Positions 1-64,000 of a stretch of DNA of 64,000 nucleotides are shown piece after piece. The stretch is from Planctomycetota bacterium (GTDB lineage Bacteria > Planctomycetota > Phycisphaerae > Sedimentisphaerales > Anaerohalosphaeraceae). The position numbers and the translations under genes are program-made. A model generated the notes under the pieces. That model did not search any database, had not been told where the DNA came from, and saw only the letters and a program-made list of their open reading frames with translations. Each line of letters opens with the position of its first letter. The first letter of the stretch is position 1. The stretch lies in assembly GCA_029552545.1 (NCBI GenBank), contig JAKPDO010000006.1, positions 62,001 through 126,000 of the forward strand, given 5' to 3'.

Positions 1-1
1 C

Positions 2-2926
2 AACCTGGAAGAGTTGGCGGCCTCCGGAGGCGGGGCTTCCGAGACTCCTGTGGCTTTTGCGGCGGTTCCGCTTCAGAAGGGAAAGGCCGCCTATTTTCTT
101 TTGTATCGGGTTGCGTCCGGAGAGCAGGCGGAGTTTTCCGGGGATTTAGCATCGCTGTTTGAGCGGACCGAACAGCATCGCAGACAAATTGCCGGCCGGG
201 TGCTGGCGGATACGCCGGATCCGTTTCTTAATGCGGCGGTTTCGGCCCTTTGTGCGGCGGCGGACGGCATTTGGGATGAACCGCAGGGCGCGGTGATGCA
301 CGGTGCGGCGGCCTGGCGGACGGCCCTGGCGGGCTGGCGGGGGGCCTATGCCAACGATGCCCTCGGCTGGCATGAGCGGGCCCGGCGGTACCTGCGATAC
401 TGGGCTCAAAGGCAGAATCTGCAGGAGGCGGCGGCGGAGCCCGGGCCCGACCCGGCTTCGAATTTGTCCCGCAGTCATCCGGCCAAGCAGAGCCGCGGCG
501 ACATCGGCGGCCGGCACTACGATATGAATCTGGTCTATGTGGACGCCCTGTTTCGGCATCTGATGTGGACGGGGGATTTGGCGCTGGCGGAGGAGGAGCT
601 CTGGCCGGTGCTCGAGCGGCATTTTGAGTGGGAGCGTCGGCTGTTTCGCCGTCCCTTCGGGCCGGAGCGTCTTCCGCTTTACGAGGCGTATGCGGCCATC
701 TGGGCCAGCGATGACTTGCAGTACAGCGGCGGAGGGGTCACGCACGCCTCCGCTTACAATTATTATCACAATCGGCTGGCGGCACGGCTGGCCCGACGGC
801 TGGGCAAATCCCCTCGGCCTTATGAACGAGAGGCCGAACAGATTCTCAAGGCCATGCGGAGGTATTTGTGGCTTGGAGAGGACGGCTGGTATGCCGAATG
901 GAAGGACTGGCTGGGCCTCCAGCAGACACATCCGAGCGCGGCGCTGTGGACGTTTTATCATACGATAGACTGCGGGGCGGCGGACCCGATGCAGGCCTGG
1001 CAGATGAGCCGTTTTGTAGATACGCAAATCGCCCATATTCCCATCCATGGCCCCCAGATTCCCCAAGGGCTCTACTATACGCTGCCGACGACAAACTGGA
1101 TGCCTTATACCTGGTCCACCAACAATGTGGTGATGGCGGAAACGGCGCATACAGCCCTGGCCTACTGGCAGCTCGGCCGGCCGGAGAAGGCCTTTTCCCT
1201 GCTGAAGGGATGCATCCTCGACAGTATGTATATGGGGCTTTGTCCGGGCAATCTGGGGATGACAACTTATTTTGATATGGCCCGGGGGGAAGCCCAGCGG
1301 GATTTCGGCGATGCCGTGGGGATTGTCAGCCGGGCGGTTATCGAAGGTCTGTTTGGGATTCGCCCCAATGCGCTGGAAGGACGATTGGTCATTTGTCCGG
1401 GGTTTCCGGCGGAGTGGGAATGGGCCCGGCTGCGGCATCCGGACGTTGTCTTTGCCTATCAGCGGAAGGGTTTTGTGGAGACCTTCAGCATTCGTCCGCT
1501 GTTTTCGTGTCCGCTCAACCTGATTCTGCAGATTCCGGCCCGCGGTACGGATATAGAACAGGTCTCCGTAAACGGCCGTTCGGCTTTGTGGAAGGTTCTG
1601 GAGGATTCTGTAGGGGCCCCAACGATTGAGATTACTCCCCGTCCGGCGGATGCGTATGAGGTGCAGATTGTCTGGAAAGGCCCGGTGCCGGTGCGGGCAC
1701 AAACAGATTCCGTCGCTGCGCAGGGGGAGGAATGGACGGCCAAGATTGACTCGGCGAAATTTCAGAAGGTTTTCGACCCGCAGGGGGTGTTGGACAAAAT
1801 TCGGGTTCGTGGAACAGCGCTGGAGGGCCGAACGGTCGGAAAAGAAGGCCGTCGGACGGTTTTTGCGGAGGTGCAGCAGGGCCGGATGAAGTGGCTGGAA
1901 CCGCTTGCTTTGGAAGTGCGGCCCGCTGTGGAGATTATTCCCTCGGTCAATCAGGAACCCCGGAGCATTCGGTTTCGCATCCGGAACAATACGGGCTATG
2001 TTTTCAGTGAGGCGGCGGTGACAGTGGGCACCTGGCACAGGGAGCAGCCGCTTTGGGTGCCGGCTTACGGATTGTCGGAGGAGATTGTCCTGTCCGATGA
2101 GGAAGTGCCGCTGATGCCCGGGTCCAATCGGGTGATTGTGAAGTTTTCCGAAGGCCGTCATGCCGAAGGCCTGGTTGTCAATTGGAAACTATCGCTTCGG
2201 CCCAAAGAGCGGATGGAAGCGGTGCACCTGGCGGAGGTCTTCAATGAACAGCTCCGCCGCATCTTTCAAAATGAATACATCAGCCCGCGTTCTCCATTCT
2301 GTTCGCTGTCGATTCCCAAACAGGGCATCGGCAGCTGGTGCGATTTTGCCAAAACCTTTGAGGTGGATGACAGCGGCCTGCGACGGTGCGTGCAGGAACA
2401 GGGCGGATTGTATCGACTGCCGCAGGGCATTGTTTTTGAATGGCCCGCTGACCCGCAGGACAAAAATATTGTCTTTGTTTCCCGATGGGAGAATTTCCCC
2501 GATGAAATCACGATTCCTTTGTCCGGACAGGCGGCACATCTGTATCTGTTGATGGCCGGTTCTACAAACTCGATGCAGAGCCGCATCGACAACGGCGAAG
2601 TGCTTGTGACCTATGCAGACGGCAGGCAGGAACGGCTGGCTCTGCACAATCCAACCACGTGGTGGCCGATTGACCAGGATTATTTTCTGGATGATTACGG
2701 CTTTCGCAGACCCGAGCCGATTCCGCCTCGGGTCTATCTCCGAAGCGGCCGGACGGCCGTTTATGACGTTGAGGAATTCAAAGGCAAAGGCGGGACGGTT
2801 CCCGGAGGAGCCGCAACGGTTTTGGATATCCCGCTGGAGCCGGATAAAGCCCTTCGCTCTTTGACCGTGCGGGCGTTGGCAAATGAGGTGATTATCGGGG
2901 TAATGGCTGCTGTGCTGGTTCGCTGA
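2..2926 (+). CDS. Six-hairpin glycosidase-like protein (DUF4450-like), 5' end outside window
   Basis: The reading frame is open to the left edge of the window (codons N-L-E-E precede the first TTG at 14), so the N-terminus is missing and at least 974 codons remain. The first half is rich in alpha-helical repeats with aromatic motifs (GGRHYDMNLVYVDALFRHL, WTFYHTIDCG, YTLPTTNWMPYTWSTNN) typical of (alpha/alpha)6 six-hairpin glycosidases. It resembles DUF4450-type proteins known from Bacteroidetes glycan loci. The second half is beta-rich and may be an accessory sandwich region. The stop lies 18 bases before the GH28 gene, which fits one operon with GH28 and PL10-CE12. I infer an exo-acting or side-chain glycosidase on pectin; the exact family and substrate are unknown. 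No catalytic residues were assigned. Confidence 0.6.
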   Translation, partial: NLEELAASGGGASETPVAFAAVPLQKGKAAYFLLYRVASGEQAEFSGDLASLFERTEQHRRQIAGRVLADTPDPFLNAAVSALCAAADGIWDEPQGAVMHGAAAWRTALAGWRGAYANDALGWHERARRYLRYWAQRQNLQEAAAEPGPDPASNLSRSHPAKQSRGDIGGRHYDMNLVYVDALFRHLMWTGDLALAEEELWPVLERHFEWERRLFRRPFGPERLPLYEAYAAIWASDDLQYSGGGVTHASAYNYYHNRLAARLARRLGKSPRPYEREAEQILKAMRRYLWLGEDGWYAEWKDWLGLQQTHPSAALWTFYHTIDCGAADPMQAWQMSRFVDTQIAHIPIHGPQIPQGLYYTLPTTNWMPYTWSTNNVVMAETAHTALAYWQLGRPEKAFSLLKGCILDSMYMGLCPGNLGMTTYFDMARGEAQRDFGDAVGIVSRAVIEGLFGIRPNALEGRLVICPGFPAEWEWARLRHPDVVFAYQRKGFVETFSIRPLFSCPLNLILQIPARGTDIEQVSVNGRSALWKVLEDSVGAPTIEITPRPADAYEVQIVWKGPVPVRAQTDSVAAQGEEWTAKIDSAKFQKVFDPQGVLDKIRVRGTALEGRTVGKEGRRTVFAEVQQGRMKWLEPLALEVRPAVEIIPSVNQEPRSIRFRIRNNTGYVFSEAAVTVGTWHREQPLWVPAYGLSEEIVLSDEEVPLMPGSNRVIVKFSEGRHAEGLVVNWKLSLRPKERMEAVHLAEVFNEQLRRIFQNEYISPRSPFCSLSIPKQGIGSWCDFAKTFEVDDSGLRRCVQEQGGLYRLPQGIVFEWPADPQDKNIVFVSRWENFPDEITIPLSGQAAHLYLLMAGSTNSMQSRIDNGEVLVTYADGRQERLALHNPTTWWPIDQDYFLDDYGFRRPEPIPPRVYLRSGRTAVYDVEEFKGKGGTVPGGAATVLDIPLEPDKALRSLTVRALANEVIIGVMAAVLVR

Positions 2927-2944
2927 ACAGAGAAAGGGGTTCGT

Positions 2945-4612
2945 ATGCGCACAAGACAAAATATTCTGTTTTGTTTGGCCCTTTTGGGGCTGCTGTGTGT
3001 TTCTCCGGTATTGGCGGCTGTCTGGCCGACGGATTTGCCGGTGTCTGAGCTGCCGTTTTCGATGACGCCTCCGGAGGAACCTCAGATTCCCGACAAGAGA
3101 TTTGTGATTACGGATTACGGAGCGGTGGGGGACGGTCAAACCAACAATACAGAGGCCTTTGCCCGCGCGATGGAGGCCTGTGCCAAAGCCGGCGGCGGAA
3201 GGGTGGTGGTTCCGGCGGGGCTGTGGCTGACGGGGCCGATTCGCCTGGTCAGCCGGATGGACCTGCATCTGGAGAAAGGAGCTGTGATTCTGTTCAGTCC
3301 GAATATCGAGGATTATCCGCTGGAGGAAAGGAGTTTTGAGGGTCGGCAGGAAGTCCGTCGGATGTCTCCTTTAACGGGGGACAACCTCGAACATATTGCG
3401 ATTACCGGCTCCGGGATTTTGGACGGTTCGGGTCAGGCCTGGCGCCCGGTCAAGAAAGAAAAGATGACGGAGCGGCAATGGAAGGAACTTGTGGCTTCCG
3501 GCGGAGCGGTGGAGCCGTCGGGCACAATGTGGTGGCCTTCGGAGAAAGCCATGAACGGCCCCCAAACCGTTGCAGAACTGAAGAAACGAAAAGCCCCGGT
3601 GGCGGATTATGCAGCAGCAGGAGAATTTCTGCGCCCGGTGATGGTGTCGCTGGTCAACTGCCGAAATGTGCTGCTGGATGGGCCGACGTTTCAGAACTCG
3701 CCGGCCTGGAATATTCATCCGCTGCTCTGCGAAAATATGATTCTCCGCAATCTTCAGGTTCGCAATCCCTGGTGGAGCCAGAACGGAGACGGCCTGGATT
3801 TGGAATCCTGCCGCAATGTTCTGGTTTACAACTGTACGTTTGATGTGGGGGATGATGCGATTTGTATGAAGTCCGGCCGGGATGAATACGGGCGGCGCCG
3901 CGGGAAACCGACGGAGAACGTCGTTATTTCCGACTGCATTGTCTATCACGGACACGGCGGTTTTGTGGTCGGCAGCGAGATGTCCGGCGGTGTACGGAAT
4001 ATCTGGGTGCGCAATTGCAGTTTTTTGGAGACGGACATCGGGCTTCGCTTCAAGAGTACTCGGGGACGCGGGGGGCTTGTAGAAAATATCTTTATTCAGG
4101 ATATTTTTATGGCAAATATTGCCGTCGATGCGATTCATTTTAATCTGTTTTATTCCGGCTCTGCGCCGACGCTGGAGGAAAGTGTCAATTCGCCTGCGGC
4201 GGAAGTGAATGAGGGAACACCGCGGTTTGAACGAATTTTTATCCGAAATGTTTTCTGTCGGGGTGCAAAGCGTGCTGTCTATATGCAGGGACTTCCGGAG
4301 ATGCCGGTTCGGGAGGTCGAAATCAAAAATACGGTCATTTCGGCTCAGTTGGGCGGGCTTTTTCTGGATACCGAGCGTCTGCACTTGTCAGATGTTTCCA
4401 TTCTTCCGGAAAAAGGGCCTGATTTGACTTTTACAAACAGCCGAAGCATTCTTCTGGAACGGGTGAAACCTTCTGCTTCCAAGGACGGCTTTTTGGTTCT
4501 GGCAGGGAGCAGGACAAAAGATATTCGGCTTCTCGGAGCGAACCGCTCAAATCTTTCTGAGCGGATTCACTATCAATTCGGCTGTGCTCCGGATGTGCTT
4601 GGCTGGGAATAA
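2945..4612 (+). CDS. Glycoside hydrolase family 28 polygalacturonase, exported
   Basis: A 555-residue protein with a signal peptide (hydrophobic stretch about residues 8-24) and a right-handed beta-helix. GH28 signature motifs are visible in order: NGDGLD at 280-285 (the NTD-type motif), GDDA at 302-305, HGHGG at 335-339 and RFK at 368-370 (the RIK-type substrate-binding motif). The family hydrolyses alpha-1,4-galacturonosyl bonds using the three aspartates. The N-terminal YGAVGDGQTNNTEAF segment is the usual start of the pectate-lyase-3-like fold. ATG is preceded by AGAAAGGGG. It follows the glycosidase-like gene closely and precedes the PL10-CE12 gene, so it is probably co-transcribed. An exo-polygalacturonase acting on oligogalacturonides is plausible but not proven by sequence. 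Confidence 0.93.
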   Translation: MRTRQNILFCLALLGLLCVSPVLAAVWPTDLPVSELPFSMTPPEEPQIPDKRFVITDYGAVGDGQTNNTEAFARAMEACAKAGGGRVVVPAGLWLTGPIRLVSRMDLHLEKGAVILFSPNIEDYPLEERSFEGRQEVRRMSPLTGDNLEHIAITGSGILDGSGQAWRPVKKEKMTERQWKELVASGGAVEPSGTMWWPSEKAMNGPQTVAELKKRKAPVADYAAAGEFLRPVMVSLVNCRNVLLDGPTFQNSPAWNIHPLLCENMILRNLQVRNPWWSQNGDGLDLESCRNVLVYNCTFDVGDDAICMKSGRDEYGRRRGKPTENVVISDCIVYHGHGGFVVGSEMSGGVRNIWVRNCSFLETDIGLRFKSTRGRGGLVENIFIQDIFMANIAVDAIHFNLFYSGSAPTLEESVNSPAAEVNEGTPRFERIFIRNVFCRGAKRAVYMQGLPEMPVREVEIKNTVISAQLGGLFLDTERLHLSDVSILPEKGPDLTFTNSRSILLERVKPSASKDGFLVLAGSRTKDIRLLGANRSNLSERIHYQFGCAPDVLGWE

Positions 4613-4654
4613 TTATCTCAAACAGAGAGAAACGGCGAACCAAGGGACAAAATT

Positions 4655-6346
4655 ATGAACTTCAGAATGTTTTTGAGTGTGCTGGTTATGGGGACGGCGG
4701 TCTGCCGGGCGGCGGAATGGCCGACATTTCGATTGAGCAGCTACTTTAACAAAGAGGCCGCCTGGTACGGTACTCCGGAGGCCTTGGGCTTGGCTGACAA
4801 TATTCTGACGTGGCAGGATGACTACGGCGGCTGGCCGAAGAATGTGAATACAGCCGTCAAGCCCTATGACGGAGACCGCAAGAATCTTCACGGAACCTTT
4901 GATAACGGGGCGACCACCGGGGAACTGCGGTTTCTGGCCCGCGTGTATAAGGCCTCCGGTCAGGAGCGGTATTTGCAGGCGTTTTTGAAGGGCTTTGAGA
5001 TGATTCTGAAGGCCCAGTATCCCACGGGCGGCTGGCCGCAGCAGTATCCTCCGCCGGCCAAAACCTACCATCGCCATATTACCTTCAACGATAATGCGAT
5101 GGTGCGGATTCTGATGTTTCTCGATGAAGTTGCGCGGTCGGACGACTATGCTTTTTTAAAAGAGGAGCAGCGTCAGGCGGCTCAGACGGCCTTTGAGCGG
5201 GGCATCGGGTGCATTCTGAAATGTCAGATTCGCGTCAACGGGGAACTGACCGGCTGGTGTGCTCAGCATGATGAAAACGATTTAAGCCCGCGCTCGGCCC
5301 GCAGTTATGAGTTGGTTTCAATCAGCGGAGGCGAAAGTGCGGAGATTCTGCGTCTGCTGATGCGGCTGGACAATCCCTCTCCGGTCGTGGTACGGGCGAT
5401 TGTCAGCGGCGTGCGGTGGTTTGAGCGGTCGAAAATAGAAGGCCTTCGGATCAAATGGGTCAACGGCAGGCGGACGGCCGTACCGGACCCCGAGGCCCCT
5501 CCGCTGTGGGCTCGGTTTTATGAGATTGAAACGAACCGGCCTTTTTTCTGCGACCGCGACGGGGTTCGAAAATACGACTACAATGAACTGGACCCGGAAC
5601 GGACGGAGGGATACGCCTGGTATGGAGACTGGGGCAAGGATGTATTCCGCGATTTTGAGAAATGGAAAGAGAAATGGTCAGACCGTCTTTCCGCCGCCGA
5701 CAGGATTCGGATTGTTCTGACGGGGGATTCGACGGTTTGTGAGTTTCAGCCGCCGGACTGGAGACGGGGGTGGGGACAGTATCTGGGCGAGTACTTTTCG
5801 GATAAAGTGGAGATTGCCAACCACGCACGAAGCGGGCGAAGCACCAAGACGTTCTTAAATGAAGGGCTTTGGGAAAAGGCGCTGGAAGAGAAACCCCTCT
5901 TTATCCTGATTCAGTTCGGCCATAATGACAACCATGCCCCGGAAAAACCGGAATCGACGGCGGCGGATAAGGAATATACGGAAAATCTGCGGTATTTTGT
6001 GGAGCGGGCCAGGGCGATAGGGGCGACACCGATTCTGATTACGCCGATGCACCGCCGCAAGTTTACTGCGGACGGCAGGATGAATGACACCCTCAAGCCG
6101 TATGCGGATGCAATGAAGAAGGTGGCGGAGGAAAAGAAAGCCGCTCTGGTGGATTTGCATACAGCCAGCGGACAACTATTTGAACGGCTTGGAGAGGCGG
6201 AAGCCGCCAAAATGTCCGATGACCCGCAGGACCGAACGCATTTTAATGAGCAGGGAGCCCGCAAAATGGCGGAGCTGATTCTGCAGCAGCTGCCGGAAGC
6301 CGAACCGTCCATCAAACCGTTTTTGAAACAGAAAAGCGAACCGTAA
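4655..6346 (+). CDS. Pectate lyase (PL10) fused to SGNH rhamnogalacturonan acetylesterase (CE12-like)
   Basis: A 563-residue exported protein with two catalytic domains. Residues about 20-330 match PL10 (PelA type) pectate lyase, with WQDDYGGWPKN and HITFNDNAM (D146) motifs; the domain beta-eliminates polygalacturonate with calcium. Residues about 350-555 are an SGNH esterase of the rhamnogalacturonan acetylesterase type: block I TGDSTV with nucleophile S359, block III GHNDN, and block V DRTHFN with D526 and H529. The natural logic is removal of acetyl groups that block the lyase on the same chain. A short signal peptide (MNFRMFLSVLVMGTAVCRA) is present. The gene is third in the pectinase row, 42 bases after GH28. 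Full sets of active-site residues are visible in the esterase, so both halves look functional. Confidence 0.9.
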   Translation: MNFRMFLSVLVMGTAVCRAAEWPTFRLSSYFNKEAAWYGTPEALGLADNILTWQDDYGGWPKNVNTAVKPYDGDRKNLHGTFDNGATTGELRFLARVYKASGQERYLQAFLKGFEMILKAQYPTGGWPQQYPPPAKTYHRHITFNDNAMVRILMFLDEVARSDDYAFLKEEQRQAAQTAFERGIGCILKCQIRVNGELTGWCAQHDENDLSPRSARSYELVSISGGESAEILRLLMRLDNPSPVVVRAIVSGVRWFERSKIEGLRIKWVNGRRTAVPDPEAPPLWARFYEIETNRPFFCDRDGVRKYDYNELDPERTEGYAWYGDWGKDVFRDFEKWKEKWSDRLSAADRIRIVLTGDSTVCEFQPPDWRRGWGQYLGEYFSDKVEIANHARSGRSTKTFLNEGLWEKALEEKPLFILIQFGHNDNHAPEKPESTAADKEYTENLRYFVERARAIGATPILITPMHRRKFTADGRMNDTLKPYADAMKKVAEEKKAALVDLHTASGQLFERLGEAEAAKMSDDPQDRTHFNEQGARKMAELILQQLPEAEPSIKPFLKQKSEP

Positions 6347-6455
6347 AATCTGATAAATGCTTGCTTGCATTCCGCTCCGGGTCGAGAGAGAATGGTGAAG
6401 GATAGTTTTAGGGGAATCTGTTGGGGTCTGGTTGAAAAAAGGAAAGGACTGAGCG

Positions 6456-7235
6456 ATGAGCCCCAAGAGACGAATTATGCCTGCCTTTACGTTAATCGAA
6501 CTGCTCGTTGTCATTGCCATTATCGGCCTGCTGCTTTCTGTTCTGATTCCGGCCCTGAAGAGAGCGACGGCGTATGCTCGAAAAATCAGCTGTCAGTCCA
6601 ACTATCACCAAATCGGTATTGCAATGGGTATTTACGAACACCAGACCGGATACAATTTTCGAAAAGTAAAATCAGCCAGAGGGTTATCCGGTGCCGAACT
6701 TGCCAGAAGCTGGTTTTGGGCGAACGGCACTTCGGATTACGCCCACGAATGGCAGCCGTTTGCGGTGCAGTTCATTATGGATGCCGGCGTTCTTCAGGAT
6801 CGAAAGGTCTTCTTCTGCCCGGGCTATACCAATCTGGCGTATGACAAGAATTATCCGAGGGATGCTTCCTCACTGGTTCCGCAGGAAACCGTAGAACTGG
6901 AGCGGCGCTGGAAGGCAGGGACGGGGCCGATGCCGATGTTCTGGAGCACCCATGTCTGGATATGGAAGAAGGAGATTCGGGAGGATGTAACGTCGGTGAA
7001 TAATCTGTCCTCCGGGGCGATGATGTGCGATATGACCAACGGGGCATGGGAGTTTGCCAAAGCCAGAGACCCGGATCGGCTGGGTCGGGTGATGAATACG
7101 GTGGGGATACGCCGTCAATATCAGCATGCCAATGTTCTGATGCAGGACTACAGCGTAGAAAATCCCACGGATGATGATGCCAAACTGGTTCGATGGCTCT
7201 GGAATTCCGACAAATGGGCCGGAACGGGCTATTGA
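6456..7235 (+). CDS. Pseudopilin-like protein with type IV prepilin cleavage/methylation motif (copy 1)
   Basis: A 259-residue protein starting with a prepilin peptidase site: short basic leader, [14 protein letters not shown] at about residues 10-22, then a helix rich in A and R. In planctomycetes such proteins are numerous and their role is mostly unknown; they may be exported by a type II-like system or sit in the envelope. The body has [26 protein letters not shown] and [14 protein letters not shown] motifs that recur in the next gene. Near the C-terminus, NVLMQDYSV replaces the usual FxDGHV motif of this family. The start is preceded by GGAAAGGA at good spacing. It lies 109 bases after the PL10-CE12 gene on the same strand. 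No function can be assigned beyond envelope/pseudopilin-like. Confidence 0.85.
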
Positions 7236-7390
7236 AAACTTTTGCATTAAAAGATCTATTTGCTCTGGTTTTTTGTTTTTGATTTTTTGCGCAAAATTCA
7301 CTTTTTTTTGTCACAAGATTGCCTTGTCCGGAATATCCCATAAAGAGACAATCAGATGGAAAGAGAGAACCTCTGGACAAGGAAAGGATT

Positions 7391-8194
7391 ATGAAAAGAA
7401 GACCTGCCTTTACGTTAATCGAGCTTCTGGTGGTGATTGCTATTATTGGACTTCTTTTGTCTATTATAATCCCGAGCTTAAAAAAGGCCACCGAATATGC
7501 CCGCAAGATTGTCTGCCGCTCCAACCAACGGCAGATTGGTTTGGTATTCAGCAATTATGAATCCGAAACTCGCTATAACTTCCGGAATTTCAGGAGTTAT
7601 GATTCAATTGCTTCCGGAGACCGTACAAAACACTGGTTCTGGCGAAGCGGAACAGCTGATTTGGCCCATGAACTGCGTCCTTATGCGATTGGATTTGTAA
7701 TGAAGGCCAATCTTCTCCCGGACAGCAAAATCCTCTTTTGTCCGGGAGTAAAAAACGTCTCAAGTGATACCAATTATTTGTTGAGCGATGTAACCAGTGG
7801 GAATCCTGTTCCGCGGAATACAGATGATATTTATCAGGAGCTGGGCAGCAACTTAGATGAAACACGCAGGCCGCTCTTTTGGAGCACCTATGCCTGGATT
7901 TGGAAAAAGGAGCTCCGCCGTGGGGATACCTCGGTTCAACAGGTCAATAACGGCTCCAGCGGCGCAATGATGGTGGATATGACCAACGGACTGTGGAAGT
8001 ACGCGGAGGCCACCGACCCGTCGCGTTTGGGGGTGTTGATGCGCACACGAAGTATTCAGCGGGCTTTCTCGCACGGCAATGTCCTGATGCAGGATTACAG
8101 TGTGGCCAATCCGAGCGATCGGGATGACCAGCTCAATCGCTGGCTGTGGGGTGCGCCGTATTGGGCGGGCAATCCGAGTTTCGATTACAAGTAA
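7391..8194 (+). CDS. Pseudopilin-like protein with prepilin motif (copy 2, tandem paralogue)
   Basis: A 267-residue prepilin-type protein ([19 protein letters not shown]). I chose ATG 7391 because AGGAAAGGA precedes it and the cleavage site should lie within about 10 residues of the N-terminus; the open frame runs further up to 7319. It is clearly paralogous to the gene just upstream: shared ARKI-C-SN, WFW-x2-GT-x-D-x-AHE, FWST-x2-WIWKKE-x-R, SSGAMM-x-DMTNG and NVLMQDYSV blocks. The first 20 bases encoding the prepilin site are identical in the two genes, so a tandem duplication followed by divergence is likely. Function unknown; an envelope or secretion role is inferred only from the N-terminus. 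Confidence 0.85.
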   Translation: MKRRPAFTLIELLVVIAIIGLLLSIIIPSLKKATEYARKIVCRSNQRQIGLVFSNYESETRYNFRNFRSYDSIASGDRTKHWFWRSGTADLAHELRPYAIGFVMKANLLPDSKILFCPGVKNVSSDTNYLLSDVTSGNPVPRNTDDIYQELGSNLDETRRPLFWSTYAWIWKKELRRGDTSVQQVNNGSSGAMMVDMTNGLWKYAEATDPSRLGVLMRTRSIQRAFSHGNVLMQDYSVANPSDRDDQLNRWLWGAPYWAGNPSFDYK

Positions 8195-8312
8195 CGGTTT
8201 TGTAATAACCAAACTGGGGGACACAATCAGTTGAAGAACGAAAGAGGGTTGTTATTTGTTCTTTTATACCCTTATATCCTTAACTTCACTTCATTATTTT
8301 AGGAGGACTTTT

Positions 8313-10559
8313 ATGATGAAAAGCAAATGGGTAGTTTTTACAATGGTTTCTCTGGGCTTATGGGTTTTGATCCAGACGGCGTCCGCCGGCATCACAGACC
8401 CGAATATTATTACGGGCGTGGTGCGGTACAACTGTGTTCCGGATGTCAGCTGCGATACAGACCCTGTTGTGGTCAACGGCGGGCTGGTGAACGGGGCTCT
8501 GACGCACGTGGACCGCACATTCGTTTTCCGCGATGCCAATGATTTGGCAGGCATTGATTTTGTGCAGACGGCCGTCGATGACAAAGCGAATTCAGCCCTG
8601 CAGATGGATGTGACGGTCAGCAAGGCCGGCACGCTCTTTCTGCTGATTGACAACCGGGTCGGTGACGGCAACGGGGCGAACCCGCCAACCATTGGGTCGG
8701 TGATGAACTGGGTCCTGACGAACGGTTTCGTGCAGACCGGCTATACGGTTGGGGTCTTCAACCCGTCGGATTCCACGACGGTCTATATGACGGCTTATGC
8801 CAAACCGATTTCCGGCGCCGGCACGATTTCGCTGTATGAGCAGAACGACGGCACCACTCGAATTACCTATCTGATTGCCGCCATTCCGGCCGGCTGGAAT
8901 CTGCCGCCTTCGGTAATGGGGGTACCCGCCAGTGCACAGGTGGAGCCCGGAAAAACCCTGGCGATAGACGCGACGATTACCGATTACGGTCAGAATACGA
9001 ACACAACGATTCTATGGGAAAAGGTCTCCGGCGGTGATGTGGTCTTCTCTCCCAACAACACTTCGGAAGATGTCTCTGTCTCTTTCCCGGGAGGAGCCGG
9101 CAATTATACCTTACAGGTAACGGTAACTGATGGTGAGGGCAAAAAGACTGTCAAGACAGTTCAAGTAGCTGTTCAGATAAAGTCTTATGCTCTGGCGGCG
9201 GCGGACCATTGTGAAATCGGCAATGATTCCAATCAGGGACCGTCATCGTCTCGAAAAGCTACAATTTCGGATGTCAAAAATTTCAACGACGGTTCTGCGC
9301 AGAGGCGAAGAGTCTGCTACTACAGATACAACATAGCGGACCAGAAAGAGGCGGGCAAAGTATTTGCTAACAGCTACCTGATGCTCAACGTGGACAAGGG
9401 CAATCTTTACACCACCAGCCATGTTTACGTGTACGGTATCAAAGAAGAATATGACAACTTTACCCTGCAGGGCACCACGTGGAGCACAGCACCGGGTGTG
9501 GATAATGCCCCCGTGCCGCCGCTGAATTCAGCCATTACGATTGATACGCTGGACCCGGAGGATATTTCTCCGCTGCTGGCGGCCTTTACGGTTCCGACCC
9601 TCGATATCTGGCTGTCCACGGCCAAGTTCCCGGCCCTGGATGAGTTCCTGAATTCCGATACGGACGGCAGTGTGGTGCTGATGTTTATCACTTATGATCC
9701 GGAAAGCTGCGGCTTTGAGATTTGTTCTCCCAGCCACAGCCGGACCGAGACCGAAACGGGTCTGAAAGGGATTATTCTCCGCGGAAATGTAGCGACCCCG
9801 ACCTGGGCCACAAAGCCCAATCCGGCGAACAACACCAGCCAGAGCACACGGCTGGCTCAGCTGAGCTGGACCAATCCAGCCCCCAGCCAGGAAGGCGCCG
9901 TCATTACCTGCGATGTATTCCTCGGCACCACCGAGCCGAATCTGCTGGCGCCCGACTACGGGCTGACCACGCTGGCGACCGGCATCAGCGGCAATTCCGT
10001 TGCGATTCCTTCCGGAATGCTTCAGGTCAATACAACCTATTACTGGGTGGTCGATGTGCATGACAGCATCGCCGGAACAACGCGCGGTTTTGTCTGGACG
10101 TTCAATACGAACAATATGATTCCTCTGGTGGAGCTGGAGAAGCCGTCCCAGTATATTTGGCTGGGCAATGCGGGGGATCCCGCCACGGCCACAGCCGTTA
10201 TTAACACGACGGTGACGGATGACGATTTCCCGCAGCCGTATACGCTTCTTTGGGAGCAGCTCAGCGGACCGGTGACGGTGCCGATTGTTCCCAACAATGT
10301 CGAAGATATTACGCTGGTTCTGCCGCAGACCGGAACGTATGTGTTCAGACTGTCGGCCGATGACGGCAGTGTCATTGGTTCGGCAAGCACGCTGATTTAT
10401 GTCGGGACTTCGCCGTGCAATGCGGCTCAGGCCAAGCCGACCTATGTTCAGATACCGGCGGATATCAACAACGACTGCTTTGTAGATATGGCCGACCTGG
10501 CAGAGTTTGTTTCCCGCTGGCTGGAGTGCAATGCGAGTATGGAGGCACCCTGCCGATAA
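8313..10559 (+). CDS. Secreted multidomain protein with PKD/FN3-like and DNRLRE-like regions and a C-terminal dockerin-like motif
   Basis: A 748-residue protein. Start ATG 8313 has a strong AGGAGG at 8301-8306; a longer open frame to 8256 is disfavoured. The signal peptide is about residues 1-26 (ends TASAG). A PKD-like Ig domain follows near 215-300, then a DNRLRE-like beta-sandwich near 310-500 with YRYNIADQ and TWSTAPGVDN motifs, an FN3-like domain near 510-620 (LSWTNP ... TTYYWVVDV), and a second PKD-like domain. The C-terminus carries one dockerin-type half repeat, DINNDCFVDMADLAEFVSRW. No catalytic domain is recognised. It may be a surface or structural protein binding substrate or other dockerin/cohesin partners. 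A strong terminator follows at 10602. Substrate is unknown; pectin is suggested only by location. Confidence 0.7.
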   Translation: MMKSKWVVFTMVSLGLWVLIQTASAGITDPNIITGVVRYNCVPDVSCDTDPVVVNGGLVNGALTHVDRTFVFRDANDLAGIDFVQTAVDDKANSALQMDVTVSKAGTLFLLIDNRVGDGNGANPPTIGSVMNWVLTNGFVQTGYTVGVFNPSDSTTVYMTAYAKPISGAGTISLYEQNDGTTRITYLIAAIPAGWNLPPSVMGVPASAQVEPGKTLAIDATITDYGQNTNTTILWEKVSGGDVVFSPNNTSEDVSVSFPGGAGNYTLQVTVTDGEGKKTVKTVQVAVQIKSYALAAADHCEIGNDSNQGPSSSRKATISDVKNFNDGSAQRRRVCYYRYNIADQKEAGKVFANSYLMLNVDKGNLYTTSHVYVYGIKEEYDNFTLQGTTWSTAPGVDNAPVPPLNSAITIDTLDPEDISPLLAAFTVPTLDIWLSTAKFPALDEFLNSDTDGSVVLMFITYDPESCGFEICSPSHSRTETETGLKGIILRGNVATPTWATKPNPANNTSQSTRLAQLSWTNPAPSQEGAVITCDVFLGTTEPNLLAPDYGLTTLATGISGNSVAIPSGMLQVNTTYYWVVDVHDSIAGTTRGFVWTFNTNNMIPLVELEKPSQYIWLGNAGDPATATAVINTTVTDDDFPQPYTLLWEQLSGPVTVPIVPNNVEDITLVLPQTGTYVFRLSADDGSVIGSASTLIYVGTSPCNAAQAKPTYVQIPADINNDCFVDMADLAEFVSRWLECNASMEAPCR

Positions 10560-10601
10560 AATGAAAGTTTAAAGGCATGGGTGTTTTGTGAAGTTAGGCA
10601 G

Positions 10602-10640
10602 CGGCCGGAAAGAGAAATCCGGTCTTTCCGGCCGTTTTTT
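10602..10640 (+). terminator. Intrinsic terminator after the 8313 gene
   Basis: A perfect 12-bp inverted repeat, CGGCCGGAAAGA (10602-10613) with TCTTTCCGGCCG (10623-10634), a 9-base loop and six T residues directly after it. It separates the 8313 gene from the pectate lyase gene at 10679. Confidence 0.9.
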
Positions 10641-10678
10641 CATCGGGAAGATTTTCATTGAAGAGAAGGGATTGTGCT

Positions 10679-13600
10679 ATGAGTCGATGGGGGATTGTCG
10701 GTATAGGTCTTTTGATTTCGGCAGGGATGGTCTGGGGTATCTCCACGAATCCACTGCCGGCGGTCGGCGAGTCGGTGGACCCGGATGTGCTGACTCTTCA
10801 ATGGACGCCGGATGCGGACGCGGTTCGAAGTGAGATTTATCTGGGGACGAGTGCGTCGGCGGTTGCGGCGGCGCAAAAACCGACCGGTGATGTGGACGGC
10901 AGCGGCGCTGTGGATATTCTGGACCTGGTTTATGTGGCCGCCCAGTGGCTGGACAGTCCGTCTTCGCCCTGTCCGGACCTGGATTACAGCGGCGGGGTGG
11001 ATTTGGCGGATGCCGCTCAGGTTAGCCGCAGCTGGCTGAGTGAACCGGAAGTGCTGTATCTGGGAGCTGTCAGCGGTTCTTCCTTCGCTCCCGGCCAGTT
11101 AATTCCGAACAAGACCTATTACTGGCGGGTGGATACAGTCCGATGCAGCGGAATTGAGAAAGGAACGGTCTGGAACTTCAAGACCAAGCGGCCGGCTTTT
11201 CCCGGGGCGGAAGGATTCGGCAAATGGGCCTCCGGCGGACGGGGCGGCAGCGTCTATCATGTAACCAATCTGAACGACAGCGGGCCGGGGTCTTTCCGTG
11301 ATGCCGTCAGTGCGCCGAACCGCACCGTGGTTTTTGATGTCGGCGGTGTGATACGAATCGGCGAACGAATTGTCGTCAGCAAAGATATTACGATTGCCGG
11401 CCAGACGGCGCCGGGCGAAGGGGTCGTCATCTACGGCAACGGCTTGTCTTATACGGATGCCAACCGCTCGATTACCCGGCATATGCGATACCGAATGGGC
11501 AAGGTCGGCACCAGCGGCAAGGATGCGGTGACGATTGCCGACGGAACGGATATGATTTTCGACCATTGTTCGATTTCGTGGGGGCGGGATGAGACCTTTT
11601 CCATCAGCGGCGGCACCGGCGAGGACCCGGGTTTTATCACCATTCAAAACTGCATCATTGCTCAGGGATTAGAAACTCATTCCTGCGGCGGCCTGATTCA
11701 GGATTTCAATGGGGTTAGTCTCTTCCGCAACCTTTACATTGATAACGACACGCGAAATCCGAAGGTCAAAGGAGTCAACGAGTTTATTAATAATGTGGTT
11801 TACAACTGGAACGATGCCGCCTATATCTTGGGCGATTCGAAAGCGGATTCCTATGCGAATGTCATCCGCAATTATTTCATCAGCGGCCCGAATACGGGGG
11901 CGGCGGCCTTTACGAGGGGCAATCTGAATTTTCACATTTACGCCCTGAACAACTGGCACGATTCTAACAAAAACGGAACGCTTGACGGAGCCATTCTGGA
12001 CCAGGCGGCCTACGGAACCGTGGACTGGCAGACGGTCCCGTACAATTATCCGGGTGTCAAAACAATGCTCGGTGCACCGACGGCTTATCGGGTTGCCGCT
12101 TCGCAGGCCGGGGCTGTTTATCCGATACGCGACCGAATCGACAGCCGTCTCATTAAGGAACTCAAGTCGCTGGGAACCAGCGGACAGCTGATTTCAGACG
12201 AAAACGCCTCGCCGATGTACGGGGTTGGAATTCTCGACGGAGGAATCTGTCCGACCGATACAGACCAGGATGGGATGCCGGATTATTGGGAGCAGTCCGT
12301 GTCGGGGCTGAATCCTTCCGGGGCGGACCATAACGGGGATGCCGACGGAAACGGTTATACCAATCTGGAGGATTATCTGAACTTTCTGGCGGTTCCGCAT
12401 GCGAACGTGCAGAAAGACAGACCTCGGGATATCAACCTGCGTCTGTTTGCATCCGGATTCGATGCCGGGGCGGCCTATACGGTTTTTGATGCGGTGAACG
12501 GAACGGTTCAGCTGCTGGCGGACGGCTATACCGCCCGCTTTACGCCGAATGCGGGATACGTAGGCCCGGCTCGTTTTTCCTTTACTGTAAATGACGGGTA
12601 TGTTTGGACGGATACGGTGCTGCTTTTGGTTTCGGAGTACGGCGGACATGCGCTGCCGCCGAAGTATCCTTCCAATCTGACGCAGGGATTGAACTACAAG
12701 TATTATTCCGGAACATTTGAGTATTTGCCGGATTTTGCCCTCCTGACACCGACGCAGCAGGGAACAACGGCGAACTTTGACATTACGGGGGCAGCGGCCG
12801 CTGACTATTTTGCGTATGTTTTTGAGGGATTTATTGAGATTCCGGCGGACGGTTTGTACACGTTTTATCTGAACTCGGATGACGGCAGCAAGCTTTACAT
12901 AGACGGCGGAATTGTCGTCAGCAATGACGGGGTTCACGGAACACAGGAAGCCGAAGGCAGTGCAGCCCTGCTGGCTGGAATGCATTCCATTCGGGCCTCT
13001 TATTTTGAAAAAGACGGCAATCAGCGGCTGGAAGTACGCTGGGCCGGGCCGGGCTTCAGCAAGCAGCTGATTTCCAACAGTGTTCTGTATCGGGGAATGC
13101 TCGATACAGTCCCGCCGGCGGCTCCGACGGGTGTGTGGGCGGCGGCATCCAATGCCCAGGTTGTGCTTCAGTGGAAAAACAACACGGAAACCGACCTGGC
13201 GGGCTACAATGTCTATCGGACGACGGTTTCAGGGGGCAATTATACCCGACTGAATGAGGCCCTGATTGATGCATCAAATTTTATCGATGCCTCGGTTTCC
13301 AACGGCACGCTCTATCATTACGTTGTTACCGCCGTGGATGAGTCCTTTAATGAGTCTTCACGAAGCTATGAGATGTCTGCAAGACCGGCGGATTCCAACG
13401 ATGTGAGTGTGATTGTTCAGGAATGGACGGCAGGTTTCTGTCTGGTTGAGGGGACGGTTGACAATAATAATGCCGGGTTCACCGGATACGGTTTTGCCAA
13501 CGGGACCAATGCCGTGGGTAAGGGAATCAACTGGAGCATTCAAATCGGCCGCCCGGGCACGTATCAGCTGACCTGGCGGTTTGCCAACGGCACAACAGCC

Positions 13601-13822
13601 AATCGGCCGGCCAATTTATTGGTGAATGGTGCAGCGGTTCTTTCCAATATTGCGTTTAACCCCACCGGCGGCTGGACAACCTGGAGTGAAGTGACCGGCA
13701 GCGTTATTTTGGATGCGGGAACACATTTGATTCGGCTGGAACCGACTACAAGCAACGGACTGGCCAATATTGATTATCTGATAATCACAGGGCCGGATGT
13801 TGTTCCGGCGGCCTGTCCGTAA
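10679..13822 (+). CDS. Multimodular pectate lyase with inserted dockerin, PA14, FN3 and carbohydrate-binding modules
   Basis: A 1047-residue protein; ATG 10679 preceded by GAAGGGA. Order: signal peptide (1-20); FN3-like domain (about 30-170) interrupted by a dockerin-like pair at residues 68-122 (GDVDGSGAVDILDL and DLDYSGGVDLADA); right-handed beta-helix pectate lyase domain (about 172-520) beginning FPGAEGFGKWASGGRGG, with IAGQTAPGEGV and DHCSISWG motifs; calcium-binding segment DTDQDGMPDYWE; PA14 domain (about 660-805); FN3 (about 815-905); C-terminal CBM35/CBM6-like sandwich. The lyase fold cuts polygalacturonate by beta-elimination. It sits alone behind a terminator and ends 4 bases before a convergent transporter gene. 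The lyase-family call is solid; the precise PL family and whether the dockerin binds a cohesin here are inference. Confidence 0.87.
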   Translation: MSRWGIVGIGLLISAGMVWGISTNPLPAVGESVDPDVLTLQWTPDADAVRSEIYLGTSASAVAAAQKPTGDVDGSGAVDILDLVYVAAQWLDSPSSPCPDLDYSGGVDLADAAQVSRSWLSEPEVLYLGAVSGSSFAPGQLIPNKTYYWRVDTVRCSGIEKGTVWNFKTKRPAFPGAEGFGKWASGGRGGSVYHVTNLNDSGPGSFRDAVSAPNRTVVFDVGGVIRIGERIVVSKDITIAGQTAPGEGVVIYGNGLSYTDANRSITRHMRYRMGKVGTSGKDAVTIADGTDMIFDHCSISWGRDETFSISGGTGEDPGFITIQNCIIAQGLETHSCGGLIQDFNGVSLFRNLYIDNDTRNPKVKGVNEFINNVVYNWNDAAYILGDSKADSYANVIRNYFISGPNTGAAAFTRGNLNFHIYALNNWHDSNKNGTLDGAILDQAAYGTVDWQTVPYNYPGVKTMLGAPTAYRVAASQAGAVYPIRDRIDSRLIKELKSLGTSGQLISDENASPMYGVGILDGGICPTDTDQDGMPDYWEQSVSGLNPSGADHNGDADGNGYTNLEDYLNFLAVPHANVQKDRPRDINLRLFASGFDAGAAYTVFDAVNGTVQLLADGYTARFTPNAGYVGPARFSFTVNDGYVWTDTVLLLVSEYGGHALPPKYPSNLTQGLNYKYYSGTFEYLPDFALLTPTQQGTTANFDITGAAAADYFAYVFEGFIEIPADGLYTFYLNSDDGSKLYIDGGIVVSNDGVHGTQEAEGSAALLAGMHSIRASYFEKDGNQRLEVRWAGPGFSKQLISNSVLYRGMLDTVPPAAPTGVWAAASNAQVVLQWKNNTETDLAGYNVYRTTVSGGNYTRLNEALIDASNFIDASVSNGTLYHYVVTAVDESFNESSRSYEMSARPADSNDVSVIVQEWTAGFCLVEGTVDNNNAGFTGYGFANGTNAVGKGINWSIQIGRPGTYQLTWRFANGTTANRPANLLVNGAAVLSNIAFNPTGGWTTWSEVTGSVILDAGTHLIRLEPTTSNGLANIDYLIITGPDVVPAACP

Positions 13823-13826
13823 TCCG

Positions 13827-15941
13827 TTATCCGGCAATCAGTCGGATTAATCCCCAGAAAAAGAGGATGATTCCGAGCGTGGCAGCTGTGCTGAGCAAAA
13901 AGCCGAGTGTATCGGTCCGAGTCCATTTACAGAATTCCCAGTTCGAGCGGGGGAACAGTTTCAGGTGATCGAACCGGTGCGGGTCGGCGTAACTTTTCTG
14001 AACTTCTTCTGCATCCTTTTGCGGGTCCGGATGGACCGGGGTCTTCAGCCGGGCGTAAAAGCGTTCAATGTCTTCCTGAAACCCTTTGTCCTTCGTGAGC
14101 CAACTGATGGGAATCAGAAAGACGAAAGGCAGAACGGCCGCAATCAGATAACGCAGCGTCAGGAGGGCGGAAGGAGTCAGAGAAGGCAGGTCGATGCCGA
14201 GAAAATGGGCAATAATCAGTTCGGTATGCAGACGGCCGATGCCTTCATAGGGGGAATCGGGGTCTTCCGGGTTCATTCGGGCGATGTTGTCGTAATAAAT
14301 GCTGACCGGCAGGATTCGCACCGGTTTGCGGATGAGCTGGCCGACTTCCTCCGCCAGTCCGCTCTGGATATCGCTTTCGCAGGCGTGTACGGAGCGGACG
14401 ACTGTCTGTTCGCGCGTCTGCTGGGAAAGCCAGGGCGAATGCCGGACGGCCTCAAAGCATGGAAGCAGATGCGGAAGAACGGCCAGGACGATGGAGCAGG
14501 TGATTACCTCGACATAGACGGCGATTCGCGTCAGCCGTTTCCAGAACAAAAGCAGCAAAACCGGCGCTCCGAAGATGATATTCAGGGAAGGCAGAGCCTT
14601 AACCAGATGGATAATGCTGAAGGTCGTTACGGAGACATATATCCCCAAAAGCAGAAAACCGATGATGGCCAGACGGGAAACATTGATGTAGTGGCGAGGG
14701 CTTTTGTTGGGGACGAAGGGCTTGTAAATATGTCGGACGAAGAGAGCGGACAGATAGACGCAAACGGCATCCAGCGTGGACATATTGGCGGCGAGAATGC
14801 CGGCGACCATCAGCCCTCGCAGTCCGGGGCCGAGCAGATGACGGCTGAGGATTCCCCAGGCCGTATCGGGGTCTGCGACAAGGTCTGAACAGAGGGCGTA
14901 GGCAAACAAACCGCAAAGGGCCCAAATGATGGTGAGGATGCGTTTGGTGTAAGCGCCGCCGATATTGGCGATTCGGGCCGTCAGTTCGTCCCGTGCAGAG
15001 CCGTTGAGGGCCATATTGCCCTGGTGACCGGTGATGCCGATGATGGTGACGAGGACAAGGGCGGCAATCGAGTTCCAGGCGAATTCATCGCCGGCGGAGC
15101 CGAAAACAAACAGCATGTGGTCCGGGATTCGCCGGGTAAATTCGGTCCAGCCGCCCAAGGCAACCAGCGCCAGCGGAATCAGAAGGATGGAAAACAGCAG
15201 GATGAGAAAGCCCTGCAGAATATCGGTCACGGCCGCTGCTCTAAAGCCGCCCATGGTGACATAGAAGCCGATGAACACTGTATAAATCAGGTAAAACCAA
15301 AACGGCTTTGTATAAGAAACAAAAGCACTGATTTGTCCTTTTTTATACAGGGCATCCAGCCGTTCGTATTCGGCGGCCTCCTGCGGATTCAGGGATGCTG
15401 TTTTCTGAATCTTGGAGAGCTGCCGGTACCGCTCATACAGCTGAACGCTTTCCGCCTCCGCCGGCGTGTATTTTTCCGGGGGTTTGATGGTCATGGCCTG
15501 AAACGTTCGCAGAGAGGCCTTATAGCCGATTCCCATAATCAGGATGCTCAGCCAGATGCCGACGAGTGCATAAATTGTCGGCAGGATTTTGCTTTTGAAT
15601 CGCTCCTCGAACAACTCGGCCATTGTGACCAGACGCACGCGCCGGAACCATCCGGCCATAAACCAGTAGTAGGGCCCCGTGAAGACGCCGATCAGCATCA
15701 GCCATACCCCCCCCAATCCCTTTTCGAAGGCAAAGCTGGCCGTTCGAATAGCGCTGTTGGCGTCGCTGAGCGTGCCCATGTTGAGGAAATACTGGAGGAG
15801 TTTGTTAAAGGAACGCCCGGCCAGGAAAAAATCTTCCTCGGAACGGATTTTTCCGTACGCCTTCTGTCCGATATAAGTGATGGCAAACAGATAGAGAAGA
15901 ATAATGAGCAGGTCAATAGGATGAAAACCGAATAATTCCAT
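13827..15941 (-). CDS. Sodium:solute symporter (SSS family)
   Basis: A 704-residue membrane protein with at least 13 hydrophobic segments. The N-terminal half has SSS features: FFLAGRSFNK, SDANSAIRTASFAFEKG, FYVTMGGFRAAAVTDILQGF and GHQGNMALNGSARDEL. It likely imports a sugar acid, sugar or oligosaccharide with sodium; given the neighbours, a pectin breakdown product is a reasonable guess. It is longer than the usual 500-600 residues because of a charged loop (about residues 155-215) and a large hydrophilic loop near 505-600. ATG 15941 has GAGGAA upstream; a TTG three bases earlier is possible. It is divergent from the GH43 gene, sharing a 170-base control region. Confidence 0.88.
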   Translation of the reverse strand: MELFGFHPIDLLIILLYLFAITYIGQKAYGKIRSEEDFFLAGRSFNKLLQYFLNMGTLSDANSAIRTASFAFEKGLGGVWLMLIGVFTGPYYWFMAGWFRRVRLVTMAELFEERFKSKILPTIYALVGIWLSILIMGIGYKASLRTFQAMTIKPPEKYTPAEAESVQLYERYRQLSKIQKTASLNPQEAAEYERLDALYKKGQISAFVSYTKPFWFYLIYTVFIGFYVTMGGFRAAAVTDILQGFLILLFSILLIPLALVALGGWTEFTRRIPDHMLFVFGSAGDEFAWNSIAALVLVTIIGITGHQGNMALNGSARDELTARIANIGGAYTKRILTIIWALCGLFAYALCSDLVADPDTAWGILSRHLLGPGLRGLMVAGILAANMSTLDAVCVYLSALFVRHIYKPFVPNKSPRHYINVSRLAIIGFLLLGIYVSVTTFSIIHLVKALPSLNIIFGAPVLLLLFWKRLTRIAVYVEVITCSIVLAVLPHLLPCFEAVRHSPWLSQQTREQTVVRSVHACESDIQSGLAEEVGQLIRKPVRILPVSIYYDNIARMNPEDPDSPYEGIGRLHTELIIAHFLGIDLPSLTPSALLTLRYLIAAVLPFVFLIPISWLTKDKGFQEDIERFYARLKTPVHPDPQKDAEEVQKSYADPHRFDHLKLFPRSNWEFCKWTRTDTLGFLLSTAATLGIILFFWGLIRLIAG

Positions 15942-15997
15942 CAACGTATGTTCCTCATATCGGCCCAGCCGGATTTTTTGTATATGGGATTGTATCG

Positions 15998-16047
15998 GAA
16001 GCCGTTCCGGTTTTCCAGTGTTTTTGCTCCTTCCGGAAGCGGAACGG
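15998..16047. promoter_or_regulatory. Paired GGAAGC/GTTCC palindromes between divergent symporter and GH43 genes
   Basis: The 170-base gap 15942-16111 holds GGAAGCCGTTCC at 15998-16009 and a related CCGGAAGCGGAACGG at 16033-16047. CCGTTCCG (16002-16009) and CGGAACGG (16040-16047) form an 8-bp inverted repeat, with TTCCGGAA (16031-16038) in the loop. The arrangement resembles a pair of operator half-sites for a regulator serving both genes, but it could also be a hairpin. No convincing -35/-10 pair was identified. Confidence 0.3.
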
Positions 16048-16111
16048 GAATCATTTCAATTCGATTAGAAAGTCTGGAAAATCAAATAAAGATGGTGTAT
16101 AGTTGTCAATT

Positions 16112-17773
16112 ATGAATATGAGAAGAAGAATAGCGGGAATAGTTGTTTTCTTCTGGTGGACAGGATGGATGTATGCCTTTGCCGCGGGCGGGGGTTCAAA
16201 TGAATCCCCGGTTTCCCCGTCGGTTTTCGTGTCAAAGGTCTGGGCGGCGGACCAGGGGGATGGGAATTACAAAAATCCTGTTTTGTATGCGGATTATTCC
16301 GACCCTGATGTCATCCGGGTGGGCAATGATTATTATATGACCGCCTCCAGTTTTACCTGCTTTCCGGGCCTTCCAATCCTGCACTCAAAGGATTTGGTCA
16401 ATTGGACCCTCATTGGTCATGCGGTTTCGCGATATCCGAATCCGGATTTTAATGTTCCCCAGCACGGCAAGGGAATCTGGGCACCGAGCATCCGATTTCA
16501 GGATGGGATGTTTTATATCTTCTGGGGTGATCCGGACAACGGGATTTATCGGGTCCGCTCCGTTCGGCCGGAGGGGCCCTGGGAGGAGCCGCTTTTGATT
16601 CTTCCCGGAAAAGGACTGATTGACCCCTGCCCCTTGTGGGATGATAACGGCAAGGCGTGGCTGGTGCACGCCTGGGCGGGCAGCCGAGCGGGTGTGAAGA
16701 GTCTGCTGACCTTGCGGGAGATGGATTGGCAGGCAACCCAGGTTAGTCGGGATGCCCGCCATATCTTTGACGGGCATGAAAAGCATCCTACAATCGAAGG
16801 TCCAAAGTTCTATAAGCACGACGGCTATTATTATATCTTTGCGCCCGGTGGAGGGGTGACCAGCGGCTGGCAGGTTGTTCTTCGTTCCAAAGACATTTAC
16901 GGCCCTTATGAGGACCGCATCGTTCTTCATCAGGGCTCTGCGCCGGTCAACGGGCCGCATCAGGGCGGCTGGGTTCAGACGCCTTCCGGTCAATCCTGGT
17001 TTCTTCATTTTCAGGATGCCGGCCCCTATGGTCGGATTATTCATCTTCAGCCGGTTGTATGGAAGGAAGGATGGCCGGTGATGGGTACAGACCCGGATGG
17101 GGATGGAACAGGCGAACCGGTCCTGAGCTGGAAAAAGCCGGATGTCGGAGGCGTTTTTCCCAAAATGACGCCGGCCGACAGCGATGAATTTGACGGCGAC
17201 ACGCTCGGTCTTCAGTGGCAGTGGCAGGCCAATCCGAATCCTGCCTGGTTCGCGAAAGTTCGGGGAACGGATTATCTGCGTTTGTTTGCGGTTCCGCTGC
17301 CGGCGCCGGAAGCGAATTTCTGGCAGGTGCCGAACCTGCTTTTGCAAAAGTTTCCTGCGCCGGATTTTACCGCCTCCGCAAAGGTACGGCTTGTGCCGGA
17401 GCAGCAGAACATCCGCGGCGGGCTGGTGGTGTTCGGGGATGACTATTCGGCTCTCGAGCTGGCGGTCAGGGAGGGGGCAAAAGTTCTGCGGCTGGTTGTC
17501 TGTATGCAGGCCGAGACCGGCAGCCGAGAGGGACTGGCTGCGGAAATCCCGGCACAGACGGATACGCTCATCCTGCGGGTTCAGGTGTCCTCGCCAAACG
17601 CTCTCTGTCAGTTCAGCTATAGTCTGGACGGGAAAGAATTCGTTCCGGCAGGCCGTCCGTTTCCCGCCAAGCCGGGCCGATGGGTGGGAGCCAAGGTCGG
17701 CTTGTATTGTGTCTCGCAGGCCGGTTCCCGTGCAGGCGGCTATCTGGATGTGGACTGGTTCCGAGTTGAGTAA
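16112..17773 (+). CDS. Glycoside hydrolase family 43 (beta-xylosidase/alpha-L-arabinofuranosidase type), exported
   Basis: A 553-residue protein with a signal peptide (MNMRRRIAGIVVFFWWTGWM..). The five-bladed propeller carries GH43 hallmarks: general-base Asp in YADYSDPDVI, Asp in LIDPCPLWDDNGKAWLVHA, general-acid Glu in TIEGPKFYKHDGYYY, plus WAPSI. A C-terminal beta-sandwich (about 365-550; DEFDGDTLGLQWQWQANP) is the GH43-associated concanavalin-like domain that usually shapes the xylosidase pocket. In this island it may trim arabinan or xylose side chains of pectin or xylogalacturonan; substrate is not provable. Possible starts are ATG 16112 and ATG 16118; no clear Shine-Dalgarno sequence was seen. 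It is divergent from the symporter. Confidence 0.9.
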   Translation: MNMRRRIAGIVVFFWWTGWMYAFAAGGGSNESPVSPSVFVSKVWAADQGDGNYKNPVLYADYSDPDVIRVGNDYYMTASSFTCFPGLPILHSKDLVNWTLIGHAVSRYPNPDFNVPQHGKGIWAPSIRFQDGMFYIFWGDPDNGIYRVRSVRPEGPWEEPLLILPGKGLIDPCPLWDDNGKAWLVHAWAGSRAGVKSLLTLREMDWQATQVSRDARHIFDGHEKHPTIEGPKFYKHDGYYYIFAPGGGVTSGWQVVLRSKDIYGPYEDRIVLHQGSAPVNGPHQGGWVQTPSGQSWFLHFQDAGPYGRIIHLQPVVWKEGWPVMGTDPDGDGTGEPVLSWKKPDVGGVFPKMTPADSDEFDGDTLGLQWQWQANPNPAWFAKVRGTDYLRLFAVPLPAPEANFWQVPNLLLQKFPAPDFTASAKVRLVPEQQNIRGGLVVFGDDYSALELAVREGAKVLRLVVCMQAETGSREGLAAEIPAQTDTLILRVQVSSPNALCQFSYSLDGKEFVPAGRPFPAKPGRWVGAKVGLYCVSQAGSRAGGYLDVDWFRVE

Positions 17774-17799
17774 TCGGCATCAAAGAGCTTCTGATAAAG

Positions 17800-17832
17800 T
17801 TTTGGATTCCCGCCTGCGCGGGAATGACCAGG
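17800..17832. repeat. REP-like palindrome (ATTCCCGC-CTGC-GCGGGAAT)
   Basis: Perfect 8-bp arms at 17806-17813 and 17818-17825 around a CTGC loop, in a TTGGATTCCCGCCTGCGCGGGAATGACC context. This is the widespread intergenic palindrome whose chance translation gives 'LDSRLRGND'. It sits between convergent genes and may help end transcription. No second copy was found in the window. The remainder of the 17774-17941 gap shows nothing recognisable. Confidence 0.65.
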
Positions 17833-17941
17833 GGTAGGGGTTTTGCCAGGGACACTAACAAAACTTACTACAGAAGAAGAATTGCCCGCCGCTGATTTTT
17901 CTTTTGCTTTTTGATGTTTTGCCTGCTCGATGAGGGAGCCG

Positions 17942-20900
17942 CTACGGCATCGGCAGCAGATTTTCCCAGCGAACGACCCAGAGGCCGTTGTTCGGGAACC
18001 CCGGTGCATGGCGTTTGGGGCCTTCGTCCCAGCCGGCGGCCATCATCGCCGTCGCGGTCAGCAGGCCGCCGTTGCCCGGCAGATACAGCGGCAGATTTTC
18101 CCGCTGATAGTTGTGCCCGTTGGGCCAGTAGAGATTCTTTTTGGATTCGATAAAGAAGGCGTCCACGGCCAGTTCGGGCAGCCCAACGCGGGCGGCGGTC
18201 ATCGCCAGCATCGGATAATCCCAGCCCCAGGTATCCGGCCAGTGCCATTCGGCATAGACCCATTGAGCCGTTCGACGCATGATGTCTTCCTGAACCAGCG
18301 GGGTTTTCGGCAGCACCCCCAGCGCCGCCAGCATCGACGGATGATCGGTCAGATTCGTATAGGGCTCCGGTTCCACGGCGGTGTAGATTCCGTCGCGGAC
18401 CGGCAGGGCGGACAGATGGTTCATCACGCGGTCCCATTTTTCTTCGCGGGGCAGGCCGAGCCGCTGCCGCCACTGCTGAGCGGTGTTCAGCCCCCAGTAC
18501 CAATAGCATAATTCAAAGGTCGGATTCCACGTGTCGGCGTATTTGTAGTTTTCCTGAGCCGGAATCACGGGCGGACCGAGGACATACCGCTTTTGCTTTT
18601 CGTCCCAGTGGGCAAAGTCCGCCATAAAGCGGGCCGTTTCGAAGACAATCTCTTTGAATTTGTTCAGCGTGTCTGCATTCGGTTTCTGACGGTACACCAG
18701 TTCTGCAAAATAAATCGGATGCGGCTGCTGCCAAATCAGAAGCGGTCCAATGCCGGAGGGGGAGTCCTGCCCGTCAGGGCTTGTCATCTTGGGCCAGCGC
18801 GCCCCTTCATAGCCCTGTCGGCGGGCGATGGCCCGGGCGGCTGGCAGTATCTCCTGATACCAATTCATGGCGGCCTCCAGCATCGGCAGGCGATTCCACA
18901 GGGCAAAATGCACGCTGTGCCACCAATGCATCTCCAGATGAAACTTGCCGAACCAGCTGTTGCAGGTCAGCCCCGTTTCCTGCGGCGGATATTTCTGGAC
19001 GGACTGGATGGCCGTCAGATATTGCGAAAGAACAATCCGCCGCTCCAGATCTTTCCAGCGCGGGTCTTTGCTCAGGGACAGGTCGATGGCGCCGCCGGTT
19101 TCCCAGAACGTTTTCCAATGGCGTCGGGCGGCGGCCCGCACGGTGTCGAAATCCGTTGCGCGGAGGGGACTGTCCTGCTCCTGAAACAGCACAAGACCCT
19201 CGAGGGTGCCGCCCGAATGTTTCGGCTGCCAGAGATAGTGATGTTCAGCGGTCTTTTGCCAATCCCCTCCGCCGGACAGAATCGTTGTGCACAGGTACCG
19301 CTTGGAATCTATCACCCGTTCAAAGCGGAATTGCCTGTCGTTTTCCTTTTTAAGAATGGTTGTGTGTTTGTCCGGGCTGTTCCAGTCCGCCGGGTCGGTG
19401 CCCCAGGTGCCCGCGGCATAGGGGAATCGGATTTGGACGCGGAGTCTTCCGCTTTCCAGCAGGGGCGAATCAATGTGAAATGCGATGATGTCCTGTTCAG
19501 GGTGCACACAGGTTTGGACGTGAACCGGCAGCCCTTCGATTGTAAAGGTACTGTCCAGAAGCCCTTCCCAGAGGTTCAGGGTTTGTTCGATGTTTTGAAT
19601 CTCTTCTAATGAAACCGGCGTGCCGTCGGCTTTCTGCAGAACCAGCCCAATCAGCCCGAGGGTGATTTGGTGCGGATTCGCCCGCAGGTAGTCCGCGGCC
19701 GGCCCTCTCTGGTTGCTGTTGTAGGGCACCAGCCGGCCGTAGGTGTCAATCTGGACAAATGTATCCTCCAGTTTGAAGCCCGCAGTGTTGGGGAACGAGT
19801 GCCATCCCCATTCAGCCATCGTTGTCAGCGGGATGCCTTTGGCGTAGGCCTGCGGAAAAGTCTGCAGGCCGGTGATGTCGGCGGTAAAAGCGAACCGTCC
19901 GTTCCCGACGGACAAGGGCGAAAACTCATGGAAGCGGTCCAGTCGGACATTGTGTCGGCTCACGAGGGCCTGCCGGTCAATTTTGCCGAATGGGTCGCCG
20001 CCCCGGGCCAAATATTCGAGATAGTCTTCGAGGCAGCTAAAGCCGTCGTCATCGGGGTCGGCATTGGAGTCGGAGAAATCGCCGGCCGGAGAATGAGGGT
20101 TGAGGTGATGAATGACTTCCCACCAGTCCGGCAGGCCGTCTCCATCGGAGTCGGGTGCGGCCGGACCGCCTTTTAATGTAGGATAGCCGCCGACGTCGTC
20201 CTGCGAATCAATGATGCCGGGCAGTCCGTCTTTGCTGCCGCGATAGGTAAAGGAGCGCTGCCGCACCTCCCGGACAATCCGTTCGTCGATGGCATCGCGT
20301 TTGGGCCGAACGGCGCCGACATCGTCGAGCACCTTTTCGAGCAGCTCATCGGCGGAGCAGGTCGTCACATAAGATGGGAAAAACGGCTCGTTGCTTCGAA
20401 TGTCTGCTTCCTGAGCATAATTGGGCGAAACCCCTTTCCAGTTGTCCGCATCGTATTGCGGGTATCCTTCCATTTTGTTGCCGGACAGGTAAAACTTTTG
20501 CGGATTGCCGGTCTTCATTTGGTCCCCGTCGGGACGCATCAGAAGAAAATGTTTGGTTGCCGGACCTGGCAGATAGAGATTGTTGACAAAATTGCAGCGA
20601 TAAACGCCGCCGTCAGTTGTTCGATGATGCCAGTTATAAACAATATTGTTCCGAATATCACAGAATCCTTCGTATTGGCCGTCTTGTCCGAGTCCTCCTG
20701 CCAGCGACCAGTTCCGTCCGGCACAATGGGCGAGCAGGTTGTGATGAAAACTGCCGATGTTTCCGCTGATGGAGCCCGCAAATGAATGTTTGCCGTAGTG
20801 ATAGGAGTTGTGCAGGGCCTCTGAGATGATATTGCGGGAAAAGGTGATGTTTTTGGCGCCGCGGGTGCTGACTCCCTCATCCAGACTCCAGCTGATAGAA

Positions 20901-22303
20901 CAGTGGTCGATGATGCAGTGATCACAGCCGGCCATCCCCATCCCGTCCAGCGGCTTCTTGGCGGAATCGCCGACGCGGGTCCGAATAAAGCGGATGACGG
21001 CATCGGTGGTGTTGTACATTCCGAAGGGGTATCGGGCCAGGCAGATGCCGTCGCCAGGGGCGGTCTGGCCCGCCACATACACATCGCCTCCGTCCGGCGG
21101 GATAGTCAAACTGTTCTTAAGGAAGATGGTGCCGCCGACCCGGAAGATGATGACGCGCGGCCCTTTTTCCACTTCGAGGGCCTTGCGGAGCGAACCGTCG
21201 ATGACCGGCTCGCCGGCCTGGGGGTCGTAGTCATCCAGCGTGGTGACGGCAATGACGCGTCCGCCGCGTCCAGCGCGGGCGAAGCGTCCGTACCCCTCCG
21301 CCGAGGGAAAGGCCAGCCGGCGAACCCGGAAACTCCAGACAGAGCCCTTTCGAATCGTGCCGTCTTCGGAAACGGCATCCACCCGCCAGAAGTAGGTGTC
21401 TTTGCTGTGGAGATTTTCGGCGGGAAACGCGGTTTGTCCGGCGGGCAGGCGCCCTTTGTAAATTGCTGAATCGGTTAAAGAGGCCTTTTCGACGGATAAG
21501 CGGTCTGTGCCGAGATACACATCATAAAAAGCGGCCCCCTCAGCGGCGGACCATTGTAATTCCGTGCGGCCTTTGCCGGCTGAGCCGGGGCCCGGATGGT
21601 CATTGTGCGCAAAGACGTGGAAATCCCCGTCCGCCGGCGTCGGATTCTCCGGGGTGCTGCCGGGGGCATACGGGCGGTCGATTTCAAAGCTGTTTAAAAC
21701 CGCCGTGCAAATCTGTTCCTCCGGCTTTCCCGTCGGTTCCAAATCAATCATCACCGGTTTGCCGTCTTCGACGGTGATTTCGAAAAAGGCCGTTGTGATG
21801 AGCCGGTCATCTGCGGCGGCCTGTGTGGGCTGGATTGTCCGGAGCGTCTGACCGTTGAGGCGGATTCGGCAGGGGCTGATGGTTTTTCCGAACCGCTCCG
21901 CCGGCCAGGGGGCGTTGTGATACGTCAACAGGGTATGCCGACCGGGAGAAAGCCCCTCCAGCGTCATCCGGATGGTGCCGCCGGCAAAACTCGGGTGCGT
22001 ATTTTTCCCATCCTCTTTCTGCGCATACAGGCAGTCCATCGCCAATTTGTAGCCCTTCAGGCCGTCTTTGTTGTGCCAGCCGATGGTCAGCTTCGTACCC
22101 GCAGGCGGCTCAAGCAGCTCAAACGAGATTTTGACATTGCCGAAAGACCGGCGGAAACCCTCTTCAGGCCGCCAGGACTCAAATCCAGCGGCGGTTGAAT
22201 CCCGCCGTACATCCAGGTCAATCCGAAGCGGCTGAGCGGACGAGGAAGATGGAAATACAAACAGACAAACCAGCCAGAACCAACATTGCTTTCTTGTGTT
22301 CAT
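17942..22303 (-). CDS. Bifunctional pectate lyase / six-hairpin glycosidase fusion, exported
   Basis: A 1453-residue protein. I chose ATG 22303 (MNTRKQCWFWLVCLFVFPSSSSAQ), which gives a proper signal peptide and has AAAGGTG upstream. Order: N-terminal beta-sandwich (25-212); FN3-like domain (225-328; FYDVYLGTD ... TYFWRVDAV); beta-helix pectate lyase (330-690; FPSAEGYGRFARAGRGG, VAGQTAPGDGI, DHCSISWSLDEG); calcium-binding linker (about 718-768; DSDGDGLPDWWE, DPDDDGFSCLEDY); and a helical six-hairpin glycosidase-like half (about 780-1453) with SVGNGRFAFTADITG, GKFHLEMHWWHSVHFALWNR and YADTWNPTFELCYWYWG. The second half resembles GH65/GH95-like (alpha/alpha)6 enzymes, but its family is unassigned. 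It lies 49 bases after the PL1 gene on the same strand, so the two are probably co-transcribed. Confidence 0.85.
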   Translation of the reverse strand: MNTRKQCWFWLVCLFVFPSSSSAQPLRIDLDVRRDSTAAGFESWRPEEGFRRSFGNVKISFELLEPPAGTKLTIGWHNKDGLKGYKLAMDCLYAQKEDGKNTHPSFAGGTIRMTLEGLSPGRHTLLTYHNAPWPAERFGKTISPCRIRLNGQTLRTIQPTQAAADDRLITTAFFEITVEDGKPVMIDLEPTGKPEEQICTAVLNSFEIDRPYAPGSTPENPTPADGDFHVFAHNDHPGPGSAGKGRTELQWSAAEGAAFYDVYLGTDRLSVEKASLTDSAIYKGRLPAGQTAFPAENLHSKDTYFWRVDAVSEDGTIRKGSVWSFRVRRLAFPSAEGYGRFARAGRGGRVIAVTTLDDYDPQAGEPVIDGSLRKALEVEKGPRVIIFRVGGTIFLKNSLTIPPDGGDVYVAGQTAPGDGICLARYPFGMYNTTDAVIRFIRTRVGDSAKKPLDGMGMAGCDHCIIDHCSISWSLDEGVSTRGAKNITFSRNIISEALHNSYHYGKHSFAGSISGNIGSFHHNLLAHCAGRNWSLAGGLGQDGQYEGFCDIRNNIVYNWHHRTTDGGVYRCNFVNNLYLPGPATKHFLLMRPDGDQMKTGNPQKFYLSGNKMEGYPQYDADNWKGVSPNYAQEADIRSNEPFFPSYVTTCSADELLEKVLDDVGAVRPKRDAIDERIVREVRQRSFTYRGSKDGLPGIIDSQDDVGGYPTLKGGPAAPDSDGDGLPDWWEVIHHLNPHSPAGDFSDSNADPDDDGFSCLEDYLEYLARGGDPFGKIDRQALVSRHNVRLDRFHEFSPLSVGNGRFAFTADITGLQTFPQAYAKGIPLTTMAEWGWHSFPNTAGFKLEDTFVQIDTYGRLVPYNSNQRGPAADYLRANPHQITLGLIGLVLQKADGTPVSLEEIQNIEQTLNLWEGLLDSTFTIEGLPVHVQTCVHPEQDIIAFHIDSPLLESGRLRVQIRFPYAAGTWGTDPADWNSPDKHTTILKKENDRQFRFERVIDSKRYLCTTILSGGGDWQKTAEHHYLWQPKHSGGTLEGLVLFQEQDSPLRATDFDTVRAAARRHWKTFWETGGAIDLSLSKDPRWKDLERRIVLSQYLTAIQSVQKYPPQETGLTCNSWFGKFHLEMHWWHSVHFALWNRLPMLEAAMNWYQEILPAARAIARRQGYEGARWPKMTSPDGQDSPSGIGPLLIWQQPHPIYFAELVYRQKPNADTLNKFKEIVFETARFMADFAHWDEKQKRYVLGPPVIPAQENYKYADTWNPTFELCYWYWGLNTAQQWRQRLGLPREEKWDRVMNHLSALPVRDGIYTAVEPEPYTNLTDHPSMLAALGVLPKTPLVQEDIMRRTAQWVYAEWHWPDTWGWDYPMLAMTAARVGLPELAVDAFFIESKKNLYWPNGHNYQRENLPLYLPGNGGLLTATAMMAAGWDEGPKRHAPGFPNNGLWVVRWENLLPMP

Positions 22304-22352
22304 ACGCACCTTTTTTTTATGAGTGGATTCACGGGTTGATACAAAGCGGTTT

Positions 22353-24449
22353 TCAGGGAGTTTCTGCGAGCCAGTTTTGGGCCATTCGGGCAAAGACGGA
22401 CAGGTCGATGCGGCCGCCGTTTATTTCCCAGCCGGCTTCGTGCAGCCACTGTTCAGCCAGGCAGGACAGGTCTTCCAGATCGACTTGCCCGCTGCCGGTA
22501 AAATCCCCATACAGCCAGTCCCGCGTCAGGCGTTCGGCCTCGAGCGGACGCTTGGCGAACGAAGGGCCGGACCAGGAGACGGCCGGATTCGCCGTGCCGC
22601 GGGTGAAGCATTCGACCCGAATCGGATGCAGACCGGCTTGAAGCAGGATGGAGCCGGCGGTCTCCTGCGGGCCGTGGACTCCGTCATTATCGACGACTTC
22701 GATGGAATGGACAAATAGACGGCTTCCGTCGGAGGTGCTGACAAAAAAGGTGTACCAGCCGTCTTCGGGAACGTTCAGATAACCTTCCAGCACCGCCCCG
22801 AAGGGAGGCGGGACCGACAGGGTGCTGAGATTGAAATCGCTGACGGCTCCTTTCGCTGTGGGGGACAGGGAGTCAAAATCCGGCAGGAACGACCAGCTGC
22901 CCGGATAGATTCGACAGGCCAGTCCCGGCCCGCGGGCGGCCGGCGCAACCGGCGTCATTGCCGGACGGATTTCGACAAAACCCAGGGCGGCGGAGTCGGA
23001 ACTGCCCGGCGCCTGAGCAATTGTCAGCCGGCCGTCTGAAACCCGCACTGCCGCCTGATATTCGTCATAATCCCACAGAACGGCCCCATCCGGATCTTCG
23101 AACAGGATGCCTTCGAGCAGGACGCTGTTGAGTCGCGGGATGTTGTTTTCGGGAAAGATGTTTCTCGGGTCGCCCGGGTCGCCGCACATCAGGGTGATGT
23201 GGTACCAGCCGTTCGGGAGGGCGATTTCCCAGAAGCGGCTGGCGGAGGCGGTTGTGAGGAAGGCGTTGCGGCGAAAATCGGCATCGACCGGCACCAGGTA
23301 GGTTTCGCCTTCTTTGGTGGTGCGTGTCTGACGCCAGAAGGCGTTGGCGGTGTTGTCGGCGTTCCATCCGTAGGTGTATCCGTTTCCGCGGCTGGCGAAT
23401 GCGGCGCCGGTATCGGAGAGCATGCCTTTGACGTCCGGGGCGGTTGCGGGCCGGAAGTTGATGCGAATGACCGGCGGTCCCGTCCATTTGTCAAACCCGC
23501 CCGGGCCGGCTTTGGATTGGACCAGGGCCGGCACCTGGGCCGCAGGGTTCAGGACATACGGATACGGCGGGACAAAATCGTTTCCGCTGGCGACGGCCAG
23601 CCCCGTCATCGAATCGAGGATGCAGCCGACGGCTTCCACCAATCCGCCGGAGGTTTCGTAGTAGGCGTCTTTGCCCTGCTGGAAGTACAGGTTTTCCAGC
23701 CGCATTCGGGTCAGAGAGCGCGGCAGCATCCCGTAGCTGCGCAGCCCCAGCAGCCAGCAGTTAAAGACATGCACATCCGCCCACTCGCCGGTTACATTCC
23801 GCTGGGTGGTGTTGTCAAACCAGCAGTGGTGAAAGGTGTAAGTGCCTATCGGACTTCCGCTGCTGGGGCCGTTGGCGATGGCGGTTTTGTTGTGATGGCT
23901 GAAAATCGTCCAGGAGACCGTGACGTATCCGGAGGCATAGGTCATATCCAGCAGCCCGTCCCCGGCGCGGCTCAGATGACAATGGTCAATCCAGACGTGA
24001 TGGGTGTTTCGCAGGGCGATTGCGTCATAATCATTCAGTTTTCCGTCATAGTCGCCCATCATATAATAATCGCGGAGTGTCAGATTTTTGATGATGATGT
24101 TGCTGACGCCGTTGAGATTGAGCCCATGGTTGATGAGGGCGGCGTCGTTGCCAATGCCAATGAGGGTTTTGTTGCTTTTGACGGTGACGGTTCCCGGCGT
24201 TGGGGAAACAATCGGGCAGGCAATCTGGATGATATACCGATCGGTTTGTCCGGCGTAATATTTCAGGTCAGCCAGGGTCGTGACAGTTACGACCGTTCCT
24301 CCTGCTCCGCCGGTGGTTCCGCCGGCCAGATACTGACTGCCTTGCCCGTCGAGGGCGGCAAAGCCGATGGGCCGGTCTGAGGAGAAGGCAGCCGAAGCAG
24401 TCAGGAGAACCAGTGTGAAAAACAGCCGCTGATATGTTTGTTCTTTCAT
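22353..24449 (-). CDS. PL1 pectate lyase with malectin-like, PA14 and dockerin-like modules
   Basis: A 698-residue exported protein. ATG 24449 is preceded by GGGGAC; an upstream ATG at 24470 is possible but less well placed. The PL1 domain (about 30-300) starts GFAALDGQGSQYLAGGTTGG and shows NKTLIGIG, NIIIKNLTLRDY, DAIALRNTHHVWIDHCHLS, HHNKTAIANGPSS and QRNVTGEWADVHVFNCW. A malectin-like sandwich (about 340-515), a PA14 domain (about 525-645) and a terminal dockerin-like pair (GDFTGSGQVDLEDL, then INGGRIDLSVF) follow. It cleaves homogalacturonan by beta-elimination with calcium. It is the first gene of a two-gene minus-strand unit with the fusion enzyme and is divergent from the esterase-kdu operon. 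Confidence 0.9.
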   Translation of the reverse strand: MKEQTYQRLFFTLVLLTASAAFSSDRPIGFAALDGQGSQYLAGGTTGGAGGTVVTVTTLADLKYYAGQTDRYIIQIACPIVSPTPGTVTVKSNKTLIGIGNDAALINHGLNLNGVSNIIIKNLTLRDYYMMGDYDGKLNDYDAIALRNTHHVWIDHCHLSRAGDGLLDMTYASGYVTVSWTIFSHHNKTAIANGPSSGSPIGTYTFHHCWFDNTTQRNVTGEWADVHVFNCWLLGLRSYGMLPRSLTRMRLENLYFQQGKDAYYETSGGLVEAVGCILDSMTGLAVASGNDFVPPYPYVLNPAAQVPALVQSKAGPGGFDKWTGPPVIRINFRPATAPDVKGMLSDTGAAFASRGNGYTYGWNADNTANAFWRQTRTTKEGETYLVPVDADFRRNAFLTTASASRFWEIALPNGWYHITLMCGDPGDPRNIFPENNIPRLNSVLLEGILFEDPDGAVLWDYDEYQAAVRVSDGRLTIAQAPGSSDSAALGFVEIRPAMTPVAPAARGPGLACRIYPGSWSFLPDFDSLSPTAKGAVSDFNLSTLSVPPPFGAVLEGYLNVPEDGWYTFFVSTSDGSRLFVHSIEVVDNDGVHGPQETAGSILLQAGLHPIRVECFTRGTANPAVSWSGPSFAKRPLEAERLTRDWLYGDFTGSGQVDLEDLSCLAEQWLHEAGWEINGGRIDLSVFARMAQNWLAETP

Positions 24450-24507
24450 ATGTTTGTCCCCAAGATTCATCCGCCGCTAAAAGGGGTTCAGCATTACCCC
24501 TCGTCTT

Positions 24508-24513
24508 ATTATA
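24508..24513 (-). promoter_or_regulatory. Probable -10 element of the PL1 gene
   Basis: A perfect TATAAT on the minus strand, about 58 bases upstream of the PL1 start. The -35 region (CTTTCC at 17-base spacing) matches poorly, so an activator may be needed. Confidence 0.35.
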
Positions 24514-24629
24514 TTGGTTCGGACATTTCGGGAAAGGCGGGCGAAGAAGTTTTTGGTTATTTTTGCGCAATTTGTCTTTTTCTGCTGCACAAAATTGCTG
24601 CCAGCGGCGACAACGTGTCCTGTTTTTTC

Positions 24630-24670
24630 CGGTTCGAACCGTTGTTGAATGGCGCGGTTTGTGGTAGGAT
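24630..24670 (+). promoter_or_regulatory. Promoter with abutting perfect palindrome, upstream of the esterase-kdu operon
   Basis: A -35 TTGTTG (24642-24647), 17-base spacer and -10 TAGGAT (24665-24670) are visible. A perfect 12-bp palindrome CGGTTCGAACCG (24630-24641) ends directly at the -35, a typical place for an operator. Transcription would begin near 24677, which makes the ATG at 24680 leaderless and supports the ATG at 24710 as the true start. Confidence 0.5.
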
Positions 24671-24709
24671 AGACACCCTATGTTTGCGATGATTTTTGGG
24701 AGAAGAAAG

Positions 24710-25684
24710 ATGGGATATTGGCTGGGCGTCTGGATTATGGGCATCGGAGCAGCTCTTTGTGCGGCGGAAAGTCCGCAGGCGGACTGTGTGGTTTTTCCAC
24801 TCTGGCAGGAAACCATCCCCGGGGCTCTGGGGTCGGAGGAAAAGGATAAGCCGATGCTGTATGTGTATCTGCCGAGTGATGCACCTGCCCCGACGCCGGC
24901 TGTGGTCATTTGTCCGGGCGGGGGATATGCCCATCTTGCGATGGACCACGAAGGCAGGGAGATTGCCGAACGGCTGCGGCGGGAAAACATTGCGGCCATT
25001 GTTCTGAAGTACCGCCTGCCGGGCGACGGCTATCGGCATCCAATTCCAATTCTGGATGCGCGGCGGGCGATTCAGACGGTGCGGTTTCATGCCCGCGACT
25101 GGAACATCCATCCGGACCGAATCGGAATTCTGGGTTTTTCGGCAGGCGGTCATCTGGCCTCGACGTCCGGGACCTTTTTTGAAGAGATCGCCCTGTCGTC
25201 GGCCGGAAAGGACGCCGTGGGTTCCGTGTCCTATCGGCCGAATTTTCTGGTGCTGGTGTATCCGGTGATTTCAATGCAGGACGAATGGACGCATCGGGGC
25301 TCCCGGGCCAATCTTCTGGGGCCTGAGCCGCCGCAGGAACTGATTGAGCGGCTGTCCAATGAGCGGCAGATTACGAAGGATACACCGCCGACTTTTTTAA
25401 TCCATGCGGACGATGACAAGACGGTTTTGCCGGAAAACAGCATCCTCTTTTATCAGGGGCTGCGGAAGGCGGGCATTCCAGCGGAGCTGCATATTTACCG
25501 CAAGGGCGGGCACGGATTCGGGACGCGGCCGACGGCCGGTCCGGCGGCCGGCTGGCTGGAGGACTGCCTGAAGTGGATGAAGCAGATGGGATTTCTCCCG
25601 ACGGAACAGCCGGCATCGGAGACGAAAACAACGTCTCTTTTATTCTTAATGGAACAGACCGACGAATCGGAAGCAGAATCCTGA
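24710..25684 (+). CDS. Alpha/beta-hydrolase esterase (BD-FAE/acetyl-esterase type), exported
   Basis: A 324-residue protein from ATG 24710 (GGGAG upstream; signal peptide MGYWLGVWIMGIGAALCAA). ATGs at 24680 and 24689 are also in frame. Family features: oxyanion loop CPGGGYAHLA, nucleophile elbow GFSAGGHLAS, Asp in HADDDKTVLPEN and His in YRKGGHGFG. Such enzymes remove acetyl or feruloyl esters from plant polysaccharides. It is the first gene of an operon with DUF4861, kduI, kduD, kdgK and DUF72 (gaps of 14-29 bases), so it probably deacetylates pectin fragments in the periplasm. The exact ester is unknown. Confidence 0.87.
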   Translation: MGYWLGVWIMGIGAALCAAESPQADCVVFPLWQETIPGALGSEEKDKPMLYVYLPSDAPAPTPAVVICPGGGYAHLAMDHEGREIAERLRRENIAAIVLKYRLPGDGYRHPIPILDARRAIQTVRFHARDWNIHPDRIGILGFSAGGHLASTSGTFFEEIALSSAGKDAVGSVSYRPNFLVLVYPVISMQDEWTHRGSRANLLGPEPPQELIERLSNERQITKDTPPTFLIHADDDKTVLPENSILFYQGLRKAGIPAELHIYRKGGHGFGTRPTAGPAAGWLEDCLKWMKQMGFLPTEQPASETKTTSLLFLMEQTDESEAES

Positions 25685-25713
25685 ACAGCTGGAAACAAGA
25701 AGAGAGGTGAACT

Positions 25714-26862
25714 ATGAAGTCGAAGGTGTTTTTGACGGCGGGATTGATTGTATTCGCAGGGGCCTGCCGGGCCCAGTCGGAGATTCGCGTTGCCGTTGTC
25801 AATCCAACCCAAATCCTGCGAGTCCAGGAGAGCATCGAACTGGATTGGGCGGATATCCAAAAACGGCTGGCGGACCTGAAGCCGGACGAAACGGCTGTGT
25901 TGGATGCCTCAACGCGGCAGCCGCTGCGCACGCAGGTCCTGCAGATTGACGGCCGCACGACCCTGCTTTTCCAGACGGATTTGCAGCCGGGGCAGAAAAA
26001 AGAATTCATTCTGCTCAAACGCCCGGAGGGGATGACGGAGCCCGATTCGCCGGCTCGGACGTATTGCCGATTTATTCCGGAGCGCAAGGACGATTTCGGC
26101 TGGGAAAACGACAAGGCGGCGTACCGGATGTACGGCCCGGCATTGGAGTATGAGACCATCACCAACGGGATTGACGCCTGGGGCAAATGCGTGCCGTATC
26201 CGGTCATCGACAAATTCATCCGCGATTACAATGAAAAGCAGATTCCTTATCATTATGACCACGGTGAAGGCGGGGATTTTTACAAAGTCGGCAACACCCT
26301 CGGCTGCGGCGGTCTGGCCCCGTTTGTGGACGGGAAAGTCTGCCTGCCCCGCAATTTTGTCCAGTGGAAGATTCTGGCCAACGGCCCGCTTCGTTCCGTC
26401 TTTGAGCTGACGTATCGCCCGTGGCAGGCCGGCCCCTATACCGTCAGCGAAGTCAAGCGGATTTCGATTGATTTGGGCAGCAACCTAAGCCGCATCGAGT
26501 GTACCTACAGCTGTTCCCAGACGGATACCCTGCCGCTGGCGGCGGGCATTGTCCTGCGGGAAACCAGTCAGCAGACCTGGAAGGTCCCGCAGGGCATTGC
26601 CTACTGGCTGCCGACGGATTTCATCAGCGGCCATATGGGCTGCGGAGTTGTCTTCGGGGCCGGCTGGGCGGTAGAGCCGACAGAGGCCGACGGACATCTT
26701 CTCCTGACGCTTTCCCACAAGATTGCCAAGCCGGTGGTGTATTATGCCGGTTCCTGCTGGGATAAAAATGAACAGTTCAATACATTTGAAAAATGGCAGC
26801 AGTATCTGAAGACATTCAAGCAGCGGCTGGACAATCCGGTCGCAGTGGAATGGCTGCCGTAA
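25714..26862 (+). CDS. DUF4861 family protein, exported
   Basis: A 382-residue protein with a signal peptide (MKSKVFLTAGLIVFAGACRAQ) and AGAGGTG before the start. Conserved blocks include WENDKAAYRMYGPALEYE, GIDAWGKCVPYPVID, YHYDHGEGGDFYKVGNTLGCGG and PFVDGKVCLP, matching DUF4861 proteins found in uronate-polysaccharide loci. The fold is expected to be a beta-sandwich. A role in handling unsaturated galacturonides is inferred from its position between the esterase and kduI; no reaction is established here. Confidence 0.8.
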   Translation: MKSKVFLTAGLIVFAGACRAQSEIRVAVVNPTQILRVQESIELDWADIQKRLADLKPDETAVLDASTRQPLRTQVLQIDGRTTLLFQTDLQPGQKKEFILLKRPEGMTEPDSPARTYCRFIPERKDDFGWENDKAAYRMYGPALEYETITNGIDAWGKCVPYPVIDKFIRDYNEKQIPYHYDHGEGGDFYKVGNTLGCGGLAPFVDGKVCLPRNFVQWKILANGPLRSVFELTYRPWQAGPYTVSEVKRISIDLGSNLSRIECTYSCSQTDTLPLAAGIVLRETSQQTWKVPQGIAYWLPTDFISGHMGCGVVFGAGWAVEPTEADGHLLLTLSHKIAKPVVYYAGSCWDKNEQFNTFEKWQQYLKTFKQRLDNPVAVEWLP

Positions 26863-26883
26863 CCCTTTTGTCGAAAGGATGCT

Positions 26884-27714
26884 ATGCAGGTACGTTATGT
26901 TCCGGATCCGGTGCGGTTCTGCCGGATGACGACGCAGGAGATTCGGGATGCGTTTCTGATTGAAACGCTCTTTGCACCCGAGCGGATTGAGATGCTGTAT
27001 TGTGATGTGGACCGCGTGATTGTCGGCTCGGCGGTGCCGGTCGGGGGGCCGCTGACCCTTTCGGCGGCCGAGCAGCTGCGGGCGGAGTATTTCTGCCAGC
27101 GGCGGGAGTTGGGTATTCTGAATATCGGCGGGGCCGGTCAGGTTGTTGTGGACGGCCGCTCGTTTCCAATGGCGAATCTGGATTGTCTGTATGTCGGACG
27201 CGGCAGCCGGCAGATTGAATTTGTCAGCGCCAGCCCCGCGCAGCCGGCGCGTTTTTATCTGCTCAGCTATCCGGCCCACCGGGAGTATCCGACGACCCTG
27301 ATTCCCAAGGCGCAGGCCAACCCGGTCCATCTGGGCAGCATCGAGCAGGCCAACAAGCGCACGATTTACCAGTGCATCCACCCCAAAGGCGTGCCGAGCT
27401 GTCAGCTGGTGATGGGCTTTACGGTGCTGGAGCCGGGCTGCGTGTGGAATACGATGCCCCCGCATACGCACGAGCGCCGGATGGAGGTGTATATGTATTT
27501 CCATATGCCCGCAAATGCCCGCGTGTTTCATCTGATGGGCAGACCCAGCGAAACCCGGCATATCGTTGTGGCGGAAGGGCAGGCGGTCATTTCGCCCAGC
27601 TGGTCGATTCATTCCGGCGTCGGCACGGCGGCTTATACCTTCTGCTGGGGCATGGGCGGCGAGAATCAGACCTTTGAAGATATGGATCATTTGACAATGG
27701 ATGATATTCGGTAA
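26884..27714 (+). CDS. kduI: 5-keto-4-deoxyuronate isomerase
   Basis: A 276-residue cytoplasmic enzyme that converts 5-keto-4-deoxyuronate, formed from unsaturated galacturonate, to 2,5-diketo-3-deoxygluconate. The bicupin zinc ligands H194, H196 (PPHTHERRMEVY), E201 and H243 (SWSIHSGVG) are all present, and the length matches the roughly 278 residues of characterised KduI. AAAGGA precedes ATG 26884. It is followed 19 bases later by kduD. Confidence 0.96.
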   Translation: MQVRYVPDPVRFCRMTTQEIRDAFLIETLFAPERIEMLYCDVDRVIVGSAVPVGGPLTLSAAEQLRAEYFCQRRELGILNIGGAGQVVVDGRSFPMANLDCLYVGRGSRQIEFVSASPAQPARFYLLSYPAHREYPTTLIPKAQANPVHLGSIEQANKRTIYQCIHPKGVPSCQLVMGFTVLEPGCVWNTMPPHTHERRMEVYMYFHMPANARVFHLMGRPSETRHIVVAEGQAVISPSWSIHSGVGTAAYTFCWGMGGENQTFEDMDHLTMDDIR

Positions 27715-27733
27715 GGAAGGAAGGCAGGACAGT

Positions 27734-28495
27734 ATGATTCTGGATAAATTTAAGTTGGACGGCAAGAAAGCCATTATTACCGGTTCGGCCCGCGGCCTCG
27801 GGCAGGCCATGGCCGTTGCTCTGGCGGAAGCGGGGGCGGACATTGCACTGGTGGATATTCTGGATATGTCCGAAAGCAAAGCCCGCATTGAGCGGCTCGG
27901 ACGCAAATGCATCACCATCACGGCCGACCTGAGCAAAAAAGACTGTGTGGATGTGATTGTCAGGGAAACCGTCGAAAAGCTGGGCGGGATTGATATTCTT
28001 TTCAACAACGCCGGCATTATCCGGCGGGCTCCGCTGCTGGAGTTTTCCGAAAAGGACTGGGATGATGTGATGAACATCAACATCCGCACGCTGTTTTTCC
28101 TCAGCCAGGCGGTCGCCCGGGTGATGATTCAGCAGGGCCGGGGCGGCAAGATTGTCAATACGGCCTCGATGCTCAGTTTTCAGGGCGGGATTCTGGTGCC
28201 GTCTTATACGGCCTCCAAGAGCGCGGTGATGGGGCTGACGCGTCTTTTGGCCTGCGAACTGGCTCCCTATAAAATCAACGTCAATGCAATCGCTCCGGGC
28301 TATATGGCTACAGACAATACGAAAGCCCTCCGCGAAAATCCGGAACGGAATAAGGCCATCCTCGACCGGATTCCGGCGGGCCGATGGGGCGAGCCGGAGG
28401 ACCTGCAGGGGGTGGCGGTCTTCCTGGCCTCGGCGGCCTCGGATTATATGCACGGATACACGGTTGCCGTGGACGGCGGCTGGCTGGCGCGATAA
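27734..28495 (+). CDS. kduD: 2-deoxy-D-gluconate 3-dehydrogenase / 2,5-diketo-3-deoxygluconate reductase
   Basis: A 253-residue classical short-chain dehydrogenase. The nucleotide-binding motif TGSARGLG is at 16-23, NNAG at 91-94, and the catalytic S145, Y158 and K162 are visible. KduD reduces the KduI product to 2-keto-3-deoxygluconate with NAD(P)H. I used ATG 27734 (AAGGAAGGAAGG upstream) rather than the longer open frame that overlaps kduI. The gene order kduI-kduD-kdgK confirms the pathway. Confidence 0.95.
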   Translation: MILDKFKLDGKKAIITGSARGLGQAMAVALAEAGADIALVDILDMSESKARIERLGRKCITITADLSKKDCVDVIVRETVEKLGGIDILFNNAGIIRRAPLLEFSEKDWDDVMNINIRTLFFLSQAVARVMIQQGRGGKIVNTASMLSFQGGILVPSYTASKSAVMGLTRLLACELAPYKINVNAIAPGYMATDNTKALRENPERNKAILDRIPAGRWGEPEDLQGVAVFLASAASDYMHGYTVAVDGGWLAR

Positions 28496-28509
28496 GGAGG
28501 AGAGAAATC

Positions 28510-29610
28510 ATGGCAACTCTAAAACTGCGTCCTGCATCGGAATGCAAATACGATATCCTTTCTCTGGGGGAAGTGATGCTTCGGCTCGACCCGGGCGAAG
28601 AGCGCATTCATACCACGCGCACGTTTCGGGTCTGGGAGGGCGGCGGGGAATACAACGTCGCCCGCGGTCTTCGCCGCTGCTTCGGCAAGCGGGCGGCCCT
28701 GGTCACGGCCATTCCGGATAATCCCGTCGGGCGTCTGCTGGAGGATTTGCTCCTGCAGGGCGGCGTCAGTCTTGAATATGTCCGCTGGGTGCCGTTTGAC
28801 GGCATCGGGCGCAAGACCCGCGTGGGCCTGAATTTCACGGAGCGCGGCTACGGCGTTCGGGCGGCGGTGGGCTGCTCGGACCGGGCCAACAGTGCCGCCT
28901 CCCAGATGAAAAAGGGTGATATCGACTGGGAGAAAATCTTCGGACGAGACGGCGTGCGGTGGTTTCATACCGGCGGTATTTTTGCAGGCCTTTCACCGAC
29001 GACGCCCGATGTGATTCTGGAGGCGATGGAGGCCGCCCGCAAATACGGTACGGTGATTTCCTACGATTTGAACTATCGGGCCTCGCTGTGGAAGGAATTC
29101 GGGGGCAAAGAGCGGGCCGTGGAGGTCAACCGCAAAATAGCTCCGTTCGTGGATGTGATGCTCGGAAACGAAGAGGACTTTTCGGCCGCACTGGGGTTTG
29201 AAGTGGCCGGCCTGGATGCGGACTGCTCCAAACTCGACCCGTCGAACTTCAAGAAGATGATTGCCGAGGCCGTCAAGGTCTTTCCCAACTTCAAGGCCGT
29301 GGCAACAACCCTTCGAAACGCCCGGACCGCCACGCGGAATGACTGGGGAGCGGTTTTGTACTATGACGGTCGCTTTTATGATGCGACGCTGCGGGAGGAT
29401 TTGGAAATCCTCGACCGCGTCGGCGGCGGAGACAGTTTCGCCTCCGGTCTGATCTACGGCCTGATGGAAGGTAAGAGCCCGCAGGAGGCGGTCGAGTACG
29501 GAGCAGCCCACGGGGCGCTGGCGATGACGACGCCGGGCGATACAACCACGGCGACGCTGGCGGAGGTGGAGCGGGTGATGAAGGGCAAATCCGCCCGCAT
29601 CAGCCGCTGA
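28510..29610 (+). CDS. kdgK: 2-keto-3-deoxygluconate kinase (PfkB family)
   Basis: A 366-residue sugar kinase with AGGAGGAGAG before ATG 28510. N-terminal LSLGEVMLRLDPG and EGGGEYNVARGLRR are typical of KDG kinases. The PfkB signature GGGDSFASGL is at about 305-314, with catalytic D308. It phosphorylates KDG to KDPG. No KDPG aldolase is in the window, so that step must be encoded elsewhere. Alternative PfkB substrates cannot be excluded, but kduI/kduD next to it make KDG the best call. Confidence 0.92.
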   Translation: MATLKLRPASECKYDILSLGEVMLRLDPGEERIHTTRTFRVWEGGGEYNVARGLRRCFGKRAALVTAIPDNPVGRLLEDLLLQGGVSLEYVRWVPFDGIGRKTRVGLNFTERGYGVRAAVGCSDRANSAASQMKKGDIDWEKIFGRDGVRWFHTGGIFAGLSPTTPDVILEAMEAARKYGTVISYDLNYRASLWKEFGGKERAVEVNRKIAPFVDVMLGNEEDFSAALGFEVAGLDADCSKLDPSNFKKMIAEAVKVFPNFKAVATTLRNARTATRNDWGAVLYYDGRFYDATLREDLEILDRVGGGDSFASGLIYGLMEGKSPQEAVEYGAAHGALAMTTPGDTTTATLAEVERVMKGKSARISR

Positions 29611-29629
29611 GCCGCGGCGGTTTCTGTTT

Positions 29630-30499
29630 ATGGAGCAGTCTGTTTCGATTGCCGTTGGTACGGCCGGCTGGTCCTATCCGGACTGGGCGGGAATTGTCTA
29701 TCCAAAAGGCTGCAAAGAGACGCTGCGGTTTGTATCCGGGCTGGTGGACTGCATTGAAATCAACAGTACGTTTTATCGTCCGCCGCAGAAAGAGACGGCG
29801 GCCCTCTGGAGCAGACAGGTGCAGGGGCGGAAGGGGTTTTTCTTTACCGCCAAACTGCATCAGAAGTTTACCCACGAAGGACAAATCGATTCAGAACTGG
29901 TGCGGCAGTTTCGGGAGGGACTGGCCCCGCTGCTGGAAGCAGGCCTGCTGCGCTGTCTTCTGATGCAGTTTCGGTATGATTTCACCGCTTCGGATGACAA
30001 TCGGCGCTATCTGGGAAACCTGATTGAACAATTCCGGGATTGCTGTCCGATTGCCGTCGAAGTGCGGCATGCGTCCTGGAGACAGCCCGCCTTTCTGCAG
30101 GAGATGGAAGACCGAAATGTGACCGTTTGCTCCATTGATTACCCGACGGGGCCTGATTCGTTTGTTTTGGATGACCGAACCGTCGGTTCGGCAGGTTATA
30201 TGCGTCTGCACGGGCGCAACGCCGCCGCCTGGTTTGCCAAATCCACCCGCGATGAGCGGTATGATTACTTTTATTCGCCGGAGGAATTAAAGGAAGTCGC
30301 AGCACGGATTGGGCGGCTGGCGTCCCATTGCCAAACCTATACGGTGATTGCCAATAATCACTACAAAGGGGCCGAACTGGCCAACGCCCTCGAATTGAAG
30401 TTTCTGCTGACCGGATTAAAGCAGCCGGTGCCGGACGGTCTGCTGGCCCGGTATCCTGCTCTGGCCCGGATTGCCCGGTCGGGGGCTTTGTTTGACTAA
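29630..30499 (+). CDS. DUF72 family protein
   Basis: A 289-residue protein beginning with the DUF72 signature GTAGWSYPDW and containing IEINSTFYRPP, FTAKLHQKFTH, VEVRHASW and YMRLHGRNA. The family has a TIM-barrel fold and no settled biochemical role. It follows kdgK by 19 bases and probably shares the transcript; whether it is linked to pectin metabolism is unclear. It ends 11 bases from a convergent pseudopilin gene. Confidence 0.9.
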   Translation: MEQSVSIAVGTAGWSYPDWAGIVYPKGCKETLRFVSGLVDCIEINSTFYRPPQKETAALWSRQVQGRKGFFFTAKLHQKFTHEGQIDSELVRQFREGLAPLLEAGLLRCLLMQFRYDFTASDDNRRYLGNLIEQFRDCCPIAVEVRHASWRQPAFLQEMEDRNVTVCSIDYPTGPDSFVLDDRTVGSAGYMRLHGRNAAAWFAKSTRDERYDYFYSPEELKEVAARIGRLASHCQTYTVIANNHYKGAELANALELKFLLTGLKQPVPDGLLARYPALARIARSGALFD

Positions 30500-30510
30500 C
30501 GGGCGGCGGG

Positions 30511-31356
30511 TTATTTTTCTTTCGGCAGCGGTTTGGGCAGCACGGGTGAATAATTGGGCTTTGACCCTTTATGCCAGGCCAGCGTCCAGAGCTGCTCGTG
30601 GACAAGGGTGTCCACGTGCATATCCAGAAAAGCGACATTGGTTTTTCGACCATGCCGATTCAGGACAAATCGTCCGATGGCCCGTTCCGTGGTTCCGCCG
30701 GTCTGGTCGCCGGTATCATAGAAATTCGTTGTGCCGGAAATTGCATTGGCAGGCAGGGTATTGGTATTCTGCGGCCAGCCGTCCACCCAATTGGCATCGA
30801 GGAAAACGGGGGCTTCGCCGGCGGCTTTGACATCATTTAAGCTCGCGTAGGGATAATTCTGCATCGACGCCGGTACCCAGCGGTTGGCATCGCCGTAAAA
30901 CCAGCCGTTGAAGCCGTAACTGCCGGTTTCGTAGCGTTTATGCGACTGAGCCGAATAATTCCACAGCCACGGCCGCAGTGAAGTGCCCCACAGACTGGTT
31001 GAGCCGTTGTATTCATTTTCAACGGTTTTCAGCTGGGATTCGGTTTCCGGACAAAATCGGACCTCATCCACGTTTCCGACATTTTGTCCGATTGCATCCA
31101 GCCAAAGGACACTTGTGGTATTATCCGGGTAAGGGAAAAAACGGTTTTTATTATGGGTCAAATAGACCTGCATGGCAGTCCCGAGGGTCTTTAGGTTGTT
31201 TCGGTCTACCATCATTCGGGCCTGATATTTGGCCTTTTTTAGGGCCGGCAGCAGCACCGACAGCAAAACGGCGATAATGGCGATTACAACCAGGAGTTCT
31301 ATCAGCGTAAAAGCCCTGCGTTCTGTCCGACTCGCCCCCGTTTTTTTGATTTCCAT
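30511..31356 (-). CDS. Pseudopilin-like protein with prepilin motif
   Basis: A 281-residue protein with a longer basic leader ([28 protein letters not shown]), then [14 protein letters not shown]. The C-terminal part has the family motif [17 protein letters not shown], a form of the H-x(n)-DGHV pattern with M in place of G. The body has no recognisable domain. The start at 31356 has GGAGCA upstream. It is convergent with the DUF72 gene and divergent from the GAF-PP2C gene. Confidence 0.85.
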
Positions 31357-31675
31357 AAAAAGTGCTCCATTCCTGTTCTGCTTGTCCCCCTTTTATTTAA
31401 TGTCCGATTTTCCTTCTTTTTACAGGGAAAACAGCAAAAACTTCAAAAAGGGGGGAAGAATCCGGCGAACAACGGATGTAAAATATCCTTATATTATGAT
31501 ATTTGGAGGAAATAGAGGACTATGTCTATACAGAATGGGCAAGTGTGAGTAGGTATCTCAGGTTTGTAATCGAAAGCTGACTAATTTCGTATCGTTTTTG
31601 AAGAAAAAAGATATAATAGGAGTTTCTTCAAACGTAGAATCATCTATGGTTTTGGATGTTCATGGAGGAGCTTTA
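31357..31675. other. 319-base intergenic region
   Basis: No tRNA or convincing gene is seen. It holds an AT-rich inverted repeat AAATATC/GATATTT (31481-31487, 31498-31504) and a TATAAT near 31613 without a good -35. An in-frame TTG at 31598 could extend the downstream gene, but the GGAGGAG at 31663 favours ATG 31676. Control elements for both flanking genes probably lie here. Confidence 0.4.
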
Positions 31676-32998
31676 ATGGATACAGTAATGACAGAATCAG
31701 AAAAACAGCAAATACAGCGGGAAGAAGAGATTTACCAGATTTCCACACTGGTGGCGGGGAATTTCCGCCTTCAGGAAGTGCTGGACCGTCTGGCCGAGGC
31801 GGCCGTGCGCGTAACCAACACGACGGCTTGCTCGATTCGGCTTCTGGATGAGGAAACAGGCGACCTGAGGATGCGCAGCACCTACGGCTTAAGCGAGGCC
31901 TATCGCAATAAAGGGCCGGTGACGAAGGATGACCCCGTGGTCAAAGAGGCCTTTGAAGGCAAGGCCGTGGTGCTGGATGATATGCGGGTGGACAGCCGGG
32001 TGCAGTACCGCGAGGCCACCATACGCGAGGGACTCATCAGCCAGCTGACGGTGGCAATGATTTTCCGCGACAAGCCGCTGGGAGTGTTGCGGCTGTATAG
32101 TCCGGAGCCGAATCGGTTTGATGAGAATGCAATTCGTCTGGCCCGACTGGTGGCAACCCAGTGCGCTGTAGCGATTACCAACGCCCGGTTGTATGCGGAG
32201 GCACTCGAAGGGGCCCGAATGGCTGAGCAGATGCGTCTGGCGGCGGTTATCCAGCGTCGAATGATTCCTGAAAAGGCCCCCTGTATGAAGGGGCTGGATA
32301 TTCAGGCGCGGTACCAGCCCTGCTATGAAATCGGCGGGGACTTGTATGATTTTCTGCAGCTGGATAACCATACGCTGATTGTCGGAATTGCTGATGTCAT
32401 CGGCAAAGGAGTGCCGGCGGCGATTATGATGAGTATGTTCCGCGGGACACTGCGTGCCTATGCGGACGGCGGCTACGGCCGGCACAGCATGCAGGAAGTC
32501 ATCGCCCGACTGAATCGGGTGGCCTGCCGGGAATGCCGCGATGGAGAGTTTATCACGCTCTTTATGGCCCGAATCGACACAAAGGAAAATACCCTTACGT
32601 ACTGCAACTGCGGTCACGAACCGGGCCTTTTGCGCCGAGGGAAGGAATTGATAGAACTGGAGCAGGGAGGTCTTGTATTGGGCGTCTGGCCCGATGCAGA
32701 ATATTCGATTCAGACAATCCCTCTCCGTCAGAATGACCTGCTGGTCCTTTATACGGACGGCTTGATTGATGCAATGAATTTTGAAGGGGAAAGCTGGGGC
32801 AAAGAGCGGTTCTTTGAGGCCATCGGCAAGACCTGCACACACAGTTCGGAGGCCTTTATTCGTTCCCTGCTGACGCTGCGTCGGCGGTTTGTCGGTTTGG
32901 CAAGCCAGACGGACGATACGAGCATTGTGGTGATTCGGCGGGATGACAAATATGTTCCGACCCCCTCAGACTGTGATTGTCCGAAGGGAGCGGAATAA
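31676..32998 (+). CDS. GAF domain - PP2C/SpoIIE-type serine phosphatase (RsbU-like)
   Basis: A 440-residue cytoplasmic regulator; ATG 31676 chosen for its GGAGGAG. The GAF domain is about 35-175 (NTTACSIRLLDEETG, VAMIFRDKPLGVLRLY). A short coiled linker leads to the SpoIIE/PP2C domain (about 200-420) with EIGGDLYDF, ADVIGKGVPAAIMM, NCGHEPGLL, LVLYTDGLIDA and QTDDTSIVVI; metal-binding aspartates are present. Such proteins dephosphorylate anti-sigma-factor antagonists in partner-switching pathways. No RsbV/RsbW-like partner is nearby, so its target is unknown. Confidence 0.9.
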   Translation: MDTVMTESEKQQIQREEEIYQISTLVAGNFRLQEVLDRLAEAAVRVTNTTACSIRLLDEETGDLRMRSTYGLSEAYRNKGPVTKDDPVVKEAFEGKAVVLDDMRVDSRVQYREATIREGLISQLTVAMIFRDKPLGVLRLYSPEPNRFDENAIRLARLVATQCAVAITNARLYAEALEGARMAEQMRLAAVIQRRMIPEKAPCMKGLDIQARYQPCYEIGGDLYDFLQLDNHTLIVGIADVIGKGVPAAIMMSMFRGTLRAYADGGYGRHSMQEVIARLNRVACRECRDGEFITLFMARIDTKENTLTYCNCGHEPGLLRRGKELIELEQGGLVLGVWPDAEYSIQTIPLRQNDLLVLYTDGLIDAMNFEGESWGKERFFEAIGKTCTHSSEAFIRSLLTLRRRFVGLASQTDDTSIVVIRRDDKYVPTPSDCDCPKGAE

Positions 32999-33141
32999 AC
33001 AAAAGACATTGTCTGTCTTTAAGTGCTTAAAATTTCCGCCGCTATTTTTTTGAAAAGTTTACCGATATCTGCACGAAACGGCTATTGCTGAAGGGGAAAA
33101 TCGGTTAAAATAGAGAGGGTCTGTAGTGCGGAGGTCAGAGT

Positions 33142-34002
33142 ATGAAGGCCAAGAGGGCGTTTACGCTTATTGAGCTGCTGGTTGTTATTGCCATTATCGG
33201 ATTGCTGCTTTCGATTTTGATTCCCGCACTCGGAAAGGTTAAGGCCATTGCCTGGGAGGTCTTCTGCAAGAATAATCTCAAACAATATGCCGTCGTTGGA
33301 AAGATGTATCTGAATGATTATGACGACACGTTTCCGAATGCGTGGAATTCCATTTACCGCTCTGTGGATGAGACCAGTCATCCGAGAATGTGTCAGTGGC
33401 ACGATGCCTCCCGCAATCCGGACCGCCGTCCGGATTTGGCCGGCAGGTTGTTTCCCTATTTCGGCACGTGGAGTGAAATCCATGTCTGTCCTACGTTTGA
33501 GCGGTTCGCTTCTTCGTATGGTCCGGAACACTCCTCCGGCTGCAATCCGGCGGTCATTCCGATTCAGCCGCAATTTTCCTACAGCATGAATGCTTTTCTG
33601 GGCGGGTTCGAGCCGTCTTTGACTTCGGAAAATCATCGGCTGGTTATCAAAATGTCGGAGGTCCGCTCTCCTTCCGCCGTTTTCTTTTTTGCAGAGGAGA
33701 ACTGCTGGTATATCTATCGAAATAATCAGATGATTCGGTATAGTGCGGTTTTCAATGACAATGCGCTCTGCGGGGCTCCGCTCCATCCCCAGGATGCGGG
33801 AGCTTGGACCTATACAGCCATTCCGGATCCTGATACAACTCGTTTTTTGGATTGTTTTGCCAGTTTTCATAAAACCACGCTGCAGAAGCGCAACGACGGT
33901 TTGTGCAATGCGATTTTTCTGGACGGCCACGTGGCTTTTGTCAGTTACAAAGATACCTACAAGTATGCACGGCCGATGAAGCCGCAGCCCAAACTCCGGT
34001 AA
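33142..34002 (+). CDS. Pseudopilin-like protein with prepilin motif
   Basis: A 286-residue protein, [19 protein letters not shown] at the N-terminus, followed by LLLSILIPALGKVKAIAWEVFCKNNLKQ. The C-terminal AIFLDGHVAFVSYKDT is the classic DGHV motif of planctomycete/lentisphaera prepilin-like proteins. GGAGG precedes ATG 33142. The middle contains several Trp/Cys-rich stretches but no known domain. Function unknown beyond envelope location. Confidence 0.87.
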   Translation: MKAKRAFTLIELLVVIAIIGLLLSILIPALGKVKAIAWEVFCKNNLKQYAVVGKMYLNDYDDTFPNAWNSIYRSVDETSHPRMCQWHDASRNPDRRPDLAGRLFPYFGTWSEIHVCPTFERFASSYGPEHSSGCNPAVIPIQPQFSYSMNAFLGGFEPSLTSENHRLVIKMSEVRSPSAVFFFAEENCWYIYRNNQMIRYSAVFNDNALCGAPLHPQDAGAWTYTAIPDPDTTRFLDCFASFHKTTLQKRNDGLCNAIFLDGHVAFVSYKDTYKYARPMKPQPKLR

Positions 34003-34064
34003 ATCCATCCTGCTTTTTCAGTCTTCTCTCTCCCCTGGCGAAGGTTCTGCCGCTGCAGAATCCC

Positions 34065-34093
34065 TTTACCTTTCCATGGCTTGATGGTATAGT
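34065..34093 (+). promoter_or_regulatory. Promoter candidate for the cmk operon
   Basis: TTTACC (34065-34070), 17-base spacer, TATAGT (34088-34093). Matches the sigma-70 consensus at 4/6 and 5/6 positions, about 30 bases before the cmk start. Confidence 0.4.
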
Positions 34094-34124
34094 ACCGGCT
34101 CTGATTGTTCTATAGAGAGTTTGG

Positions 34125-34829
34125 GTGGAAAGACAAGGCCGTAAAGTGGAATCCTGGGTGATTACGATTGATGGACCGGCCGGTGCGGGCAAGAGTACGG
34201 TTGCCAGAATGCTTGCAGAGCGGCTGGGGGCGGTGTTTCTGGATACGGGTGCTATGTATCGAGCCCTGACGGCGGCGGCCATGGATAAGGGCGTTAATTT
34301 GGAGGATGCAGAGGCCCTGCTGAAGATATTTGAGACGACTCGTTTTCAGTTTGAGCATGACGGGCAGGTTCTTCGAGTTCTGGTGGACGGCAAAGATTAT
34401 ACGCAGCGGATTCGTTTGCCGGAGGTGACGGAAAAGGTTCGCTATGCGGCCTGTCAGCCGGCGGTCCGAAGACGGCTGGTTCAGATGCAGCAGGATTTTG
34501 CCCGGCAGTTTCCGAAGGTGGTGACGGAAGGCCGCGATCAGGGAACCGTTGTTTTTCCGAATGCCCGGTGGAAGTTTTTCCTTGAAGCCGATGTAATGGA
34601 GCGGGCCCGCCGACGCCAGAAAGATTTGGCCCAAAGCGGACTGGTTGTGGGTCTGGACGAGCTGAGGGAGCAAATCGAAAGTCGGGATGCGTCCGACAGA
34701 AACCGCACAGTCGGCCCCTTGACACCGGCTCCGGATGCTGTGGTGGTTGACACCACATCCCTGACAGTTCAGCAGGTAGTGGAAACAATTCTTCGCACGA
34801 TAGGGAAAAACGCAGATGGCGGAATTTGA
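34125..34829 (+). CDS. cmk: Cytidylate kinase
   Basis: A 234-residue kinase converting CMP/dCMP to the diphosphate. P-loop GPAGAGKSTVARMLAERLG, FLDTGAMYRA, and VTEGRDQGTVVFPNA are diagnostic, as is the LID region RARRRQKDL. The start is uncertain: GTG 34125 gives the longest form, and GTG 34146 would place the P-loop nearer the N-terminus. It overlaps plsC by 14 bases, and the cmk-plsC-ispH-rpsA order is also seen in clostridia and other bacteria. Confidence 0.94.
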   Translation: MERQGRKVESWVITIDGPAGAGKSTVARMLAERLGAVFLDTGAMYRALTAAAMDKGVNLEDAEALLKIFETTRFQFEHDGQVLRVLVDGKDYTQRIRLPEVTEKVRYAACQPAVRRRLVQMQQDFARQFPKVVTEGRDQGTVVFPNARWKFFLEADVMERARRRQKDLAQSGLVVGLDELREQIESRDASDRNRTVGPLTPAPDAVVVDTTSLTVQQVVETILRTIGKNADGGI

Positions 34830-35508
34830 TATTCTGGACAGCCGGCTCGGACGCCTTTGGCGAGGATTGGCCCAGTTTATTACGGTTGGTATCATTTCGT
34901 TATTGTATCGAGTTCGGATTTTTGAGAAGGAAAATGTCCCTTTGGACGGGGCGATTTTGGTTTTGTGCAATCACCAAAGTTTTCTTGACCCGATGTTCAG
35001 CCAGTCGTGGGTTCGACGGCCGTTTTTGTTTGTAGCTCGCGAAACACTGTTTCGCGGGTTTTTGGGCCGGCTGCTTCATTCTTTGGGAGCCATTCCGATT
35101 CGTCAGGGGCAGGCGGATATCCGTTCAATTCGTACGGTGATTGATTTATTAAAAAAGGGACGGGCGGTTTGTCTGTATCCGGAAGGAAGCCGAACGTTTG
35201 ACGGACGCATTGCGGTGATTAAGCCGGGTTTCGGGCTTATCAGCCGGCGGGCTCGTGCCCCGATTGTGCCGATGGTGATTGACGGGGCGTTTGAATGCTG
35301 GCCGCGGACCCGGAAATGGCCCCGGCTGACGGGCCGTGTCGGCGTGCTGTACGGCAAACCGATTTCCCCCGAACACGTGGAACAGGCGGGCGATGAGGCC
35401 TTTGCGGAGGAGCTGACTGCTCTGCTTCGTCACATGCACAATGAACTTCGGGCCAAGATGGGTCGGCCGCCTTTGGATTACTCGACTCCGGTGCCCACCG
35501 ATTGGTAA
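34816..35508 (+). CDS. plsC: 1-acyl-sn-glycerol-3-phosphate acyltransferase
   Basis: A 230-residue membrane-associated acyltransferase that makes phosphatidic acid. The catalytic HX4D motif is NHQSFLDP, and the substrate motif is YPEGSRTFDG; block III-like APIVPMVIDGAF is also present. A hydrophobic segment near residues 12-30 would anchor it. The start overlaps cmk, implying translational coupling; ispH follows 10 bases after the stop. Confidence 0.93.
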   Translation: MAEFDILDSRLGRLWRGLAQFITVGIISLLYRVRIFEKENVPLDGAILVLCNHQSFLDPMFSQSWVRRPFLFVARETLFRGFLGRLLHSLGAIPIRQGQADIRSIRTVIDLLKKGRAVCLYPEGSRTFDGRIAVIKPGFGLISRRARAPIVPMVIDGAFECWPRTRKWPRLTGRVGVLYGKPISPEHVEQAGDEAFAEELTALLRHMHNELRAKMGRPPLDYSTPVPTDW

Positions 35509-35518
35509 AGGAATCCAG

Positions 35519-36370
35519 ATGAAGGTCCTCCTGGCGGAAAAATGCGGGTTTTGCCCCGGTGTTCGAAATGCCATCAAACTGGCCCAGAAAACCCTGGCGG
35601 AAGAAAAGGAGGTCTATTGTCTGGGGCCGATTATTCACAATGAAGACGTCGTGCGGCGGCTTTCCGAGGCGGGCCTCAAGACCGTTTCCTCCATCGATGA
35701 AGTCCATTCCGGGACGGTTTTAATCCGTTCCCACGGGGCGACGCTGGAAGAACTGGATAAAATCAAGCGAAAAGGTCTAAAAATCGTCGATGCGACCTGC
35801 GTGCTTGTCAAACGTGTCCAGCAAATAGCCCGGACATTAAATGAAGAGGGATATCGTGCCATCATAGTTGGAGACAAAAATCATCCGGAAGTAAAGGCCG
35901 TTGTAGGTTCTGCGCCGGATGTCCGGGTTGTCGCCGGCCCGAATGATTTGGATAACTTAAGTACCAATGAGAGGTTAGGCGTGATTTGCCAAACCACGCA
36001 GAGCCCGGATTATTTTGCAGAGACGGTAGCGGCGATTCTCAAGAAGGGCTTTTTGGAACTAAAGATTATTAATACACTATGTCGGGAAACAATGGCCCGA
36101 CAGGAAGCCGCCGTCAAATTGTGTCGGCAGGTGGATGTGATGTTTGTCCTGGGCGGGCTGCATAGTGCCAATACGAAAAAGCTGGCAGAACTATGCAAAA
36201 AGCATAATCCGCAAACGTTTCATTTGCAAAATTGGCAGGAACTTGATAAAAGGATACTTTCCGGGAAACGAACCGCAGGCGTTACCGCCGGAGCTTCGAC
36301 TCCGGACTGGGTCATCGAGGACTTTGTCAGGCATCTGCAGGAATACTCTCCGGAAGAACCGGCTCTTTGA
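35519..36370 (+). CDS. ispH: 4-hydroxy-3-methylbut-2-enyl diphosphate reductase
   Basis: A 283-residue iron-sulfur enzyme, last step of the MEP isoprenoid pathway. Cluster cysteines C12 (GFCPGV), C94 (DATCVLV) and C188 (NTLCRET) and histidines H40, H72 and H122 are visible. ATG 35519 has AAAGGA; an open frame upstream overlaps plsC and is rejected. It is the third gene of the cmk cluster, 132 bases before rpsA. Confidence 0.96.
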   Translation: MKVLLAEKCGFCPGVRNAIKLAQKTLAEEKEVYCLGPIIHNEDVVRRLSEAGLKTVSSIDEVHSGTVLIRSHGATLEELDKIKRKGLKIVDATCVLVKRVQQIARTLNEEGYRAIIVGDKNHPEVKAVVGSAPDVRVVAGPNDLDNLSTNERLGVICQTTQSPDYFAETVAAILKKGFLELKIINTLCRETMARQEAAVKLCRQVDVMFVLGGLHSANTKKLAELCKKHNPQTFHLQNWQELDKRILSGKRTAGVTAGASTPDWVIEDFVRHLQEYSPEEPAL

Positions 36371-36383
36371 GAAGGCAAAAAGA

Positions 36384-36462
36384 CCGTCGGCTGTGTGGGC
36401 CGGCGGCAAGGAATAATTAACCCGGGATGCAGAAAGCCCGGCGGCGTACATGTGGGGCGCCG
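36384..36462 (+). promoter_or_regulatory. Three-hairpin leader upstream of rpsA
   Basis: The 132-base gap holds three successive hairpins: CCGTCGGC/GCCGGCGG (36384-36391 with 36399-36406), CCGGG/CCCGG (36422-36426 with 36437-36441) and CGGCG/CGCCG (36442-36446 with 36458-36462). No U-tract follows any of them, so they are not obvious terminators. S1 genes are autoregulated through structured leaders in enterobacteria; a similar role here is inference. Confidence 0.35.
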
Positions 36463-36502
36463 TCGGTGCGGATGAACAGACTCCACAAGAGACGGATTTT
36501 TT

Positions 36503-38296
36503 ATGGTGGACAGAAACATTATCAGCAAGCTCGGTCTGACGGCCGAGGAACTCGAAAAACAAGTCAGTGAAATCTTTACGGATGAGCATGACAAGCTGCT
36601 CGGCGAGGTTCTGGATAAGAATGTGGAAGCCCTCGTGCCGGGCACGATTGTCAAAGGGCGGATTATCACCCAGCTGGGCAATGATGTGATTGTCGAGCTG
36701 GGCCTAAAGAGCGAAGGCATTGTGGATGCTTCGGAATTTGATGACCCCTCGGAGATTCAGCCGGGCAGGGAAATCGAGGTGCTTCTGGAAGAAGTGGATG
36801 CCGAAGGGTCGATTCTGCTGTCCAAGCGGAAGGCCGATCGGATTCGCGGCTGGGAGCATGTGATTACGCATCACAAAGAGGGCGATATTGTCAAGGGAAT
36901 CGTCAGCCGCCGCATCAAAGGCGGTCTGCTGGTGGATATCGGCGTGCCGGTCTTTCTGCCCGCCTCGCAAGTGGACATCCGCAAGCCCGGCGACATCAGC
37001 CGGTTTATCGGGCAGGAAATTGAGTGCAAGATTCTCAAGATTGATACGGAAAACCACAATATTGTTGTGTCCCGCCGCAAGATTATTGAAGAGAATCGGC
37101 AGGCCAACAAGGAAAAGCTGCTGGCGGAACTGGAAGTCGGCCAGCTCCGCAAGGGCGTGGTCAAGAACATCGCCGATTTCGGCGTCTTTATCGATTTGGG
37201 CGGTCTGGACGGCCTGCTGCATATTTCGGATATGAGCTGGGGACGCATCTCTCATCCGTCCGAAATGGTGCAGATGGATCAGGAAATCGAATGCGTGGTG
37301 ATCGGCATCGACCGGCAGGCCGAAAAGGTTTCGCTGGGACTGAAGCAGAAGACCCCCAGCCCGTGGGAAACGGTGGCTCAGCGGTATCCGGTCGGCAGCC
37401 GGGTGAAGGGCACGGTGGTCAATATTATGAATTACGGCGCCTTTGTGCGGCTGGAAGAAGGCGTTGAGGGCCTGATTCATATCAGCGAGATGAGCTGGAC
37501 CAAGCGGATTGCTCATCCGGCGGATATCCTGCAGGTCGGCCAGGAGGTCGAAGTGGCTGTGCTGGACATCAACAAGGACAAGCAGGAGATTTCTCTGGGC
37601 TTAAAGCAGCTGGAAACCAACCCGTGGTCGATTGCCGGCCAGAAGTATCCGGTCGGGACGATTGTGACGACGAAGGTGACCAGTTTGACCAACTACGGGG
37701 CCTTTGTGGAAATCGAGCCGGGCATTGACGGGCTGATTCATATTTCCGACCTGAGCTGGACGAAAAAGTACAACCACCCCGGCGAGTGCCTCCAGAAGGG
37801 CCAGGAAGTCAAGTGTGTGGTGCTCGAAATGGATGAAGAGAAGCATCGCATCTCGCTGGGCGTCAAGCAGCTGACGGAAGACCCGTGGGTTCGGGCGATT
37901 CCGGAAAAGTATATTCCGGGACAGATTGTCCGCGGTGTGGTGACCAAACTGACCAACTTCGGCGTGTTTGTCGAGCTGGAGCCGGATTTGGAGGGCCTGC
38001 TTCATATTTCCGAGCTGTCCGACGAGAAGGTCGAGTCTCCGCAGGATGTCGTCAAGATCGGCGATGTGCTGGAGGTGAAGATTCTTCGGGTGGATACGGA
38101 AGCCCGCAAGATCGGCCTTTCGCTGCGTCGGGTTCGCTGGGCGGCGGAAGACCAGGCGGCTTCTGCCGGCGGCGAAGAGAAGAAATCCGCTCCAGAGAGT
38201 AAACCGGAAACCCCGGCTCGTCGGGGCGGCCTGGACGGCACGCTGATGCCGGGACCGATAAAAATTTCACCGGAAAACAAACAGGAAAACGCCTGA
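36503..38296 (+). CDS. rpsA: 30S ribosomal protein S1
   Basis: A 597-residue RNA-binding protein with six S1/OB repeats at roughly 48-115, 130-200, 215-285, 300-372, 387-459 and 474-546. The central repeats carry the conserved NYGAFV/DFGVFI and GLIHISDMSW/GLLHISEL motifs. It helps mRNA bind the 30S subunit. The C-terminal 45 residues are charged and low in complexity. A strong terminator follows at 38324. Confidence 0.96.
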   Translation: MVDRNIISKLGLTAEELEKQVSEIFTDEHDKLLGEVLDKNVEALVPGTIVKGRIITQLGNDVIVELGLKSEGIVDASEFDDPSEIQPGREIEVLLEEVDAEGSILLSKRKADRIRGWEHVITHHKEGDIVKGIVSRRIKGGLLVDIGVPVFLPASQVDIRKPGDISRFIGQEIECKILKIDTENHNIVVSRRKIIEENRQANKEKLLAELEVGQLRKGVVKNIADFGVFIDLGGLDGLLHISDMSWGRISHPSEMVQMDQEIECVVIGIDRQAEKVSLGLKQKTPSPWETVAQRYPVGSRVKGTVVNIMNYGAFVRLEEGVEGLIHISEMSWTKRIAHPADILQVGQEVEVAVLDINKDKQEISLGLKQLETNPWSIAGQKYPVGTIVTTKVTSLTNYGAFVEIEPGIDGLIHISDLSWTKKYNHPGECLQKGQEVKCVVLEMDEEKHRISLGVKQLTEDPWVRAIPEKYIPGQIVRGVVTKLTNFGVFVELEPDLEGLLHISELSDEKVESPQDVVKIGDVLEVKILRVDTEARKIGLSLRRVRWAAEDQAASAGGEEKKSAPESKPETPARRGGLDGTLMPGPIKISPENKQENA

Positions 38297-38323
38297 TTAA
38301 GCAGCCCATTTTTGCAGGACTTC

Positions 38324-38359
38324 AAACGCCGCGTTCCTATAAGGACGCGGCGTTTTTTT
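38324..38359 (+). terminator. Intrinsic terminator after rpsA
   Basis: AAACGCCGCGT (38324-38334) pairs perfectly with ACGCGGCGTTT (38345-38355); a run of seven T ends at 38359. It separates rpsA from the sigma-factor leader. Confidence 0.93.
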
Positions 38360-38378
38360 GTTTTTTCGATTTCACAGG

Positions 38379-38516
38379 GGCTGAAAGAAGAGATTAAGGA
38401 GAGGGGGGTTTTCAGCCGATAACCCATCAGAATGTTGTGTCTGTCCTGACACAAACGTCCGAAAACAACAGCGTTTTTGGTGTGCTGCAAAACCGTCCGT
38501 TCCCGATGGGTTCGGC
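38379..38516 (+). promoter_or_regulatory. Structured RNA leader of the sigma-factor gene (candidate cis-regulatory RNA)
   Basis: P1 is a 12-bp stem: GCCGA (38415-38419) with TCGGC (38512-38516), then ACCCATC (38422-38428) with GATGGGT (38505-38511), with a two-base bulge at 38420-38421. It encloses P2, TTGTGTC (38435-38441) with GACACAA (38448-38454), and P3, CCGAAAAC (38459-38466) with GTTTTTGG (38473-38480, one G-U pair). Upstream, GGCTGAAA (38379-38386) can pair with TTTCAGCC (38410-38417), which shares bases 38415-38417 with P1, so two folds may compete. The ribosome-binding AGGAG lies just after P1. Confidence 0.55.
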
Positions 38517-38537
38517 CAAAACAGGAGAAAAACCGAA

Positions 38538-39347
38538 ATGGCTTTTGATATTACCATTAAAGACTATCTGAAGGAAATTGATGAGGCCCCGCTGCTCAGC
38601 TGGGAGGAGGAAAAGTCGCTGGCCAAGGCAATTATTGAAAACAATGACCCCGAAGCCCGCGACCGGCTGGTTCGTTCCAACCTTCGGCTGGTGGTCAATA
38701 TTGCCAAGCGGTTTTCCGGACGCGGAATGACGCTGGGGGACCTGATTGAGGAGGGCAATCTGGGGTTATTGCGGGCGGTGGATACCTTTGACCCGGAGCA
38801 TAAGGTGCGGTTCAGCACCTATGCGGCCTGGTGGATTAAGCAGGCCATCAAGCGGGCGATTCTGAACAACGCCCAGCCGATTCATATTCCTACCTATATG
38901 GTGGAATTGATTAATCAGTGGCGCCAGACCTATGCGGAGATGGAGCTGAAGCTGGGCCGCACCGTCAGTCTGGAAGAAATGGCCGGGGCGATGAAGGTAC
39001 CGATTCGCAAGGCCAAAGCCATTCAGGATATTGTCTCGGTGGTGGAGGCCGGCTTTCAATATGACAATCCGGAGGGCAATGCGGGGCTCGAGGAGGCCAT
39101 CGAAGATGATAAGGTATCACTGCCGGATGATGAAATCGGCGGCGAGGAAGAACTTTGTCAGGCCCTTGAACTGCTGGAAGAGATTGACCCGCGGGAGGCC
39201 GAGGTGCTTCGTCTGCGGTTTGGATTGAATGGGCAGGAGCCGCTGACCCTCAAGCAAATCGGCGAAAAGCTCGGGCTGACGCGCGAGCGGGTTCGGCAGA
39301 TTCAGCGAAGCGGTCTGGCAAAGCTGAACGAACTGATGACCCGTTAA
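38538..39347 (+). CDS. RNA polymerase sigma-70 family factor (RpoD/SigA-like, short form)
   Basis: A 269-residue sigma factor with regions 1.2 (DYLKEIDEAPLLSWEEE), 2 (LRLVVNIAKRFSGRGM, DLIEEGNLGLLRAVDTFD, FSTYAAWWIKQAIKRAI), 3 and 4 (REAEVLRLRFGL, GLTRERVRQIQRSGLAKL). It lacks region 1.1, so it is either the main vegetative factor of a short-sigma lineage or a group 2 paralogue. AGGAG lies 11 bases before ATG 38538. The long structured leader suggests regulated expression. It is monocistronic, with terminators on both sides (38324 and 39369). Confidence 0.93.
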   Translation: MAFDITIKDYLKEIDEAPLLSWEEEKSLAKAIIENNDPEARDRLVRSNLRLVVNIAKRFSGRGMTLGDLIEEGNLGLLRAVDTFDPEHKVRFSTYAAWWIKQAIKRAILNNAQPIHIPTYMVELINQWRQTYAEMELKLGRTVSLEEMAGAMKVPIRKAKAIQDIVSVVEAGFQYDNPEGNAGLEEAIEDDKVSLPDDEIGGEEELCQALELLEEIDPREAEVLRLRFGLNGQEPLTLKQIGEKLGLTRERVRQIQRSGLAKLNELMTR

Positions 39348-39368
39348 AAAACCGGAGGGAACAGACAC

Positions 39369-39398
39369 AAGCGGACCATTCACAGGTCCGCTTTTTTT
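39369..39398 (+). terminator. Intrinsic terminator after the sigma-factor gene
   Basis: AAGCGGACC (39369-39377) pairs with GGTCCGCTT (39385-39393) over a 7-base loop, followed by a T tract to 39398. Confidence 0.92.
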
Positions 39399-39443
39399 AT
39401 GTACATCCGCCGCCCAAAAAAGTATTTTTTTGGAGGAGTTTTT

Positions 39444-39452
39444 TGCTATAAT
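39444..39452 (+). promoter_or_regulatory. Extended -10 promoter of apt-aroB-proS
   Basis: TGC-TATAAT is a textbook extended -10 at 39444-39452. The -35 region is only a T-run, as expected for extended -10 promoters. It is about 45 bases before apt. Confidence 0.6.
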
Positions 39453-39497
39453 CCCCGTTTCTGAAACACGACAAGATCTGTTCAGGAAGGAATTGAT

Positions 39498-40010
39498 TTG
39501 GATTTGAGAGACTATATTCGAAGCATTCCTGATTTCCCGAAGCCGGGGATTCTGTTTCGGGATATTACGCCGCTTCTGGCGAATGCGGAGGCATTTGAGC
39601 AGGCAATAAAGGAGATGTCGAGTCCGTATATAGACAAAGCGATTGACTGTGTAGCGGCTGTGGAGGCCAGGGGATTTATTTTCGGTTCGGCCGTTGCGGC
39701 GGTTTTGAAAGCGGGCTTTATTCCGATGCGCAAAAAAGGCAAACTGCCGTATCAGACCGCCTCGGTCTGTTATGGTCTGGAATATGGTCAGGACTCGATA
39801 GAGGTTCATTGCGATGCCTTTCGTCCGGGCCAGCGGGTTCTTCTGGTGGATGATGTGCTGGCGACGGGCGGAACGATGGCGGCGGCCTGCGAACTGGTGA
39901 AGAAACTGGGCGGCCAAATCTGCGGTTTTTCCTTTCTGATTGAGCTGACCGGGTTAGAGGGACGCAAGAAACTCGGTTCCTATCCCATTCATCGGCTGAT
40001 TGCCTATTAG
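39498..40010 (+). CDS. apt: Adenine phosphoribosyltransferase
   Basis: A 170-residue purine salvage enzyme (adenine + PRPP to AMP). N-terminal DLRDYIRSIPDFPKPGILFRDITPLL and the PRPP-binding VLLVDDVLATGGT are diagnostic. The start is a TTG at 39498 with AGGAAGGA at correct spacing; no ATG or GTG fits the family N-terminus. aroB starts 8 bases after its stop. Confidence 0.95.
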   Translation: MDLRDYIRSIPDFPKPGILFRDITPLLANAEAFEQAIKEMSSPYIDKAIDCVAAVEARGFIFGSAVAAVLKAGFIPMRKKGKLPYQTASVCYGLEYGQDSIEVHCDAFRPGQRVLLVDDVLATGGTMAAACELVKKLGGQICGFSFLIELTGLEGRKKLGSYPIHRLIAY

Positions 40011-40018
40011 CAAAAACA

Positions 40019-41149
40019 ATGGACTGCCCTCTGAAAGACAATCTGAAGACGTTCACGGTGTCAACGCCTGCTCTGCCGGAAGGAGGGTATCCGGTTGTTA
40101 TCGGCAGCGGCTTTTTGGGCAGATTGCGGGCGGCTCTTAAGGAGCAGTTTGCCGGTCGGATGGGGTTTGTGATTACGGACCGTTCTCTTGTGCAGGCCGG
40201 TCATCTGGACCGCTTTCTGGGCGGCAGCCAAATGGGGGTGTATGTGATTGACCCGCCGGGGGAAGTGTCCAAAACGATGGAGACGCTCACTTCCATTTTG
40301 GAGGCGATGGAAAGCTGCTTTTTGGGACGGGATACCCTGGTGATTGCACTGGGGGGCGGAACAGTCGGAGATATTGCCGGTTTTGCGGCGGCTGTTTTCA
40401 AACGCGGTGTGCCCGTTGTGCATATCCCGACGACGACCATCAGCCAGGCTGATTCGAGCATCGGCGGCAAAACCGGCGTGGACAGCACCCGAAGCAAAAA
40501 CGCCTTTGGAGTGTTCTGGCATCCGGCGGCCGTGTATATGGATACGGAGACGCTTCAGACCCTCGATGAGGTGCAGTATCGGGCCGGACTGGCCGAGTCG
40601 ATCAAGCATGCCGCCATCGCCGATGCCGGCTTTTTTGCGTGGCTGGAGAAGAATGCCGACCTGCTGCTCAAACGAGACCCTGCGGTGCTGGAGCATCTGG
40701 CCTGTCAGAACTGCCGAATCAAGGCCTCGGTGGTAATGGAGGACCCGCTGGAGAAAAACCGACGGCGTGTGCTTAATTACGGCCATACCATCGGACATGC
40801 CCTCGAGGCCCTCAGCGGGTATTCGCTCCTGCATGGGCAGGCGGTTGCGATTGGTATGATTGCGGCAGGCCGGATTGAAAAAGAGATGGGGCTGGTTGGC
40901 GATGACCGGCTGGAGCGGATCGAGGCCCTGCTGACCAAACTGGGGCTTGCGACCCGCGCAGCAGGGACGTATCCGCCGCAGAAAATTCTGGAGCTGCTGA
41001 AGCTGGATAAAAAATCCGTCGGTCGGCGGCCGCGATTTGTGCTGCTGGAAAAACTGGGTTCGGTGCTGTGCCGAGACGGACAATGGGCTTTGGAAGTGCC
41101 CGAGGAAATCGTCGAAAAGGTTTTGGTCCGCCTGGCGGACACGGTGTAA
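40019..41149 (+). CDS. aroB: 3-dehydroquinate synthase
   Basis: A 376-residue enzyme of the shikimate pathway (DAHP to dehydroquinate). NAD-binding LGGGTVGDIAGFAA, PTTTISQADSSIGGKTG and metal ligands in GLAESIKHA, NYGHTIGHALE and LLHGQAVAIGM are all present. Length is normal. It lies between apt and proS in a tight row. Confidence 0.96.
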   Translation: MDCPLKDNLKTFTVSTPALPEGGYPVVIGSGFLGRLRAALKEQFAGRMGFVITDRSLVQAGHLDRFLGGSQMGVYVIDPPGEVSKTMETLTSILEAMESCFLGRDTLVIALGGGTVGDIAGFAAAVFKRGVPVVHIPTTTISQADSSIGGKTGVDSTRSKNAFGVFWHPAAVYMDTETLQTLDEVQYRAGLAESIKHAAIADAGFFAWLEKNADLLLKRDPAVLEHLACQNCRIKASVVMEDPLEKNRRRVLNYGHTIGHALEALSGYSLLHGQAVAIGMIAAGRIEKEMGLVGDDRLERIEALLTKLGLATRAAGTYPPQKILELLKLDKKSVGRRPRFVLLEKLGSVLCRDGQWALEVPEEIVEKVLVRLADTV

Positions 41150-41167
41150 AGATTTCAGGAGATTTTC

Positions 41168-42910
41168 ATGCGCTACAGTCAGACGTTCATCCCCACGGTC
41201 AAGGAAGTACCCGCGGAAGCGGAGATTATTTCGCATCAGCTGATGATTCGCGCCGGTCTGATGCGCAAGCTGGCCAGCGGCACCTATATTTATCTGCCCG
41301 CCGGTCAGCGGATTCTGCTGAAGGTGATGAATATTGTCCGGGAGGAGATGAACCGCGCCGGCGCGCAGGAGTGCACGGTGCCGGTTGTGCAGCCGATGGA
41401 GCTGTGGCAGAAGACCGGCCGGGATATTGATTACGGCGAGACGCTGGGCAAGTTTCGCGACCGGCACGGACGAATGAATGTCCTTTCGCCGACGGCGGAG
41501 GAAGGATTTACGTATCTGGCCTCGCAGGAGATTCAGTCGTACAAGCAGCTGCCGCTGAATCTGTATCAAATCAATACGAAATATCGGGATGAGTTTCGGC
41601 CCCGCTTCGGCGTGCTTCGTTCGCGTGAATTTCTGATGAAGGATGCCTACAGTTTTCACGCTACAGAGGACTGCCTGCACAAAACCTATATGGATATGTA
41701 CAATGCCTACAAACGGGTGTTTGCCCGCTGCGGGCTGGAGTTTGTAATTGTGGAGGCCGAGACGGGCGAGATGGGCGGCACCGGTTCGCATCAGTTTACG
41801 GTTCCCTGTGAAAACGGCGAGGATGTGATTGTCTATACGGAGGACGGGCAGCGTGCGTGGAATATCGAAAAGGCGCCGGTGGACCCGCTGCCCAAACAGC
41901 CGCCGGTGCGGGCGGATGCGCCGGCCGAAGTGCATACGCCGAATGTCGGCAGCATTGAAGCGGTTTGTGCGTTTCTGAAGGCCCGGCCGCAGGATTTGAT
42001 TAAGACGCTGATTTACAAGACGGACGAGGAGGTTTTTGCGGTTCTGGTTCGCGGCGACCACGAAGTCAATCCGGAGAAGGTCAATCAGTTCTTTGTCGGG
42101 CATCATATTGAGCTGGCGGATGAGGAGACGATTCGAAAGGTCACCGGGGCGGCCGTCGGCTTTGCCGGTCCGGTCGGGCTGGCCGGACGCGTCGGCAAAA
42201 TCCTGATTGACCATGCGGTGGCGGCGATGGCCGTCGGCATCACCGGGGCCAACAAGACGGATTATCATCTGAAGAATGTTGTGCCGGGCCGGGATTTTCC
42301 GCTCGAAGGCGCCGGGATTCAGGTTTGTGATGTCCGCAATGCCGTTGCGGGCGACACCTGGGGCGGGAAAAAACTGCTGTTTAAGCGGGGCATTGAAGTC
42401 GGACAGGTTTTCAAGCTCGGCACCAAATACAGCGTCAAACTGGAGGCGTTCTTCTTGGATGAAGAGGGCCGCCGCAAGCCCTGTCTGATGGGCTGCTACG
42501 GCATCGGCATCAACCGCATCGTTGCCTCTGCGATTGAGCAGTCGCACGATGAGTGGGGGATTATCTGGCCGATGACGATTGCTCCCTGGCAGGTGATTGT
42601 GACGCCTGCGGCACCGGATGCGGATGTGATGGAGGCGGCGGAGCGGATTTACCGCGAGCTTCTGGACAAAGGCGTAGAGGTCCTGCTGGATGACCGGGAC
42701 CTGCGGGCGGGCGTGAAGTTCAAGGATGCCGACCTGCTGGGCATTCCGATTCGCATCACGCTGGGCAAGAATTCGCTGGCCGAGGGCAAGGCCGAAGTGA
42801 AACTGCGCAGCGAAAAGGACAAACAGATGGTGGAGATTTCCCGGGCTGCCGACTTCGCCGCCGACCTGGTTCGGCAGATGCTGAACAGACTGAATGCGGT
42901 TTTGGTATAG
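41168..42910 (+). CDS. proS: Prolyl-tRNA synthetase, bacterial type
   Basis: A 580-residue class II synthetase. Motif 2 region LYQINTKYRDEFRPRFGVLRSREFLMKDAYSF and motif 3 CYGIGINRI are clear. The bacterial-type editing insertion (YbaK-like) lies at about 225-385 (KTLIYKTDEEVFAVLVRGDH, GFAGPVGL). The C-terminal anticodon-binding domain ends normally. AGGAGA precedes ATG 41168. Third gene of apt-aroB-proS. Confidence 0.96.
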   Translation: MRYSQTFIPTVKEVPAEAEIISHQLMIRAGLMRKLASGTYIYLPAGQRILLKVMNIVREEMNRAGAQECTVPVVQPMELWQKTGRDIDYGETLGKFRDRHGRMNVLSPTAEEGFTYLASQEIQSYKQLPLNLYQINTKYRDEFRPRFGVLRSREFLMKDAYSFHATEDCLHKTYMDMYNAYKRVFARCGLEFVIVEAETGEMGGTGSHQFTVPCENGEDVIVYTEDGQRAWNIEKAPVDPLPKQPPVRADAPAEVHTPNVGSIEAVCAFLKARPQDLIKTLIYKTDEEVFAVLVRGDHEVNPEKVNQFFVGHHIELADEETIRKVTGAAVGFAGPVGLAGRVGKILIDHAVAAMAVGITGANKTDYHLKNVVPGRDFPLEGAGIQVCDVRNAVAGDTWGGKKLLFKRGIEVGQVFKLGTKYSVKLEAFFLDEEGRRKPCLMGCYGIGINRIVASAIEQSHDEWGIIWPMTIAPWQVIVTPAAPDADVMEAAERIYRELLDKGVEVLLDDRDLRAGVKFKDADLLGIPIRITLGKNSLAEGKAEVKLRSEKDKQMVEISRAADFAADLVRQMLNRLNAVLV

Positions 42911-42954
42911 AAGTGTGTGGGGCAGGATTCGCTTTTTCCAAATGGCGGGTCTGC

Positions 42955-42983
42955 TTGACCCTCTTTTGAGGAATTGGTATAAT
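42955..42983 (+). promoter_or_regulatory. Strong sigma-70-type promoter of the mntA-hepT pair
   Basis: TTGACC (42955-42960), 17-base spacer, TATAAT (42978-42983): nearly consensus and the best promoter match in the window. Transcription would start near 42990, about 23 bases before the GTG start of mntA. Confidence 0.8.
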
Positions 42984-43012
42984 CAGGAAAGAAACGAGAG
43001 GGTATTCAGGTT

Positions 43013-43321
43013 GTGATTGAACAGATCAAACAGCATCGCCGGGCACTGGAGGCACTTTGCAGGAAATATCGAGTAGCCCGACTGGAACTGTTCGGCTCGG
43101 CCGCTTCAGGCCGGTTTAATCCTCAAACAAGCGATTTGGATTTTTTGGTTGAGTTTTTGCCGCTCCGGGAGGGAGAGTATGCCGAGTTTTATTTCGGTCT
43201 TCTGTTCGATTTGGAGCAGTTGTTCGGAAGGCCGGTGGACCTGCTTATGCCCACAGCCGTAAAGAACAGATATTTTCTGGATATGGTGAATCGACAGCGA
43301 GAGCCGCTCTATGCAGATTGA
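43013..43321 (+). CDS. mntA: MntA-type nucleotidyltransferase antitoxin
   Basis: A 102-residue minimal nucleotidyltransferase. The motif FGSAASG at 27-33 with DLD at 41-43 and the third acidic residue D76 (RPVDLL) form the active site. In type VII systems MntA AMPylates and so neutralises the HEPN toxin. The start is GTG 43013. It overlaps hepT by 11 bases, the usual arrangement, though here antitoxin precedes toxin. Confidence 0.9.
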   Translation: MIEQIKQHRRALEALCRKYRVARLELFGSAASGRFNPQTSDLDFLVEFLPLREGEYAEFYFGLLFDLEQLFGRPVDLLMPTAVKNRYFLDMVNRQREPLYAD

Positions 43322-43646
43322 AAAACGGTCTTTATTGGAGGATATTCTCCGGGCGGCGGAGTCCATTGAGCGGTACACGCGCGGCAAAATACTTGAACAT
43401 TATCTTGAAGATGATCAGCTTCAGGCCTCCGTGGAGCGAAAGTTCGAGATCATCGGGGAGGCGATGAGTCGGCTGCATAAACTCGATGCACAAATCACAG
43501 AGCAAATAGAAGATTCCCGAAAAATTATCGCCTTTCGAAATATTCTGATTCACGGCTACAGTGCGGTTGACAATCGAGTTGTCTGGGATATTGTCAAATA
43601 CCATATTCCTCGACTTTTAAAACAAGTCCGGAGTCTGCTCGATTAA
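43311..43646 (+). CDS. hepT: HepT-type HEPN toxin (DUF86)
   Basis: A 111-residue all-helical protein with the RNase motif RNILIHGY (R76 and H81, RX4H), the tyrosine in it being the known AMPylation target region of the family. RKFEIIGEAMSRL is the second conserved helix. It is translated by overlap with mntA. Expected to cut RNA, probably tRNA, when not neutralised. Confidence 0.92.
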   Translation: MQIEKRSLLEDILRAAESIERYTRGKILEHYLEDDQLQASVERKFEIIGEAMSRLHKLDAQITEQIEDSRKIIAFRNILIHGYSAVDNRVVWDIVKYHIPRLLKQVRSLLD

Positions 43647-43662
43647 GGCGGATATCTTGCTT

Positions 43663-44217
43663 ATGGGAGAGGTTGTATCACCCCAGCCGGTGAAACTGAT
43701 TTGCGGGATTCTTGCGTCGGATTTGCGCTGTCTTCAGGCGGCTCAGGAAGCCCTGCAGCGGCAGTACGGGCGGGCGGACTGCATCAGTGAGGTCTGGCCC
43801 TTTACCCAGACGGATTACTACCGGGAGCAGACCGGACCGTCGATTCTCCGCAATTTTCTGGCTTTTGAGCAATTGATCGAGCCGGGTCGTCTGGCGGAAA
43901 TCAAACACCAGACCAATGAGCTGGAAAAAAAACTGGCGGAGGAATTAAAAACCCCCTGGCCGCGTCCGGTGAACCTGGACCCGGGGTATCTGGAGCCGGC
44001 CAAACTGGTTTTGGCTTCGACCAAGAATTTTTCCCATCGGATTTACATCGGGCAGAATATGTATGCTGAAGTGACCCTGATGTTTCACAAGGGCGCCTGG
44101 CGTAGTTTTGAGTTCACCTTTCCGGATTTTCGCGGACCGCAGTACCACGGTTTTTTAAGCGAAGTCCGCGAACGACTCATCCGCCAGCGGCGGGAATTGC
44201 ACGAAGGAAAACAATAG
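43663..44217 (+). CDS. DUF4416 family protein
   Basis: A 184-residue protein with PVKLICGILASD, WPFTQTDYYREQTG, FEQLIEPGRLAEIKHQTNELE, NLDPGYLEPAKLVLASTKNFSHRIYIG and TFPDFRGPQY, which match DUF4416. Function is unknown. ATG 43663 is used; TTG 43657 is possible with AAGGCGG upstream. It follows hepT by 16 bases and may be co-transcribed, though its family is not a toxin-antitoxin component. Confidence 0.88.
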   Translation: MGEVVSPQPVKLICGILASDLRCLQAAQEALQRQYGRADCISEVWPFTQTDYYREQTGPSILRNFLAFEQLIEPGRLAEIKHQTNELEKKLAEELKTPWPRPVNLDPGYLEPAKLVLASTKNFSHRIYIGQNMYAEVTLMFHKGAWRSFEFTFPDFRGPQYHGFLSEVRERLIRQRRELHEGKQ

Positions 44218-44242
44218 AGAGTCCCGACAGCCGTGCCGGCGG

Positions 44243-45445
44243 CTACTCCATCTCTTTTTTAATTTCTTTGAGCAGATTGACGGCCTCGATGGGAGTCAGG
44301 TCGTTGACATCCAGCGTCCGGAGTTTCTCGAGAGCAGGGCTGTTTTTTCCGAGAGAGGACAGGGGCTGGTCTTTTGTTTTTTTGCTGCGGGCTTTTGCCG
44401 CAGGTTTTTCGGCCGGAGCGATTTTCCGCGGAGCCGGTTCGTCCAGCGGAACTCCCGTCAGCAGCGGAGAGATTTTCGACAGGTCCATACCGAAGCGTTT
44501 CAGAATTGTAGGTGCAATATCCGCTCGGTCTCCGTCTCGATTGATGGCTGGGTCGTTGGTGCCGAGAAAGACATAGGGAGCATAGCTGTGGCTTTTTTGG
44601 CCTTCGTCAAAGCCGTGATCGACAACGACGTAAACAAGGGTCTTTTCATACAAACCCAGTTCTTTCAGTTTGGCGACAATCCTGCCGGTCCAGAGGTCAT
44701 CGTCCCGGAGTGCTTTTGTATATTCCTGTGAGTTTTCCCCGTATTGATGTCCGGCGTGATCCGGCTGAGCAAAATGAATGAACAGAAAGAAACGGCGGTC
44801 TTTTCGCTTTTCGATTTCTTCCAAAGCCCGCTCGGCCACTTTTTCGTTTTCAGACAGACCGTTCACAAACAGGTCCATTTTCCGGCTGGCCGAATACCAG
44901 GGCTCACCCGGAATAAGAGCGAATTTTTCCCCATTTTCTTCGAAAATCCTGGCAGTTCGAGCCAGGGCCGCAGCAGCCGCCGGGTTTCCTTTTTTCTTTT
45001 GCTCAAGCTGTTTTTCGAAGCGGGTGTATGGAATTTTTTTCGGAGCAGCATTTCCGACATGGTTTTTCTTGCCGATCACGGCGACTGTATCAATCTTGTC
45101 TGGGCCGAAATGACTTTCGAGACGTTCGAAAACGGAATAACCTTCCGGTATCGGCTGATAACGGGTGTTATTGTAGACCCCTGTAATGCTGCAGCTGTAG
45201 CCGGTCAAAATCTGGGTCCAGCCGGCTTTGGTATCTGTTGCTCCGTCCGTCACATCAATGTCAATGAGTCTGCCTTCTTTGCACAGGGCGATGAGACTGG
45301 GCAGTTCATTGCGGGCAATCATTTCCTTGACGTGATTTCGCTGGGCACCATCCCAGCCGATGACGATGACATTCCGGACGTCTGCGGAAAGAGAGGTACC
45401 CAACAGAGCGGCGGCAAGGATGTTCAGCAGAAAGGTTCGAAGCAT
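44243..45445 (-). CDS. Exported alkaline-phosphatase-superfamily phosphodiesterase with a MutS-like C-terminal tail
   Basis: A 400-residue protein from ATG 45445 (AGGAGA upstream). The GTG at 45472 would overlap the end of mutS. The signal peptide (MLRTFLLNILAAALLGTSLSA) leads into a type I phosphodiesterase/nucleotide pyrophosphatase fold with GWDGAQRNHV, DTKAGWTQILTG (Thr nucleophile region), DHAGHQYG and VVVDHGFDEGQKSH metal ligands. After a charged low-complexity linker the last 30 residues, ALEKLRTLDVNDLTPIEAVN and onward, copy the tail of the adjacent MutS. Substrate unknown. Confidence 0.85.
   Translation of the reverse strand: MLRTFLLNILAAALLGTSLSADVRNVIVIGWDGAQRNHVKEMIARNELPSLIALCKEGRLIDIDVTDGATDTKAGWTQILTGYSCSITGVYNNTRYQPIPEGYSVFERLESHFGPDKIDTVAVIGKKNHVGNAAPKKIPYTRFEKQLEQKKKGNPAAAAALARTARIFEENGEKFALIPGEPWYSASRKMDLFVNGLSENEKVAERALEEIEKRKDRRFFLFIHFAQPDHAGHQYGENSQEYTKALRDDDLWTGRIVAKLKELGLYEKTLVYVVVDHGFDEGQKSHSYAPYVFLGTNDPAINRDGDRADIAPTILKRFGMDLSKISPLLTGVPLDEPAPRKIAPAEKPAAKARSKKTKDQPLSSLGKNSPALEKLRTLDVNDLTPIEAVNLLKEIKKEME
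44245..44332. repeat. Direct repeat, copy 2 (mutS-derived tail in the phosphodiesterase gene)
   Basis: An 88-base segment aligns without gaps to 45471-45558, with 77 identical bases by hand count. It encodes the last 29 residues of the phosphodiesterase, including the stop. Weaker protein similarity continues about 25 residues further in. Confidence 0.9.
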
Positions 45446-45468
45446 AATGAGTTCTCCTGAAAAGAGGT

Positions 45469-48091
45469 TCACTGCATCTCCTTTTTGATTTCGTTGAGCA
45501 GATTGATGGCCTCGATAGGCGTCAGGTTGTTGACATCCAGTTCCCGGAGTTTCTCGAGCACGGATTTGTGTTTTTCGACAAACAGGAGGTCTTCATCCTG
45601 AGCGGTTTTGTGGCGGGCGAGTTTTTCGCCGGAGGCCTCTTTGGCGAAGGTGTTTTCGAGGTCTTTGAGGATTTCATCGGCGCGGCGGAGGATGGATTTG
45701 GGGATGCCCGCCAGTTTGGCTACGTGAATGCCGTAGCTTTTGTCGGTGCCGCCCGGCACGATTTTGTGCAGGAAGATGACCTGCCCTTCCCATTCCCGCA
45801 CGGCTACGTTTAGATTTTTCACATTGACCAGCAGCCGGCCCAGTTCCGTTAATTCGTGATAATGCGTGGCAAACAGGGTGCGGCATTTGATGTGGTTGGC
45901 CAAATGTTCGGTAATGGCCCAGGCCAGCGACAGCCCGTCGTAGGTGCTTGTGCCGCGTCCGACCTCATCGAGGATAACCAGCGACCGCTCCGTGGCGTTG
46001 TTCAGGATATTGGCGGTTTCGGTCATCTCCACCATAAAGGTACTCTGGCCGCGGGCCAGTTCATCCGAAGCTCCGACTCGCGTGAAGATTCGGTCCACCA
46101 GTCCGATGCGGGCCTCTTTGGCCGGAATAAAGGAGCCCGTCTGAGCCAGCAGCACCAGCAGGGCCGTCTGGCGGATGTAGGTGCTTTTGCCCGCCATATT
46201 CGGGCCGGTAATAATCGCCAAATCACCGTTTTCGGTCCCCAATTCCACATCATTGGGGACAAACTCCGAGCCCATCAGGTCAGCCAGAACCGGATGTTTC
46301 CCCTCAATGATAACCAGTTCCTTCGTATCGGTCATCTGCGGGCGGATGTAGTGATTCTGCCGGGCCAGATGGGCAAACGAGGCCAGACAGTCAACCTGTG
46401 CAACGGCGTCGGCCAGCTTCTGCAGGCGCGGGATGTACTGTGCCGTGTGCAGGCGGATTTGGTCGAAGAGCTCCTGTTCTCGTTCGAGGGCCTTCTCCGA
46501 GGCGGTCAGCACCTGCTCTTCAAATTCCTTGAGCGGCTCGGTGATGTAGCGTTCGGCATTTTTGACGGTCTGCTTGCGGATGTAGTCGGGCGGCACCTTG
46601 TCCGCCATCGAGTGGGTTACTTCGATATAGTAGCCGAAGACTTTGTTGAAACCGATTTTCAGGTTGGGGATTCCGGTTCGCTGAATTTCCTTCTGCTGAT
46701 AGTCCGCCAGGAAACTGCGTCCGTCTTTAGACAGGCAGCGGAGCCGGTCGAGCTGTTCATCAAAACCCGTGCGAATGACGCCGCCGTCGCGCAGGTGCAT
46801 CGGCGGGTCCGGTTCGACGGCCTTCTCCAGCAGGTCGGCCAGTTCGTCCATGCTGTCGCATTGTCCGGCCAGCTGATTGAGCAGGGCGGCGGAGCATCCG
46901 GACAAAAGCTCCCGCAGCGGCGGGATTTTCCGCAGGGTTCGTCCGGCGGCAACCAAATCCCGCGGCGTGGCCCGGCCTGTGCTGATGCGGGCGGCAATCC
47001 GCTCCACATCGGCGATTTCTTTTAAGAGGTCTCGGACGCGGCTGCAGACGGCCTCCTGTTCGACGAATTCTTCAATGGCATCCTGCCTTCGCCGGATTTC
47101 TTCGAGGTCGTACAGGGGCATGCACAGCATCGAACGGAGCCGCCGGCTGCCCATGCCCGTTAAGGTCCTGTCCACCGTCTGCAGAAGCGTGCCGCGTGTG
47201 CTTTCCCCGCGAATCGTCTGGACGATTTCCAGAGAACGAAGCGAAATCGGGTCAATTCTCAGGAATCGGCTGGGCTCGACCTTCTGGAGTTTGGTGATGT
47301 GGGTCAGGGCAGTCTTTTGGGTTTCTTCCAGATATTCCAAAATTGCACCGGCCGCACAGAGCGTATCATCGCCGTCCTGAATGCCGAACCCTTCGAGCGT
47401 CGAGACGCCGAAGTGCTTCAGGAGCTTCTGCCGGGCCGTGTACGGGTCAAAATACCAGCCCGGCCGCTCCGTCACGACGGCGTTTGTCATCTGGCGGATT
47501 CGGGCCGCCAGGGTCTGGGTTTCCGCGCCGAACAGGTCGCCTTTGCGTTCGGCCAGCAGGACTTCCTTCGGGTTGAGGCGGAGGATTTCATCGAGGGCCT
47601 TCTCATTCGGCACCGACTGAATGAAGAAATGCCCCGTGGACAAATCCACCCAGGACAGGGCGTCGGCGGTTCGTCCGAGGTGAATGGCACACAGAAAATT
47701 GTCTTCCCGTTCATTCAGAAGAATCTCATCCGTCAGGGTGCCGGGTGTTACAATCCGAACGACATCGCGCTTGACCAGGCCTTTGGCTTTTTTGGGGTCC
47801 TCGACCTGTTCGCAGACGGCCACTTTATAGCCGGCCTGCAGCATTTTCTTCAGGTAGCCGTCCACGGCGTGATAGGGAATGCCCGCCAGCGGAATCGGCT
47901 GGTCTCCGGCCTTGCCCCGGCTGGTGAGCACCAGCCCGAGCACGCGGGAGCAGACGGCGGCGTCTTCAAAAAACGTTTCATAAAAATCCCCCATCCGGAA
48001 AAAGAGGACGGCATCCGGATACTTTTGCTTAAAAGTAGCGAAACTGCCGCATCGCCGGCGTCAGATTGTCCTGGTTGACCGATGGCTTCAT
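45469..48091 (-). CDS. mutS: DNA mismatch repair ATPase MutS, with a single-base frameshift near the N-terminus
   Basis: A long frame from 47994 gives 841 residues: the Phe-x-Glu mismatch motif in GDFYETFF, YHAVDGYLKKML, Walker A GPNMAGKSTYIRQ, Walker B VILDEVGRGTSTYDG and the C-terminal tail. The family N-terminus is found upstream, starting at ATG 48091 (MKPSVNQDNLTPAMRQFRYF), in another frame. Four T residues (plus-strand AAAA at 48031-48034) where three are expected give TTT-TAA; removing one T restores RYFKQKYPDAVLFFRMGDF with no gap against known MutS. So it is either a real frameshift, recoding, or a sequence error. It lies 8 bases after the mnmE-like gene. Confidence 0.93.
45471..45558. 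repeat. Direct repeat, copy 1 (3' end of mutS)
   Basis: The natural 3' end of mutS, encoding VLEKLRELDVNNLTPIEAIN and the final helix. It is the probable source of the copy at 44245-44332. The two repeats lie 1226 bases apart and bracket the phosphodiesterase gene. Confidence 0.9.
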
Positions 48092-48098
48092 AGTCCTG

Positions 48099-48126
48099 AT
48101 TATACAGTCTGAGGGGCCTTGAACAA
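48099..48126 (-). promoter_or_regulatory. Promoter candidate for mutS
   Basis: Minus-strand TTGTTC (48121-48126), 16-base spacer, TATAAT (48099-48104). It overlaps the end of the mnmE-like gene and would start transcription close to ATG 48091, giving little or no leader. Confidence 0.5.
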
Positions 48127-49263
48127 CTGTTGAATGAGGGTTTTTATGCCGTCCGGGTCATCGGCGGACACAATCTTTTGCAGGAGCTGAATCTGCCAGT
48201 CCGTAAAGGCCGCCGGCCGGGTCGGGTCGAAGGTGTCAACCTGAAGAATCCGAAGAATCCGCTCGCAGAGGGTTTCCATATTTGTTCCGTGCAGGGCACT
48301 TATGGCGACGGCGTTCCGGTTATTGGGAGAGAAGATTTTGGAGAGGTCATATTTGTTTAAGACCGTCAGGGTTGGGATGAGGCCGGATGTCGGGAGCTGT
48401 CGGGTCCATAGAGGCGCTGCCGTATCCAGAACGTACAAAATCAAGTCGCAGCGGTTCAGCAGTTCTCTTGTTCTCTGCTGGGCGATTTGTTCGAGTGTGT
48501 CCGCCCGGGCCAGCTCTTCATCCAGACCGGCGGTGTCCACCCACTCGACCCAGAGCGGGCCGAGGCGGCCAAAGGCGGTTACCCTGTCGCGGGTGGTGCC
48601 CGGAATATCGGAGACAAGGGCCCGCTCCTGTCCGGCCAGTCGGTTCAGAAGGGTGCTTTTGCCGCTGTTGGGCGGGCCGGCAATCACAATGCGGACGCCC
48701 TGCAGGACTCGCCGGGCGATTCGGCTGTGCTGGAGGATGGCCTCGGCTTCAGAGTGAATCGATTGGACGTCCGGCCTCTTCATCCATCGCCGAAGCACTT
48801 CCGTCAGACCGCCCGTGATTTGATGGTGAAGACACTGAACTCCCAAAAAAGAGGCCGCCCGCAGCATTTCGAGTCGTGCTTGGGCTTCGATGAAATCGGA
48901 ACAGGCGGATTGGAATCGCCGCCGGAGCATCTGTTCAAAGCCGACGATTTGCACACCGGTGTTTTGAAGGGTTTTTACGATTTGCCGGAGAATCAGCGGG
49001 TTGCCGTGGGCGTGCAGGGCAATCCGGTTTTCCGCCTCCATTGCCGCCAGTCCCTCATCGAGCACGCGGGAATCGGCAAGAAAGCGTCCGTGGAGAATCT
49101 GCCCGACTTTCCATTCGCCATCCTGACGGAAGGGAAGGAAAATCCGCTGCGCGGCCTTCAGGGCATCCGGCCCCTCAACTTCAATGGTTCCGATGGCGGC
49201 CGTCCCCGCCCCAGTCCGAATGCAGGCCCATGTTTCACTCCGGCAAAGTTCTTTCTCGCTCAT
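48100..49263 (-). CDS. MnmE/TrmE-like GTPase, lacking the C-terminal Cys motif
   Basis: A 387-residue protein with a TrmE-like N-domain (ETWACIRTGAGTAAIGTIEV), a helical region and a full G domain: G1 GPPNSGKSTLLNRL, G2/G3 SDIPGTTRD and DTAGL, G4 NKYDL. MnmE with MnmG modifies wobble uridine of tRNA. Here the protein ends in DGIKTLIQQLFKAPQTV with no C-(I/L/V)-G-K, and it is shorter than the usual 450 residues. It could be a divergent MnmE or a repurposed GTPase. ATG 49263 is used; TTG 49299 overlaps the upstream gene. Confidence 0.78.
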   Translation of the reverse strand: MSEKELCRSETWACIRTGAGTAAIGTIEVEGPDALKAAQRIFLPFRQDGEWKVGQILHGRFLADSRVLDEGLAAMEAENRIALHAHGNPLILRQIVKTLQNTGVQIVGFEQMLRRRFQSACSDFIEAQARLEMLRAASFLGVQCLHHQITGGLTEVLRRWMKRPDVQSIHSEAEAILQHSRIARRVLQGVRIVIAGPPNSGKSTLLNRLAGQERALVSDIPGTTRDRVTAFGRLGPLWVEWVDTAGLDEELARADTLEQIAQQRTRELLNRCDLILYVLDTAAPLWTRQLPTSGLIPTLTVLNKYDLSKIFSPNNRNAVAISALHGTNMETLCERILRILQVDTFDPTRPAAFTDWQIQLLQKIVSADDPDGIKTLIQQLFKAPQTV

Positions 49264-49291
49264 CCGGGCTGAAAATCCACAAGAGAAGTTT

Positions 49292-50167
49292 TTATTCAAC
49301 GGATTTATCCGGCGGGAGATTCAGTTTTTTGTACAACTGGCGCCGGGCGGCTTTGTCTTCTTCAAGGACGGATTTGGCATAGGCCGCCACTTCGGCGGCG
49401 ATTTCCCGCGGCACGACAATGACCCCGTCTCCATCGGCGGCAATCACATCGCCCGGGCGTACCAGCACAGAACCGCAGACAATCGGGCGGTTGACCGATT
49501 CGATTTCATTCCGGCCCGGACGGATGCCCCGACCGACATTTCGGAGGTATAGGGGGATTTTTTCTGTGATAATTTCGTCGGTGTCCCGTGCGGTGTTATT
49601 GGTGACAACACCGACACAGCCGGCCGCCTTCCAGGCCATAATGTTGTTGGAGCCGATGGTGCCCACATCCGCTCCCGGCGCATCTTCAATCACCAAGACG
49701 GTGCCCGGTCGAATCAGCGGTACAAACGGTTCGCTGGAATAGTCGCTGTACCACCGGCTGACCCATTTGGTAAAGGCCTCCGTTTCCATACGAGCGGTGT
49801 GGGGCCGATTGGTGGGAACGTAGCGGGCGGTTACAGCGATTCCGACAATTCGATGGCTGTAGCTGACCGTGTCTTTCCAGAGCGGGTGAATCTCCGGGTC
49901 CATCAGACCGATATTTTTCAGCCCCGCTTTATCCATCCCGTCGCAAATGTCTGCCACGCGCAGCCCTTCGAAAAGTTTCAGAACAGCGGCATCTTCTTCG
50001 GCGGTGTAGACCTTTGTCGGGATAAAATTTTTTCCGGCTCGCAGTTCGTCCGGTTGTTTCGGCTCCTGTTCCTGCGATGCGAATGTTTGGGAAAAGAGCA
50101 GGAGTGCAGTCGGTAGAAGAACGGCTGTCAGAAAGAGACCCCGGGGTCGAACGGAAGAGGGCTTCAT
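49292..50167 (-). CDS. RraA-family protein with signal peptide (HMG/CHA aldolase-like)
   Basis: A 291-residue protein from ATG 50167 (GGAAGG upstream), with a clear signal peptide (LFLTAVLLPTALLLFSQTFA). The RraA/4-hydroxy-4-methyl-2-oxoglutarate aldolase fold is seen in LRVADICDGMDKAG, GSNNIMAWKAAGCVGVVTNNTARDTDEI (with the R-D substrate/metal pair) and VRPGDVIAADGDGVIVVP. RraA homologues are normally cytoplasmic, so export is odd. Substrate unknown. It lies between coaX and the mnmE-like gene on the same strand. Confidence 0.82.
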   Translation of the reverse strand: MKPSSVRPRGLFLTAVLLPTALLLFSQTFASQEQEPKQPDELRAGKNFIPTKVYTAEEDAAVLKLFEGLRVADICDGMDKAGLKNIGLMDPEIHPLWKDTVSYSHRIVGIAVTARYVPTNRPHTARMETEAFTKWVSRWYSDYSSEPFVPLIRPGTVLVIEDAPGADVGTIGSNNIMAWKAAGCVGVVTNNTARDTDEIITEKIPLYLRNVGRGIRPGRNEIESVNRPIVCGSVLVRPGDVIAADGDGVIVVPREIAAEVAAYAKSVLEEDKAARRQLYKKLNLPPDKSVE

Positions 50168-50196
50168 ACACACCTTCCTTTCTGAAAAAAGGGAAC

Positions 50197-51051
50197 TCAG
50201 TTTTTCTTGGGTTTTTTTTTCTCCCATTTGGGGTTGTCTTCGCGGTCGAGCTGTTCGATTTCTGCCTTTTCGTACAGGTATTTTTTGTAGGCGATGATAA
50301 TGCCCCGCACGGTCAGGTCGGGCACATAGGAATCGACGAATTCACAGTCATCCCGAATCAGGGCGGCCCCGCCGCCGGTCAGAATGACCTGCGGCCAGCG
50401 TCCCAGCTGCTCGGCGAATTTTCGGCAGACGGTCTCCAGCAGTCCCAGGGCCGAATAATAAAGGCCGGAGCGAATGGCCTCGACGGTGTTGGCTCCGTTG
50501 GGGCTGATGGGTTTGGCCATCGTGATGCGGGGCAGTTTGGCGGTGTTTTCCTGCAGGGCCTTGGCGGCCATTTCGAAACCCGGGCTGATGGTGCCGCCGA
50601 CAAAAACGCCGCTTTCATCCACCAAATCGATGGTTACGGCGGTGCCGAAATCCGCCACGACAACCGCATCTTCCACCACGGCAAAGGCGGCTGCGGCGGC
50701 AATCAGCCGGTCGGTCCCGACTTCCAGCGGGTTGTCCACACTGGTTTCGATGGGCAAAGGAATATCCCGGCCGACCAGCAGCACCTTTTCGTTTAACTCT
50801 TCCCGAACCAGTTTCTCCAGCAAATCGGTCCAGACCGGCTTGACCGAGCTGGCCACCAGCACTCCGTCGCGAATCGGTTCGGCGGCGGCTTTCGAAAGCG
50901 GAATACGCTCCCAGGCCTCCCGGAGCGTCTGCCGGAGGGTGTTTTCGAGGGCCGGGTCGCCGGGGATGGACCGCAGCCATTTTTCTTCATCATCACAGTA
51001 GAGAGCCACTTTGACTCGGCTGTTGCCGATGTCAATCGCGATCAGATTCAT
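50197..51051 (-). CDS. coaX: Type III pantothenate kinase
   Basis: A 284-residue enzyme for the first step of CoA synthesis. MNLIAIDIGNSRVKVAL, GTDRLIAAAAAF and VVADFGTAVTIDLV are diagnostic of the ASKHA-fold CoaX family, with GGTISPGF. The C-terminus is extended with lysines (KWEKKKPKKN). The start overlaps obgE by 20 bases, implying coupling. Confidence 0.95.
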   Translation of the reverse strand: MNLIAIDIGNSRVKVALYCDDEEKWLRSIPGDPALENTLRQTLREAWERIPLSKAAAEPIRDGVLVASSVKPVWTDLLEKLVREELNEKVLLVGRDIPLPIETSVDNPLEVGTDRLIAAAAAFAVVEDAVVVADFGTAVTIDLVDESGVFVGGTISPGFEMAAKALQENTAKLPRITMAKPISPNGANTVEAIRSGLYYSALGLLETVCRKFAEQLGRWPQVILTGGGAALIRDDCEFVDSYVPDLTVRGIIIAYKKYLYEKAEIEQLDREDNPKWEKKKPKKN

Positions 51052-52048
51052 AAGGTTTTCCTTTTCCCAGACTCCAGAGCGTTTCTTTCAGTTCGGCAAT
51101 TCCCTGTCCGGTGGCGGCGGAAATCGCCAGAATCGGTTTTCCGTTCGGCAGACGCTCTTTGTATTGTTGGACAAGCGTGCCGTCGGGGTCCAAATCGATT
51201 TTGTTCAGGACGATCACTTCCGGCTTTTCGAGCAGCTGGCGGCTGTACAATTCCAGTTCATTGCGAATGGTGTGGTAATTGACGACCGGGTCGGAGCGGT
51301 CCGCCGGCAAAATGTCCAGCAGGTGAACGAGGATTCGCGTGCGTTCAATATGCCGCAGAAAATCGTATCCCAGTCCGGCTCCCTTATGAGCCCCTTCAAT
51401 CAGCCCGGGGATATCGGCCATTACAAAGCGGCGAAAATCCGACAACTCGACAATCCCCAACACGGGCGAGAGAGTTGTGAACGGATAATCCGCGATTTTG
51501 GGTCGGGCCTTCGAGCAGCGGGAGATGAGGGTGCTCTTGCCGGCATTGGGCATTCCGACCAGTCCCACATCGGCAATCAGTTTCAGCTCCAGCCGGAGTT
51601 TGCGCATCTGGCCGGGTTTGCCTTTTTGGGCGAATCGCGGCACCTGCCGAACCGGCGTGGCAAAGGCCTTGTTGCCTTTGCCGCCGCGCCCGCCGCGGGC
51701 GATACAGACCTGCATTCCCTCGCGGTCCAAATCGGCCAGCAGGATGTTCAGGTCTTCATCATAGACCAGCGTTCCCGGCGGCACGGGGATAATCAGGTCT
51801 TCGCCGTCGGCCCCGTGTTTGTTTTTTCCTTCGCCGGGCTTGCCGTTCTGGGCTTCCCAGAGAGCACGTCCGGAAAAATCCAGCAGGGTGTCGATCGAGG
51901 GGTCCACGCGAAAGTACACATTGCCTCCGCGTCCCCCGTCGCCGCCGTCCGGGCCGCCCTTGGGGATAAATTTTTCCCGCCGAAAACTGACGCATCCGTG
52001 CCCGCCGTCTCCGGCTTTGACAATAATCTTTGCCTGATCAATAAACAT
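51032..52048 (-). CDS. obgE: Obg/CgtA family GTPase
   Basis: A 338-residue ribosome-assembly GTPase. The glycine-rich Obg domain (about 1-158; GDGGHGCVSFRREKFIPKGG) is followed by the G domain: GMPNAGKSTLISRCS, FTTLSPVLG, DIPGLIEGAHKGAGLG and NKIDL. No C-terminal OCT domain is present, as in many bacteria. It leads the obgE-coaX transcript. Confidence 0.95.
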   Translation of the reverse strand: MFIDQAKIIVKAGDGGHGCVSFRREKFIPKGGPDGGDGGRGGNVYFRVDPSIDTLLDFSGRALWEAQNGKPGEGKNKHGADGEDLIIPVPPGTLVYDEDLNILLADLDREGMQVCIARGGRGGKGNKAFATPVRQVPRFAQKGKPGQMRKLRLELKLIADVGLVGMPNAGKSTLISRCSKARPKIADYPFTTLSPVLGIVELSDFRRFVMADIPGLIEGAHKGAGLGYDFLRHIERTRILVHLLDILPADRSDPVVNYHTIRNELELYSRQLLEKPEVIVLNKIDLDPDGTLVQQYKERLPNGKPILAISAATGQGIAELKETLWSLGKGKPYESDRD

Positions 52049-52080
52049 AAGTGTTTTATCCGGATTTTCCCAAAAAGCCG

Positions 52081-52108
52081 ATTATACCATCTTTTTCTAA
52101 TTTCACAA
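52081..52108 (-). promoter_or_regulatory. Promoter of obgE
   Basis: Minus-strand TTGTGA (52103-52108), 16-base spacer, TATAAT (52081-52086), about 33 bases upstream of the obgE ATG. Confidence 0.65.
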
Positions 52109-52155
52109 TCTCTCTTGCGGCGGCTTCAGAAAGCCCAACGGGGTTGAAAATGCCG

Positions 52156-52183
52156 TTGAAAAGATTTCTTAATGAAGTAAGAT
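52156..52183 (+). promoter_or_regulatory. Promoter of the mechanosensitive channel gene
   Basis: TTGAAA (52156-52161), 16-base spacer, TAAGAT (52178-52183), with the ATG 44 bases downstream and AAGGGA before it. Confidence 0.55.
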
Positions 52184-52226
52184 ACGCGAAAATCGTAATT
52201 TAAGGTCGTTTTAAGGGATATTAGCT

Positions 52227-55200
52227 ATGAATCAGAACAGCCGTTGCTGTTATAAATCGACTCCTGCGGTCTTCTTCTTTCTGATTTGGGCCTTCTGCAG
52301 TTTTGGCCAAGTTTTATCGGCTTCGACCGCCGGAGTGGAGATTTCGGAAGAAAAAGTTTTGCAGTATCGGAAAGCTGTCGAGCAGGATTCGTCTGTTCAG
52401 GGGCAGACCCGTCAAAAACTTTTCGAACTGTATGACAAGGCGCTGGCCCTTCTGGCCCAAAACAAGGAAATTCGGAGTCAGACAGAGTCTTTCCGACAGA
52501 TGCAGGCGTCGCTGCCGGAGGAGATGGAAAAGGCCCGTCAGGCACTGGCGGCGCTCAATCAGCCGTCCGGGCTGCCTTCGGCGGAGGGGCTATCGATTGC
52601 GGAGCTGGAGGAAAAACTTGCGGCGGCCCGTACGGATTGGGACGAGGCCCGCAAGCATGCCGAACAGGTTCAGCAGGAAATGCTCCGCCGCACCCAGCGC
52701 AGGACGCAGATTCCGCAGGAACTCCTGACCGCCCGCGGACAGATGGACCAGCTCAAACAGCAGTCGCCGCCGCCTGTCGTGCCGTTCCGGGTGTCCGAGC
52801 CGGCCCAGGTGTCTGCGTTGGTCGGTCAGATTCAGATGGAAACGTTTCGTCTTCAGACGGAACTATTGGAAGAGGAGGAAAAGGCGTATGCCGCCGCCGA
52901 GCCGCTGATGATGCTCAAGCGGGATATTTCGTCGCGGCGTCTGGCGGAAGCCGAGCGTCTGGTTCGCTTTTGGGAGCAGGCGCTTCAGCAGACCCGTCTC
53001 CGGGAGGTAGAACAAATTCAGACCCAGGCCGAGCAAGCCGCCAGTCAATCACAGAATATGCATCCGGTGCTTCAGCAATTGATTCTGGAAAATGCTGAAT
53101 TGGCCCGCCTTCAGGCCGAGCGAATTCGGCAGCTGGAGGAAAACGCCCGTTATGCTCTGATGGTTGAAACTCAGTTGAGGAATGTCAGCAAGGATTATGA
53201 GAGCATTCAGGCCCAGATAGCACGGGCCGGGCAGGTCACCAGTGCACTGGGAGTGCTTCTGGTGACCAAGAAGAATGACCTGCCCGATCTGCGTGAGCAC
53301 CGAAAGCAGATTCGCCGTCGGATGATGGAAAGCTCTGCGGTTCAGCTCGAATGGGGCAAGTACGACCGTCAGTGGACGGAGCTGGCCGATCCACCGGGCC
53401 AGGCCGCCTTTCGGCTTGCTTCTTTCGGATTGTCGGAACGTGATGGGGACTATTCCGTTTTGCTTCCGAAGGTCATCGAGCTGCTCAGCCGGCAGCGGGA
53501 GCTTCTCCAAAGTCTGACGGCCTATACAATGCAGTATCTGGCGGCGCTGGCTCAGCTGGATATTCAGGAGCGGGCCCTCGTCAGCACCGTTCAGGCGTAT
53601 CAGCGGTTTATCGAGGAGAACAGTTTTTGGGTCAAGAACACCTCGTTGTTAAGTCTCCGAGACCTGTCTTCCGCTCTGCGGGTTGTCCGGGAATGGATGT
53701 CCGGGAGCCGATGGCGTCAGATTTTCCTGGCCGTGCGTCAGGACATGGCGGAGGAGTGGGGGCTGCATATTCTTTGTGCGGCCGGCTGGATTGGACTTTT
53801 TCGCTGCCGAAACTGGTTCAAAAAGATGCTCCGGGAACTGGCCCGGAAGGTCTCTGAAGCGGATTCCGATCGATTTCTTTACACGGTATACGCTTTGCTG
53901 CTGTCTGTTCTATCGGCTTCTGTCGGACCGCTGGTACTGTTCTATTTGGGCTGGCGTCTGAAGGCAAATTCAGCTCTTTTCCCGGAAACTGCGTCACTTG
54001 GGATGGGTTTGCTGGCCTCATCGGCCTATCTTTTTGTCTATCGGTTTCTTCGGATTTTCTGTGCCCCTGCCGGGTTGGGGGAGCATTTCCGCCTGCCGGC
54101 GGATTTGCTTACTATGTTTCGAAGACACATCGGCTGGTATTTTCAGATTCTGATTCCGCTTGTTTTTGTGTGGTTTTTGGCGGAAGATGCCGCCGTTGAG
54201 GAAGGGGTGCGCAACGGGGTTTTGCGGCTGCTGTTTTTGGCCCGGCAAATTCTTTTGATGGTGTTTCTGCTGGTTTTGCTGCGTCCATCAGGGGCGTTTG
54301 TCTCATCTTGTCTGCCGCACGGTCACTGGCTTTATGGGTTTCGGTACGTCTGGTACGGGGTCTGCTGGATCGTGCCGCTGTTTTTCTGCTATTTGTCGAT
54401 TCTCGGATACGGATTTACCGCCCGACAGCTGGAACAGCGTCTGCAGGAGACCCTTTTGTTCCTGCTGGCCGTGCTGTTTGTCTATGGGATGCTGATTCGC
54501 TGGCTTTCCGTGCTTCAGCAGGCCCTGCATCTTCAGCCGATTGAACCTGTCGGGCCGGCTGCACCTGCAGAGTCGGCCGCTCCGTCCAAAGAAAGCCGGA
54601 CGGAGCATTCTCCGGAATGGTTCGCTCATCTGTTTGGGCAGACCCGCAAACTGATTAATGCCTTGGTGATTGTGCTGATGGCGGCGGGAGTCTTCTGGAT
54701 TTGGAGGTCTGTGCTGCCGGCATTCGGCGTGCTGGAAAAGGTCCATCTGTGGACCTCATCGGACGCTCAGGGACAGGTGAAAGTCATTACAATGGCCGGA
54801 TTGTTCCGGGCGTTGATTATCACCATTCTGACGGTGATTCTGACCCGAAACATTCCGGGCTTTCTGGAAGTGAGTCTTCTGCGGCGGTTCCCGCTGGATG
54901 CGGGGGTGCGGTTTGCCATCACCTCTATCAGCCGATATCTTCTTGTGATAGTCGGCATTCTGCTGGTTTCTTCAGAGCTGGGCATCCGCTGGTCGTCGAT
55001 TCAATGGCTGATTGCCGCCCTCGGTGTCGGCTTGGGCTTCGGCCTGCAGGAGGTTTTTGCCAACTTTATCTGCGGTCTGCTGCTCTTGCTGGAGCGGCCG
55101 CTGCGGGTGGGGGATGTCGTGACTATCGGCGAGGTTACTGGTCGCGTAACCCGCATTCAGACCCGCGCGACAACGATTCAGCTGTGGGACCGCAAGGAAC

Positions 55201-55610
55201 TGGTGGTGCCCAACCGGGAGTTTATTACCGGCCGGCTGATTAACTGGACTCTCTCGGATACCGTTTTGCGTCTGGCGTTCCCCGTCGGTGTGGCCTATGG
55301 TTCGGACATCAAAAAGGTCGAGCAGGTTTTGTATCGAATCGCCCGCTCTCATCCGAATGTAATTCAGGATGATCCGGCACCTCGCGTAGTATTTGACAGT
55401 TTCGGGGACAGCGCTTTGCAGTTTGAGCTTCGGGTTTATATTCCTTCGATGGACTGTCTGGTTGATGTCAAACACCAGATTAATTGCGCGATTGATGAGG
55501 AGTTTCGCAAGGAAGGGATTGAAATCGCCTTCCCGCAGAGCGACGTACATATTCGGAGTATTCAGGCGCCGCTGCCGATTCAGCCGTTGGAGCCGAGCCG
55601 CCGTTCCTGA
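52227..55610 (+). CDS. Large MscS-family mechanosensitive channel (MscK/YbiO-like architecture)
   Basis: A 1127-residue inner-membrane protein. Signal peptide (about 1-32), long coiled-coil periplasmic domain (about 35-500) rich in Gln, Glu and Ala, about 10-11 transmembrane segments (about 510-940), then the MscS pore and cytoplasmic beta domain: GVGLGFGLQEVFANFICGLL, RPLRVGDVVTIGEVTGRV, ATTIQLWDRKELVVPN and DVKHQINCAIDEEF. It should open under hypo-osmotic stress. The region of pore-lining helix TM3 is well conserved. It is transcribed divergently from obgE. Confidence 0.92.
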   Translation: MNQNSRCCYKSTPAVFFFLIWAFCSFGQVLSASTAGVEISEEKVLQYRKAVEQDSSVQGQTRQKLFELYDKALALLAQNKEIRSQTESFRQMQASLPEEMEKARQALAALNQPSGLPSAEGLSIAELEEKLAAARTDWDEARKHAEQVQQEMLRRTQRRTQIPQELLTARGQMDQLKQQSPPPVVPFRVSEPAQVSALVGQIQMETFRLQTELLEEEEKAYAAAEPLMMLKRDISSRRLAEAERLVRFWEQALQQTRLREVEQIQTQAEQAASQSQNMHPVLQQLILENAELARLQAERIRQLEENARYALMVETQLRNVSKDYESIQAQIARAGQVTSALGVLLVTKKNDLPDLREHRKQIRRRMMESSAVQLEWGKYDRQWTELADPPGQAAFRLASFGLSERDGDYSVLLPKVIELLSRQRELLQSLTAYTMQYLAALAQLDIQERALVSTVQAYQRFIEENSFWVKNTSLLSLRDLSSALRVVREWMSGSRWRQIFLAVRQDMAEEWGLHILCAAGWIGLFRCRNWFKKMLRELARKVSEADSDRFLYTVYALLLSVLSASVGPLVLFYLGWRLKANSALFPETASLGMGLLASSAYLFVYRFLRIFCAPAGLGEHFRLPADLLTMFRRHIGWYFQILIPLVFVWFLAEDAAVEEGVRNGVLRLLFLARQILLMVFLLVLLRPSGAFVSSCLPHGHWLYGFRYVWYGVCWIVPLFFCYLSILGYGFTARQLEQRLQETLLFLLAVLFVYGMLIRWLSVLQQALHLQPIEPVGPAAPAESAAPSKESRTEHSPEWFAHLFGQTRKLINALVIVLMAAGVFWIWRSVLPAFGVLEKVHLWTSSDAQGQVKVITMAGLFRALIITILTVILTRNIPGFLEVSLLRRFPLDAGVRFAITSISRYLLVIVGILLVSSELGIRWSSIQWLIAALGVGLGFGLQEVFANFICGLLLLLERPLRVGDVVTIGEVTGRVTRIQTRATTIQLWDRKELVVPNREFITGRLINWTLSDTVLRLAFPVGVAYGSDIKKVEQVLYRIARSHPNVIQDDPAPRVVFDSFGDSALQFELRVYIPSMDCLVDVKHQINCAIDEEFRKEGIEIAFPQSDVHIRSIQAPLPIQPLEPSRRS

Positions 55611-55633
55611 CGTTCAGAGAATCTTCGGTCTGC

Positions 55634-55831
55634 TTACTCTTCCCATGTCCCCAGAGCGACCGGAGCGCATAGGGAGTCTTTTTGGGCGGCAACACGTCCG
55701 CAGCTTTTACAGACGTATTGAGGGTCTTTGACAAGCCCTTTGTATTCTTCAGGCCGGCTGCGGTGAAGACCGTCGGCTGTCAGTTTGCACAAGTGCCTCG
55801 AATGTTTTTGGCTGTCCGAACAGGGATGCAT
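55634..55831 (-). CDS. Small zinc-ribbon-like conserved protein
   Basis: A 65-residue protein. ATG 55831 has AGGAG eight bases upstream, so it looks genuinely translated. The C-terminal half, RPEEYKGLVKDPQYVCKSCG, then RVAAQKDSLCAPVAL, has a C41-x2-C44 pair plus C55 and C15 as possible zinc ligands. I recall similar small proteins in anaerobic bacteria, none with a known role. It lies 31 bases downstream of the transglutaminase gene on the same strand. Confidence 0.7.
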   Translation of the reverse strand: MHPCSDSQKHSRHLCKLTADGLHRSRPEEYKGLVKDPQYVCKSCGRVAAQKDSLCAPVALGTWEE

Positions 55832-55862
55832 AGAAACGCTCCTGCTAAAAAGGATTGTATTG

Positions 55863-57455
55863 TTATTGGGAAGCGGATGGGGAGGGTTCCGAGGTTTTGG
55901 AGGGTTGGGTCGGCAGGGCGGGAATCACCGTTACCTTGTCGATCTTAAAGCTTCCAAAGACAGTTGTCAGATTCAGAAAATCAGTCGGATTGCCGTTGCC
56001 TTTGGCCAGTGTAATATGGTCGGGGCCATACCCTTGCGGGACGCGGGTCGCATCCAGTCCCACCCATACGCCGCCGATATAGGCCTCTACCCATGCGTGT
56101 CCCCCGAACACGTTTTTTTGACCGGCCAGGTTGTCCGTATAAACCAGTCCGCTGACGACTCGGGCGGGAATCCCCACGGCCCGGCAGAGGGCGGCCGTCA
56201 GGACGGCGTGCTCGCTGCAGTCGCCCTGTCGGCTTTCGGCGACTTCGCGAGCGGTGGCGTATCCGACGGAATAATCCTGCTTTTTAATGTATCCGCTGAC
56301 AAAGGACTCGATTTGCCGTGCGGCTTTGGCGGCGTCTGTTGTCGTACCGACGGCGGCCCGAGCCATTTCGACAATTTTCGGGTCGGTGCTCTGGAGATAT
56401 TCCGTCGGTTTGAGGGCACTGAGAATCTCCGGGTCGCTGCCGGTATAAGGGAAAGATATATCGGAAGGCGGAACGGCCGGGCGAACCGTTAATAAAAGAC
56501 GTTTTTCTCCAAGGGATTCAACAACCTGATTGTTGTCAGAAGGAATCGTAATTCCCTCCGGCGACAGAACAGTGATTTCGTATGCAATTGCTGATGCGGT
56601 CCCTGCCGGCGGCAAAGGAACCGGACTGGGCACAGTCATCAGAGAAAGGAAATCAAAGATATCCTCCGGCCTTAAAGCCAGTTCTTTCTCGCAGGAGACC
56701 AGTTCGAGGGTTTTGTCATCGAAAGGAACCAGAATCTTCAGAGGTTCCAGCTCATCATCGCAGTAATTGACTGTTCGAATGGTCTGAACCTGGTCCCCAA
56801 AGGGGAGGGGGACGCGCAGAAGAGTTTCGGTTTCATAGGCCTGGATTTTTTTGCCGAGCAAATCAATTTCTTTTTTGGGGCCGCCTTTGACGGTCATTGA
56901 CAGCACGCCGCCGGTGGTCTCGAGCATGTCAGGGCGAAAAACCACGGTCTCAAACTCTGTTCCCTCCGCCAGTCCTTTTTGTTTCTGGAGACGCCGCATC
57001 CCTTCGTTCATCAATGCGCCCGACGGATAGACCAGCGAAAGGGTTTGTGGGGTGCCGCCGATTTCGAGAGTGACATCCATTTGTCCGTCGGGACGGATGA
57101 CCCCGCTTCGCTTCTGCATGCCTCCGCCGATATCCTGAATCATTTCAAACCCGAGGGGGTTTCCGTCGGCGGTTTCGATATGGGTTTCCTTGGTGTACAG
57201 ACGGGTCATTTGGGCGCCGCGATAGACAATAAAGGTCATCTCCTCAGTTGAAATGACTCGACCGTTTTCTGCCTGACGGGTGCGAATGGAATGCCCGACT
57301 TTTTTGCCCTCCAAAAAAATGGCCATATAGGAAGGTTTTTCCTCTGCCCCGAACAGCAGCAGTGGGTCTAGGAGAAACCAGAATCCGAGCACAATCCATA
57401 TTATCGGATAAGAACGAATAACAGAGCTCGTACGAACTCTTTCTGAGATTTTCAT
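55863..57455 (-). CDS. Transglutaminase-like domain protein, exported or membrane-anchored
   Basis: A 530-residue protein with an N-terminal hydrophobic segment (about 14-36), a large beta-rich region and a C-terminal transglutaminase/protease-like core: C413 in RQGDCSEHAVL, H453 in FGGHAWVEAY and D468 in VGLDATRVPQGYGPDH make the triad. Such domains can be proteases, peptidases or cross-linkers in the envelope; the activity is unknown. GGAAGGATGGA precedes ATG 57455. It is followed by the small zinc-ribbon gene. Confidence 0.87.
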   Translation of the reverse strand: MKISERVRTSSVIRSYPIIWIVLGFWFLLDPLLLFGAEEKPSYMAIFLEGKKVGHSIRTRQAENGRVISTEEMTFIVYRGAQMTRLYTKETHIETADGNPLGFEMIQDIGGGMQKRSGVIRPDGQMDVTLEIGGTPQTLSLVYPSGALMNEGMRRLQKQKGLAEGTEFETVVFRPDMLETTGGVLSMTVKGGPKKEIDLLGKKIQAYETETLLRVPLPFGDQVQTIRTVNYCDDELEPLKILVPFDDKTLELVSCEKELALRPEDIFDFLSLMTVPSPVPLPPAGTASAIAYEITVLSPEGITIPSDNNQVVESLGEKRLLLTVRPAVPPSDISFPYTGSDPEILSALKPTEYLQSTDPKIVEMARAAVGTTTDAAKAARQIESFVSGYIKKQDYSVGYATAREVAESRQGDCSEHAVLTAALCRAVGIPARVVSGLVYTDNLAGQKNVFGGHAWVEAYIGGVWVGLDATRVPQGYGPDHITLAKGNGNPTDFLNLTTVFGSFKIDKVTVIPALPTQPSKTSEPSPSASQ

Positions 57456-57505
57456 AATTCCATCCTTCCTATTCAGGGTGAGGAGCTTATTTTGTCGATA
57501 AAAAG

Positions 57506-57534
57506 ATTATAATCGTATTTGGATAGGTTTGCAA
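57506..57534 (-). promoter_or_regulatory. Promoter of the transglutaminase-like gene
   Basis: Minus-strand TTGCAA (57529-57534), 17-base spacer, TATAAT (57506-57511). TTGCAA is its own reverse complement, so the same hexamer could also serve a plus-strand promoter for murE, although no good plus-strand -10 was seen. Confidence 0.65.
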
Positions 57535-57609
57535 TGAACGGTACAAAACAATTGTAGATTATCGGCATCTACAAAGAGCGGATCAGATTGGCAACGGAGT
57601 ATTTCTGAC

Positions 57610-59058
57610 ATGACCTTGACAGAGTTGCTGGCTCGAGTGAGTGGTTCTCGCTTAATTCGTGTGCGGAATGATTCCCGGAAAGTACAGCCGGGGGATGTAT
57701 TTGTGGCGGTTCGGGGTGCCCACGCAGATGGGCATACTTTTATTGAACAGGCCGTTCGGCAGGGGGCCAAATACATCGTAGCGGAACGCCCGATGGTTTT
57801 GCCGTCTTCGGTGGAGTTGATTTTGGTTCAGGACAGTTCGGCGGCGCTCGGTCAGCTGGCTCAGGCCTCCTACGGCAATCCGAACAGCCGACTGACCAAT
57901 CTGGCTGTCACAGGCACCAACGGCAAGAGCACAATCGGATATCTCGTTCGTTCGGTCCTGAATACGGCCGGGCTCCCCTGCGGATTAATCGGGACCATTC
58001 AATATGATTTGATCGGCGAAATTATCGATTCACCCCTGACAACGCCGGACCCGCTTACGCTGGCGGAAGCGGCGGCCAAAATGGTTGAGCACGGCGGGCG
58101 CTTTATGATGATTGAAGCCAGCAGCCACGCCCTCGACCAGAATCGGCTGGCGGGGATTTCCTTTTCGGCGGCGGCTTTTACCAACCTGACCGGAGACCAT
58201 TTGGACTATCATAAAACGATGGATGCCTATCTGGCGGCAAAAACCAAACTCTTCACAGGACTGCCTATTCATGCCTTGGCTGTGCTGAATGCGGATTCCG
58301 ATGCCTCCGCGCAAATTGCCGCGAAAATCAATCGCCGCATTTTGTGGTACTCCACACATAAGGAAGCGGATATCACTGCAGAAATTGAATCGATGGATTC
58401 CATAGGCAGTGAGTTTTATTTGGTATTCAGAAATATCAAGGAAAAAGTCCAGACTCCTCTGCCGGGTCTTCACAATATCAGCAATCATCTGGCGGCGGCG
58501 GGGCTTTGTTTTGCCGTGGGATTGGATGTGTCCACCGTGGCGGCAGGGTTATCAGCGCTTCAGGCGGTTCCGGGGCGTCTGGAGCCGATTCTTTGCGGAC
58601 AGGCCCAAGAGGCAGGGATTCGAGTTTTTGTCGATTATGCCCATACGGATGATGCCCTTCGAAACGTCCTGACCACTCTGCGGCCGCTGTGCAGCGGTCG
58701 GCTGGTTGTGGTTTTCGGATGCGGCGGCGACCGGGACAAAACCAAGCGTCCCCGAATGGCCCAGGTGGCCCAGGCCCTTGCTGACTGGGTCATCGTCACC
58801 AGCGATAATCCGCGAACCGAAGAGCCAAATTCGATTATTCAGGATATAGTAAAGGGATTTACGGATTCATTCCGGACTCAGTCTGTCGTAATTGAGCCCG
58901 ACAGAAGAAAAGCCATCCGCTTGGCTATCCATGAAGCCAAAGAGGGGGATATCGTCCTGATAGCCGGAAAGGGGCATGAGAATTATCAGATTATCGGAAC
59001 ACAAAAAACCCACTTCAGCGATCAGGAAGAGGCCCTGCGAGCCCTGAGTGAATTGTAA
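57610..59058 (+). CDS. murE: UDP-N-acetylmuramoyl-L-alanyl-D-glutamate--2,6-diaminopimelate ligase
   Basis: A 482-residue Mur ligase for peptidoglycan. The ATP-binding motif is GTNGKSTIGYL (102-112), with Ser in place of the more usual Thr. The DNPRTEEP motif is the meso-diaminopimelate signature, so the cell wall should contain meso-DAP. SSHALDQNRL and FVDYAHTDDAL are also typical. A planctomycete with murE supports the view that this phylum makes peptidoglycan. Divergent from the transglutaminase gene. Confidence 0.95.
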   Translation: MTLTELLARVSGSRLIRVRNDSRKVQPGDVFVAVRGAHADGHTFIEQAVRQGAKYIVAERPMVLPSSVELILVQDSSAALGQLAQASYGNPNSRLTNLAVTGTNGKSTIGYLVRSVLNTAGLPCGLIGTIQYDLIGEIIDSPLTTPDPLTLAEAAAKMVEHGGRFMMIEASSHALDQNRLAGISFSAAAFTNLTGDHLDYHKTMDAYLAAKTKLFTGLPIHALAVLNADSDASAQIAAKINRRILWYSTHKEADITAEIESMDSIGSEFYLVFRNIKEKVQTPLPGLHNISNHLAAAGLCFAVGLDVSTVAAGLSALQAVPGRLEPILCGQAQEAGIRVFVDYAHTDDALRNVLTTLRPLCSGRLVVVFGCGGDRDKTKRPRMAQVAQALADWVIVTSDNPRTEEPNSIIQDIVKGFTDSFRTQSVVIEPDRRKAIRLAIHEAKEGDIVLIAGKGHENYQIIGTQKTHFSDQEEALRALSEL

Positions 59059-59073
59059 TTGCCTGTTTTAACA

Positions 59074-59108
59074 AAAAACGATTTTTCTTTGTAAAATTCA
59101 TCGTTTTT
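59074..59108 (+). terminator. Likely terminator after murE
   Basis: AAAAACGAT (59074-59082) pairs with ATCGTTTTT (59100-59108) over a 17-base loop, with the T-run built into the 3' arm. It is AT-rich, so weaker than the other terminators. Confidence 0.45.
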
Positions 59109-59153
59109 GTGATATTTAATCTAAAAAAGACTAATATTTTTGTTGGGGGATAA

Positions 59154-62100
59154 GTGGAAAAGCACCTCTTATTTGTCCTGATTTTGCCCTCCCTTGCTGT
59201 TTGTAATTTTATTGCCTACAATGACTGCATTCGGGGAACGGATGATACAACAGCCCCAAATGTCACAAACTGGACTCTTTATAACGGGTTTACGTCCCAA
59301 CCCTCCGGCTATTTGATTGACTTTACAACCGGTCTTCAAACTTCTGTTCTGGCCACTTTCCGATGGAATGCATCGGCCGGCTTGGGTGTCAGTGAAACAA
59401 GCGGTTCTGCCGAAGGGGAAAGTCAGCCGCGGCCGGGGACGCCGGCATACGAGATTTTCGGCGGGATTGTCGATTTTTCGAATCGGCTGATTTATTACGG
59501 CAGCAGCGGCTGGTGGGTTGAGATTGAGTTTACCGGTTTAAATCCTCAAAAAAACTATACATTTGTTACAACAGCGATTCGAGGGTATCTTTATCCGGAA
59601 CGCCTTACGCTTTTTACCCTCTCCGGTCACCTCAGTGCGGTTAATAACAGTTCAGATGGGATTTATTTGAAAAGCGGGGAGCAAACTGTTTTGCGGGCCG
59701 GCGGCAATCATTTGAGCACTACCGGATATGTTGTACGCTGGGACCAAATCCGCGTAGCTGATCGGGGCGACGGAACCGGAAGTTTCACAGTACGAGCTCA
59801 GGCCTACGGCAGCGACTATCGGGCGTATCCGTTCGGCGGATTTATGCTCGCCGAGGAAGGCAACACGGCCCCCAGAGTAAACGCCGGAACAGACGAGACT
59901 GTCCGGCGCCCGCGTGAGTACCTGACCTTAAACGGTTCTGTATTCGATGACGGGTATGGAAATCCGGACGGAACTCTGCAAATTGCCTGGTCGCAGATTT
60001 CCGGTCCGGCAGATGCGGTGTTTGTTTCTTCCCCCAATCAGCCGCAGGTATCGGTGCGTTTTCCGACGGCCGGCCGTTATGAACTGCAGCTGTGGGCAAC
60101 CGACGGGGAAATGGAAGCGTCTGATACAGTAGTCATCACGGTGGAAGAGCCGCTTTGTCCTTTGGGGGATGTGAATGAGGACTGTCGGGTGAATCTGACG
60201 GACCTGAGCGACTGGGCCGCCGGCTGGCTGGCTGAAAGTGAACCGAATCAATTCGATTTGGACGGCAGCGGTCGAGCGGATTTGTCAGACCTTTCTTTTC
60301 TGGCCTCTTCCTGGCTGGAGGAGTGGCTGGGGTCGGTACAGGTGACGATTCTGCCTCCGGAAGCTGTTTCAGCCGGGGCACAGTGGCGGCTGGACGGCGG
60401 ACCCTGGCTGTCTTCCCAGAGTGTTTTATCCTCAGTGCCGCAGGGGCCTCATACCATTGAGTTTTCGGCGCTGTCCGGCTGGTTTTCTCCGCCGCCTCAG
60501 GAGATTTTTGTATCAAAGGGTCAGTTGACCGCTGCTGCTGCTGAATACACCCGTCCGCCGAAGGTGCTTGCGATTAATGAATTTATGGCCGTCAATTCCA
60601 ATGTCAGCGATTTGCGTCCGCTGCCGGCGGTCAATCTCTATACGCAGGTCAACGGGCAGCCCGCTTACGAAGATTGGATTGAAATCCGCAATCTGTCCGA
60701 CCAGACTGTTTCGCTGGAAGGATGGTATTTGACAGACAGTCAAAATAATCTGACTAAGTGGCGGTTTCCAACCGGCGTTTCCATCGGTCCCTGGGGCTAT
60801 TTGGTGGTTTACGCATCCAACAAGGACGAGTCGAAATACGGCTATCCTTTTGCGGACGACTGGGGCAATCTGCATACCAATTTTGAATTAGCGATGGATG
60901 GGGAGTTTTTAGCCCTTGTTCGTCCGGATGGACAATGGATAGAGGACTCTTTTGAAACCTACCCGCCTCAGCGGGGTCTGGTTTCTTACGGTGTCGGTTC
61001 CGACGGGCGGATTGGATATTTGACTTCGCCGACAAGAGCAGCCGCCAACACAGGGATTTATGACGGAGTTGTCGGGGATACCCGTTTCAGTGTGAAACGA
61101 GGATTTTTTGATGCGCCGTTTACTGTCCAGCTGTTTTGTTCAACCCTGGATGCTGTGATTCGATATACAACCGATACGACGGAACCTACAGAAACAAACG
61201 GCCAAGTATATAATCCAGCCAGTCCGATTCAAATTACCAAAACAACGTGTCTGCGTGCGGCGGCCTTCAAAACCGGCTGGCTGCCTTCGAATGTGGATAC
61301 GCAGACCTATCTGTTTTTGGACAACGTTCTTACGCAGGCAACCAATCCGTCCACCGGAGCCCAGGTGGTGCCGGATGGGTATCCGATAACCTGGCCCGGC
61401 GGTTCCTACAGCGGCTCCGTTACAGGGGATTATCAGGTGGACCCGGATATCGCTTCGCCGAGCGGAGCGTTTGGTTCTCTGTATGCAGCAACGCTCAAAG
61501 ACGACCTGAAGGCGATTCCGTCGGTTTCGCTGGTGGTGCCGATAGCCCAGCTTTTCGGCTCCGGCACAGGAATCTATATCAATCAGAGTCAGGACGGAAC
61601 GGAGCGGGCCGGCTCTGTCGAATGGCTGGACCCGCAAGGCATGGAGTCCTTTCATACCAACTGCGGAGTTCAAATGCAGGGCGGCGTCAGCGGCGGCGGC
61701 ACGACGCTCAACCGATGGAAAAGTTATAAATTATCTTTTCGGCTGACCTTCCGCAGGATTTACGGCGGTCGGCTCGAATATCCATTGTTCGGACCCAATG
61801 CAGCGGACTGGTTTGATACAGTTATTTTGGATTCACGTCCTCAAAACAGCTGGGTTCATGCGGATGCAACCCAGCGTTTGCGGGGAGAGTATGTGCGCGA
61901 CCAGGCGGCCTCAAATACGCAGCTGGCAATGGGCGGATATGCCTGTCACGGCAGGCCTGTGCATCTGTATCTGAACGGCTTGTATTGGGGGCTGTACTGG
62001 CTGCACGAGCGGCCGGATGATTCTTTTGCGGCGGCCTATCTGGGCGGCGAAAAGGATGATTATGATGTCATCAAGCACGACTATACCAATGTCGTCAGCG

Positions 62101-63950
62101 GCAGCAATGCGGATTATATTGCTCTGTTTGCTCTGTCTCCCACCAGTCCGGATTATCTGACGGCGTTCGAAAATCTTAAACAGAAATTGGATGTTGCCGA
62201 CTTTATCGATTACCTGCTGGCCAACTTCTATCTGGGCAACGGCGACTGGGACAACAAGAACTGGTACGCCACACGGAATCGGTTTGACCCATCCGGACGC
62301 TGGCGCTGGCATATGTGGGACGGTGAACATGTGATGGATGACGGCACGTTTACCGTAGTCGATGCCACCACAAAGAATACGGCGATGGCGCCGACCGGAC
62401 TTCATCAGAAGTGGATCGTCAATCCCGAATATCGAATCCTCTTTGCGGACCGGGTTCACAAACATTTCTTCCACAACGGGGCGCTGACGCCGGAAAACTT
62501 TGCGGCTCTCTTTACAAACTTGACTGCCTGGATTGACCGGGCGATTGTCGGCGAATCCGCCCGCTGGGGCGACAACCGGCGTCCGGCGACCCCTTATACC
62601 CGAAACGTCGAATGGCTCAACGAGTGCAATCGGCTCTTAACGACCTTCATCCCGACCCGGCGGGATGTTGTCCTGGCTCAGTTTACGTCGAAAAATCCGC
62701 CGTGGTATCCGACGATTGCAGCTCCGGAGTTTTTTGTCAACGGCGTTTTGCAGTACGGCGGACGAGCCGACAGCGGAGCCGTTCTGACGATGTCCGCCGG
62801 CGACAATACAATCTGGTACACCCTCGACGGCACCGACCCACGGTTGACCGGCGGAGCGGTGAATACTGCTTCGGCAGCGGTTTATACCACGCCGCTGACC
62901 CTGTCCAGGACCGTTTGTGTCAAAGCACGTGCCCGAACCAGTGTGGGACTGTGGAGTGCTTTGGCGGAAGCCGTCTTTGAAGTCGGTCCAGTGTCCGGCA
63001 GCATTGTTATCAATGAGCTGCTGGCTCATTCTCATAATCAGGCACCGGATTGGATTGAGCTGTACAACACAACCGCACAGCCGATTTCCATCGGCGGATG
63101 GTTCCTCAGCGACAGCAGCACCAACCTGATGAAATACCAAATCCCGAATGGGACAGTCATTGGGCCCTTCGGCTATGCGGTTTTTTATGAAAATCAGCAT
63201 TTTGGTTCGGCCTTCGCCCTGAGTGAAAACGGTGAAACCGTTTATTTGACCTCCGGCGACGGTACATGCCAGGCCTCTCAGTCATTTGATGCTTCGCTGA
63301 CCGGTATTTCGTTCGGACGCTATCTAAAAACCGACGGCGATATGGATTTTGTGGCGATGAGCACTCCAACCCCCGGCGGCCCCAACGCGTATCCGCTGGT
63401 TGGGCTGATTGTAATTTCGGAAATCCAGTACAATCCCGCTCCCGACAATACAGGGGATGAATATATCGAGCTAGTCAACATCTCTTCTGAACCGGTTGTC
63501 CTGCAGGACTGGGTTGATACGGAAACAGCGCCCGGCGTTATTGTTCAGGAATTGGTTCCGTGGGCCTTTACGGAAGGGATTGACTTTACTTTCCCGCCGA
63601 ATACGGAGATTCCGGCCGGCGGTGTGCTGATTGTCGCCAAAAATCCATCTGTTCTGCGGGCTTATTACGGTTCCCAGATTCCGGCGGGCGTTCCCGTTTT
63701 AGGGCCGTTTGAGAATGATACATCTTTGAGCAACGGCGGGGAGAAGGTCCGCCTCTGTCGGCCCGGGGAGCAGCCCTTCGGCAAAACTCGTTCCTGGATT
63801 CGCGTCGACCAGGTTGCCTACGATGATGATTTTCCTTGGCCGAATCAGCCGGATGGAGGCGGGGCAGCTCTGCAGCGACTTTCTCTTTCCGCCTATGGAA
63901 ACGACCCGGCCAACTGGACCGCCGGGGCCCCATCGCCGGGCGTGTACTAA
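59154..63950 (+). CDS. Giant secreted CotH-kinase / lamin-tail / dockerin-like protein
   Basis: A 1598-residue protein starting at GTG 59154 (GGGGGA upstream) with a hydrophobic signal (HLLFVLILPSLAVC). Order: N-terminal sandwich (about 20-230); PKD-like domain (about 235-330); dockerin-like pair (about 338-395; GDVNEDCRVNLTDL, DLDGSGRADLSDL); lamin-tail domain (about 475-580; INEFMA ... EDWIEIRNLS); chitobiase-C-like domain; CotH kinase-like domain (about 730-1130; HERPDDSFAAAYLGG, GNGDWDNKNWYATRN, WHMWDGEHVMDDG); second chitobiase-C-like domain; two more lamin-tail domains. CotH-fold proteins can phosphorylate other secreted proteins; a surface role is likely. Residues 63951-64000 show nothing. 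Confidence 0.85.
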   Translation: MEKHLLFVLILPSLAVCNFIAYNDCIRGTDDTTAPNVTNWTLYNGFTSQPSGYLIDFTTGLQTSVLATFRWNASAGLGVSETSGSAEGESQPRPGTPAYEIFGGIVDFSNRLIYYGSSGWWVEIEFTGLNPQKNYTFVTTAIRGYLYPERLTLFTLSGHLSAVNNSSDGIYLKSGEQTVLRAGGNHLSTTGYVVRWDQIRVADRGDGTGSFTVRAQAYGSDYRAYPFGGFMLAEEGNTAPRVNAGTDETVRRPREYLTLNGSVFDDGYGNPDGTLQIAWSQISGPADAVFVSSPNQPQVSVRFPTAGRYELQLWATDGEMEASDTVVITVEEPLCPLGDVNEDCRVNLTDLSDWAAGWLAESEPNQFDLDGSGRADLSDLSFLASSWLEEWLGSVQVTILPPEAVSAGAQWRLDGGPWLSSQSVLSSVPQGPHTIEFSALSGWFSPPPQEIFVSKGQLTAAAAEYTRPPKVLAINEFMAVNSNVSDLRPLPAVNLYTQVNGQPAYEDWIEIRNLSDQTVSLEGWYLTDSQNNLTKWRFPTGVSIGPWGYLVVYASNKDESKYGYPFADDWGNLHTNFELAMDGEFLALVRPDGQWIEDSFETYPPQRGLVSYGVGSDGRIGYLTSPTRAAANTGIYDGVVGDTRFSVKRGFFDAPFTVQLFCSTLDAVIRYTTDTTEPTETNGQVYNPASPIQITKTTCLRAAAFKTGWLPSNVDTQTYLFLDNVLTQATNPSTGAQVVPDGYPITWPGGSYSGSVTGDYQVDPDIASPSGAFGSLYAATLKDDLKAIPSVSLVVPIAQLFGSGTGIYINQSQDGTERAGSVEWLDPQGMESFHTNCGVQMQGGVSGGGTTLNRWKSYKLSFRLTFRRIYGGRLEYPLFGPNAADWFDTVILDSRPQNSWVHADATQRLRGEYVRDQAASNTQLAMGGYACHGRPVHLYLNGLYWGLYWLHERPDDSFAAAYLGGEKDDYDVIKHDYTNVVSGSNADYIALFALSPTSPDYLTAFENLKQKLDVADFIDYLLANFYLGNGDWDNKNWYATRNRFDPSGRWRWHMWDGEHVMDDGTFTVVDATTKNTAMAPTGLHQKWIVNPEYRILFADRVHKHFFHNGALTPENFAALFTNLTAWIDRAIVGESARWGDNRRPATPYTRNVEWLNECNRLLTTFIPTRRDVVLAQFTSKNPPWYPTIAAPEFFVNGVLQYGGRADSGAVLTMSAGDNTIWYTLDGTDPRLTGGAVNTASAAVYTTPLTLSRTVCVKARARTSVGLWSALAEAVFEVGPVSGSIVINELLAHSHNQAPDWIELYNTTAQPISIGGWFLSDSSTNLMKYQIPNGTVIGPFGYAVFYENQHFGSAFALSENGETVYLTSGDGTCQASQSFDASLTGISFGRYLKTDGDMDFVAMSTPTPGGPNAYPLVGLIVISEIQYNPAPDNTGDEYIELVNISSEPVVLQDWVDTETAPGVIVQELVPWAFTEGIDFTFPPNTEIPAGGVLIVAKNPSVLRAYYGSQIPAGVPVLGPFENDTSLSNGGEKVRLCRPGEQPFGKTRSWIRVDQVAYDDDFPWPNQPDGGGAALQRLSLSAYGNDPANWTAGAPSPGVY

Positions 63951-64000
63951 AGCATCTGCCCCCAAACAGGGCCGGATTCCTGCCTTCCTCCTTCGCGAAA

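Follow-up and report, generated by a model that had tools for sequence, protein, structure and literature searches.

A conserved FliA/WhiG-type promoter probably places an RpoS-like sigma factor gene of planctomycetes under a self-activating WhiG-like sigma factor

In one order of planctomycetes, a WhiG-like sigma factor appears to activate its own gene and also to drive an RpoS-like group-2 sigma factor gene by way of a conserved promoter, to which a 5′ leader is added; a probability of roughly 80% is given to this reading. On this reading, what seemed to be an RNA switch becomes a transcription circuit open to testing, and the locus an example of a conserved promoter posing as RNA structure. 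The WhiG-like factor, kept without flagella beside genes for a MinD-like ATPase and a diguanylate cyclase, would thus stand at the head of a predicted sigma hierarchy in a group for which few regulatory data exist; no description of such a WhiG-like to group-2 circuit was found in the literature searched, most subscription journals being outside the reach of that search. What was computed directly is the conserved pattern of the promoter and how widely it is distributed, its occurrence at the gene of the WhiG-like factor, and the excess of hairpin formation in the leaders.

The window, that is, the whole stretch of 64,000 nt that was analysed, contains the following features around the group-2 sigma gene (P1 is the closing stem proposed in the initial annotation of this DNA):

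36503–38296, plus strand: rpsA (30S ribosomal protein S1), the upstream gene; NCBIfam TIGR00717, over cut-off
38324–38365, plus strand: intrinsic terminator of rpsA, a stem at 38324–38355 and then a T-rich tail; terminator scan, inverted repeat I2
38394–38398, plus strand: putative −35 box TTAAG of the FliA/WhiG-type promoter; TAA 18–19 nt 5′ of CGATA in 28/30 and 49/54 leaders
38415–38422, plus strand: putative −10 box GCCGATAA, the 5′ end of P1; conserved in the same leaders and matching the published flagellar/WhiG consensus
38428–38431, plus strand: predicted transcription start, from the spacing to the −10 box
38435–38454, plus strand: 5′-end hairpin (7-bp stem), conserved in kind while its sequence varies
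38457–38465, plus strand: GTCCGAAAA, the genus form of the GUCCNAUAA element, opening the 8-bp hairpin (38459–38480); GTCCGA invariant in 6/6 genus leaders, together with the element statistics given below
38523–38527, plus strand: Shine-Dalgarno box AGGAG, from the sequence
38538–39347, plus strand: group-2, RpoS-like sigma factor gene (269 aa, ATG at 38538); Pfam regions 1.2, 2, 3 and 4

The best NCBIfam match of the encoded sigma factor is RpoS (TIGR02394), with 247.8 bits under a cut-off of 378.7. A separate RpoD-like protein of 664 aa is encoded elsewhere in the same genome, and the gene at 38538 is therefore taken as a group-2 sigma gene. Two points of the initial annotation, a terminator isolating the region on its 5′ side and an end of the region shortly before AGGAG, agree with the terminator scan and with the position of the Shine-Dalgarno box. 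The rpsA terminator would shield the promoter of the group-2 sigma gene from upstream read-through; the promoter is retained where no rpsA match lies within 1500 nt upstream (L002, L003, L005 and L006).

FliA and WhiG promoters have the common published consensus TAAA / GCCGATAA, according to the available text of PMC8325347, and the E. coli FliA sites given in the accessible part of PMC4183435 consist of TAAA, 15 nt and GCCGATAA. The window holds TAAG, 16 nt and GCCGATAA at 38395–38422, with a spacer one base longer than that of most E. coli FliA sites. A candidate cognate sigma factor is also encoded, three proteins of the genome (G000) scoring over the TIGR02479 cut-off, and flagellin genes of the same genomes are preceded by such sites in 18 of the 28 loci examined (28 of 30 were looked at). 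A sigma-70 type promoter scan of 38200–38600 found none. A second promoter of ECF or RpoS-like type at GTCC was considered and rejected, since the aligned leaders have, by eye, no fixed −35.

Orthologues of the group-2 sigma factor were sought in 40 related genomes and are present in 34; 30 loci were compared. Their aligned upstream regions carry TTAA(G/C) or CTAAAC followed, 18 or 19 nt from TAA, by CGATA, mostly as GCCGATA. The pattern TAA.{18,19}CGATA occurs in 28 of the 30 leaders (shuffle mean 0.28, maximum 2; opposite strand 0), and L028 and L029, the only leaders that lack it, carry variants of the site with one letter changed. From 88 further genomes of the order with the gene, 60 were taken (the first 40 in listing order, the last 20 hand-picked over families) and six already seen were dropped; in the remaining 54 the pattern was found 49 times (shuffle mean 0.63, maximum 3; opposite strand 1, reversed 0), being absent or degenerate in five leaders, one of which is only 152 nt long. 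It is also present in 13 of 13 named-record loci (L045–L056 and L062), which were grouped for their likeness and defined as a group only after the site had been noticed; among 67 loci of more distant Phycisphaerae it occurs once. When the site was picked by score in a set of 41 leaders (L046 and L047 dropped, their leaders being the same as those of L013 and L019; the unpicked counts are those of the 30- and 54-leader sets), CGATA was found in 40 and a G two places 5′ of it in 35, and the −35 to −10 spacer is 15 or 16 nt in the family. Across the genome, the motif by itself is not in excess: TAAN{15,16}GCCGATA has 10 matches in the window's own genome versus 20 for the reversed pattern; this form of the motif missed the window's own site because the spacer there is longer. 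Taken together, the conserved element in the leader of the group-2 sigma gene is mainly, as judged from its letters and spacing, a start signal, namely a FliA/WhiG-type promoter.

The same stretch had been described as a leader controlled by competing RNA stems, and the stems do exist in the sequence: an upstream competitor (GGCTGAAA 38379–38386 with TTTCAGCC 38410–38417), P1 with 12 pairs and a 2-nt bulge (GCCG 38415–38418 plus AACCCATC 38421–38428 with GATGGGTTCGGC 38505–38516), a 7-bp hairpin (TTGTGTC 38435–38441 with GACACAA 38448–38454) and an 8-bp hairpin (CCGAAAAC 38459–38466 with GTTTTTGG 38473–38480). Such a switch is nevertheless very improbable. The z-score of −2.06 for the chosen stretch 38379–38516 speaks in its favour (6 of 200 shuffles fold as well, and the minimum-energy fold is without P1), but the values are −1.28 for 38360–38537 and an ordinary −0.70 for the predicted transcript 38429–38537 (42 of 200 shuffles as good); the stems of 38379–38516 exceed chance only marginally, and P1 is the minimum-energy fold only when the RNA is set to begin at 38415. 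Moreover, the pairing partners overlap the conserved promoter, the −35/−10 pair underneath the 5′ strands of the stems having been missed in the initial annotation: the 5′ strand of P1 (38415–38418 plus 38421–38428) is the −10 box with the bases to about +1, and the whole competitor stem (38379–38386 with 38410–38417) is upstream of where transcription is predicted to start. As these 5′ strands lie in or upstream of the region from −10 to about +1, the transcript of the promoter could form neither P1 nor the competitor.

Six leaders of the genus lend no specific support to P1 and the two hairpins by compensatory changes: 62.7% of the cells pair in the given structure, and nine pairs are changed on both sides as given versus ten after the partners are slid by one column (the upstream competitor stem lies outside this counted alignment and was compared by eye only). 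The consensus fold of the alignment (−2.69 kcal/mol) is without the claimed stems; invariant or nearly so are TTAA...CGATA, GTCCGA and the Shine-Dalgarno box. Control by competing stems is unsupported, given the overlap with the promoter, the missing pair support and the ordinary folding of the predicted transcript.

Of 40 relatives, 36 encode a protein of the FliA/WhiG family that scores over cut-off. A WhiG-like paralogue of about 250–270 bits, here called sigma A, occurs in 35 of 40 (in G000 at C7:240672-241337), while a second, lower-scoring set of the family is found mainly in flagellin-bearing genomes. Sigma A reaches 264–266 bits with the NCBIfam WhiG model (NF004935), under the cut-off of 343, and belongs to the subfamily FliA_WhiG; by these scores it is WhiG-like and is not classed as WhiG. 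Both sigma factors are encoded in 32 of 40 genomes, neither in three (G026, G031 and G035), sigma A only in three and the group-2 factor only in two, one of which is 68% complete; the Fisher p of this co-occurrence is 0.018, for genomes that are not independent and uncorrected for kinship.

The pattern is also present upstream of sigma A, in 29 of 36 regions (shuffle 0.38, maximum 2), adjoining the gene in 27. A sequence-only model built from 24 group-2 sigma promoters and scanned over seven whole genomes gave 21 matches at E<=5. Three of these are group-2 sigma promoters, all in the training set; four precede sigma A (G000, G003, G010 and G030), which is outside the training set; further ones precede, by eye, two STAS-domain-like proteins, pseudopilin-like, Cas1-like and TonB-receptor-like proteins and others, and some are without a clear adjacent gene. 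The match before the Cas1-like frame lies 35 nt from it, by eye (L208, G000:C17:4334-4366), and might reflect a sigma-controlled CRISPR adaptation gene or chance.

The sigma A gene follows genes for a MinD/FlhG-like ATPase, a small MerR-like protein and a protein of about 157 aa with no Pfam match, and lies near a GAF-GGDEF diguanylate cyclase gene (L185–L191). These neighbours were identified by domain matches at one locus (L186:2598-6683, G034: GAF-GGDEF protein, small MerR-like protein, unannotated protein of about 157 aa, MinD-like ATPase), and similar frames were recognized by eye at the others. The MinD/MerR/GGDEF neighbourhood is retained in flagellin-less genomes.

Start site, user of the promoter, direction of control and role of the leader are predicted as follows. 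RNA polymerase with a sigma factor of the FliA/WhiG family would recognize TAAG-N16-GCCGATAA and start the mRNA near 38428–38431, where the usual distance from the −10 box of such promoters places it. The likeliest user of the promoter would be sigma A; its own gene being preceded by the same promoter, sigma A would activate first itself and then the group-2 sigma factor, which amounts to a sigma cascade of two steps that includes positive feedback (sigma A to sigma A plus the group-2 sigma). The opening hairpin of the transcript, joined in many relatives by GUCCNAUAA, may modulate its stability, translation or elongation. A sigma cascade in this order of planctomycetes is probable on the comparative evidence.

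It is conceivable that a flagellar FliA paralogue uses the same promoter and that the group-2 sigma factor is part of the motility programme, since flagellin genes carry near-identical sites and G000 has two further sigma factors of the FliA/WhiG family over cut-off. We consider this improbable: flagellin is absent from eight of 40 genomes, and in four of the flagellin-less ones (G020, G029, G030 and G034) the group-2 sigma promoter is kept and sigma A is the sole FliA-family match over cut-off; further, the model scan recovered promoters of sigma A, with no flagellin gene recognized among the matches in the flagellated G000, G003 and G010.

Control by sigma A as proposed resembles the WhiG systems of Rubrobacter and Streptomyces, as far as the available text of PMC8325347 describes them, in the −35/−10 letters, in the WhiG-family sigma factor and in the non-flagellar use of a flagellar-type sigma factor. 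It differs from them in that the −35 here is usually TTAA(G/C) or CTAAAC with a spacer of TAA-N18 or N19, and in that a second sigma gene is the predicted target, the hosts being planctomycetes. E. coli FliA binds the promoter of the operon that encodes it, fliAYZ (site table of PMC4183435), as is proposed for sigma A; unlike FliA, however, sigma A is also kept in genomes without flagellin, and a group-2 sigma gene has a promoter of the same type. In the SigJ to SigC/SigF cascade of Nostoc, one alternative sigma factor likewise turns on others hierarchically, according to the accessible part of PMC6495340, but the promoter there (the J-box) is unrelated, the phylum is another one, and that cascade rests on genetics whereas the present one is deduced.

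The proposal of a structured leader of no described class survives in part: a hairpin at the place of the 7-bp stem is real in the family, and the leader is conserved and looks regulated, while control by competing stems is unsupported. With leaders shorter than 90 nt or containing N excluded, the opening ~38 nt of the predicted mRNA have a mean z of −2.35 (n=32), and of −1.61 in the unseen set (n=43), whereas three control stretches of the leaders give −0.1 to −0.4, and those of the unseen set −0.1 to −0.3. The sequence of this 5′-end hairpin varies freely, and it is often followed, 33–48 nt past CGATA, by GUCCNAUAA. Among the 41 leaders, 22 contain GTCCNATAAA with no more than one of its 9 letters differing (shuffle 0.33, maximum 4; the motif was derived from the same leaders); of the 49 unseen leaders, 17 have the GUCCNAUAA element with no more than one of its 8 letters differing (shuffle 0.47, maximum 2) and eight have it exactly, its orientation being fixed.

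That the 5′-end hairpin and GUCCNAUAA form a genuine RNA leader regulator acting on stability, translation or pausing is compatible with the promoter reading, and we regard it as plausible at somewhat less than even odds. The low z-scores, the recurrence of the element and its fixed orientation point that way; against it, the element is absent from many leaders, no Rfam family matches, and there is no genome-wide excess together with CGATA. The Rfam result, on which the initial annotation, recognizing no described RNA class, had been right, is 0 matches at the gathering score in the window and 0 in the loci of 20 relatives, with only chance-level matches in 38200–38700 at a permissive E-value. 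The genome-wide figure comes from CGATA-N24-40-GTCCNATAA, which was rejected as a regulon marker, having 102 matches in 40 genomes versus 108 for the control (hand sum).

Three leaders of one genus (L007 in G020, L328 in G094 and L329 in G089) have a strong hairpin and a T run directly after the −10 box, with arms that have changed yet still match; such a structure may be a terminator lying within the predicted leader and would then attenuate transcription of the sigma gene. Just 5′ of the Shine-Dalgarno box, four leaders of one family (L022, L026, L049 and L052) carry a second stretch, GAGAGGCTT...GGCNGGGCGGGAG, that looks conserved and resembles a hairpin.

In sigma A leaders, the reverse complement TTATNGGAC is found at 67–83 nt in 23 of the 27 promoter-bearing regions. 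Also compatible with the promoter reading, GTCCNATAA / TTATNGGAC could be a DNA operator for an unknown regulator common to both sigma genes; we consider this a tentative option, somewhat less likely than a leader regulator. It would fit the forward orientation in group-2 leaders and the reverse complement in sigma A leaders, the 79 copies of GTCCGATAA in G000 versus 29–37 expected from Markov models, and the position of some copies next to flagellin and TonB-receptor-like genes. However, long open frames seem to contain most of the 79 copies, and the copies share no wider consensus, which also weakens GTCCGATAA as the mark of a regulon; GTCCCATAA is not in excess (7 versus about 13); and of seven loci one has the element between the genes of the MerR-like and GGDEF proteins.

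A further suggestion is that the matching element in opposite orientation in the leaders of the two cascade sigma factors (GUCCNAUAA after the hairpin in the group-2 mRNA, UUAUNGGAC in the WhiG-like mRNA) lets one mRNA, or an RNA- or DNA-binding factor, couple the two steps on top of the shared self-activating promoter; we regard this as rather unlikely. Pairing of the two mRNAs in trans through GUCCNAUAA / UUAUNGGAC was tried and rejected: the variable base N is compatible in 10 of 19 genomes (hand count) where about eight are expected from composition, and direct pairing is unsupported because this base does not co-vary between the genes. A shared binding factor for GUCCNAUAA and its reverse complement in the sigma A leaders is possible. 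Copies of GTCCGATAA occur on G000:C7 and elsewhere (L251–L327), some of them beside sigma genes too, and at two loci (L168 and L169) the palindrome that GTCCGATAA forms is nearly perfect and A-rich at its centre.
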